From positions 1 through 28,817 of IMG/VR virus record IMGVR_UViG_3300045952_000348: a stretch of DNA of 28,817 nucleotides. One strand, given 5' to 3'. This DNA is from a virus. The translations under genes and the position numbers were made by a program. The notes beneath the pieces were generated by a model, which did no database searches, was not told the origin of the DNA, and was given only the letters and a program-made list of their open reading frames with translations. How positions within the stretch are numbered: position 1 is the first letter of the stretch; each line of letters starts with the position of its first letter. Shown here piece after piece: positions 1-28,817 of the stretch.

Positions 1-616
1 GGATGCGGTTCATCCGCGCTTCATAGTCGCTAATGAGCGTGGACACCGACTGCATGGCCGCCCCGATGCCGAGCCACCCGGCGGCCATGCCCCGCAGATT
101 CGCCAGTCCCATCCCCGTGGCGGCGGCCATGTCCCGAGAGCTTTTGGCCACCGCCGCGGCCGGCGCCTCCATCCCCTTGAGGGACCGCTCCTGCTCTTTC
201 GTCAGGGCCGGGAGGGCCCGCATTTCGATCGCCGCTTCCCGCAGCAGGGCGACTTCCTTTTCCGCCAGCGGCGCGCGGCGGCTGGCGGCGTAGTGGTCGA
301 GGCGCCGCTGGCCGATCTCGTTCAGCCGCTGCGCTTCGATGGCCCGCAGCCGGCTCTGGGCCTGCGCCTCCTGCTCAATCTGCTGCAATCGCGACTTGAG
401 CCGCCGCTCGTCCCCGGCCGCCATCGCGGCGCGGATTTGATCGAGGCTCTTGGCCTGCTCGGCCAGCTCCTTCATCGCGGCCGCCACGCCCTTGGTCGAG
501 CGGACCGTCTTCTGCATCCCCTCGTCGGCGCGCTGTTCGGCCCGGATGACCTGCTCTAGCCCGACCAGGGCCTTGGCCACTTCCAGCGAGAGCTCAAGTC
601 GAATGTCACCGGACAT
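1..616 (-). CDS. Tail tape measure protein, N-terminal part (truncated by window edge)
   Basis: The reading frame is open from an ATG at 614-616 to the left edge (205 codons). The visible part is almost entirely charged alpha helix with Gln/Glu/Lys/Arg/Ala-rich coiled-coil character (for example KSRLQQIEQEAQAQ), followed near residue 170 by a small Gly/Ala-rich segment (GMGLANLRGMAAGWLGIG). A long coiled-coil protein directly after a frameshifting tail chaperone is the standard position of the tape measure protein, which sets tail length and helps eject DNA. The start lies 4 nt after the stop of the frameshifted chaperone product, so the two are probably translationally coupled. No strong Shine-Dalgarno is visible. 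The full length and C-terminal domains cannot be seen. Confidence 0.75.
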   Translation of the reverse strand, partial: MSGDIRLELSLEVAKALVGLEQVIRAEQRADEGMQKTVRSTKGVAAAMKELAEQAKSLDQIRAAMAAGDERRLKSRLQQIEQEAQAQSRLRAIEAQRLNEIGQRRLDHYAASRRAPLAEKEVALLREAAIEMRALPALTKEQERSLKGMEAPAAAVAKSSRDMAAATGMGLANLRGMAAGWLGIGAAMQSVSTLISDYEARMNRI

Positions 617-619
617 GCA

Positions 620-1470
620 CTACTCGGGGTGGACGTGCTGGATTTTCACCACTTCGCGATCGCCCAGCCCCAGCGACAGGGCGATCAGGTCGACGAGGGT
701 AGGGCGGTAGTTTCCTCCGCAGCCGCGGGCCCACTGGCAGAATCGGAGCCAGCCGTAGCTGCCGACCCACGCTGCAGCATTTTTTTTTGAAACAGCTCTT
801 CCGCCACCGGCCACTGCACGAGCGCATCGAGTACGGCGATGGCGTGTTCGCGGGTAACGCAGCCCAGCAGCGACAACTCGGCCTCATTGACCAGGTAGTT
901 GGCCGACAGGGCCTGCGCCGCCGCGCGGAGCGCGTTGAACGTCGCCTGGCCGATCTTGGCGTCATAGAACCGCACCGACAGGTCCCACAGCCACTTGAGC
1001 GCCGGCGTCACGTCCCCCAGCATCCATTCGCCGTCGTCGTTCAGCCGGGCCGTCCGCGGCAGATCCGTGGAATAGATCAGCCCCGGACCGTCGTCGTCGT
1101 GCCATTGCCGGGCAACCGGCACGTACCACACGCCGCCGTCGGCCAGCTCCACCGGCTGCCCGCCGAGGAAATTCCGCCGCTGCAGGCTGCCGACCGTGGG
1201 GGGCGAGGCGGAGTACATGCCGACCCACACCGCCGCGGCGCAGCCGGGGGGAGTCCACTTCTGCCACACCTGCAGAGCGGCCTCATACTTCACGTGCCCC
1301 GGCTCGACCCGGTCCGGATCGGCCACGATCCAGCCGTGCTTGCCGAAGACGTTTTGCACGCGACGGCCGATCGGCGGCCGCTCCAGTGCGTAACCGATCC
1401 CCAGCTCGCGGCACTTGGCCAGCAGGGGCTCGTCGTTCAGGTCGGGCAGGAAGTAGAGGAATCCGGGCAT
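620..1470 (-). CDS. Tail assembly chaperone, -1 frameshift fusion (gpGT-like)
   Basis: A -1 shift on the A9 run at 780-788 joins the upstream 228-odd codons to the overlapping frame that ends at 620, giving about 283 residues. The downstream frame reads like real protein (AAAWVGSYGWLRFCQWARG, then LIALSLGLGDREVVKI). It ends 3 nt before the tape measure start, so it fills the space that would otherwise be non-coding. Many siphoviruses make G and GT in this way; the extended form recruits major tail subunits while the common part binds the tape measure. The frame relation is exactly -1, and the zero-frame codons at the site are CAA AAA AAA ATG. Confidence 0.68.
685..1470 (-). CDS. Tail assembly chaperone, zero-frame product (gpG-like)
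   Basis: This 261-residue protein lies between the major tail region and the tape measure gene, the position of lambda gpG. Residues 1-225 look like a folded protein with many Trp and aromatic residues. The last 30 residues after the A-run (SAATAGSDSASGPAAAEE) are low complexity, as expected for a short termination product. The gene is longer than lambda gpG (about 140 residues), so similarity rests on position and the frameshift signal and not on a recognised domain. No Shine-Dalgarno is visible before the ATG. The 30-bp gap to the upstream gene is filled by a degenerate 7-bp tandem repeat. Confidence 0.7.
   Translation of the reverse strand: MPGFLYFLPDLNDEPLLAKCRELGIGYALERPPIGRRVQNVFGKHGWIVADPDRVEPGHVKYEAALQVWQKWTPPGCAAAVWVGMYSASPPTVGSLQRRNFLGGQPVELADGGVWYVPVARQWHDDDGPGLIYSTDLPRTARLNDDGEWMLGDVTPALKWLWDLSVRFYDAKIGQATFNALRAAAQALSANYLVNEAELSLLGCVTREHAIAVLDALVQWPVAEELFQKKMLQRGSAATAGSDSASGPAAAEETTALPSST
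780..788 (-). other. Slippery A9 run for programmed -1 frameshifting
   Basis: On the minus strand the sequence is C followed by nine A and then TG. In the zero frame this holds the classical heptamer A_AAA_AAA. The A-run could also cause RNA polymerase slippage. A downstream GC-rich stretch could act as a stimulator, but I did not resolve a specific pseudoknot. Confidence 0.68.
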
Positions 1471-1474
1471 GGGT

Positions 1475-1512
1475 GGAATCAGGAATTAGGGATGAAAGGT
1501 TCAGCGTTCAGG
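1475..1512. repeat. Degenerate heptanucleotide array (GGAATCA/GGTTCA type)
   Basis: GGAATCA GGAATTA GGGATGA then, after one extra base, AGGTTCA GCGTTCA. It fills the gap between two tail genes. Confidence 0.55.
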
Positions 1513-1935
1513 AGTCTCTTCCGCGATGTCGGTCGGATCGTCGGGCTCCGCGTCGTCGTCATCGTCCGCCGGACTCCACAGCGCTTCGGCGGCGACGCGC
1601 CGCTGCTGGGCCGCCGCGTAATTCTCGAGGGCCTGCTGCCCGCCGGCCGCCGCCGCCTGATCGAGCGGCTTTTCCCGGCAGGCGGCCTCCGCTTCCGCCA
1701 GCGCCTGGCGATCGGCGATCTCGTCCATGACCAGGGCGACATACTCACCGCAGCCGGGGCGCGGCCGGTATTCCAGCAGCTGTTTCGTCTGCGGATGGAT
1801 CACCGGCTCGGCCGCTGTGGCCAGCGCGGCAATCTCGTCCGCCGCCAGCGTCTGCAGGCAGTTTTCGGCCATGTTCCGCGAGTACCCGCGGCAGCAGACC
1901 AGGATCGCCGCCGCCTTTTGTTTCACGTCATCCAT
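1501..1935 (-). CDS. Unknown small protein between major tail protein and tail chaperone
   Basis: A 144-residue protein with a good Shine-Dalgarno (CAGGAG, 7 nt before ATG). Residues 1-75 contain a cysteine pair (VCCRGYSRN) and a mixed alpha/beta region. Residues 75-120 are a Glu/Ala/Gln-rich helix, and the C-terminus is very acidic (five consecutive Asp, then EPDDPTD). I do not recognise a family. Its place suggests a tail-assembly accessory factor. Translation runs with the structural operon, with short gaps on both sides. Confidence 0.65.
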   Translation of the reverse strand: MDDVKQKAAAILVCCRGYSRNMAENCLQTLAADEIAALATAAEPVIHPQTKQLLEYRPRPGCGEYVALVMDEIADRQALAEAEAACREKPLDQAAAAGGQQALENYAAAQQRRVAAEALWSPADDDDDAEPDDPTDIAEETPER

Positions 1936-1952
1936 GGATGGACTCCTGAACC

Positions 1953-2891
1953 TTAGTAGGCTGTGGCCGTGTTCATCACGACCGGGTTATTCGTGCCGTC
2001 CCAGTTGATCGGGATCTCGATCGACACCGTCCCGGGAGCATTGCCGTCGGCTTCGAACACCGTCGGCACGACCGCCAGGCCGGCAAAGGTCGCTTTGACG
2101 TGCTCGGCCGTCCCCTGCGCGACGAATGTCCCGCCGGCCGCCCGCTTGCGGAAGATGATCGAGCTGTTGGCGTGGGTGCAGATCAGCCCGGTCAGGGGAA
2201 TGCCAGTGGAATCCAGCCAGCGCTTCTTGACGCCGTCGAGGCGGATGCTCGGCAGCACACTTTGCACCCAGGAAAAACCATCCCAGATGTCGGAGTCGGC
2301 CCCTTCCGTCATGGCCTGGATCCCCAGGTTGATCGAGACGCGGCGGACCTGGTCGAAGACGATGCCGCCCAGCGTCACCGGGCCGATCGAGTACCGCAGG
2401 GCGTCGGTGATCGGCGTCGGCAGGGCCACATCCTTGGCAATCACGATCGGGTTATTGGTGCCGTCCCAGGTGGGCAGCAGGTCGTAGGCCAGCCGCGCGT
2501 CACCCTGATGCTCGCAGGTGATGGCCGAGGGGTAGGAATACCCTTCCTTCACGTTCCAGGAGTCGTGCGTCGACCCGCTGGTCCGCGTCCCCCCCTCGTT
2601 CACCTTCTGGGCGTAGAGGGTGACGCCCGTCTTGATCGTCGCTTGGACGTAGGTCCCCAACACCCCGCACGCATCGAGGCACGTTTTCAGGTCCAGCGAC
2701 TCCCACAGCACGCTGAACTTCTGGCCGTACAGCGCGATGAAGCGGGCGAACGCTTCGCCGCTGGTCGGGATCGGCGAAATCTGGTGGTTGACGCGGAGGC
2801 CCTGGCGGACGATGGCCCCCATGTTCACCGGGCCAGCGCCGGATTCTGGATCGAACTTGACCGCATACCCTGTGTGGAGCTGGCCGATCAT
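1953..2891 (-). CDS. Major tail tube protein (probable)
   Basis: A 312-residue beta-rich protein preceded by GGAGGA 8 nt before ATG. It lies between neck proteins and the tail chaperone, the normal place of the tube protein (lambda gpV). The sequence contains repeated strand-turn patterns and two copies of WDGTNNPxV, one near residue 142 and one about 20 residues from the C-terminus, which suggests an internal duplication. It is longer than gpV (246 residues), which leaves room for an extra surface domain. The family call comes from context and secondary-structure feel. A sheath or minor tail role is less likely because no contractile-tail gene is seen. Confidence 0.65.
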   Translation of the reverse strand: MIGQLHTGYAVKFDPESGAGPVNMGAIVRQGLRVNHQISPIPTSGEAFARFIALYGQKFSVLWESLDLKTCLDACGVLGTYVQATIKTGVTLYAQKVNEGGTRTSGSTHDSWNVKEGYSYPSAITCEHQGDARLAYDLLPTWDGTNNPIVIAKDVALPTPITDALRYSIGPVTLGGIVFDQVRRVSINLGIQAMTEGADSDIWDGFSWVQSVLPSIRLDGVKKRWLDSTGIPLTGLICTHANSSIIFRKRAAGGTFVAQGTAEHVKATFAGLAVVPTVFEADGNAPGTVSIEIPINWDGTNNPVVMNTATAY

Positions 2892-2902
2892 TGCGTGTTC
2901 CT

Positions 2903-2923
2903 CCTGAACCCTGAACCCTGAAC
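2903..2923. repeat. Heptanucleotide array CCTGAAC x3
   Basis: Three perfect units between the major tail gene start and the preceding stop, the last base forming part of the stop codon TAG (minus strand). Confidence 0.8.
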
Positions 2924-3459
2924 TACACCAGAACCTCCGCCCCGAGCATCACGACCTGCGTCTGCCGGATCAGCTCGATCCGCTGCCGGAGAAAGCCGCT
3001 CGCCGCTTCCGACATTTCCGCCAACTCTTCGGGGATGACCGTCGTCAGCTCCTGCCGCATATCCGGCGAGTGGGGCCAGCGGCGGAAGTTGAGCGTGGGG
3101 GCGTTCATAATCACGTGGATTCGCACCATGCCGGCCCGGTAGGTGCTGCGGATGTTTTCGATCTCGGTCCGCCGCTCGCTGTCCCCCGTGTAGACCAGCG
3201 GCTTGGTGTGCCCGAACTTCCGCAGCTTCTGCCCGGTGTACGACCGCCGGAAACCCCTCTCGTAGCCGCTGCCCCGCTCCCCCTGGCGGAGCTGGTAGCC
3301 GTAGCGCGTCGTGGCCAGGTTGCGGAAGTGCAGCGGCCGGAACTTGCGGTGCCAGTATTGGCCGACGTATTGCCCCGCCTCGCGCGCGATCCGCTCCAAG
3401 TCGCGCCGCAGGATTCGCGGCGTGGCCCCGGTCTCGGTTTTTTTGACGACCAGTTCCAT
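2923..3459 (-). CDS. Neck / tail-completion protein (gp10- or gpZ-like position)
   Basis: The chosen start (ATG at 3457-3459) shares one base with the stop of the upstream gene (TGATG), which indicates coupling, and gives 178 residues. A longer in-frame extension upstream is a shadow of the neighbour. The protein is basic in the middle (KFRPLHFRNLATTRYGYQ, then RRSYTGQKLRKFGHTKP) and mixed alpha/beta. Its length and place between capsid and tail tube fit HK97 gp10-like or lambda Z-like tail-completion proteins. I do not see a diagnostic motif. The stop codon lies at the edge of a CCTGAAC tandem array. Confidence 0.6.
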   Translation of the reverse strand: MELVVKKTETGATPRILRRDLERIAREAGQYVGQYWHRKFRPLHFRNLATTRYGYQLRQGERGSGYERGFRRSYTGQKLRKFGHTKPLVYTGDSERRTEIENIRSTYRAGMVRIHVIMNAPTLNFRRWPHSPDMRQELTTVIPEELAEMSEAASGFLRQRIELIRQTQVVMLGAEVLV

Positions 3460-3998
3460 CAGGCCCGCGCTCCCCAGTCCACCCGCAGCAGCGCCAGCAG
3501 GAAGTCCCCCTGCGTGGCCTCCAGCTCCGGATCGCTTTGAAACAGCGTCAGCAGGGCTATCCGCTGGATGTCGAGGTAGCCCGCCTGGCTGGCCAGCGCC
3601 GCCACGTCCTTGGCCAGCGCCCCGAGCTGGTTTTTGAACGTCCGCATGTTCTCGTGCAGCTTCCGCTCCTGTTTGTCGGGCGTCCGCGGGACGTTCTTTT
3701 CGACTTCCACGATCAGCGAGCCGCTTTCGGGGAAAGTCAAAAAGCTCGTCCGCGTGTATTGCCAGCCTTCCCGCGGGTTGGTGCAAATGACGATGAACGG
3801 CCGGTACTCTTCCAGCTCAGCCTTTTCGTACTCATTGCTGGCCCGCGGCGGCGGCAGGCTGTCGAAGTGGATCCGTAGCAGGGCGTCGTTCGCACTAGCC
3901 ACGCCGAGCAGCGCCTGACCGCCGGCCGACGCGGCAATCTGATCCGCCAGGTATTTCTCCGGCAGACTGATCGGACCCGTGGCAGCATCGAGCGGCAT
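3459..3998 (-). CDS. Neck or head-tail joining protein, unknown family
   Basis: A 179-residue protein in the head-tail joining block. Residues 58-100 form a strand-rich core (YRPFIVICTNPREGWQY and GSLIVEVEKNV), followed by a helical segment (HENMRTFKNQLGALAKDVAALA). An AAGG Shine-Dalgarno lies about 8 nt before the start. The stop overlaps the start of the next gene. The size is compatible with a connector or tail terminator, but the assignment rests on order only. Confidence 0.6.
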   Translation of the reverse strand: MPLDAATGPISLPEKYLADQIAASAGGQALLGVASANDALLRIHFDSLPPPRASNEYEKAELEEYRPFIVICTNPREGWQYTRTSFLTFPESGSLIVEVEKNVPRTPDKQERKLHENMRTFKNQLGALAKDVAALASQAGYLDIQRIALLTLFQSDPELEATQGDFLLALLRVDWGARA

Positions 3999-4006
3999 CG
4001 ATCAAC

Positions 4007-4034
4007 CTTGAACGTTGAACTCTGAACCGTGAAC
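4007..4034. repeat. Heptanucleotide array NNTGAAC x4
   Basis: CTTGAAC GTTGAAC TCTGAAC CGTGAAC, between 3998 start and 4035 stop. The first two bases vary while TGAAC is fixed. Confidence 0.75.
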
Positions 4035-4415
4035 TTATTTCCCGCCCCGCGCCCCTTCCCGCGTCCGTTCCGTCAGTCCGATCCGCGTCCCCACGACGGT
4101 CACCAATCCCGAAGCGCTGGCCGCGATTTCGCGGACTTCATAGGTCCACGTCCGCTGCCAGCGGTCGGTGTACACGAGCTTGAGACCTTCCTGCGGCTGG
4201 CTGATCCCGCCGAACCGGCTGTCCGGATCGACGCACAGCGAAAAGGCCCGCTCGCGCGCCACCTGGCGGCCGTGCGCCGTCTCGCGCACGACCTGTTTTT
4301 CCTCGCCCACAATGCCCGTCACGACGCCGCCGGGGACCAGCTCCAGCCGCTCCCCGGTCGCGGCCAGGAGCGTGTCCGCTCCCGGCCCGGCCATCATTTC
4401 GGTAAACATCGACAT
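4035..4415 (-). CDS. Head-completion / neck protein (gpFII-like position)
   Basis: A 126-residue protein directly downstream of the capsid gene. It is predicted mostly beta: LELVPGGVVTGIVGEE, then AFSLCVDPDSRFGGIS, then a Trp-rich strand RWQRTWTYEVREI. Small beta-barrel proteins in this place usually close the portal or join head and tail. A second ATG lies two codons downstream of the first (MSM), so the exact start could be 4409. Both flanking gaps are filled with 7-bp tandem repeats. Confidence 0.6.
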   Translation of the reverse strand: MSMFTEMMAGPGADTLLAATGERLELVPGGVVTGIVGEEKQVVRETAHGRQVARERAFSLCVDPDSRFGGISQPQEGLKLVYTDRWQRTWTYEVREIAASASGLVTVVGTRIGLTERTREGARGGK

Positions 4416-4420
4416 GCTGG

Positions 4421-4448
4421 CTCACCCCCACCGCCCACCAGTCACCAG
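4421..4448. repeat. Degenerate heptanucleotide array (CCACCAG type)
   Basis: CTCACCC CCACCGC CCACCAG TCACCAG, filling the gap between neck gene and capsid gene. Confidence 0.55.
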
Positions 4449-4450
4449 GC

Positions 4451-5431
4451 TTAGAACCCGATGTTGGTCAGCAGGTGGCCGAACTTCGGTTCGATCACGA
4501 TCTCATCCACGTCGTGCCGGCAGCGGACGATGTCGCTCCGCACCGTTTCGTCGCGGTACGTTTCCATCGTCCCGCCGGGGGTGCTGCCGTCTTCCGACCA
4601 GTGGATCGTGCGGCCCACGCACGGCTCCTTGATGTTGTCGGTCGTCGCGATCCGGCAGATCATGGCGAAGCCGCCGCCCCAAATCTGGCCCGGGCTGGCC
4701 GCCTGGCCTTCGTTGGCGCTGTTCTTCGTCCCGCCGGCCACGAGCACGTAATCCAGATCGAACACTTCGCGGAGCTGCGCGACGGTGATGTCGCGGGCGC
4801 GGGTCGGGAAGCCGGCGCCGCTGCTCTGGATCGAATCCTTGACCTGCGTCACCACCCGCAGGCCGCGGAACACCTTGCGGTTGATGATCAGGCAGTTGGG
4901 CCACATGCCGGTGTTGTCGTAGACCTTACCGACCGCGGCGTTGACGTCGGTAATCGGGACCGCCGTGGCGGGCGTGGCCCAGGTCACCCCGACCGCCGTG
5001 GTCAGGCTGGCGCCGGTCCACGTGCCGGTGTTGAAGATCATCGCCGCGATCCGCTTCTCCGCTTCACGGAGGACCGTATCGCGGGCCAGGCCGGCCGAGA
5101 TCATTTCGGCATTGAAATAGTCGTCGTACATCTTGGCGTCGCGATCGTCCACCGGCTCTTCGAAGCCGAATTCTTCCGTCGCGAACGAAACGTCGGTGAA
5201 CGTCCAGTCGCCGCGGGGATAGCCGGACCGGCTGTTCCGCTTGACGTCGGCGTTCTTGAGAAGCTGCGCCAGCGGGATCCGGCCGAACTTGCCGGCCTCT
5301 CTGCTGGCGCCGATGATCGGCAGCGCCCGGTAGCCGATGAACCCCATCCGGTCCAGTTCGTTGTCGAAATCCATGAAGCTGCCGCCGAGATCCGGCCGCA
5401 GCGTCGCCAGGGTCGTGCTGGGAGTGGGCAT
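4451..5431 (-). CDS. Major capsid protein
   Basis: A 326-residue protein with GGAGAG before the ATG. It follows the protease/scaffold and decoration genes, the lambda C-Nu3-D-E order. The sequence has features of HK97-fold capsids of the lambda gpE/Pfam capsid-E type: an N-terminal arm, an E-loop-like basic region (RNSRSGYPRGDW), a long spine helix around residues 105-135 (AEMISAGLARDTVLREAEKR), and a P-domain-like segment with GMWPNCLIINRKVFRGL near residue 180. The C-terminal part (RCRHDVDEIVIEPKFG) is typical of capsid A-domain strands. It is expected to assemble around the scaffold and be bound by the decoration protein encoded just upstream. Confidence 0.85.
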   Translation of the reverse strand: MPTPSTTLATLRPDLGGSFMDFDNELDRMGFIGYRALPIIGASREAGKFGRIPLAQLLKNADVKRNSRSGYPRGDWTFTDVSFATEEFGFEEPVDDRDAKMYDDYFNAEMISAGLARDTVLREAEKRIAAMIFNTGTWTGASLTTAVGVTWATPATAVPITDVNAAVGKVYDNTGMWPNCLIINRKVFRGLRVVTQVKDSIQSSGAGFPTRARDITVAQLREVFDLDYVLVAGGTKNSANEGQAASPGQIWGGGFAMICRIATTDNIKEPCVGRTIHWSEDGSTPGGTMETYRDETVRSDIVRCRHDVDEIVIEPKFGHLLTNIGF

Positions 5432-5529
5432 GTCTGTCTCTCCGTTTCCCTACCGGACAGATCAGACGAATGTGAAAAACCCGGGCGGTTTGGTGGCCAC
5501 CGCCCCGCCCAGGCGTCGGTAGGGCTGGT

Positions 5530-5904
5530 TTATCCGGCCGTGTCGCCGTGCTGGTTGTAGAGCACCTCGATCACGTCCCCGGCGGCCCCGGAGGCTTCGA
5601 GCACCGTCACGGCCTGGAACGCACCCACGGCCGTGGCGGCAATCCGGCCGGCCGCAGCGGTAAAGCCCGTGGCGTTGACCGCCAGGGCCACATTGGCGAT
5701 CATGCGGTGCGTGCCGGGGGCGGTCCGCAGGCGGACGGTGATCCGCGCGCCGGCGGCAACGTCTTCCGTCGCCGTGCCGATGTCCTTGTCGGTCAGGCCG
5801 GCGACGTCGACCGTTTCCGCCGCGCTCATCTTCACGCGCTGGTATTTGGCGATCGCATTCGCGGCCTTGAACGTCGCGAAGCCGCCTTCGTGGTACTGAC
5901 TCAT
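5530..5904 (-). CDS. Capsid decoration protein (DUF2190-like)
   Basis: A 124-residue, Ala/Val/Thr-rich, beta-rich protein immediately upstream of the capsid gene, the position of lambda gpD. It opens with an aromatic and Gly-rich strand (YHEGGFATFKAANAI) and continues as a small beta-barrel pattern with VDVAGLTDKDIG and a C-terminal DVIEVLYNQHG. This matches the DUF2190 capsid-cement family in length and style. GGAG lies 8 nt before the ATG. Its role would be to stabilise the expanded capsid. The upstream intergenic stretch holds an orphan AACCTGGAGCACGT sequence. Confidence 0.72.
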   Translation of the reverse strand: MSQYHEGGFATFKAANAIAKYQRVKMSAAETVDVAGLTDKDIGTATEDVAAGARITVRLRTAPGTHRMIANVALAVNATGFTAAAGRIAATAVGAFQAVTVLEASGAAGDVIEVLYNQHGDTAG

Positions 5905-5972
5905 GGTTTTGCTCCGTCAGGAGGTTTTTTGCTGGCTGGGAAAATGGAAAAGCGACGTGCTCCAGGTTCGGC

Positions 5973-6425
5973 TTACGACGCGCGGCGGCGCGGCTTGATG
6001 TTCTGGGCGTTGTAGGCGGCGACCATGGCGTCCCGCAGCTCCGGCTGCTTTTCGCAGACGCGGCGATGGGCCACGTGCTGCTCGCACTTGGTGCGGGCCA
6101 TTTCGTCGGCCACCGCCGCTTCGAACTGATCGAGGGCGCTGCCGCCGGCCGCTTCGCCGTCCCGGCGGACCGTTTCGCTGGCCAGCTTGGGGACTCCCGG
6201 CTTGTTGGCCGCGGCCCGGGCCGACTCGGTTTCCTGGCGGGCCGCTTCCAGGGCGGTCTGCTGCTGCTCGATCCAGGCGTCTTTCGCCGCTTCGAGCGTG
6301 GCCCCCTTCTCCAGTTGCGCCAGGATGAACTTCTCGTCGCAGCCCTTGCAGGCGGCGCGAATCTGGCCGATCGTCGCGGCGGCCGGTTTCGTCGCGGCGG
6401 CCGGGGCAGTCGTTTCGCTGCTCAT
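5973..6425 (-). CDS. Nested scaffold protein from internal start (Nu3-like)
   Basis: Inside the protease gene an ATG at 6423-6425 (MSSETTAPAAATK) is preceded by AAAGGA at an 8-nt distance, a strong ribosome-binding site in the middle of a coding region. The product would be 150 residues: an Ala-rich linker, a helical AACKGCDEKFILAQLEKG segment, and a long charged helix (EQQQTALEAARQETESA). Lambda makes Nu3 in the same frame from gpC in this way. The internal site falls exactly between the protease domain and the helical scaffold. Confidence 0.65.
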   Translation of the reverse strand: MSSETTAPAAATKPAAATIGQIRAACKGCDEKFILAQLEKGATLEAAKDAWIEQQQTALEAARQETESARAAANKPGVPKLASETVRRDGEAAGGSALDQFEAAVADEMARTKCEQHVAHRRVCEKQPELRDAMVAAYNAQNIKPRRRAS

Positions 6426-7322
6426 CGTCGATCCTTTCTTACTCGGCCTGGCCGAGACTTGGGCGAGCTGTTTGAGCGTGGCGTCCAGACTCTGGACGCC
6501 GTCCACCAGGCCCAGCTCTTTGGCCTTGGCGGCAATGTGGACTCTCCCGTCCGCGAGCGTGCGGACTTGCTCGAGCTTCATCCCGCGGCCGGCACTCACG
6601 CCGGAGAGGAACTGCTCGTTCAGATCGTTGATGATCGTCTGGTAGTGGGCCAGAAACTCGGCCGAGACTTCCGTCCCCGGTTCCCCCGCCCCCTTGAAGG
6701 CGCCGGCCCGCACGACGTGGACCTTGATCCCCTCTTTGGCCGCCATCCCCGACAGGTCCCGCACGACGCCGAACGTGCCGATCGAGCCGACCAGCCCCGT
6801 GTCATTGGCGAAGACGTGCGTAGCCTGGCTGGCGATCCAGTAGGCCGCGCTGGCCCCCAGGTCCTCGATGAAGGCGTAGACCGGCTTTTTCTTCCGCGCG
6901 GCGGCCACTTCATCGGCCAGCTCTTTCGTCCCGGCCACCGTGCCGCCGGGGGAGTCAATCACCAGGGCGATCGCCCCGACTTCGCTGTCGCCGACCGCCA
7001 GCCGCAGCTTGCGGCGGGCCAGCACCGTGCTCCCCGACTCATTGAAGCTGCTGGCCTGTTTGGTCAGCGTGCCGCGGAGATCGATGCGAGCAATACCCTC
7101 TTTGCTGACCGGGTACAGCGCGCCCTCCGCCGCTTGCTCGCGCGCCGCGGCGGCCTGCGGGCCGTGGATGTGCATTTCCAGCTGATTCAGCACGACCAGC
7201 TTCTGGCACCATTCGACTTGCGCCAGGAAAGCCCGCTCGTCCATGGCCCACACGCCCAGGAACTGGTCGAAGTGGGGCACGACGGCCCGCTGCTGGCGAT
7301 CGACGCGAAGGTCAATGTCCAT
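5973..7322 (-). CDS. Head maturation protease fused to scaffold (S49 family, lambda gpC-like)
   Basis: A 449-residue protein. Residues 75-280 are an S49/SppA-type ClpP-fold protease: an oxyanion-loop VIDSPGG at about 122-128, the nucleophile serine in LGASAAYWIA near residue 158, and a conserved lysine region near AFKGAGEP at about residue 205, which supplies the Ser-Lys dyad. Residues 300-430 are helical, Ala/Glu/Gln-rich scaffold. The start follows the portal stop by 3 nt, with GGAGAA at 8 nt. As in lambda gpC/Nu3, the scaffold part has its own internal start. The enzyme should cleave scaffold and itself during prohead maturation. Confidence 0.87.
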   Translation of the reverse strand: MDIDLRVDRQQRAVVPHFDQFLGVWAMDERAFLAQVEWCQKLVVLNQLEMHIHGPQAAAAREQAAEGALYPVSKEGIARIDLRGTLTKQASSFNESGSTVLARRKLRLAVGDSEVGAIALVIDSPGGTVAGTKELADEVAAARKKKPVYAFIEDLGASAAYWIASQATHVFANDTGLVGSIGTFGVVRDLSGMAAKEGIKVHVVRAGAFKGAGEPGTEVSAEFLAHYQTIINDLNEQFLSGVSAGRGMKLEQVRTLADGRVHIAAKAKELGLVDGVQSLDATLKQLAQVSARPSKKGSTMSSETTAPAAATKPAAATIGQIRAACKGCDEKFILAQLEKGATLEAAKDAWIEQQQTALEAARQETESARAAANKPGVPKLASETVRRDGEAAGGSALDQFEAAVADEMARTKCEQHVAHRRVCEKQPELRDAMVAAYNAQNIKPRRRAS

Positions 7323-7325
7323 GGC

Positions 7326-8978
7326 TTACTTCTCCTGGTTGCCCGCGTCGTTCGCGGCCGGCTCGGGTTGCTCCTGCGCCGCGACCAGCGCCGCGGTCGT
7401 CTTCGATTCCCGGAAGCGGGCGGGGGCCAGTTGTTCCCAGCGGACCCTTCCCTCTTCGCCGGGAAACTGTCCATTGATCTCGTCCGCTTTCCGCTTGCAG
7501 TAGAGGACGATCTTGGCCTCGTCATCGACGGCCTTGGTGTACTCTTCGTCGAAGTCGAGCCCTTGCTGCGCGGCCCGCCGCCGGCCGGAGAGCAGGTGCT
7601 CCGACACGCTCAACGTGTCGGCCTGCGCATCTTTCAGCGGCTCGATGTATTTCCAGGCCGGCGGATGCCAGGCGTGCCCGAACACGTCGACCGACGTTTT
7701 CCCCCGCTCCATGGCCAGCAGTCGTCTCCGCAGCGCGGCGTCGTCGGCCGCGAACTGGCGGACCTTCCAGCGGTAGACCGGCCGGTACAAGCGGCGGATC
7801 ATGTAATCCTGGATGACCGCGAACCGCATCCGGGCCTGGTCGATGGCACCGCGCCAGCCGCTGAAATTGGTTTTCGTCGGGTCGAGCAGAAACACCTGCA
7901 GCGGCAGGTCCAGGTTGATGGCGACGAACGTCAGCACCAGGGCCGCATGCTCAAAGAACTGCGGCGAAGGGATGTTCGGCGACTCCATCTTGAGCTTTTC
8001 GCCGGGCCGCGATCGCACGTCCATGCCCGGGCCGATCCCCTGGATCGTGCGGACTGTGCTGTCTTCGTTGTCGTCGGTCCGCGTGCTCCCCGTGGCCGCC
8101 TTGCTGTCGGCGTCGCGGGCCGCCAGCCGCGGGGCATCTGCATCCCATTCGATCTCCCGGATGATCGCAAAGCAGCTGGCGACCTGCTGCTGCACGAGGA
8201 CCGCGAACTGGATGTCATCGTGCAAGCCCAGGGCATAGCACAAGGTGCTGAACGCGGTCACCCCGCGGCGCTGGCTGAACCGCTCCGGATCGTACACGTG
8301 GCACACCACCCGGTTGCCTTGCTTGTCCCGCGCCGGGTACTTTTCCACATCGGCCTGTGTCTTGAGCACTTCCCAGGGATCGGATTCCTTCCTGGTGCAC
8401 CAGTATTCCAGCCGCTTGCCGTACGGGTCGAGCTTCACCCCGAGCAGGACGTTCTTGTCCCGCGTGCTGCTGGGCGTGCGGACGCGATGGGCTTCCACCG
8501 CCTGCAGCGTCCCCTCCTGATTGAGCAGAAACAGGCAGTCGCCGTCGAGGATCCGGCTGCGGAACGCCAGGGCGGCCAGCTCGGCAAAGCACTTTTCCCC
8601 TTCCGCGTCGCACTGATCCTCATCTTCGGACCAGGCCTTGAACCGCAGCGACAGATCGGCGTCGAGCCCGGCGTCCCCGGTCGACGTGTCGAGCGAAAAG
8701 CCCCGCTGGAAGATGTTGGCGGTGAGCCGGTTGATCCCCTGCTTGACGACCAGGTTGTCCCGGTCGAAGGCCCGGGCCCGCTCGATCATGTACAGGAATT
8801 CGGGCTCATTCCGGAAGTGGTAATCGGCCCCGCTCCCCATCCGGTGCACGCCGCGGACGCGGGGGAGAAACCGCGAGTCCTTCCCCGCCTGATAGTCGGC
8901 GCGCAAGTCGTGCCAAGCTTCGCGGTACTCTTGCGAGAGCGGCAGCACGTCGCGGGCTTGGGACTTGTAGCGGGGCAT
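7326..8978 (-). CDS. Portal protein (lambda gpB family)
   Basis: A 550-residue protein of the size of lambda gpB (533). Features include an N-terminal DLRADYQAGKD-type helix, the conserved middle with RILDGDCLFLLNQEG and EAHRVRTPS near residues 140-170, a crown/stem region with YALGLHDDIQFAVLVQQQVA near residues 248-267, and DLPLQVFLLDPTKTNFSGWRGAIDQARMR split around residue 360-385, which is the gpB signature. The C-terminus is Gln/Ala/Glu-rich and likely disordered. The start codon directly follows the stop of the upstream gene (TAGATG), so translation is coupled; no independent Shine-Dalgarno is obvious. It forms the dodecameric DNA channel and the docking site for terminase. Confidence 0.87.
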   Translation of the reverse strand: MPRYKSQARDVLPLSQEYREAWHDLRADYQAGKDSRFLPRVRGVHRMGSGADYHFRNEPEFLYMIERARAFDRDNLVVKQGINRLTANIFQRGFSLDTSTGDAGLDADLSLRFKAWSEDEDQCDAEGEKCFAELAALAFRSRILDGDCLFLLNQEGTLQAVEAHRVRTPSSTRDKNVLLGVKLDPYGKRLEYWCTRKESDPWEVLKTQADVEKYPARDKQGNRVVCHVYDPERFSQRRGVTAFSTLCYALGLHDDIQFAVLVQQQVASCFAIIREIEWDADAPRLAARDADSKAATGSTRTDDNEDSTVRTIQGIGPGMDVRSRPGEKLKMESPNIPSPQFFEHAALVLTFVAINLDLPLQVFLLDPTKTNFSGWRGAIDQARMRFAVIQDYMIRRLYRPVYRWKVRQFAADDAALRRRLLAMERGKTSVDVFGHAWHPPAWKYIEPLKDAQADTLSVSEHLLSGRRRAAQQGLDFDEEYTKAVDDEAKIVLYCKRKADEINGQFPGEEGRVRWEQLAPARFRESKTTAALVAAQEQPEPAANDAGNQEK

Positions 8979-9314
8979 CTAATCGCGGAAATCGCTCGTC
9001 TTCTCCAGGTACACCACGCCGCCGCCCCCGGGATCCGCTCCCGCGCCGGCCGGATCGGCGACCGCCAGCCAGGCTTTCGCTTCGGCGAGCTGGGCCAGGA
9101 TCAGCTGCTGATCGACTTCGGCCTCTTCCCCGCCGCTGCCGCGGCTGGCGCCGCCGTGGTTGACCCGCTTGAGCTGGTACTGGGGCGAGAGCAGCAGCCG
9201 GCAGGCGACGATGAAGTCCTTGCACTGGCTGACCGAATTGTTGACGTCGTAGCCCGCGTTGTCGGCATACGCCGCCAGCACTTCGGCCCGCGTGCTGGTC
9301 GAAGAAAGGGGCAT
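8979..9314 (-). CDS. Small protein at the gpW position
   Basis: A 111-residue protein directly before the portal gene, where lambda has the head-completion protein W. The N-terminal half is helical with Tyr, Asn and Gln (LLLSPQYQLKRVNHGG). A Gly/Ser-rich linker (GASRGSGGEE) separates it from a second helix (QLILAQLAEAKAWLAVAD) and a Gly/Pro tail. It is longer than gpW (68 residues) and the family is not recognised. Upstream lies a 190-bp inverted-repeat element, so its ribosome-binding site is weak (GGCGGCC before ATG). Confidence 0.6.
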   Translation of the reverse strand: MPLSSTSTRAEVLAAYADNAGYDVNNSVSQCKDFIVACRLLLSPQYQLKRVNHGGASRGSGGEEAEVDQQLILAQLAEAKAWLAVADPAGAGADPGGGGVVYLEKTSDFRD

Positions 9315-9550
9315 GGCCGCCGCAATCTGCCAACTCGGCGGCCAGCGGAGAAGGCTGAACCAGCGTAACCAGAGTGGTTATCGCTGGTTAATGGCAGAAT
9401 TTTCACCGCCGAGACGCGGAGCACGCAGAGGGAGGCGGGGATTCAAACCCCGCAATACGCCGGTCCTGGGCACACAACGCGATGGCCCCCGGCTTCGCCG
9501 CTGATGCGACTTTCAGGCTTTATCGATGCCGCTTTCGCGGCCCGGCCGCG
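9315..9550. other. Gene-free stretch carrying a palindromic element
   Basis: These 236 bp between two late genes have no convincing ORF. They contain most of the inverted-repeat element described separately, an isolated 6-bp hairpin (GCGGGG/CCCCGC around 9441-9455), and an AT-richer stretch near 9360-9405. No promoter pattern like those elsewhere in the window was seen on the minus strand. Confidence 0.5.
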
Positions 9551-9602
9551 TCACCTTCGCCCACTCCCTCCGCGTGCTCCGCGTCCCTGCGTGAGATTTA
9601 TG
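9406..9602. mobile_element. MITE-like or REP-like element with imperfect terminal inverted repeats
   Basis: About 32 bp at the left (starting TCACCGCCGAGACGCGG) recur in reverse complement at the right (TCACGCAGGGACGCGG). Both ends share the core GACGCGGAGCACGC and end in GAGGGAG. The two ends enclose about 120 bp without a gene. The core belongs to the same GCGGAG-rich family as other dispersed repeats in this window. The right end overlaps the 3' part of the 9551-9904 gene and supplies its last 15 codons. No transposase and no clear target-site duplication was found. Confidence 0.5.
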
Positions 9603-9904
9603 GGTTCCTCTTCTCTGGCAGCGGCCATCAGATCGGGACGCAGGTAAACCGGCCTGCCGAACCTCTCGATAAGTGCCTGGAGCCGCGTCATCGCCCCAGC
9701 CGGAATCTCGCGACTGTCGATGACCAGGCCGAGCTGCCAGGGGCCGACGGTAAACACGTCCTTGACATGCGACCAATCGACCGATGCCTTAGCCACGTGC
9801 TCCACTTCCGCGTCGAAATAGTCATTGCCCGGAAACCAGCCGTCGGGAATCGCCGGCTCTCCGAGCAGCAGGAACGTGACGCCGTCAATTCCGCCCAGCA
9901 TCAT
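9551..9904 (-). CDS. Unknown late-operon protein with repeat-derived ends
   Basis: A 117-residue protein whose core is convincing (GIDGVTFLLLGEPAIPDGWF, then a segment rich in Asp and Val: FTVGPWQLGLVIDSREIP). The family is not recognised. Both ends are built by dispersed repeats. At the 5' side the repeat at 9905-9942 supplies the Shine-Dalgarno GGAGGGG in front of ATGATG. At the 3' side the last residues (TQGRGARGGSG) are read from the inverted-repeat element. The second ATG (9901) has better spacing than the first. Confidence 0.6.
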   Translation of the reverse strand: MMLGGIDGVTFLLLGEPAIPDGWFPGNDYFDAEVEHVAKASVDWSHVKDVFTVGPWQLGLVIDSREIPAGAMTRLQALIERFGRPVYLRPDLMAAAREEEPINLTQGRGARGGSGRR

Positions 9905-9942
9905 CCCCTCCGCGCGCTCCGCGGCCTCCGCGGTTCAAAAAT
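9905..9942. repeat. GCGGAG-type dispersed repeat acting as ribosome-binding site
   Basis: On the minus strand this reads GAACCGCGGAGGCCGCGG followed by AGCGCGCGGAGGGG and then the ATG of the downstream gene. It fills the whole gap between two genes. Related copies occur at 22645-22676, 25234-25255, 27116-27139 and 27295-27327. Confidence 0.6.
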
Positions 9943-9943
9943 C

Positions 9944-10402
9944 TTACGCTGGCGGCGCGAGGTTTTCCAGCAGCCACTTAAGCGCGTCGGCGTGGCTCTT
10001 GACCGGCCGCGGCAGCTCGCCCGGCATGCGGGGCTTGAGCTTGGCATTTTCGCTGGCCAAACCCTCCAACAGCTGGCTCAGCCGCGCGCGATTGTACGGC
10101 TCGTCGCGGAAGAACAGCTGCACATGGCTGACTTCCACGACCGACGTCTCGACGACGACCGGCGCAGCCAGGCGGAGCGTGGAGAGGGCAGGGGACGGGG
10201 GGCAGGGGACCGGGGACGGGGGACGGGGGGCAGACGCCGCCGCTTCCATCCCGGCCAGCGTGCCCGCCGCTTCCCGCAGCACGAGCAGCGGATCGTCCGC
10301 GGCCCGGGCCCGGTCGAGCAGCCGGGAAAATTCGTCTTCCGGCAGGTGGATCCCCAGCTCCCGGGCTTGCCGCAGCAGTTCCGACCGTGAAACTTTCGCC
10401 AT
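9944..10402 (-). CDS. Unknown late-operon protein with an in-frame heptanucleotide insert
   Basis: A 152-residue protein. Residues 1-50 are helical and charged (SELLRQARELGIHLPEDEF). Residues 57-73 (PRPPSPVPCPPSPAL) are read from a 7-unit GGGGACG-type array, and the remainder is mixed alpha/beta, ending in KSHADALKWLLENLAPP. The two flanking parts read like one folded protein interrupted by a Pro/Ser linker. 7 units of 7 bp (49 bp) plus flanks keep the frame open. No family was recognised. Confidence 0.6.
   Translation of the reverse strand: MAKVSRSELLRQARELGIHLPEDEFSRLLDRARAADDPLLVLREAAGTLAGMEAAASAPRPPSPVPCPPSPALSTLRLAAPVVVETSVVEVSHVQLFFRDEPYNRARLSQLLEGLASENAKLKPRMPGELPRPVKSHADALKWLLENLAPPA
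10184..10232. repeat. Heptanucleotide array GGGGACG/GGGGGCA x7, inside a gene
   Basis: Seven units of 7 bp, translated on the minus strand as a Pro/Ser linker in the 9944-10402 protein. Confidence 0.8.
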
Positions 10403-10423
10403 CGCTGACTGACTCCCTTTGAA

Positions 10424-10666
10424 TTACCCCGGATGAATGATGCAGCACGTCGTGGCCATCATTTGCAGCTCGAGCCACAGCTGGCCGTTCGGATCGCGCA
10501 GATGATGATCGGTGAGCTCGCCCCCCAGCGGCGCGACCCGGACGAACACCACATCCGCGGCCAGCCGCCGCGCCTCCAGGATCCGCTCCCGGTGGACGAT
10601 CAGCTCCGGCCCCAACTGAATGTGCGCCGGAGGACGGACGTCATATTCCAGCATCGATTTCGCCAT
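10424..10666 (-). CDS. Unknown 80-residue protein following the large terminase
   Basis: The start ATG (10664-10666) overlaps the terminase stop (TAATG). The protein is mixed alpha/beta with an N-terminal MLEYDVRPPAHIQLGPELIV and a middle strand VVFVRVAPLGGELTDHHL. Longer upstream extensions in the same frame overlap terminase and are not used. Position alone links it to DNA packaging or head completion. Confidence 0.6.
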   Translation of the reverse strand: MAKSMLEYDVRPPAHIQLGPELIVHRERILEARRLAADVVFVRVAPLGGELTDHHLRDPNGQLWLELQMMATTCCIIHPG

Positions 10667-12720
10667 TACTCCCTCTCTCCCACAAAATACGCCCGGCCGT
10701 CCGGCAGCCGCAGCGGCGTGCCGACCTCCGCCGGACCATGCACCGGGGCCGCAGCCTCGAGCGTCCGCAGGCCGCAGTCCCAGGCCGCCGCCGTCGCCAG
10801 GTAGCTGGCATCCAGCAGGTGATTGGGACGGGTCCCTTCCCGCGTCCACTTGACTTGCTCCCCCTTGCCCGGCACAAACTCGGTGACTTGCTTTTCCGCC
10901 GTCCAGTGCTTGGCAATCTGGAAATGTTCCTTGGGGGCGTATTCCTTGCCGCCGAACAGGACCAGTGCCCCGGGATGCGCGGCCGCGCCCCGCTCGTAGG
11001 GGACGCTCAGGCGAGAGTGGACTTCGCTCTTCCAGTGGTCGGAGCTGATCTCGACCACCGTCGCCCGGTGCGCCGGCCGCCGTGCGAAGTGGTAGCCCTG
11101 GCCGATCTTCACGATCAGGCTGGTTTTCGTCCGCGGCTGGCTGTACCGCGTGCCGAGGAACTGCCCGGCGCCGACCCCTTGCGTCGGCCGCCAGCGGCGA
11201 TTGTCCGTCAGCGGCTCGCGGATGAATTCGAAGACGGCCGTCTGCGCATACTGGCTATCGATCCAGACCGCGTCGGGGCTGCGCCGCTGGTCCGTTTCCT
11301 CTCCCCGCTCCCCCAGCACCGGAAAGCCGGCCTCCATCCGCTCGCGGAAGTCGCGGAGCGCCAGCACAATCGCCTTTTCGACCACCAGCGTATCGCCCGC
11401 CACTTCGAACACCCCGTAATCGACGACGCAGCCGGCAAACCCCTCCTGCCAGGCGATCACCACGTAATGCCCCAGCCGCTTGCCCAGGTCGACGCCGACC
11501 GTCAGGGCCAGCGTGTCGGGCGGGACATAACCCCGCTGCCAGGGACCGATCCGCGCGGCCAGGCTATGCGCATCGAGGACATACGTGTCGGTGATCGGCG
11601 GCCGGTAGGGCAGGGCCCACAGGAACTGCGACAGGTGGCGATCGGCGTTGTCTTCGTCCGGATCGCGGGCCCCCTTCCATTCCTCCGCGGCGCAGTCGCC
11701 GGCAGTCAAAAACAGGTTATTGAAGGCCGACCAGCGGAAGCCGAGGATGTCGGTCCGCGGCGGCTCGCCGACGATCCGCGGCCGCTCGGGGGGGCCTGCC
11801 GCATGCTGGCCGCGGTGGATGAGGACCGCCCGCTCGTTCATCCGCCGCCGCTGCTCGTCGCTGAAATCCTGGCCGCAGGCCGGGCAGCAGAAGGCGGCCG
11901 CCAAGCGGGCGTCGACGACCGTCTCCGCCTCCTGCCAGCCCCGCAGGTGGGGCCGCTCGGGGGTGATCCACAGCCCGCAGTGGACGCAGCAGCAGCAGAT
12001 GGTGCTTTCGGTCCCCAGCTTGTGGAATCGCCAGGTGGGGAACGTCTCGATCGAGACGGTGCATTCGGTATAGATCCGCCGGCGACTGCCAAAGGCCCGC
12101 GTGCGGGCGAAGAGCTGTTCCAGCTTGTTGGCTTCCATGCTCGTTTCGCCGATCGTGCCGAACTCGTCGGTTTCCGTCACCAGCAGCACGCGGGCGGTGA
12201 ACCCGGCCCGGCTCTTGTCGCTGCCGCCGGCGGACATGAACTTGAGCATCGCCCCGTTCTTGAAGTGGACGCCGTTTTTGACGCGGCCCCCTTGCGAGCC
12301 TTCCCCCCGGTCGGGCAGCAGGGCGGCATACCGCGTCCGCTCGATCGCCGGCAGGAAGTCCCGCCGCCACTTGTCGTCGGCCATGTCCATGTCGGGGATG
12401 CCGCAGATGACCGTCTCCCCGATCTCGAACAGGTGGTAGCAGGCCGGCAGGACGTGCCCCAGCAGCGACTTGCCGCTCTGCGACAGGCCGGTCAGGTTGA
12501 TGTGCTGCCACTTGCCGCTATCGAGCGCCTCGAGGTACAGCCGGGCGAACGGCTGGCGGCCCGGGTTGAACTTGCGGCCCATGTAGGGCCCGGTCGGGAT
12601 GACGATCTCCTGGCAGGCAAACTCCAGCATGCTCCGCAGCTTGGGGGCCCGCGCAGCGCGGACCAGCCAGCGGAACTCTTCCGCCGCGGGACTGGTCGCT
12701 GCTGGAACCGTGGCAATCAT
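10666..12720 (-). CDS. Terminase large subunit (GpA family)
   Basis: A 684-residue protein of the lambda gpA family size (641). The N-terminal ATPase has GLSQSGKS (Walker A-like, residues 78-85) and VLLVTETDEFG (Walker B plus catalytic Glu, about 178-188). A double zinc-knuckle region follows with CCCCVHCG and CCPACG near residues 240-285. The C-terminal nuclease domain includes TVGVDLGKRLGHYVV with an acidic residue in the first strand and AVWIDSQYAQTA around residue 490. The start overlaps the small-subunit stop (ATGA). It powers genome packaging through the portal and cuts the concatemer. Confidence 0.92.
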   Translation of the reverse strand: MIATVPAATSPAAEEFRWLVRAARAPKLRSMLEFACQEIVIPTGPYMGRKFNPGRQPFARLYLEALDSGKWQHINLTGLSQSGKSLLGHVLPACYHLFEIGETVICGIPDMDMADDKWRRDFLPAIERTRYAALLPDRGEGSQGGRVKNGVHFKNGAMLKFMSAGGSDKSRAGFTARVLLVTETDEFGTIGETSMEANKLEQLFARTRAFGSRRRIYTECTVSIETFPTWRFHKLGTESTICCCCVHCGLWITPERPHLRGWQEAETVVDARLAAAFCCPACGQDFSDEQRRRMNERAVLIHRGQHAAGPPERPRIVGEPPRTDILGFRWSAFNNLFLTAGDCAAEEWKGARDPDEDNADRHLSQFLWALPYRPPITDTYVLDAHSLAARIGPWQRGYVPPDTLALTVGVDLGKRLGHYVVIAWQEGFAGCVVDYGVFEVAGDTLVVEKAIVLALRDFRERMEAGFPVLGERGEETDQRRSPDAVWIDSQYAQTAVFEFIREPLTDNRRWRPTQGVGAGQFLGTRYSQPRTKTSLIVKIGQGYHFARRPAHRATVVEISSDHWKSEVHSRLSVPYERGAAAHPGALVLFGGKEYAPKEHFQIAKHWTAEKQVTEFVPGKGEQVKWTREGTRPNHLLDASYLATAAAWDCGLRTLEAAAPVHGPAEVGTPLRLPDGRAYFVGERE

Positions 12721-13379
12721 TCCGCTTCCTTGGTCATTTCCTCCCCGTACAAATCGACCGGCGCCGCCAGCAGCGCCTCGACTTCCCGCTGGAAGTCTTC
12801 CAGCGCCTCATTGAGCACGTCCAGCGCGTCGCTGCCGTGCTGCCGCTGGAGCTGTTCGCCGCAACTCCGCAGCCGGGCGGCCAGCCGGGTAAGGCCGTCG
12901 TGGATCGTGGCCCGCGGCAGCAATTGCCGCTCCATTTCCAGCCGCTCCAGCCGTGCCTGGCGGAATTTTTCCTCCCGCAGCTTCTCCAGGGCCGGCGAAT
13001 CCCCTTCGCCGGGGGCCAGCTCGGGGTCGATGCCGGCGGTCCGCCGCACCAGCGGGCCGTGCTCGGCCAGGAAGTCGTGGAACCACCGCAGCACGCGGTA
13101 CAGGTCGACCGTCTCCCCTTCCAGCGGCACGCCGTAGCGGCCGATGCAGTCGGCCAGCTGCTTGTGCAGCCGGCCGGAGAGGGCCACGTAATCCTTCTTG
13201 GGGACCGTGCGGTAATACCGCTGCCGGTCGGCCCGCTCCTTGTCCGCTTCGAACTTTTTGAGCGCGCTCCGCTCCTGCCGCGACAGGGGCTTTCCCGCCG
13301 CCCGCTTGGCCACCGCCGCGCGCACCAGCTCCCGGTCAAGCTGCTCGCTGATCGAGTTGGGCGGATCGTGATCATTCAC
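12717..13379 (-). CDS. Terminase small subunit (probable)
   Basis: The chosen GTG start at 13379 overlaps the upstream stop by 8 bp and gives 220 residues. An upstream extension is a shadow of the neighbour and there is no in-frame ATG near the start. The protein is highly charged and helical. It has KPLSRQERSALKKFEADKE near residue 35, a region with YYRTVPKKDYVALSGRLHKQ that could hold the DNA-binding part, and a long coiled coil (LEKLREEKFRQARLERLEME) in the middle. Adjacency and coupling to the large subunit and the coiled-coil oligomerisation region support the call. It would recognise the packaging site. Confidence 0.72.
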   Translation of the reverse strand: MNDHDPPNSISEQLDRELVRAAVAKRAAGKPLSRQERSALKKFEADKERADRQRYYRTVPKKDYVALSGRLHKQLADCIGRYGVPLEGETVDLYRVLRWFHDFLAEHGPLVRRTAGIDPELAPGEGDSPALEKLREEKFRQARLERLEMERQLLPRATIHDGLTRLAARLRSCGEQLQRQHGSDALDVLNEALEDFQREVEALLAAPVDLYGEEMTKEAE

Positions 13380-13722
13380 ACAGCGAGCCGCCACGGCATG
13401 ACCCGGCGGGGAAGGGTTCAGTAAGGTCGAAGCGCGTAGACATCGCGTGATCGTCAACCACCGGCAGCGCGGGATGGGTAACGCCGAACTCCCAAGCGCA
13501 CCGGCAAAAATCAAAACCGACATACTGCAGTTCGCAGTCGGCCAGAAGCGGACACCGTTCCGCAATAATCAGCCGGGCCAATCTGGCCCGCTCTTCGGCA
13601 CTGGCTTGCCCCAATCGCTTCACCAGCGGATCGCGGCTCATGCCCCTGCCAGCCAGCAGGATAGCGCGCTTGGCGATTTCCGGGGCTCCGTAGTCCGTTC
13701 TGGCATTGATCCAGCTATCCAT
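13372..13722 (-). CDS. Unknown 116-residue protein upstream of terminase
   Basis: The start at 13722 has GGAG 6 nt upstream and yields MDSWINARTDYG at the N-terminus. An ORF extension further upstream lacks protein character. The protein has five cysteines, four of them in the C-terminal half (ERCPLLADCELQYVGFDFC), which could bind a metal. It overlaps the terminase small subunit start by 8 bp. The family is not recognised; a regulator or packaging accessory role is a guess. Confidence 0.55.
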   Translation of the reverse strand: MDSWINARTDYGAPEIAKRAILLAGRGMSRDPLVKRLGQASAEERARLARLIIAERCPLLADCELQYVGFDFCRCAWEFGVTHPALPVVDDHAMSTRFDLTEPFPAGSCRGGSLCE

Positions 13723-13760
13723 TTTTTCTCCGCGCCGCCGCGCTGGCCGGCGGAAATGGT

Positions 13761-13994
13761 TCACTCGTTGCGGGCGATGGAGGCATTCGCCCACATCATG
13801 CATTCTTCCAGCTTGGTCAGAGCCAGCGACAGCTCCCGCGACTGCGGGCACTTCGTAGCGAGGCTAGCCGCAAACGCCCTGGCGAGGTCGCGAATTTGCT
13901 CGTACCGCTGGGGCTGATCATCCTTTGGCTTGTGATAGGTGAATCGCTTCGCCAGATCCTCGACTACTGCGGTAGAAAGTTCGTATGTCGGCAT
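13761..13994 (-). CDS. Acb2/Tad1-hairpin-type cyclic-nucleotide sponge (anti-CBASS candidate)
   Basis: The 77-residue protein carries the pattern I associate with the Acb2 family: KRFTYHKPKDDQ, then RYEQIRDLARAFAASL, then SRELSLALTKLEECMMWA and the C-terminal ASIARNE. Acb2 is a small helical hexamer that binds cyclic di- and trinucleotides and blocks CBASS, and related proteins act against Thoeris. The chosen ATG (13992-13994) has GGAG 7 nt upstream. Two upstream in-frame ATGs at 14000 and 14042 would add residues read from a 7-bp repeat. The call comes from remembered family features, without a search. Confidence 0.68.
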   Translation of the reverse strand: MPTYELSTAVVEDLAKRFTYHKPKDDQPQRYEQIRDLARAFAASLATKCPQSRELSLALTKLEECMMWANASIARNE

Positions 13995-14011
13995 GATCAT
14001 GCTCCGTTCCT

Positions 14012-14043
14012 CATTGGTCATTGGGGTTTGGTCATTGGTCATT
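14012..14043. repeat. Heptanucleotide array CATTGGT
   Basis: CATTGGT CATTGGG GTTTGGT CATTGGT CATT. It contains the ParB-like gene stop and upstream in-frame starts of the Acb2-like gene. Confidence 0.78.
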
Positions 14044-14682
14044 TTCCTGAGCCTCCGGCTCTTCCGCCTTGACTTCGTACTTCGTGCCCTTGGCCTTGAA
14101 CCCCTCCCGCTTGAGGCGGGCCAGCAGCCGCGTCTGGTCGGCTTCTGTGGCCAGCTCCACGCTGACGCCGAAGCGGGTCAGGACCGTGGCCGGCTTGGGC
14201 GGCGGCGGCGTGCTCGTTTCCAGCTCGGCCAGCAGGAGCGTGCTGTACAAATCCGACTCCTGCCCCTCCGCCGGCCGGATCTCCGCCATGGCCAGGGCCA
14301 GCGCCGCGTCGTCCCAGGTGGACAGCTCGGCCGTCCGGTTGTCGGCGATCGCGTACCCCGTGGCCGTGTGCGGATCGTCCTCGACGCGGACCGCGGCCAG
14401 AAAAGCGTAGCCCAGCTCGCGGGCGGCCATCACCGTGCCGTTGCCCGCCAGCACGTAGCCGCTGGTCAGGTTGAAGACGACCGGCTTCCGCTGGCCGAAT
14501 TTCCGCAGGCTGGCCTTGATCGACTCGATCGACTCCGCCCCGTGGGCGCGGGCGTTCTTGGGATCGAGCGTCAGCATGTCCAGCGGCAGCGCCAGCGGCC
14601 GCAGGTCTGGCGCTATGTGCGCCAGGTGCGCAGCAGCGGCCGCCAGGTCCGCCCCCTTGGCTGTGACCTTCTTCTTTCCCAT
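14032..14682 (-). CDS. ParB-like nuclease-domain protein
   Basis: A 216-residue protein with a ParB/Srx-type N-terminal domain: LDMLTLDPKNARAHG (the PLxxL-xxNP/xR-x-H signature), ESIESIKASLRKFGQRKPVV, then GYVLAGNGTVMAARELG (GxR/NG-like nucleotide-binding loop), and GYAIADNRTAEL. This is the arrangement found in phage ParB-like proteins near terminase and methyltransferase genes. The C-terminal part (LATEADQTRLLARLKREGF) is a short helical domain. Phage versions may act as a nuclease or a partition-like CTPase. The 3' end lies in a CATTGGT tandem array that also runs into the next gene. Confidence 0.8.
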   Translation of the reverse strand: MGKKKVTAKGADLAAAAAHLAHIAPDLRPLALPLDMLTLDPKNARAHGAESIESIKASLRKFGQRKPVVFNLTSGYVLAGNGTVMAARELGYAFLAAVRVEDDPHTATGYAIADNRTAELSTWDDAALALAMAEIRPAEGQESDLYSTLLLAELETSTPPPPKPATVLTRFGVSVELATEADQTRLLARLKREGFKAKGTKYEVKAEEPEAQENDQ

Positions 14683-14691
14683 GCTTCCCTA

Positions 14692-14712
14692 CCGCAATCC
14701 GCAATCTGCCAT
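14692..14712. repeat. Heptanucleotide array CCGCAAT x2 plus CTGCCAT
   Basis: Short array directly upstream of the ParB-like gene start. Confidence 0.5.
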
Positions 14713-14798
14713 CAAAAGGCGGCGGCCGCCCTCCCAAAAACCCGGAGGTCCTATCGCCAAAGTCCCTGGTGTTTCAGGCGGCCGCCATGTGTGCATAT

Positions 14799-14832
14799 GG
14801 CCCGCGGGGATAAATCGGCCTCCCCGCGGGCC
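14799..14832 (-). terminator. Perfect 12-bp hairpin after the small membrane-protein gene (possible terminator or RNA-processing site)
   Basis: Arms GGCCCGCGGGGA and TCCCCGCGGGCC flank a 10-nt loop. The hairpin lies 2 nt after the stop codon at 14835. No T-tract follows on either strand, so a classical rho-independent terminator is not proven. It splits the putative lysis genes from the packaging genes and could reduce read-through or protect a 3' end. Confidence 0.5.
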
Positions 14833-14834
14833 GC

Positions 14835-14978
14835 TCAAGGAGTTGTTTCCTTCCAGGCCCGGTAAAAATGCAGGACGATCAGGGCGGCGAGGACCACCAG
14901 CAGGCCCCACGCCAGCCGGTTGACCTTCTCGGGGATGGTCAGCCACTCCCACAGGGCTTGCCCCAGCTTTTTAAACAG
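14835..14978 (-). CDS. Small single-pass membrane protein (holin-like candidate), start uncertain
   Basis: The frame ends with a clear membrane segment (LAWGLLVVLAALIVLHFY) flanked by an amphipathic stretch (FKKLGQALWEWLTIPEKV) before it and a charged tail RAWKETTP after it. No ATG, GTG or TTG is found at a sensible place; CTG at 14976-14978 would give 47 residues. The frame is -1 relative to the upstream gene, so a frameshift extension of that gene is an alternative, although no classical slippery heptamer is visible. The gene follows a secreted protease and another membrane protein, which suggests a lysis cassette. Confidence 0.5.
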   Translation of the reverse strand: MFKKLGQALWEWLTIPEKVNRLAWGLLVVLAALIVLHFYRAWKETTP

Positions 14979-14989
14979 TGGCCAGCGGT

Positions 14990-16207
14990 CTACGTCTTTG
15001 GCGTTTCCTTCGGGGCGTTGAAACCTTTGAGGATGTCGGCGAGCGATTCGAGGATCTGCGCCAGCTTGTCCCCGATGATCGGCGTCTCCCCCTTGGCCAC
15101 TCGCGCCTTGCGGAGTTGCAGCACGACCGTCACCACCGCCGCCCCCAGCAGCAGGTAATCCATGAAGCTGCCATGACCAGTGAGCAGGTAGAACAGCAGC
15201 GTCAGCAACTTGCTGTCGGGCAGCCCCGGCGCCGGGGTCACGGGAGGGTCCGTCGCCGGACCGCCGGCCGGCCACTGCGGGTTGACCTGCGGCTGCGCGG
15301 GGGGCGTCTGGGGACCCCAGGGGAAGCCGGCCGGTCCCTGGCCGTGTGAGCCCCCCATGGCTCGCTTCTGTCCGGCGTCCGTCCGCGGCCCGCTGACCCG
15401 CTGGGCCAGCTTCGCCGGCGGCTGGAAACCGGACTCCTGGAGTTTGCGGCACCATAGCGCGACCGAGGCGGTGATCCGCCGCCGCAGATCCGGAGGCTGG
15501 CCGATTGCTTTCGCGTCCAGCCTGTCCACGACCACCGCCCGCGTGATCTTCGTCCCATCCGCCGCCTTGTCCCCCACCAGGCCGCCAAAGCTGCCGTCGC
15601 GCGGCGGCTGGATGGTCAGGATCGGGAACGGACCGGCCAGCGGGATCGCAAAATCCTTGAAGCGGAACGCTTGCGTCGGATCGTCCGCGTAGTACACGTT
15701 GAAGTGCGCCCAGGCCTGGCCCGCCACCTGGGCCGGCGGCGCGGCCACGAACGGCGAGAGATTCGCGTCGCTTTCAAAACCCTTGACGATCGCGGCCGTA
15801 GCGGGGTCCTTCGAGTGCCCCCAGACGGTCACATACCACTGCTGGGAGTCGTCTTCGGGGGGCGCCATGGCCTGGCTGAACAGCACTTCCGCGCCGTCCC
15901 GCGGCCCCGTGCCACTCAGCGTCGCGCGGTCCCCCCAGCGGGCGACTTCCGACCAGTCCACTTCGCCGGGTCGGCCGGCATCTTGTGGGAAAGCGGGCAG
16001 CGTGATCAGCAGCAGCAGCAATAGGGTTTTGATGACCGTCGCGGCATTGAGCGTGATCGTTTCCCTTGATCCATCCGGCTTGCGGCCGTGTTCGCTTTCT
16101 ACGGTGAGGTTGCAGTATTCCTCACCAGCCTGAACCGATTTGACCACACAGGGAATTGTCACCCTGTCCCCGACGGCAAGCGGTTCACCAATCACATCGT
16201 GCGGCAT
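14990..16207 (-). CDS. Composite protein: small beta-barrel segment, signal-anchor, soluble domain, C-terminal membrane segment
   Basis: A 405-residue frame with a striking mixture of parts. Residues 1-56 resemble a complete small SH3/KOW-like phage protein (VGDRVTIPCVVKSVQAGEE, ending ITLNAATVI). A hydrophobic signal-peptide-like run follows directly (LLLLLLITLPAFPQDA). The middle is a mixed domain (for example QQWYVTVWGHSKDP), followed by a Pro/Gly-rich linker near residues 300-325. Close to the C-terminus is a hydrophobic segment (FMDYLLLGAAVVTVVLQL). Two adjacent genes may have merged, or an internal non-ATG start may exist before the signal-like run; no in-frame ATG is available there. 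The family is not recognised. Confidence 0.5.
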   Translation of the reverse strand: MPHDVIGEPLAVGDRVTIPCVVKSVQAGEEYCNLTVESEHGRKPDGSRETITLNAATVIKTLLLLLLITLPAFPQDAGRPGEVDWSEVARWGDRATLSGTGPRDGAEVLFSQAMAPPEDDSQQWYVTVWGHSKDPATAAIVKGFESDANLSPFVAAPPAQVAGQAWAHFNVYYADDPTQAFRFKDFAIPLAGPFPILTIQPPRDGSFGGLVGDKAADGTKITRAVVVDRLDAKAIGQPPDLRRRITASVALWCRKLQESGFQPPAKLAQRVSGPRTDAGQKRAMGGSHGQGPAGFPWGPQTPPAQPQVNPQWPAGGPATDPPVTPAPGLPDSKLLTLLFYLLTGHGSFMDYLLLGAAVVTVVLQLRKARVAKGETPIIGDKLAQILESLADILKGFNAPKETPKT

Positions 16208-16236
16208 GGCTCACTTTCCTTCCCCACCCCAACGAG

Positions 16237-16827
16237 TTACCACCATTGGACGTAGAGCGGCGGCATCGGCGGCGGCGGCGTGTTCAGGATCACCACCCAT
16301 TGACCGCTGGCCAGATGATGCCGCTTAAATTCCTCTTCGCTGAACTCGTAGTGCTCGTCCGTGGTGCCCCCCCAGTTGTTCCGCACCTTCCACGGCTTGG
16401 AGTCGGCCGGATCGGGATTGAACCACAGCAGCGTCTGGAAGTGGGCCCGGAAACAGCCGATCGCGGCGATCCGCCCGCTCTTGGCGGCCCACTTCATCCA
16501 CTGCCAGGTGTTCGAGCCGGTGACGTTGTAGCAGGGGATGCCGCGGGCGTCGCCGTAGGCTTCCACCCGCGACGGGCCGCTGCCGCCGTGGACCTGGCGG
16601 CCATAATCGCTGTCAAACAGGAGCGTCGAAGCCTGCGGCACGTTCTGCCACACGCCGCAGTTGCTGATCGAGCATTGCACGCAGGAGCCGTCGCGGTTGA
16701 CGAACCAGGTCGAAACTTCCCCGGGGAGGGTGAGTTGATCCTGGGCGGCCGCGGTCGCTGCCGCGGCCAGAGAAGTGAGTAGTGCCAGGAGTCGGACCAT
16801 AAAAAAACGCGGAGCGCGACTGTGCAT
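16237..16827 (-). CDS. Secreted papain-like cysteine protease, first gene of the late operon
   Basis: With the ATG at 16825-16827 the protein has 196 residues and a signal peptide (basic start, VRLLALLTSLAAAATAAAQ). The papain-type triad can be placed: GSCVQC (C49, C52; C52 in the catalytic position of GSCGSC), H129 in RAHFQTLLWF, and N150 in KVRNNWGG (compare KNSWG of papain). The Shine-Dalgarno GGAG lies 4 nt before this ATG, inside a hairpin. A second ATG at 16800 lacks a Shine-Dalgarno. The protein probably acts in the periplasm or outer envelope; a lysin-like role is an inference from its neighbours. Confidence 0.68.
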   Translation of the reverse strand: MHSRAPRFFMVRLLALLTSLAAAATAAAQDQLTLPGEVSTWFVNRDGSCVQCSISNCGVWQNVPQASTLLFDSDYGRQVHGGSGPSRVEAYGDARGIPCYNVTGSNTWQWMKWAAKSGRIAAIGCFRAHFQTLLWFNPDPADSKPWKVRNNWGGTTDEHYEFSEEEFKRHHLASGQWVVILNTPPPPMPPLYVQWW

Positions 16828-16838
16828 CGCGCTCCGCG
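16801..16838 (-). terminator. Intrinsic-terminator-like hairpin overlapping the first late start codon
   Basis: Read on the minus strand, CGCGGAGCGCGA pairs perfectly with TCGCGCTCCGCG over a 7-nt loop and is followed by seven T (16801-16807). The 5' arm contains the GGAG ribosome-binding site and the loop contains most of the ATG. A formed hairpin would both terminate transcription and hide the start. It lies about 45-80 nt downstream of the predicted late promoter, so it acts as a leader element and not as the end of an upstream operon. Confidence 0.7.
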
Positions 16839-16888
16839 CCTCTCGTGACTTGCCGCTCTGCGGCCGCTCAGACCGTTGGTTCACCCGA

Positions 16889-16916
16889 AATCTATGGGTT
16901 TCCCTGTTCCGGTCAA
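16889..16916 (-). promoter_or_regulatory. Predicted late promoter (leftward)
   Basis: TTGACC (16911-16916), a 16-bp spacer, and TAGATT (16889-16894) on the minus strand. Spacing and -10 match the three early promoters of this window (16 bp; TAGATT is identical to promoter B). The expected start near 16882 gives a leader of about 55 nt before the ATG at 16827. Confidence 0.65.
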
Positions 16917-17059
16917 CCCCATTTCGCCCCAAGTGCCCCCCGAGCGGTCAAAAACCGCCGCTCCCCGCCTGCCCCATGCGCGCCCACTTACTTACCACGA
17001 AATTGCAGTTCTGCGCGCACAAAACCCCGCCGATCAAGCCCCTGCCGGGGGGTGGTGGC

Positions 17060-17296
17060 ATGCGGGAAAGGACCCCGGCCGCGCGAAGCGGCCGCGGCCT
17101 GGCCGAGCTGCTGGCATTGTCTGCCATCGTCGGCCGGATCGATCCGGCGGCCTGGCCGCAAGCGCGAGCAATTGGCCGGGATGTCGGCCGCTTGGCCAGG
17201 GAAGCGGCCGAGCTCGGCCGCCTCGAAAAATTTCCGGAAATTTTTCCCGATTCGCGAAACAATCTATTGCTTTCGACGATAATACATATAGACTGA
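17060..17296 (+). CDS. Possible small early protein overlapping promoter A
   Basis: A 78-residue Arg/Ala-rich frame (RSGRGLAELLALSAIVGRID) with a G-rich stretch before the ATG but without the CTGGAGCACG motif of the next ten genes. The last 24 codons are read from a promoter/operator block that elsewhere (18811-18884) is non-coding. At the equivalent position there the preceding gene stops with TGA, whereas here the codon is TCG. This suggests either loss of a stop or that the frame is not a gene. Longer ORFs upstream in the same frame have no protein-like character. Confidence 0.4.
   Translation: MRERTPAARSGRGLAELLALSAIVGRIDPAAWPQARAIGRDVGRLAREAAELGRLEKFPEIFPDSRNNLLLSTIIHID
17226..17294 (+). 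promoter_or_regulatory. Promoter A with palindromic operator
   Basis: TTGCTT (17267-17272), 16-bp spacer, TAGACT (17289-17294). Upstream lies the perfect 20-bp palindrome AAAAATTTCCGGAAATTTTT (17226-17245) and the 8-bp palindrome TTCGCGAA. The block is repeated in diverged form at promoter B. It drives the first GAUCAG-leader gene. Confidence 0.65.
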
Positions 17297-17311
17297 ACAG
17301 CGCATGAAAGC

Positions 17312-17367
17312 GGCCGCCGAATGATCAGATCCGGCGGCCTGGCAAGAACTAGCCTGGAGCACGTTCA
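17312..17367 (+). promoter_or_regulatory. Leader module 1 (GAUCAG hairpin plus CCTGGAGCACG)
   Basis: Stem GGCCGCCGAAT/ATCCGGCGGCC (one A-C mismatch) with loop GATCAG at 17323-17328, then CCTGGAGCACG at 17353-17363, 15 nt before ATG 17368. In this copy the pyrimidine tract is missing. Confidence 0.7.
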
Positions 17368-18069
17368 ATGCCGCGGTTTATCCTACCCGATAGCGCCCCG
17401 ATCCGCCAGCGCTTGCGTACCGCTAACCTGCCCGCGCTGGCCGCGGCCCGCAATCCCCTGCCCGCCGAGCTCGGCCCGTCGGCGCGGCGCTTTCGATCCT
17501 GGCCGATCGGCCGCGGCCGCGGCCGCGGCCTGGCCGCGCTGGCCGCGCTGTTGGCCGATGTTTCGGCCCGTCTTCCCCTGGCCGCGGCGCCGGCGCCGAT
17601 CCGCAAACTGCCGCAATGGGCGCTGGCGGAATGCCAGCGCCAAGCGCTGCCCGCCGACATGGTCGCGGCCGCTTTCGATTATCTGGCAGCGCAGAATGAG
17701 CCGGCTCACCGTTTGCGGGAAATGCGGCAAATGGCCTGGCAGTGCCACAATGCCAATTATCCGCGCTGCTGGCCGCAGTGGCGCCGCGGTTTTCAATCGC
17801 GCTATGGCAAGCGCGTCGACGCGCACGATTACGGGGTTATACCGCGGTACGACCAACTACATGGGGAAATCAGCGCGTACTTTCAAGAATTCGCTGGCCA
17901 GGAGCACGAGTACAAATTCTGGCAAGAGCTGCTCGCGCCGCTGCCAGCGCTGATTACCGATCGCGAATTGTGGGCGCAGGCGCTGGCCGCTGTCGCTGAA
18001 CATAAAGCGGCCGCGGCCGATCGGCCCGAGCTGCCGCGAGGCCAGGAGCACGATACGACGCAATTTTAA
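17368..18069 (+). CDS. Unknown early protein 1
   Basis: A 233-residue protein with the shared leader motif immediately upstream. The N-terminal 80 residues are Arg/Ala/Pro-rich and probably flexible. The middle (residues 95-200) is aromatic and well folded in appearance: AAFDYLAAQNEPAHRLREM, then HNANYPRCWPQWRRGFQSRY, then YFQEFAGQEHEYKFWQELL. No family recognised. The DNA is very rich in GGCCG words. It is the first gene with the leader module and lies just downstream of promoter A. Confidence 0.7.
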   Translation: MPRFILPDSAPIRQRLRTANLPALAAARNPLPAELGPSARRFRSWPIGRGRGRGLAALAALLADVSARLPLAAAPAPIRKLPQWALAECQRQALPADMVAAAFDYLAAQNEPAHRLREMRQMAWQCHNANYPRCWPQWRRGFQSRYGKRVDAHDYGVIPRYDQLHGEISAYFQEFAGQEHEYKFWQELLAPLPALITDRELWAQALAAVAEHKAAAADRPELPRGQEHDTTQF

Positions 18070-18117
18070 CCGCGGCCGCTTGGCCGCTTTCCGTTTCCCC
18101 AACCTGGAGCACGTACC
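18070..18117 (+). promoter_or_regulatory. Leader module 2 (CCTGGAGCACG, GAUCAG hairpin missing)
   Basis: CCTGGAGCACG at 18103-18113, 15 nt before ATG 18118, and a TTTCCGTTTCCCC tract. Only a 5-bp CGGCC/GGCCG stem is present. This is the only one of the ten modules without the GATCAG loop. Confidence 0.6.
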
Positions 18118-18369
18118 ATGCAAGCTTGCAAATTGTGTGCAATGGACGGGATGGACCGACTACCCAAATTGGCCGAGCTGATCGCCAGCAAACGCGCCAG
18201 CATCGCGCAAGAAATCGAGCGCGTTAGCGCCCAATGGCAGGCGCTCGGCCGCATGGGCGCGCAGCGCTCCGATCATGCCGCGGCGCTGCTGGCCAATGTT
18301 CGGCCGCTTGTGGCCGAGCTGGCCGAATTCTGCGCCGCAGTTTGCCAGCAGATTGAGAATGCCGACTAA
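18118..18369 (+). CDS. Unknown early protein 2, helical
   Basis: An 83-residue protein with a Cys pair at the start (ACKLC) and otherwise a continuous amphipathic helix or coiled coil (KRASIAQEIERVSAQWQALG). The start is fixed by the motif 15 nt upstream. No family recognised. Confidence 0.7.
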   Translation: MQACKLCAMDGMDRLPKLAELIASKRASIAQEIERVSAQWQALGRMGAQRSDHAAALLANVRPLVAELAEFCAAVCQQIENAD

Positions 18370-18380
18370 CTCCCCTGGCC

Positions 18381-18455
18381 AGCTCGGCCCGGATCAGCGG
18401 GCCGAGCTTGGCCGCTTTCCCCCATTTTCCGTTTCCCCAACCTGGAGCACGTGCC
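18381..18455 (+). promoter_or_regulatory. Leader module 3
   Basis: Stem AGCTCGGCCCG/CGGGCCGAGCT (11 bp perfect), loop GATCAG 18392-18397, pyrimidine tract, CCTGGAGCACG 18441-18451, ATG 18456. This has the longest distance between hairpin and motif (32 nt). Confidence 0.75.
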
Positions 18456-18812
18456 ATGCAATCGACCATTCCCGCCAATGCCACCAAAGCGCAGGAGCTT
18501 GAACACTTGGCCGCTTTCGTCCGCGCCTTGCCTGCCGGATCCTACTTGGCCAGCATGTTCCCCCCCGAGACGCTGGCCGAAGCGCAGCGGCTGATAACGG
18601 CCGATTTGATTCCCGACAGCCTGGCCGATAGCTGGAAAATCCGCGCGCAGCAGCAGGCCGAGACGTCGGCCGAGCTGGCCGCCGGCGCCAAGCGCCGCGA
18701 GCAGCTCCGCGCCGAGCTGGCCGATATGGAGCGCCAGCGGCGCCGCTTGGCCGATCAAATCGACGAGCTCCGCGCCGCCGCCCGCACGCTGGCCGCCCTG
18801 GCCGCGGCCTGA
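18456..18812 (+). CDS. Unknown early protein 3, coiled coil
   Basis: 118 residues. An N-terminal helical domain (TKAQELEHLAAFVRALPAG) is followed by a long charged coiled coil from about residue 60 to the end (REQLRAELADMERQRRRLAD). An upstream in-frame ATG at 18408 lies inside the hairpin and is rejected in favour of the motif-positioned ATG. The stop TGA directly borders the palindromic block of promoter B. No family recognised. Confidence 0.7.
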   Translation: MQSTIPANATKAQELEHLAAFVRALPAGSYLASMFPPETLAEAQRLITADLIPDSLADSWKIRAQQQAETSAELAAGAKRREQLRAELADMERQRRRLADQIDELRAAARTLAALAAA

Positions 18813-18879
18813 AAAATTCCGAAAATTTTTCCCGTTTCGCGAAACATTCTATTGCAATCGACGATATTAATAGTAGATT
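18811..18879 (+). promoter_or_regulatory. Promoter B with palindromic operator
   Basis: TTGCAA (18852-18857), 16-bp spacer, TAGATT (18874-18879). Upstream is an imperfect copy of the A/T palindrome and the perfect 12-bp palindrome GTTTCGCGAAAC (18834-18845). The predicted start falls at the 5' edge of hairpin 4. Confidence 0.68.
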
Positions 18880-18884
18880 GACAA

Positions 18885-18948
18885 CTCGGCCGCGGGATCA
18901 GCCGCGGCCGAGCGTAACACCCCTTCCCCTTATCCTGGAGCACGTACG
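18885..18948 (+). promoter_or_regulatory. Leader module 4
   Basis: Stem CTCGGCCGCGG/CCGCGGCCGAG (11 bp perfect), loop GATCAG 18896-18901, CCTGGAGCACG 18934-18944, ATG 18949. The hairpin begins about 5-7 nt after the -10 box, so it would form the extreme 5' end of the promoter-B transcript. Confidence 0.75.
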
Positions 18949-19527
18949 ATGTTAGTCCCCACGAATGAGCCCGGAATCGGACCGATCGCCCGCGCCGCTT
19001 TCCCCGACAATCGCAAACCGATCCAGGTATGCGAATTCCGCGGCCCGCAGAATGTCAATTCCTATTGGGATGGCGGATCGAAAGACGAGTACCGCTTGGT
19101 GCACTTGGTCACCGGCCAGGTATGGCACGCGCCGACTTCGCATCCCCATTTCGATCGCAAGGAAGACGGCAGCCGCTGCGGCGGCCTGGAGATTCGCGAA
19201 CTCCCCGAGAATGTCGCGCTCGTCAGCGGCGGTTATTTCTGCGGCAAACCCGCCACTATCACCGTGCACCTGCGCCCCGAGAATATGGTCAAGATGTTGC
19301 CGGCGCCGCAGGAGCTCGCGCCCGACCAGCAGGCCGCCCTAAACGTAATTTGCGGGATCAAATCAAGCTACCGCGCCGCCGAATTTGAGCGGCGCCAGCT
19401 CGGCCGCTACTCTGCCGACAACCCGCACTTGGCCGCACTGGTCGCCCGCGGCTTGCTCAAAATCAACAAGGCCGGCGCCATTTCCCCGACCATCGCGGGA
19501 GAGAACGCCCGCCAGCGCTTGTATTAA
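18949..19527 (+). CDS. Unknown early protein 4 (conserved-looking, two-part)
   Basis: 192 residues. Residues 20-120 are a beta-rich domain with conserved-looking motifs: VNSYWDGGSKDEYRLVHL, then APTSHPHFDRKEDG, then VALVSGGYFCGKPATITVHL. Residues 125-192 form a small helical domain resembling a winged helix (NPHLAALVARGLLKINKAG). It looks like an accessory-genome protein that I have no name for. Two cysteines (CGG, FCG) are unlikely to form a zinc site on their own. Confidence 0.72.
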   Translation: MLVPTNEPGIGPIARAAFPDNRKPIQVCEFRGPQNVNSYWDGGSKDEYRLVHLVTGQVWHAPTSHPHFDRKEDGSRCGGLEIRELPENVALVSGGYFCGKPATITVHLRPENMVKMLPAPQELAPDQQAALNVICGIKSSYRAAEFERRQLGRYSADNPHLAALVARGLLKINKAGAISPTIAGENARQRLY

Positions 19528-19540
19528 ACCCCTGGCCACC

Positions 19541-19606
19541 AGCTCGGCCCGGATCAGCGGGCCGAGCTCGGCCGCTTTCCCTTCCCCGAAACCTGGAGCA
19601 CGATCG
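19541..19606 (+). promoter_or_regulatory. Leader module 5
   Basis: Stem AGCTCGGCCCG/CGGGCCGAGCT (same as module 3), loop GATCAG 19552-19557, TTTCCCTTCCCC, CCTGGAGCACG 19592-19602, ATG 19607. Confidence 0.75.
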
Positions 19607-19801
19607 ATGCGACTTCCCCAAAACTTGACGCTTGATGAAGTGATGGACGCGGCCGAATGCGACGACGGCCGCGGATTCTGCCTGCAGTGCGGCGCCGAGC
19701 ACGACGGATGCGAGCCCGACGCGCGGCGCTACCCGTGCGACAACTGCGGCGCCCTGGCCGTATACGGCGCGCAAGAAATCATCATCGGCGCAATCGCTTG
19801 A
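19607..19801 (+). CDS. Small zinc-ribbon protein
   Basis: 64 residues with an N-terminal helix (LTLDEVMDAAECDD) and two CxxC knuckles (FCLQCGAEHDG and PCDNCGAL) followed by VYGAQEII. Similar small C4 proteins are common on plasmids and phages; their role is not known. The start is fixed by the leader motif; a longer frame upstream is a shadow of the preceding gene. Confidence 0.78.
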   Translation: MRLPQNLTLDEVMDAAECDDGRGFCLQCGAEHDGCEPDARRYPCDNCGALAVYGAQEIIIGAIA

Positions 19802-19817
19802 CCGATCCGCCGAGCTC

Positions 19818-19878
19818 GGCCGCGGGATCAGCGCGGCCGCTTTCCCTTCCCCCTCCCCCCCAACCTGGAGCACGTACG
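19818..19878 (+). promoter_or_regulatory. Leader module 6
   Basis: Stem GGCCGCGG/CGCGGCC with one bulged G, loop GATCAG 19826-19831, long pyrimidine tract, CCTGGAGCACG 19864-19874, ATG 19879. Confidence 0.7.
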
Positions 19879-20268
19879 ATGCAAACGACTACCCGCCGCC
19901 GACGCCGACGCATGACCCGCGAGGAGCGCCGCGACATGGAGCGCGACGCCCTGGCCCGCGCTCAAAACCCGATTGGCCCGCTTTCCAACTTCCCCGATAT
20001 TATCATCCAGTTTGCGGCCCGCGGCATTCCCGTGGCCGAGATCCGGCCGCGGGAAAACGTATTCACCTACCACGCCTGGCGCGCACTCGGCCGCCAGGTT
20101 CGCCGCGGGGAGCACGGCGTCAAGGTGACGACCTTCGTCCCCATGCAGCGCCGCGAGCGCGATCCGAGCACTGGCGAGGAGAAAACGACCGAGACGCGGC
20201 GGCCGGCCACGGCCGTAGTGTTCCACATCACGCAAACCGACCCGGTCGCCGAGGAGCTCAACACCTAG
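19879..20268 (+). CDS. ArdC N-terminal-domain-like protein
   Basis: 129 residues: a very basic start (six consecutive Arg), then NPIGPLSNFPDIII and the core NVFTYHAWRALGRQVRRGEH followed by GVKVTTFVPM. This pattern (aromatic-x-W-xx-GRxVRxGExG-x-xV) is shared with the ssDNA-binding N-domain of ArdC-type antirestriction proteins. The metallopeptidase domain of ArdC is absent, so this is a stand-alone version. It may bind single-stranded DNA; antirestriction is possible but unproven. Confidence 0.65.
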   Translation: MQTTTRRRRRRMTREERRDMERDALARAQNPIGPLSNFPDIIIQFAARGIPVAEIRPRENVFTYHAWRALGRQVRRGEHGVKVTTFVPMQRRERDPSTGEEKTTETRRPATAVVFHITQTDPVAEELNT

Positions 20269-20283
20269 CCGACCGTTTCCCCC

Positions 20284-20346
20284 GGCCGCGGCGGATCAGC
20301 GCCGCGGCCGCTTTCCCTTCCCTTCCCCCAACCTGGAGCACGTACG
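20284..20346 (+). promoter_or_regulatory. Leader module 7
   Basis: Stem GGCCGCGGCG/CGCCGCGGCC (10 bp perfect), loop GATCAG 20294-20299, CTTTCCCTTCCCTTCCCCC tract, CCTGGAGCACG 20332-20342, ATG 20347. Confidence 0.78.
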
Positions 20347-20973
20347 ATGACGACGACCACGAAAAAGACGCACGTTCAGACTTGGACCGGATCAGCCCGC
20401 CTTACTGACATGGAGCATGCCGGCAAGCGCGGCAAGCGCTGCCGCACGCTGCGAATCAGCGGCGCCCCTTGGACCGATACCGGAAACGATTCCCCGCGCG
20501 ATGCGGCCGCCCGCTGGACCTGGCAGCTTATGCACCGCCTGCAGAAGCTCGCGCCCGATGTCGCGACCCAGCCGCACCGCGCCCCGCGCTTTATCGTCCC
20601 GCTCCCCTTCGAGCAGGCGGCCGACATCGTCCGGCAGACAATCGAGGAGGCCCGGGCGGAGGGTGTCCCCGATGGTTATTTACAGGCCTACGATGAGGAG
20701 ATTCGCGGGATTGACGCCCCGCGCCCCGTGCTGTCCGCCGGCATTGCCGGAAAATGGAGCGCCACGGCCGACGAAGACGGCTTACACTTGGCCGACCTGG
20801 CCGACGCAATGAACGAGCCGAGAATGATCAACACCCGCCAAACCGACGCAGAAGCCTACCGCTTGGCCGCGAAAGTTTGGCACTTGCTGGCCCGCGCCCG
20901 CACGATGCACGAGGCGGCCGACATCTTGACCGCGGCCGGTTGCCGCCTGCATTACTATTGCGCGATGGACTAG
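20347..20973 (+). CDS. Unknown early protein 7
   Basis: 208 residues. The N-terminal third is basic and Thr/Lys-rich (MTTTTKKTHVQTWTG). The middle has RWTWQLMHRLQKLAPDVATQ and FIVPLPFEQAADIVRQTIEE, and the C-terminal part is helical (EAYRLAAKVWHLLARARTMH). No family recognised. GC and codon use match the neighbouring cassette genes. Confidence 0.7.
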   Translation: MTTTTKKTHVQTWTGSARLTDMEHAGKRGKRCRTLRISGAPWTDTGNDSPRDAAARWTWQLMHRLQKLAPDVATQPHRAPRFIVPLPFEQAADIVRQTIEEARAEGVPDGYLQAYDEEIRGIDAPRPVLSAGIAGKWSATADEDGLHLADLADAMNEPRMINTRQTDAEAYRLAAKVWHLLARARTMHEAADILTAAGCRLHYYCAMD

Positions 20974-20988
20974 CCGACCGATCCCCCC

Positions 20989-21052
20989 GGCCGCGGCGGA
21001 TCAGCGCCGCGGCCGCTGTCCCTTCCCTTCCCCATTCCCTGGAGCACGTACC
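20989..21052 (+). promoter_or_regulatory. Leader module 8
   Basis: Stem GGCCGCGGCG/CGCCGCGGCC, loop GATCAG 20999-21004, TGTCCCTTCCCTTCCCC tract, CCTGGAGCACG 21038-21048, ATG 21053. Confidence 0.78.
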
Positions 21053-21865
21053 ATGACACGCCGAGAACGACTAGAGCGAAAACTGGAGAAGCGCCGCCAA
21101 TGGGCCGATGGCCGCCGCGCCGACGCGGCCGCCAGATTCGACGCGGCCGACGCCGCTACCGCCGGGATCCCGTTCGGCCAGCCGATTCTTGTCGGCCACC
21201 ATTCCGAGAAGCGGCACCGCGCCGCCCTGGACCGCTCCGATCGCAATATGGCCGCCGGCTGCGAATCGCTGCAGATGGCCGAGCATCACGAGAGCAAAGC
21301 GGCCGGTCTGGAGTCGCAGCTCGAGCGCTCCATTTTCTCCGACGACCGCGGCGCCATCGAAGCGCTGACGGAAAAGGTTCGCCAGCTCGAGGAGGAGCGC
21401 GACACCGCCAAGCGGCTTAATAGCTATTGGCGAAAACATGGCACGATGAAAGGCTGCGCCGGCATCACCGACGAGACGGCCGCCAGGCTGGACGCCGACA
21501 TACCGACGCGCTACAGCTGGGAGCGCCAGCCCGTCCCCGCTTACCGCCTGCAGAATCTAGGCGCCGAGATCCGCCGCGCCAAACAGCGGATCGAAGAGAT
21601 CCGCAAGCGGAACGCCCGCGCCGAGCAGGCCGAGCAGGCCGGCGGTTCGCTCGTCACCATCCGCGGGCAATGGGCCGTTGTCACGTTTGCCGAGAAGCCC
21701 GCGCGGGAAATCCTGGACGCGCTGAAAGCGGCCGGTTTCCGCTGGGGCGCCGGATCGTGGGGCGGGTATGCGGACAAACTCCCCGCCGCCGTCCGCGAGC
21801 TGGCCAGCCTGGCCGATCCGGCCGCCGAAAATTCGGCTACGCAACCTCTTGCAATCGACGATTAA
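21053..21865 (+). CDS. DUF3560 family protein
   Basis: 270 residues with the full arrangement I know for DUF3560: an N-terminal RERLERKLEKRRQWADGR helix, IPFGQPILVGHHSEKRHR, a coiled-coil middle with HHESKAAGLESQLERSIFSD and EKVRQLEEERDTAKRLN, NLGAEIRRAKQRIEEIRKR, and the C-terminal FAEKPAREILDALKAAGFRW domain. These proteins are common on plasmids and phages and of unknown function. The last codons (QPLAIDD) are read from promoter C. Confidence 0.85.
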   Translation: MTRRERLERKLEKRRQWADGRRADAAARFDAADAATAGIPFGQPILVGHHSEKRHRAALDRSDRNMAAGCESLQMAEHHESKAAGLESQLERSIFSDDRGAIEALTEKVRQLEEERDTAKRLNSYWRKHGTMKGCAGITDETAARLDADIPTRYSWERQPVPAYRLQNLGAEIRRAKQRIEEIRKRNARAEQAEQAGGSLVTIRGQWAVVTFAEKPAREILDALKAAGFRWGAGSWGGYADKLPAAVRELASLADPAAENSATQPLAIDD

Positions 21866-21876
21866 ACCAATACAAT
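21825..21876 (+). promoter_or_regulatory. Promoter C inside the 3' end of the DUF3560 gene
   Basis: TTGCAA (21849-21854), 16-bp spacer beginning TCGACGATTAAA, TACAAT (21871-21876). TTGCAATCGACGAT is identical to promoter B. An imperfect palindrome GCCGAAAATTCGGC lies upstream. The predicted start coincides with hairpin 9. Confidence 0.65.
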
Positions 21877-21883
21877 GAACCCC

Positions 21884-21942
21884 GGCCGCGGCGGATCAGC
21901 GCCGCGGCCGCTTTCCCCGCCCCCAAACCTGGAGCACGTCCC
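21884..21942 (+). promoter_or_regulatory. Leader module 9
   Basis: Stem GGCCGCGGCG/CGCCGCGGCC, loop GATCAG 21894-21899, short pyrimidine tract, CCTGGAGCACG 21928-21938, ATG 21943. The hairpin starts 7 nt after the promoter-C -10 box. Confidence 0.78.
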
Positions 21943-22368
21943 ATGCTGACGACCGAGAAGAAATCGACCCGCAAGGCGGAAACGCTCCGCCATTGGCAGG
22001 AGCTCCCGCCGGCGCAGAATCCGCTGGAGCATATGCAGGCCATCGAGTACCAGGCCCGCGGCAGCCGCTACGGCGCGTGCGGGATCCGGATCGACGGCAC
22101 GCCCGAATTCATCGACGCCGTACTGTCGAACTTAAAGCAGCTGCTGGCCGGCGAGAATTGCGTTACCCGCCTGGAGCTGTCGCGGGCCCGCGTGCTCCGC
22201 GAGCAGAGCGGCCCGGTCGACGGCCGCAAATTCGTCAACGCCGAGGAGCGGGCCGAATGCTGCTACATCCGCCTGCACCAGCGCGGCCGCCAGGCCCTGC
22301 CCCAGCACCAGCTGGCCGCCCGCGGCATCGCCCGCGCCCGCCCCGTGCAGCCGCCGACGATGTTTTAG
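21943..22368 (+). CDS. Unknown early protein 9
   Basis: 141 residues with an N-terminal helix (KAETLRHWQELPPAQNPLEH), a beta strand-helix unit (GACGIRIDGTPEFIDAVLSN), and a basic C-terminus ending in RARPVQPPTMF. No family recognised. The start is set by the leader motif; an ORF extending 170 codons upstream is a shadow of DUF3560. Confidence 0.7.
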   Translation: MLTTEKKSTRKAETLRHWQELPPAQNPLEHMQAIEYQARGSRYGACGIRIDGTPEFIDAVLSNLKQLLAGENCVTRLELSRARVLREQSGPVDGRKFVNAEERAECCYIRLHQRGRQALPQHQLAARGIARARPVQPPTMF

Positions 22369-22389
22369 CGCACCGCCACCGTCACGACC

Positions 22390-22444
22390 GGCCGCCGGGA
22401 TCAGCCGGCGGCCCGTTTCCCTTCCCCAACCTGGAGCACACCCG
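22390..22444 (+). promoter_or_regulatory. Leader module 10
   Basis: Stem GGCCGCCGG/CCGGCGGCC (9 bp perfect), loop GATCAG 22399-22404, TTTCCCTTCCCC, CCTGGAGCACA 22430-22440 (last base changed), ATG 22445. Confidence 0.75.
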
Positions 22445-22915
22445 ATGCACGCCGAACCGTTCACCTTGACCGGCCGCCCGAAGATCAGCCGGCAGAAATT
22501 CCCGCACGACCAGCGCCGGCAGGCCGTGCTATTTTGCGGCCTGGACGACAGCCCCGGCCAGGAGAATCTCTTTCCCACCGACGGACGGGAGGAAGAGGTC
22601 AGAGAGCAGAGAGCAGAGGTCAGAGCGGAACCGGAGCCCGCCCCGCCCCTCTGCGCCTCTGCGCCTCTGCGGTTCGATCCGCCCGCCGCGCCCGTGGCCG
22701 AGCCGAAGGACATCGACCAGGCCGAGCCCGGCGACTTGATCCAGGCCGCCACGCGCAACCCCTGGGGACGCATCGAGCCCGCCTGGCTGCTGTTTATGAA
22801 GATGCTGCCGCGGGCCGACGCCCGCCGCATCGCCCGCGAGGAAGGCGGCCGCGCGGTCTGCTACGACCACGCCCGCCAGCGCTTCGCCGTGCTCGTCCCG
22901 CAAATCGAAGAATGA
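22445..22915 (+). CDS. Unknown early protein 10 with two in-frame repeat inserts
   Basis: 156 residues. The N-terminus (FTLTGRPKISRQKFPHDQRR) and the C-terminal half (GRIEPAWLLFMKMLPRADAR) are protein-like. The middle (EEEVREQRAEVRAEPEP, then PLCASAPLRF) is translated from a CAGAGAG/CAGAGGT heptanucleotide array followed by a CTCTGCG-type dispersed repeat. The stop codon itself lies in an AATGACC array. No family recognised. Confidence 0.65.
   Translation: MHAEPFTLTGRPKISRQKFPHDQRRQAVLFCGLDDSPGQENLFPTDGREEEVREQRAEVRAEPEPAPPLCASAPLRFDPPAAPVAEPKDIDQAEPGDLIQAATRNPWGRIEPAWLLFMKMLPRADARRIAREEGGRAVCYDHARQRFAVLVPQIEE
22593..22627. repeat. Heptanucleotide array CAGAGAG/CAGAGGT, inside a gene
   Basis: AAGAGGT CAGAGAG CAGAGAG CAGAGGT CAGAGCG, translated in frame; an 8-bp CTCTGCGC dispersed repeat follows at 22645-22676. 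Confidence 0.75.
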
Positions 22916-22945
22916 CCAATGACCAAATCCCAATGACCAAAAGGG
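22911..22945. repeat. Heptanucleotide array AATGACC
   Basis: AATGACC AATGACC AAATCCC AATGACC AAAAGGG. It supplies the stop codon TGA of one gene and ends in the AAAAGGG ribosome-binding site of the next. Confidence 0.78.
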
Positions 22946-22954
22946 GCACCAACC

Positions 22955-23272
22955 ATGTATAGAAAGTGCCAACCCTGCGGCGGACGCGGTTACTTTGGCC
23001 GCGAGGATTGCGAATCATGCCACGGCAACGGCTTTCACTACACCCCGCCCAAGCAGCCGCTCGAATGGATTGATGACCGTTGGCATTGCCAGGGCGAAGG
23101 CATCCACGCCGGCAGTGGCCTGGAGCTTCAAGGGACCGATGGAGAATGGTTCCACGTCAGGATCGAATCCGCAGACTGTGGCCGCAAGCTGATCGCGTTC
23201 GCGAGCGTTCACGGCCAGACGTTCACACGAGCCATTGACCCGAAGTGCGACGAACTCCGCTGGCCGCGATAA
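22955..23272 (+). CDS. DnaJ-type zinc-finger protein
   Basis: 105 residues opening with two CxxCxGxG repeats, CQPCGGRG and CESCHGNG, as in the DnaJ cysteine-rich domain. A beta-rich domain with a further Cys (FHVRIESADCGRKLIAFASV) follows. Only two of the four DnaJ repeats are present, enough for one zinc site. It lacks the CTGGAGCACG motif; the ribosome-binding site is AAAGGGG. Its substrate is not known. Confidence 0.7.
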   Translation: MYRKCQPCGGRGYFGREDCESCHGNGFHYTPPKQPLEWIDDRWHCQGEGIHAGSGLELQGTDGEWFHVRIESADCGRKLIAFASVHGQTFTRAIDPKCDELRWPR

Positions 23273-23305
23273 GCCCAGCAACTGCCCATCACACGGAGGA
23301 CCGCC

Positions 23306-23683
23306 ATGCCACGGAAAAAACCCCCAATCCCCAATCCCCAATCCCCAGCGCTCCACACCACGAAGACCGCCGCCGCCTTGCTCGACTGCAGCCCGGCCAC
23401 TGTCTGGCGCCATGCCAAGCGCCTGCAGCTCGGCCAGATGCTCGGCCAGGGGAAGGCCACCGGCACGCTGCTGTTATCGCCGGCCGACGTCGAGGCGATC
23501 CGCCCGCACGTCGGCCAGCGCCCCGGCGTCGGCGGCGGCAATCCCGACTTTGCCGACGGCACGGCCAGCCGCCGCTTCTGGCGCAGCAAAGCAGGCCGCG
23601 CCCTCCGCAAAAAGATGCGCGGCAACCAGCGGGCGGCCGGGAAGAGGGAGAGAGCAGAGGGCAGAGGTCAGAGGTCAGATTGA
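23306..23683 (+). CDS. Excisionase-like helix-turn-helix protein
   Basis: 125 residues, GGAGG before ATG. Residues 17-65 form a MerR/Xis-like winged helix: HTTKTAAALLDCSPATVWRH, then a wing and SPADVEAIRPH. The C-terminus is basic (RRFWRSKAGRALRKKMRG). Residues 6-14 (PPIPNPQSP) are read from a CCCCAAT array and the last codons from a GAGGTCA array. It could be a phage repressor, directionality factor or replication initiator accessory. It ends tail-to-tail with csrA, overlapping by 16 bp. Confidence 0.68.
   Translation: MPRKKPPIPNPQSPALHTTKTAAALLDCSPATVWRHAKRLQLGQMLGQGKATGTLLLSPADVEAIRPHVGQRPGVGGGNPDFADGTASRRFWRSKAGRALRKKMRGNQRAAGKRERAEGRGQRSD
23322..23349. repeat. Heptanucleotide array CCCCAAT x3 plus CCCCAGC
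   Basis: Translated as PIPNPQSP at the N-terminus of the HTH protein. CCCCAAT-like units are known from cyanobacterial STRR repeats. Confidence 0.8.
23643..23680. repeat. Heptanucleotide array GAGGTCA/GAGGGCA
   Basis: AGAGGGA GAGAGCA GAGGGCA GAGGTCA GAGGTCA at the 3' end of the HTH gene, overlapping the csrA 3' end. Confidence 0.75.
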
Positions 23684-23880
23684 CCGGAGGGCCGGTCGAC
23701 GTTGGACGTTGGACGTTGGACCTTGGACGGCCCCGGCCGTTCTAGTTCGCAGCGGACGACCGGCACATGCGGCGGCGCGTCGATCGCCAGCCGCACGCCC
23801 CCCCGGCCGTGCCGCTGGATCGTCACGACCGCTTCACCGATCCGCACCGACTCCCCAATTTGCCGCCCAATGACCAGCAT
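23668..23880 (-). CDS. csrA: CsrA/RsmA-type RNA-binding regulator
   Basis: 70 residues; the first 48 match CsrA closely: MLVIGRQIGESVRIGEAV, then VRLAIDAPPHVPVVRCEL. The conserved IGE motif, the AP turn and the Arg of the last strand (RNA-binding position 44 region) are present. CsrA dimers bind GGA in hairpin loops and near ribosome-binding sites and change translation or stability. The C-terminal 15 residues (PSKVQRPTSNVDRPSG) come from a GTTGGAC tandem array. It is located next to the early region whose leaders carry GGA in loop and Shine-Dalgarno positions. Confidence 0.85.
   Translation of the reverse strand: MLVIGRQIGESVRIGEAVVTIQRHGRGGVRLAIDAPPHVPVVRCELERPGPSKVQRPTSNVDRPSGQSDL
23701..23728. 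repeat. Heptanucleotide array GTTGGAC x3 plus CTTGGAC
   Basis: Encodes the C-terminal extension of CsrA on the minus strand. Confidence 0.8.
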
Positions 23881-23892
23881 GGTTTGTTCCTC

Positions 23893-23906
23893 CCTGAACC
23901 CTGAAC
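23893..23906. repeat. Heptanucleotide array CCTGAAC x2
   Basis: Lies between csrA start and the stop of the alpha-CTD-like gene; same unit as at 2903-2923. Confidence 0.65.
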
Positions 23907-23907
23907 C

Positions 23908-24834
23908 CTATCCCCGCCCCGCCACGTGTTCGATCGGCACCACTTCCACGGCGCCGCCGGCCAGCTCCAGATGGCAGACGACCCGGCCATCGCGGGCCAC
24001 GTGCGCTTCCTGCAGCAGCTCGGCCGGCCGACCCTGGCCGCGGCTGAAATCGGCCAGGTAGACCACCGCCGCCCCGACGCGGAACTGCCGGTTGAACGAC
24101 CGCGCCCGGCCGCGGGCGGCCGCCGCCGGATCCTCGCGCTGCCAATCGGGGTTGAATTTTTCCTTCCCCGGATTCTCCCGCGAACCCTGAACCCTCAGCT
24201 TTGGACTTTGAACTTTGGACTGTGGACCCTCCCCCAGCGGCTTGAGCGGCACGTCCGGCGGCTCGGGCAGCAGCGCCCCGCCGGCCCGCGCCCGCAACTG
24301 GCCGCACAGCCGTTCCAGCGCCCGGATCATCACCGGCCCGCAGCTGTCGAGGTTCAGCCGCCACAGGACCGCCTCCAGCGCCAGCAACTGCCCGACCGTC
24401 AGCACGCCGGCCCGCTCCAGGAGGTTGCGCGTCCGCTGGTTGAGCTCGGCCAGCCGCCCCAGCGAGGCGGCCACCAGCGCCCGGCCCGCCAGCGGCCGCC
24501 GATCGTCGGACCAGGTCGCAAACACTTCGCGGATGGCGATATGGCACATGGCCTGGCTGCCGCGGAAGGCATGGATCAGCACCCGCCGCGCCAGCATTTC
24601 GGCCCGTTCCAGGGGCAGGCCACTGCTCACATCATGCATCCACTGATCCGGCGTGCAGCCGTCGCCATCGTGCGCTAGCTCAATCCCCGCCAGCTCCGCC
24701 GCCCGCTCGGCCACCTGCCCGCGGACCGCCGCCAGCTCCGCCGCCAGCGCGTCCCGCTCCAGGCGCATGGCCGCCAGCTCCGCCGCGGCATCGGCCGGTG
24801 AGTGGTGAGTGGTGAGTGGTGAGTGGCTGGTCAC
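23908..24834 (-). CDS. Protein with RNA polymerase alpha-CTD-like domain
   Basis: A GTG start at 24834 overlapping the previous stop (GTGA) gives 308 residues; ATG 24768 is an alternative because the first 12 residues are repeat-encoded. The N-terminus is coiled coil (AAELAAMRLERDALAAELAA). Residues 128-180 fit the alpha-CTD helix-hairpin-helix pattern: RLAELNQRTRNLLERAGVLT, then VGQLLAL and SCGPVMIRALERLCGQL. The C-terminal domain holds RSFNRQFRVGAAVVYLADFS and HLELAGGAVEVVP. The stretch PQSKVQSPKLRVQGSR between them comes from a 7-unit heptanucleotide array. A role with host transcription or DNA is an inference. Confidence 0.62.
   Translation of the reverse strand: MTSHSPLTTHHSPADAAAELAAMRLERDALAAELAAVRGQVAERAAELAGIELAHDGDGCTPDQWMHDVSSGLPLERAEMLARRVLIHAFRGSQAMCHIAIREVFATWSDDRRPLAGRALVAASLGRLAELNQRTRNLLERAGVLTVGQLLALEAVLWRLNLDSCGPVMIRALERLCGQLRARAGGALLPEPPDVPLKPLGEGPQSKVQSPKLRVQGSRENPGKEKFNPDWQREDPAAAARGRARSFNRQFRVGAAVVYLADFSRGQGRPAELLQEAHVARDGRVVCHLELAGGAVEVVPIEHVAGRG
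24182..24230. repeat. Mixed heptanucleotide array, 7 units, inside a gene
   Basis: GAACCCT GAACCCT CAGCTTT GGACTTT GAACTTT GGACTGT GGACCCT. The unit sequence drifts but the 7-bp register is exact. Confidence 0.78.
24797..24831. repeat. Heptanucleotide array GGTGAGT x4
   Basis: Located at the start of the alpha-CTD-like gene, ending at the stop of the preceding gene. Confidence 0.8.
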
Positions 24835-25178
24835 ACGCGCTCCAGCATTAAAAGTCCGCCCTTGGTTCGTCCGCAGCGTCGCCAGCCGGCAGCCAGGAAA
24901 CAAAATCCGGGATTCGTGCTCCGCACGCGCGCCGGATCGACATAGGTGTAATGCCTTTCACCAGGCCAGAGGCAATCAGCAATCGCATCCGCCTGTCGAA
25001 TGAGTTCCGAGCTGCGATGCGCTCCCTCATTCCGGAACGCGGCGCAGTTGATTCCCGTTTGCCCCGAGGCGTCGCGGAACTTTCTCCAGACAAAGAAGGC
25101 GCACGCGCCGGCCGTGCGCAGGACGAGCTTTTCGCCGCCGGCCATCGCGGTATCGATAGGCGGAATAGTGTCGCTCAT
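24831..25178 (-). CDS. Unknown 115-residue protein
   Basis: Protein-like sequence with an Ala/Gly-rich start, a FFVWRKFRDASGQTG core, NEGAHRSSELIRQADAIADC helix and YTYVDPARVRSTNPGFCF. No family recognised; the appearance is that of a small phage alpha/beta protein. The stop overlaps the next start. The start is not supported by a clear Shine-Dalgarno. Confidence 0.62.
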   Translation of the reverse strand: MSDTIPPIDTAMAGGEKLVLRTAGACAFFVWRKFRDASGQTGINCAAFRNEGAHRSSELIRQADAIADCLWPGERHYTYVDPARVRSTNPGFCFLAAGWRRCGRTKGGLLMLERV

Positions 25179-25274
25179 AAAGTGCCAGGCAACTGGCGTC
25201 TCCGTCCCGAGTGACCCACCACAGCGGTTCCATTTCTCCGCGTCTCCGCGGTTCGCCCCTTGACCCGTCTCGAC

Positions 25275-25916
25275 TTACCGACCACCGCGCTCCAGATGCA
25301 GGATCCGCTGGCGGTCGAGCCATTCCAGCCACAGCACATATTGCCGGATCTTCTTTTCCCCAAACATGCTCGCGCTGGAGCCATCAATCGAGTCGCATCC
25401 CATGAGTTGGGCCCGCCGCATGCGGCGCAAACTGTTGACCCGCCCCATATGCCGCCACTTGCCCCGATCTTTCGCCGCCTTGGCCAGATCGTGAGCTGCA
25501 TCCGACAGCTTCCACTCCGTGCTGCCGCCGATAAACAAGCAGGAGAAATCATCCCAGGGGATCGGCAGGTATTCGAGCCCGTCCTGCGCCACGAGCGCCA
25601 CCGGCAAGCCGAGCGCCCGCATTGCCGGCTGCCAATCGCGAAACCAACGGAGCGTGTCGGCCGCATTCCCGACGACGTCGGGACAGGCGACCCACAGCAG
25701 CCAGGGCTTCCCCGCGACACGCTCGCACATCCGCCAAAACGATTGCGGCTTAAAACCCGCATAGGCGCCGTTGTCGCAGGCCCACGGGAGACCGCTTTTC
25801 ACGATCCGATCAACGCTATTCCAGTTGGCCGGCGTCAGCAGGTGGCCGACGCGGCGCGGGGACTCTGCGCCAACCGCCGCCATCGTTTTGGTTGTCCCAC
25901 TCACCAGCAAGATCAT
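25275..25916 (-). CDS. Conserved phage protein, possible TIM-barrel enzyme
   Basis: 213 residues. Successive strand-like motifs suggest a barrel: HLLTPANWNSVD, GLPWACDNGAYAGF, WLLWVACPDVVGNAADTL, LPVALVAQDGLEYLPIPW, FSCLFIGGSTEWKLS, and GKWRHMGRVNSLRRMRRA followed by MGCDSIDGSS. Such proteins occur in many phages. The FIGGSTEWK and DSIDGSS turns recall the tRNA-guanine transglycosylase/DpdA superfamily, but I cannot confirm this. Candidate catalytic residues are the Asp in CDNGA, in CPDVV and in DSIDG. Confidence 0.6.
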   Translation of the reverse strand: MILLVSGTTKTMAAVGAESPRRVGHLLTPANWNSVDRIVKSGLPWACDNGAYAGFKPQSFWRMCERVAGKPWLLWVACPDVVGNAADTLRWFRDWQPAMRALGLPVALVAQDGLEYLPIPWDDFSCLFIGGSTEWKLSDAAHDLAKAAKDRGKWRHMGRVNSLRRMRRAQLMGCDSIDGSSASMFGEKKIRQYVLWLEWLDRQRILHLERGGR

Positions 25917-25925
25917 CCTTTCCCG

Positions 25926-26474
25926 CTAAAACCGCGGCCCCCCGACAAATCGTTTTTGCCCCAGCTCCCGCAGCGGCTGCAAATACCGCTCGGGATACCC
26001 GCTCTTGCGGATCTGCGCCAGCACCAGCTCCGTGGGGACGGCGAACAGCCCCTGGCCGCCGCGCCAGGCGATCGGCTGGTCGAACGCATGCCGCCGGCCG
26101 AGCATCCAGCCCACTGGCCCCTCGCAGTGCACGTGCTCGTCCAGGCTCACTCCCAGCCGCTCGTACTTGGCCTTGAACTGCCGCGGGCACTCCAGGATCA
26201 GGCCGTCGCGGCGCATCGGGCGGATGCAGTCTTCCAGCCAGGCGATGCCGATCACCGCCCCGAACACCAGGTCCCCCAGGTGCTCCGGCGGCCAGCCGCT
26301 GCCGCCGAGCCACTGCCGGCTCTGGCCGGCATGGATCAGCAGCGGCCCCCGGTAGGCCGTGGCCCAGGTCCGGTTTTCGCACAGCTTCTGCACCTGCCCG
26401 GCGGGCAGCCGCGCCTGCGGGGTGATGATCAGGTGCGCGTAGGGCTGGCAAATGGTGAGCGCGAGCATGTTCAT
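25926..26474 (-). CDS. ASCH-domain protein
   Basis: 182 residues with the ASCH start LALTICQPYAHLIITPQ, the basic motif KLCENRTWATAYRGPLLIHA, and VFGAVIGIAWLEDCIRP, the strands of the PUA-like ASCH fold. The C-terminal part includes EGPVGWMLGRRHAFDQPI. ASCH proteins bind RNA or modified nucleosides (some are nucleoside amidohydrolases). The start codon abuts a GGTTCAG tandem array containing the preceding stop. Confidence 0.78.
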   Translation of the reverse strand: MNMLALTICQPYAHLIITPQARLPAGQVQKLCENRTWATAYRGPLLIHAGQSRQWLGGSGWPPEHLGDLVFGAVIGIAWLEDCIRPMRRDGLILECPRQFKAKYERLGVSLDEHVHCEGPVGWMLGRRHAFDQPIAWRGGQGLFAVPTELVLAQIRKSGYPERYLQPLRELGQKRFVGGPRF

Positions 26475-26495
26475 GGTTCAGGGTTCAGGGTTCAG
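26475..26495. repeat. Heptanucleotide array GGTTCAG x3
   Basis: Abuts the ASCH gene start (26474) and contains the stop of the preceding gene. Reverse complement of the CCTGAAC unit. Confidence 0.8.
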
Positions 26496-26786
26496 GGGCG
26501 GAGCTTCGGCAGGCAGGGCCCGCTTCCCGTCCAGGATGTCCCGGGCGATGCGGACCAGCTCCGCGTCGCGGATCTGCCGGCGGTACATCCACACCTTGGT
26601 CCACAGCAGCTGCCGCTGCTTGCCGGTCAAGGCGCCGCCGTGCGGCAGCCGCGCCTCCGCCCCCATCCCGCGGGAAAACCGCTTGTCAAAACTCCCCGGC
26701 AGGTAATTCACCCGGGGGAACTCGATCGCCAGGCAGGCCCGACGCTCCAGCGCCGTCATCGGTGTTCGCGAGGGATGGTCAGCCAT
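26478..26786 (-). CDS. Unknown 102-residue protein
   Basis: Start ATG at 26784-26786 overlaps the preceding gene by 8 bp. It contains TALERRACLAIEFPRVNYLP and LTGKQRQLLWTKVWMYRRQI, a basic helical region. The last codons and stop are formed by the GGTTCAG array. No family recognised. Confidence 0.6.
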   Translation of the reverse strand: MADHPSRTPMTALERRACLAIEFPRVNYLPGSFDKRFSRGMGAEARLPHGGALTGKQRQLLWTKVWMYRRQIRDAELVRIARDILDGKRALPAEAPPLNPEP

Positions 26787-27069
26787 CGAACAGCGCTCCC
26801 TGCTTCTCCAGCGGCGCCGCGGGCCGCGGCGGCAACCAGCGGACCGCATTGCCGCCCCGGTCGCGCTCCACATCGCCGCCGGCCACCAGCCGACCGATCG
26901 CTTCCTTGAGCAGCCGGCGGAAATGCCGCTTGGTGTCGATCGCCAGGCCCCAGGTCTGCGGGCAGATCCGCGCCAGGAGCTCAAGTTGCTCGAGCAGTTC
27001 CTCAAAGGGGACAAGCCCCCCCTCTCCGCGGAGATACGTCAGCACCAGCATGTCGAGTCGCTCAGCCAC
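26779..27069 (-). CDS. Small winged-helix-like protein
   Basis: GTG start at 27069 overlaps the methyltransferase stop; ATG 27051 is an alternative. The 96 residues are RLDMLVLTYLRGEGGLVPFE, a middle helix (DTKRHFRRLLKEAIGRLVAG), and a wing-like GGDVERDRGGNAVRWLPPRP. The order helix-helix-wing suggests a DNA-binding winged helix. No specific family. Longer ORFs upstream in this frame are methyltransferase shadows. Confidence 0.6.
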   Translation of the reverse strand: MAERLDMLVLTYLRGEGGLVPFEELLEQLELLARICPQTWGLAIDTKRHFRRLLKEAIGRLVAGGDVERDRGGNAVRWLPPRPAAPLEKQGALFDG

Positions 27070-28651
27070 GGGCGGGTTCCTCGTCTGTGAATAGCTGCCC
27101 CTGCCCATCCATCCGCGCACTCCGCGTCCTCCGCGGTTGTTTCTGCCGCGCAAACCGCGGCGGCTTGGCAATCCGCTCCCGGGCCAGCTCCGCGTAAGCC
27201 TCCGACAGCTCGCAGCCGATCCAGTCGCGGCCCAGGGCCCGGGCCACCTGCGCCGTCGTGCCGCTGCCGAGGAACGGATCGAGGACCAGTGATTTAACCG
27301 CGGAGGACGCGGAGGACGCGGAGAGGCAAGAACAGGTCGGCCAGTGGTCGATGACGCTCGACACGGCCACATGCCGCTGGGGATCGCGGTTGCCGTAGTT
27401 GAGCGTCGAATGCTGCCAGTTGGTCCCCGGGTCGATGTCGGTCCGCTGCGCGTGGGCCGCCAGGATCTTGCAGTCTTCCCCTGGCCGCGTGGCGACGCGC
27501 TCGCTTTCGACGACCGGGGCGAACGGGGCGCCGCACGCTCCGCAGCAGCGCTCGCTCGTCCCCGCCAGGAGGCACCGCCGCGGCAGCTCCGAGGGGAACG
27601 TGGCGAAATGGGCCTGCTTGTACGGCTCGTTAGACAGTTCGACAACCGTCGAATCCGCGTAGACGTTCAGAAACCTCTTGCACCAGGCAACATCGTCGCT
27701 GGTGAACAGATGCCGCCAGAAGGAGCGGGGATTGCGCGTCTTGCTGATCTTGCGGAATGGCTCCTTGCCCGGCTCGAGGTTCTTGCCGTTGAACTCTCCG
27801 CGGATATGGCTCGATCGCTTCGGCTGGCCGTCTTTACAGTCCGCCGGATGCTGGCTCGACATTTCCTGCACCGCGTCACCATCGCAGAAATACTCGGCCG
27901 ACTTGGAGAGCAGGAACACGTATTCATGCCCGGTCGTCGGCCGCCACCGCCCGCGGCGGAGGACCCAGCCGCCCGTCGCCTTGCACTTGTCGCAGCCGGG
28001 GCAGGGGGCCCACTTGGCCGCCTTCGGTGACGCCACGCGGCCGCCGGACGTGCCGTACCAATTCTCCGCGTCTCCCACTCGCTTCCTCTCCCCCTCTGGA
28101 TCCGTTTGCGACGGATGATCTCCATTCCATCCCGCTCCCGCCACCTTCACCCGGCAGCGGCGCCATTGCCAGCCGCGGACGCTTTCCGGCATGGGGGAGC
28201 GCTTGGCCCAGACGATCGTCGATCGCCAGTACCAGCCATCCGCCTGCAGGGCCGCCGCCACCCGATGGGGCATGTTCAGCAGGTCGCCAGGTTTAATCCC
28301 CGACGTCACCCGGCGCCGGCCGATCGGCTCGCCATGCAGCTCCGCGGGATGCCTGCCCGTGGTCGCTCCGCCCCACTTTGTATCGTCGCAGTAGGTATCC
28401 CCCAAATTCAGCCACAGCGTGCCGTCGTCGCGGAGAGCGTCGCGGACCAGGCGGAAGACGTCCACCATCGTCTGAACGAACGCTTCCGGCGTCGGCTCGC
28501 TGCCGATCTCCAGGGCCTTGAGGGGATGATCCTGCGGCAGATAGCTCCGCAGCCCCCAGTAGGGCGGACTGGTAACGCACGTCTGCACGCTCCGCGGGGG
28601 AATCTCCCGCAGGGTCTGCCGCACGTCGCCAATCAGGATCGTGTTACGCAT
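27062..28651 (-). CDS. DNA methyltransferase, beta class (N4-cytosine or N6-adenine)
   Basis: 529 residues from ATG 28651 (AGGTGA upstream). The catalytic TSPPYW motif is at residues 27-32 and the AdoMet-binding motif LDPFLGSGTTAQVARALG lies near the C-terminus, the motif order of beta-class enzymes. Target-recognition region in between contains CPGCDKCK and CCGACG knuckles, possibly zinc binding. Two dispersed GCGGAG repeats are inserted in frame (SCLSASSASSAVK just before the AdoMet motif, and KQPRRTRSARM near the end). No restriction endonuclease is adjacent, so it is probably a protective orphan enzyme. Confidence 0.88.
   Translation of the reverse strand: MRNTILIGDVRQTLREIPPRSVQTCVTSPPYWGLRSYLPQDHPLKALEIGSEPTPEAFVQTMVDVFRLVRDALRDDGTLWLNLGDTYCDDTKWGGATTGRHPAELHGEPIGRRRVTSGIKPGDLLNMPHRVAAALQADGWYWRSTIVWAKRSPMPESVRGWQWRRCRVKVAGAGWNGDHPSQTDPEGERKRVGDAENWYGTSGGRVASPKAAKWAPCPGCDKCKATGGWVLRRGRWRPTTGHEYVFLLSKSAEYFCDGDAVQEMSSQHPADCKDGQPKRSSHIRGEFNGKNLEPGKEPFRKISKTRNPRSFWRHLFTSDDVAWCKRFLNVYADSTVVELSNEPYKQAHFATFPSELPRRCLLAGTSERCCGACGAPFAPVVESERVATRPGEDCKILAAHAQRTDIDPGTNWQHSTLNYGNRDPQRHVAVSSVIDHWPTCSCLSASSASSAVKSLVLDPFLGSGTTAQVARALGRDWIGCELSEAYAELARERIAKPPRFARQKQPRRTRSARMDGQGQLFTDEEPARG
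27295..27327. repeat. GCGGAG-type dispersed repeat in the methyltransferase gene
   Basis: AACCGCGGAGGACGCGGAGG followed by ACGCGGAGAGG, translated in frame shortly before the AdoMet-binding motif. Related copies: 27116-27139 (same gene), 25234-25255 (gap after the 25275-25916 gene), 22645-22676 and 9905-9942. Confidence 0.65.
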
Positions 28652-28662
28652 CACCACTCACC
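28649..28662. repeat. Two GGTGAGT-like units at the methyltransferase start
   Basis: On the minus strand GGTGAGT GGTGATG; the second unit contains the start codon. Confidence 0.5.
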
Positions 28663-28793
28663 TATCCCACCAGCTGCTCAAACGTGCCCAGGAACGAGTG
28701 ATACGCCGTCTCCCGGTCCCAGGGGCGGATCGTCCCGGCCAGCGGCGGCGGCAGCTCGTCGTCGCCGGTTCCACGATGATTGCCCCCCGCCAT
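28662..28793 (-). CDS. Possible small protein at window edge
   Basis: A 43-residue frame (MAGGNHRGTGDDELPPPLAG, then WDRETAYHSFLGTFEQLVG) ends 11 nt before the methyltransferase. An in-frame TAG occurs upstream at about 28806-28808, so it does not continue beyond the window unless that stop reflects a broken gene. It may be the 3' remnant of a longer gene. Confidence 0.4.
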   Translation of the reverse strand: MAGGNHRGTGDDELPPPLAGTIRPWDRETAYHSFLGTFEQLVG

Positions 28794-28817
28794 CAGGTCC
28801 CGCAGCTACGTCGCCAG

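Follow-up and report, generated by a model that had tools for sequence, protein, structure and literature searches.

A repeated leader of hairpin and extended start box before ten consecutive genes of a planctomycete-type siphophage, possibly an RNA-level regulon

Start-associated sequences (SAS) have been known in actinobacteriophages since 2011 and are without an assigned function. In cluster K phages, the SAS is an asymmetric 13 bp sequence with a GGAG-type core, which sits at the start codons of some non-structural genes and is accompanied by an upstream inverted repeat in approximately half of cases (PMC3203893; PMC11373665; PMC12699233). The analysis of Pope et al. lent little support to RNA hairpins in these inverted repeats (PMC3203893). 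SigA-like promoters lie in the extended start-associated sequences (ESAS) of phage Adephagia (PMC11373665), and a DNA-level action has been proposed for cluster K ESAS (PMC3203893, PMC11373665). Cluster EF Microbacterium phages have ten copies of a SAS-like ribosome-binding site, GGGAAAGGACCCC, each with an upstream element centred on the conserved hexamer GTAGAG (PMC7302621).

Bacteriophage T4 carries intercistronic C(UUCG)G hairpins between a stop codon and the next start. The UUCG tetraloop is intrinsically stable. In N/boxB antitermination of lambdoid phages, a small phage protein rich in Arg recognises the loop of an RNA hairpin; these sites are few per genome, occur with boxA and do not precede every gene. 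T4 also has RegB sites, in which an extended GGAG ribosome-binding sequence at many early genes is read by a trans-acting factor (PMC3014915).

The window considered here, that is the whole stretch of DNA analysed, comprises the 28,817 nt of record IMGVR_UViG_3300045952_000348, from a planctomycete-type siphophage. Ten consecutive + strand genes (17368-22915), all non-structural, each follow a leader with a hairpin and a start box (g1 to g10, numbered by gene):

17267..17294, + strand: promoter-like box P1, TTGCTT-16 nt-TAGACT
17312..17339, + strand: g1 hairpin, GATCAG loop, 10/11 pairs, single A-C mismatch
17353..17363, + strand: g1 start box CCTGGAGCACG, 15 nt before ATG 17368
17368..18069, + strand: gene 1, 233 aa, no family
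18072..18087, + strand: g2 hairpin GCGGCC-GCTT-GGCCGC, 6 bp, loop GCTT, without GATCAG, then TTTCC
18103..18113, + strand: g2 start box CCTGGAGCACG, ATG 18118
18118..18369, + strand: gene 2, 83 aa
18381..18408, + strand: g3 hairpin, 11 bp AGCTCGGCCCG, loop GATCAG
18441..18451, + strand: g3 start box CCTGGAGCACG
18456..18812, + strand: gene 3, 118 aa, coiled-coil-like
18852..18879, + strand: promoter-like box P2, TTGCAA-16 nt-TAGATT
18885..18912, + strand: g4 hairpin, 11 bp CTCGGCCGCGG, loop GATCAG, at predicted mRNA 5' end
18934..18944, + strand: g4 start box CCTGGAGCACG
18949..19527, + strand: gene 4, 192 aa
19541..19568, + strand: g5 hairpin, 11 bp, stem identical to g3
19592..19602, + strand: g5 start box CCTGGAGCACG
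19607..19801, + strand: gene 5, 64 aa, Cys-rich, weak zinc-ribbon matches
19817..19839, + strand: g6 hairpin, 8 bp, 7-nt loop GGATCAG
19864..19874, + strand: g6 start box CCTGGAGCACG, ATG 19879
19879..20268, + strand: gene 6, 129 aa, ArdC N-terminal-domain-like, Arg-rich N terminus
20283..20310, + strand: g7 hairpin, 11 bp CGGCCGCGGCG, loop GATCAG
20332..20342, + strand: g7 start box CCTGGAGCACG
20347..20973, + strand: gene 7, 208 aa, no relative found
20988..21015, + strand: g8 hairpin, stem identical to g7
21038..21048, + strand: g8 start box CCTGGAGCACG
21053..21865, + strand: gene 8, 270 aa, DUF3560
21849..21876, + strand: promoter-like box P3, TTGCAA-16 nt-TACAAT
21883..21910, + strand: g9 hairpin, stem identical to g7, at predicted mRNA 5' end
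21928..21938, + strand: g9 start box CCTGGAGCACG
21943..22368, + strand: gene 9, 141 aa
22390..22413, + strand: g10 hairpin, 9 bp GGCCGCCGG, loop GATCAG
22430..22440, + strand: g10 start box CCTGGAGCACA, last base differs
22445..22915, + strand: gene 10, 156 aa, last leader-bearing gene

The sequence CCTGGAGCAC lies exactly 15 nt before the ATG of all ten genes, and the 11th base of the start box is G in nine genes and A in g10. The sequence-only reading of this DNA had claimed both the fixed distance with one variable last base and a conserved stretch exceeding a Shine-Dalgarno core, and both are borne out in 10/10 genes. The GGAG core of the extended ribosome-binding site, CCUGGAGCACG, is 8 nt from the AUG. 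With one mismatch allowed, 15 start-box matches were seen, against a mean of 2.9 and a maximum of 8 in the dinucleotide-shuffled window. One further copy of CCTGGAGCACG occurs between genes (5956-5966, minus strand), with no adjoining start codon. TGGAGCACGNNNNATGC was considered as a sigma-54 promoter and dismissed, as the spacing is GG-N12-GC rather than GG-N10-GC and the GC is absent in several genes.

GATCAG is present in the loops of 9/9 hairpins of this kind, that of g6 being GGATCAG. Nine perfect stems of 8-11 bp had been claimed; seven of the ten leaders have a perfect GATCAG hexaloop hairpin (9-11 bp; 11 bp in six of them and 9 bp in the other), while g1 is mismatched and g6 has the longer loop. 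The tenth leader, g2, is not bare, as its 6-bp GCTT hairpin stands at the equivalent place. At least four stem sequences had been reported, and AGCTCGGCCCG, CTCGGCCGCGG, CGGCCGCGGCG and GGCCGCCGG are all present as perfect stems; as g7, g8 and g9 share one stem and g3 and g5 another, the nine hairpins represent five or six independent stems. A 6-nt loop closed by a stem of >=9 bp occurs seven times in the ten leaders and nowhere else in the region; shuffling the leaders gave 0 such hairpins, and shuffling the region gave 0.12 on average. The region is also rich in GGCCGC words. Comparison of this region with the 4227 models of Rfam 15 gave no match at E <=1, and a reading of the hairpin as a single-stranded-DNA promoter of conjugation was rejected, since it is without a -10-like element.

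In a comparison of the five distinct stems, 96% of positions pair between cognate arms, a figure that drops to 40% when arms are swapped, confirming within this genome the earlier claim that pairing is kept while sequence changes. Double-sided changes occur at all 11 stem pairs, but GGCC is found in every arm at varying distance from the loop, so that stem differences are partly register shifts and there are fewer independent compensatory events than the counts suggest. The covariation score of 0.836, compared with 0.271 on shuffling, was reached by 0/500 shuffles and falls to <=0.24 when the arms are slid by 1-3 nt. Pairing is preserved across five stems whose arm sequence identity is 35-39%, the loop is invariant and the start box is fixed. 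The loop seems to be under constraint in its own right, since it is kept while almost every stem position varies.

These features combine two known kinds of element. As in cluster K, a conserved asymmetric repeat exceeding a Shine-Dalgarno core marks many non-structural gene starts, and the analogy drawn in the sequence-only reading is apt for this layout. It does not extend to the inverted repeats, for which RNA pairing is little supported in cluster K: ESAS have conserved 17-bp arms and a varying spacer, whereas in the present leaders it is the arms that vary, yet pair, and the loop that stays constant. Correspondingly, cognate and swapped ESAS arms of phage TM4 pair at 87% and 83%, respectively, with 85% arm identity. 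The SigA-like promoters of ESAS lie inside the inverted repeat, whereas the promoter-like boxes here lie outside the hairpin and occur only at g1, g4 and g9; moreover, the box CCTGGAGCACG is not within two mismatches of the cluster K SAS, GGGATAGGAGCCC. Cluster EF shares the arrangement of hexamer and extended site, but in phage AnnaSerena the arms around GTAGAG pair at just 0-3/10 and form no hairpin. The present locus represents an independent case of start-associated sequences, in a phage lineage other than actinobacteriophages, and the predicted pairing of its upstream repeat as RNA together with its invariant loop points to an RNA-level role.

The hairpins themselves are comparable to those of T4, which likewise have a fixed loop and varying paired stems between stop and next start. 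When the T4 genome was tested directly, nine intergenic TTCG hairpins with differing stems were found, whose cognate arms pair at 98% and swapped arms at 62%. The earlier statement that no such element had been described is accordingly softened, as T4 has a comparable intercistronic family. The T4 hairpins differ in having a tetraloop in place of GATCAG, no fixed extended start box and variable start-codon spacing. The start box could function much as RegB target sites do, although its sequence, GGAGCACG, does not match the RegB consensus GGAGRAYARAA (PMC3014915). A possible likeness to N/boxB lies in gene 6, which is Arg-rich at its N terminus.

We tentatively favour the explanation that this transcribed leader, placed before ten non-structural genes of which gene 6 resembles the anti-restriction protein ArdC, constitutes an RNA-level regulon in which the hairpin loop is read by a putative trans-acting factor. 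The module consists of a GC hairpin with a fixed GAUCAG loop, an unstructured pyrimidine-rich spacer and the extended ribosome-binding site, and would have been copied in front of ten consecutive genes. Action on RNA is suggested by where the hairpin would fold: past the stop codon of the preceding gene or, downstream of the three predicted promoters, at the 5' end of the mRNA. In predicted folds, the pyrimidine tract is mostly unpaired, and the start box and the hairpin stay apart. The loop would probably be read by an RNA-binding protein or endonuclease, of phage or host, that may set the stability, translation or shut-off of the ten cistrons together, while the start box would give all ten equal initiation strength. 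Other observations weigh on the other side. Of 88 base pairs, 79 are GC/CG, 7 AT/TA and 2 mismatches; the absence of G-U pairs counts against an RNA reading, as RNA-level drift would be expected to leave some. By analogy with T4, a fixed loop can also occur without a dedicated reader.

More specifically, a single RNA-binding factor, phage-encoded or recruited, might read the GAUCAG hexaloop on nine mRNAs and so coordinate an early, partly anti-restriction-like operon post-transcriptionally, which we regard as somewhat doubtful. If true, several cistrons would make up one RNA regulon through a portable leader that unites the hairpin with the extended ribosome-binding site, a kind without description in phages in the literature found.

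Nearly as probable as the leader regulon is a plain role in termination or mRNA stability. It is quite possible that the hairpins are ordinary terminators, attenuators or mRNA stabilisers similar to the UUCG hairpins of T4, with a favoured ribosome-binding site, spread by duplication of a single intergenic unit and without a loop reader. The distance from the preceding stop codon to the hairpin is 11-21 nt in most cases, a CTTTCC-like tract follows the hairpin directly or a few bases on in 8/10 leaders, and a terminator scan at a lax threshold listed g2, g6, g7 and g10 as terminator-like. The nine T4 hairpins also agree with this explanation, as does one planctomycete chromosome with a single gap holding a GC hairpin, CCCTTTCTCCTCCCTTCCCC and GGAGCACCCGCCATG. 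However, a test for canonical intrinsic terminators found the GC stem but no immediate U tract, the tails being mostly CTTTCCC-like, whereas the phage's own minus-strand hairpin at 16808-16838 carries U7. Furthermore, P1, P2 and P3, which share TCGACGAT after the -35, lie directly upstream of g1, g4 and g9 and are predicted to start transcripts at the hairpin or close to it, such that the hairpin stays with the gene even without an upstream gene needing termination; the g1 and g4 hairpins, just below promoters, are without any T tract. Neither an invariant non-tetraloop loop nor an 11-nt invariant start box would be needed.

An element acting as DNA, either a protein-binding operator or a recombination site for gene-cassette exchange, is unlikely. 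The unit lies between unrelated genes at uniform spacing (gaps of 76-79 nt in 6/9), and its perfect Watson-Crick palindromes without G-U pairs would suit such a site, as would the DNA-level action proposed for cluster K ESAS. Unlike operators, though, the half-sites vary in sequence and register (5' arm identity 35%), loop and box keep one orientation tied to the start codon, and no second genome with swapped cassettes was found among the planctomycete genomes, related loci and IMG/VR records searched. Least probable is that the hairpins have no function and arose through duplication and palindrome-generating errors of replication in GGCC-rich surroundings, which would account for the exact duplicate stems and plentiful GGCCGC words but not for the confinement of long-stemmed hexaloop hairpins to the leaders, nor for an invariant loop and start box that drift would not preserve.

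A search for GATCAG hairpins followed by the box and ATG, as the first reading of the locus had proposed, yielded no second system by covariance model or pattern in ~790 planctomycete genomes (two slightly overlapping draws), 65 related loci and IMG/VR. The covariance model R2 gave 7 matches in the ~790 genome searches, one per genome, none of which combines a GATCAG hexaloop with a box after it, and the top-scoring match is an ordinary-looking single intergenic hairpin. Exact patterns in IMG/VR (box with ATG, loop with box, a longer box and one hairpin core) returned only chance-looking matches, and box counts in 392 planctomycete genomes gave scattered single matches without clusters. Terminase-sharing phages showed neither a recurrent start box nor a recurrent loop, and the DUF3560 protein of gene 8 is without a relative in their records. 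The model likewise matched nothing at plasmid relatives of gene 6, and a search for homologues of gene 7 found none.

The start box also serves to mark gene starts and corrects two that the longest-ORF rule missed: 19879 for gene 6, inside the longer ORF 19657-20268, and 21943 for gene 9, inside the longer ORF 21670-22368.

The virus fragment (28.8 kb, IMG/VR) carries its virion genes on the minus strand of its left half, including those for a lambda-type portal, an S49 protease and a GpA terminase. Relatives of the terminase, 46–59% identical, come with few exceptions from planctomycete genomes and MAGs, so a planctomycete is the likely host of this phage. Ten plus-strand genes (g1–g10) each follow a leader made up of a hairpin, a spacer and a start box. 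This element is real, orderly and well outside chance, so far in one genome, and its function is only proposed. Features in the window are:

17368–22915, plus strand: ten leader-bearing genes, directly after the divergent region at ~16.9–17.3 kb
19879–20268: ArdC N-terminal-domain-like gene (gene 6)
21053–21865: DUF3560 gene (gene 8)
2903, 10191, 14011, 23322, 23639, 23698, 24199, 24797 and 26469: period-7 short tandem arrays

The nine arrays have nine different units (e.g. CCTGAAC, CCCCAAT, GACGTTG and GGTGAGT); several sit in gaps upstream of genes, and they recall the heptanucleotide tandem repeats of some bacteria. GATC occurs 249 times in the whole window, by our own estimate roughly 2.8-fold the base-composition expectation.

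The start box, CCTGGAGCAC, lies 15 nt ahead of the ATG in 10/10 genes, as the sequence-only reading had claimed, with its GGAG core 8 nt from the ATG. Its count is far above anything in shuffles, and it would fix translation initiation. An extra exact AACCTGGAGCACGT, followed by CGCTTTTCCATTTTCCC, occurs on the minus strand at 5956–5966, in the gap that follows the gene for the S49 protease; this copy has no adjoining start codon, and its leader parts are in swapped order.

Nine GATCAG hairpins with perfect 8–11 bp stems had also been described. Seven of the ten leaders do contain a perfect hexaloop GATCAG hairpin, but the g1 hairpin has one mismatch, and in g6 an 8-bp stem closes a 7-nt loop. 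The g2 hairpin (6 bp, loop GCTT) lacks GATCAG, and its intergenic gap is 48 nt; 6/9 gaps measure 76–79 nt. Region-wide, stems of at least 9 bp with a 6-nt loop are confined to the leaders (seven vs a shuffled mean of 0.12). Hairpins that are not below promoter-like boxes start mostly 11–21 nt past the stop codon, out of reach of a terminating ribosome, and in folding predictions the hairpin stays separate and the pyrimidine tract is mostly unpaired. In g3 (18398–18420) and g5 (19558–19575), the 3′ arm could alternatively fold into a small hairpin immediately ahead of the CTTTCC tract, and only one of this and the main hairpin could form at a time; the g5 version is listed in the hairpin scan.

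Pairing in the leader hairpins is supported. With five distinct stems aligned on the loop, all from paralogues inside this single genome, cognate arms pair at 96% of positions and non-cognate arms at 40%, bearing out within this genome the claim that pairing is kept while stem sequence changes. In a six-row alignment, double-sided changes were present in 11/11 pairs and the covariation score was 0.836, vs 0.271 when shuffled (0/500 shuffles); covariation was lost once the arms were slid against each other. Every arm contains GGCC at a varying distance from the loop, so part of the variation between stems comes from both arms shifting together, not from independent compensatory substitutions.

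TTGCAATCGACGAT or a near copy occurs three times, immediately ahead of the hairpins of g1, g4 and g9, with TAGACT, TAGATT or TACAAT 16 nt after its first hexamer. These promoter-like boxes would put the g4 and g9 hairpins at the mRNA 5′ end, and the g1 hairpin would start ~15 nt further in. In these three leaders the hairpin cannot act as terminator for an upstream gene read from the same promoter. A CTTTCC tract follows the hairpins other than those of g1 and g4. On the minus strand, 16798–16916 contains a promoter-like TTGACC-16-TAGATT, a perfect 12-bp hairpin (16808–16838) and U7, followed by the ATG of the first leftward gene at 16800. By analogy with late-antitermination systems, this hairpin and U7 resemble a terminator within the leader of the operon for the virion genes.

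The element is best read as an RNA leader module that would place the ten cistrons under common control, and the hairpin would protect, process or attenuate the RNA. Since the loop is identical in 9/9 hairpins carrying GATCAG while the stems change, a putative loop-recognising factor is the most economical explanation, at slightly below even likelihood. Ranked close behind, and somewhat doubtful itself, is the view that the hairpins are simply terminators or stabilisers, a family multiplied by duplication. As the stems contain no G–U pairs, they could also be kept by selection on a DNA palindrome or made by a palindrome-generating mutation process. For the loop-recognising factor, composition alone makes the gene 6 product a candidate: it is ArdC N-terminal-domain-like (PDB 6i89, 6sna) with an Arg-rich N terminus, TTTRRRRRRMTREERR. 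Its relatives occur on plasmids, several within proteins annotated DUF3560.

The proposed analogy with the start-associated sequences (SAS) and extended SAS (ESAS) of cluster K mycobacteriophages holds for placement, as these occupy the same places as the leader parts, but not for the arms. In TM4, ESAS arms are conserved (85% identity) and swapped arms pair at 83% vs 87% for cognate arms, opposite to the pattern here; this measurement agrees with Pope et al. (PMC3203893). Promoters lie inside the Adephagia ESAS (PMC11373665). The cluster EF SAS/ESAS, with a conserved GTAGAG hexamer, look closer on paper (PMC7302621), but the flanks of GTAGAG are unpaired, unlike the arms here. T4 is the nearest match for the hairpin alone, with nine intergenic TTCG hairpins whose paired stems differ (cognate arms pair at 98%, swapped arms at 62%). 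From these three comparisons, the element is therefore an SAS-like start box combined with a T4-like fixed-loop hairpin, and a member of neither family.

Covariance models retrieve 10/10 leaders; on 65 related loci and in ~790 planctomycete genome searches they gave nothing convincing, and IMG/VR pattern scans were empty except for chance-like matches. A similar order of parts occurs once on one planctomycete (host-type) chromosome, in a gap (locus L270, ~7797–7864, minus strand) that holds a 14-bp GC hairpin with another loop, a pyrimidine tract and GGAGCACC before the ATG (ACCGGAGCACCCGCCATG). This gap may be an example of the sort of ordinary intergenic unit that gave rise to the leader module.
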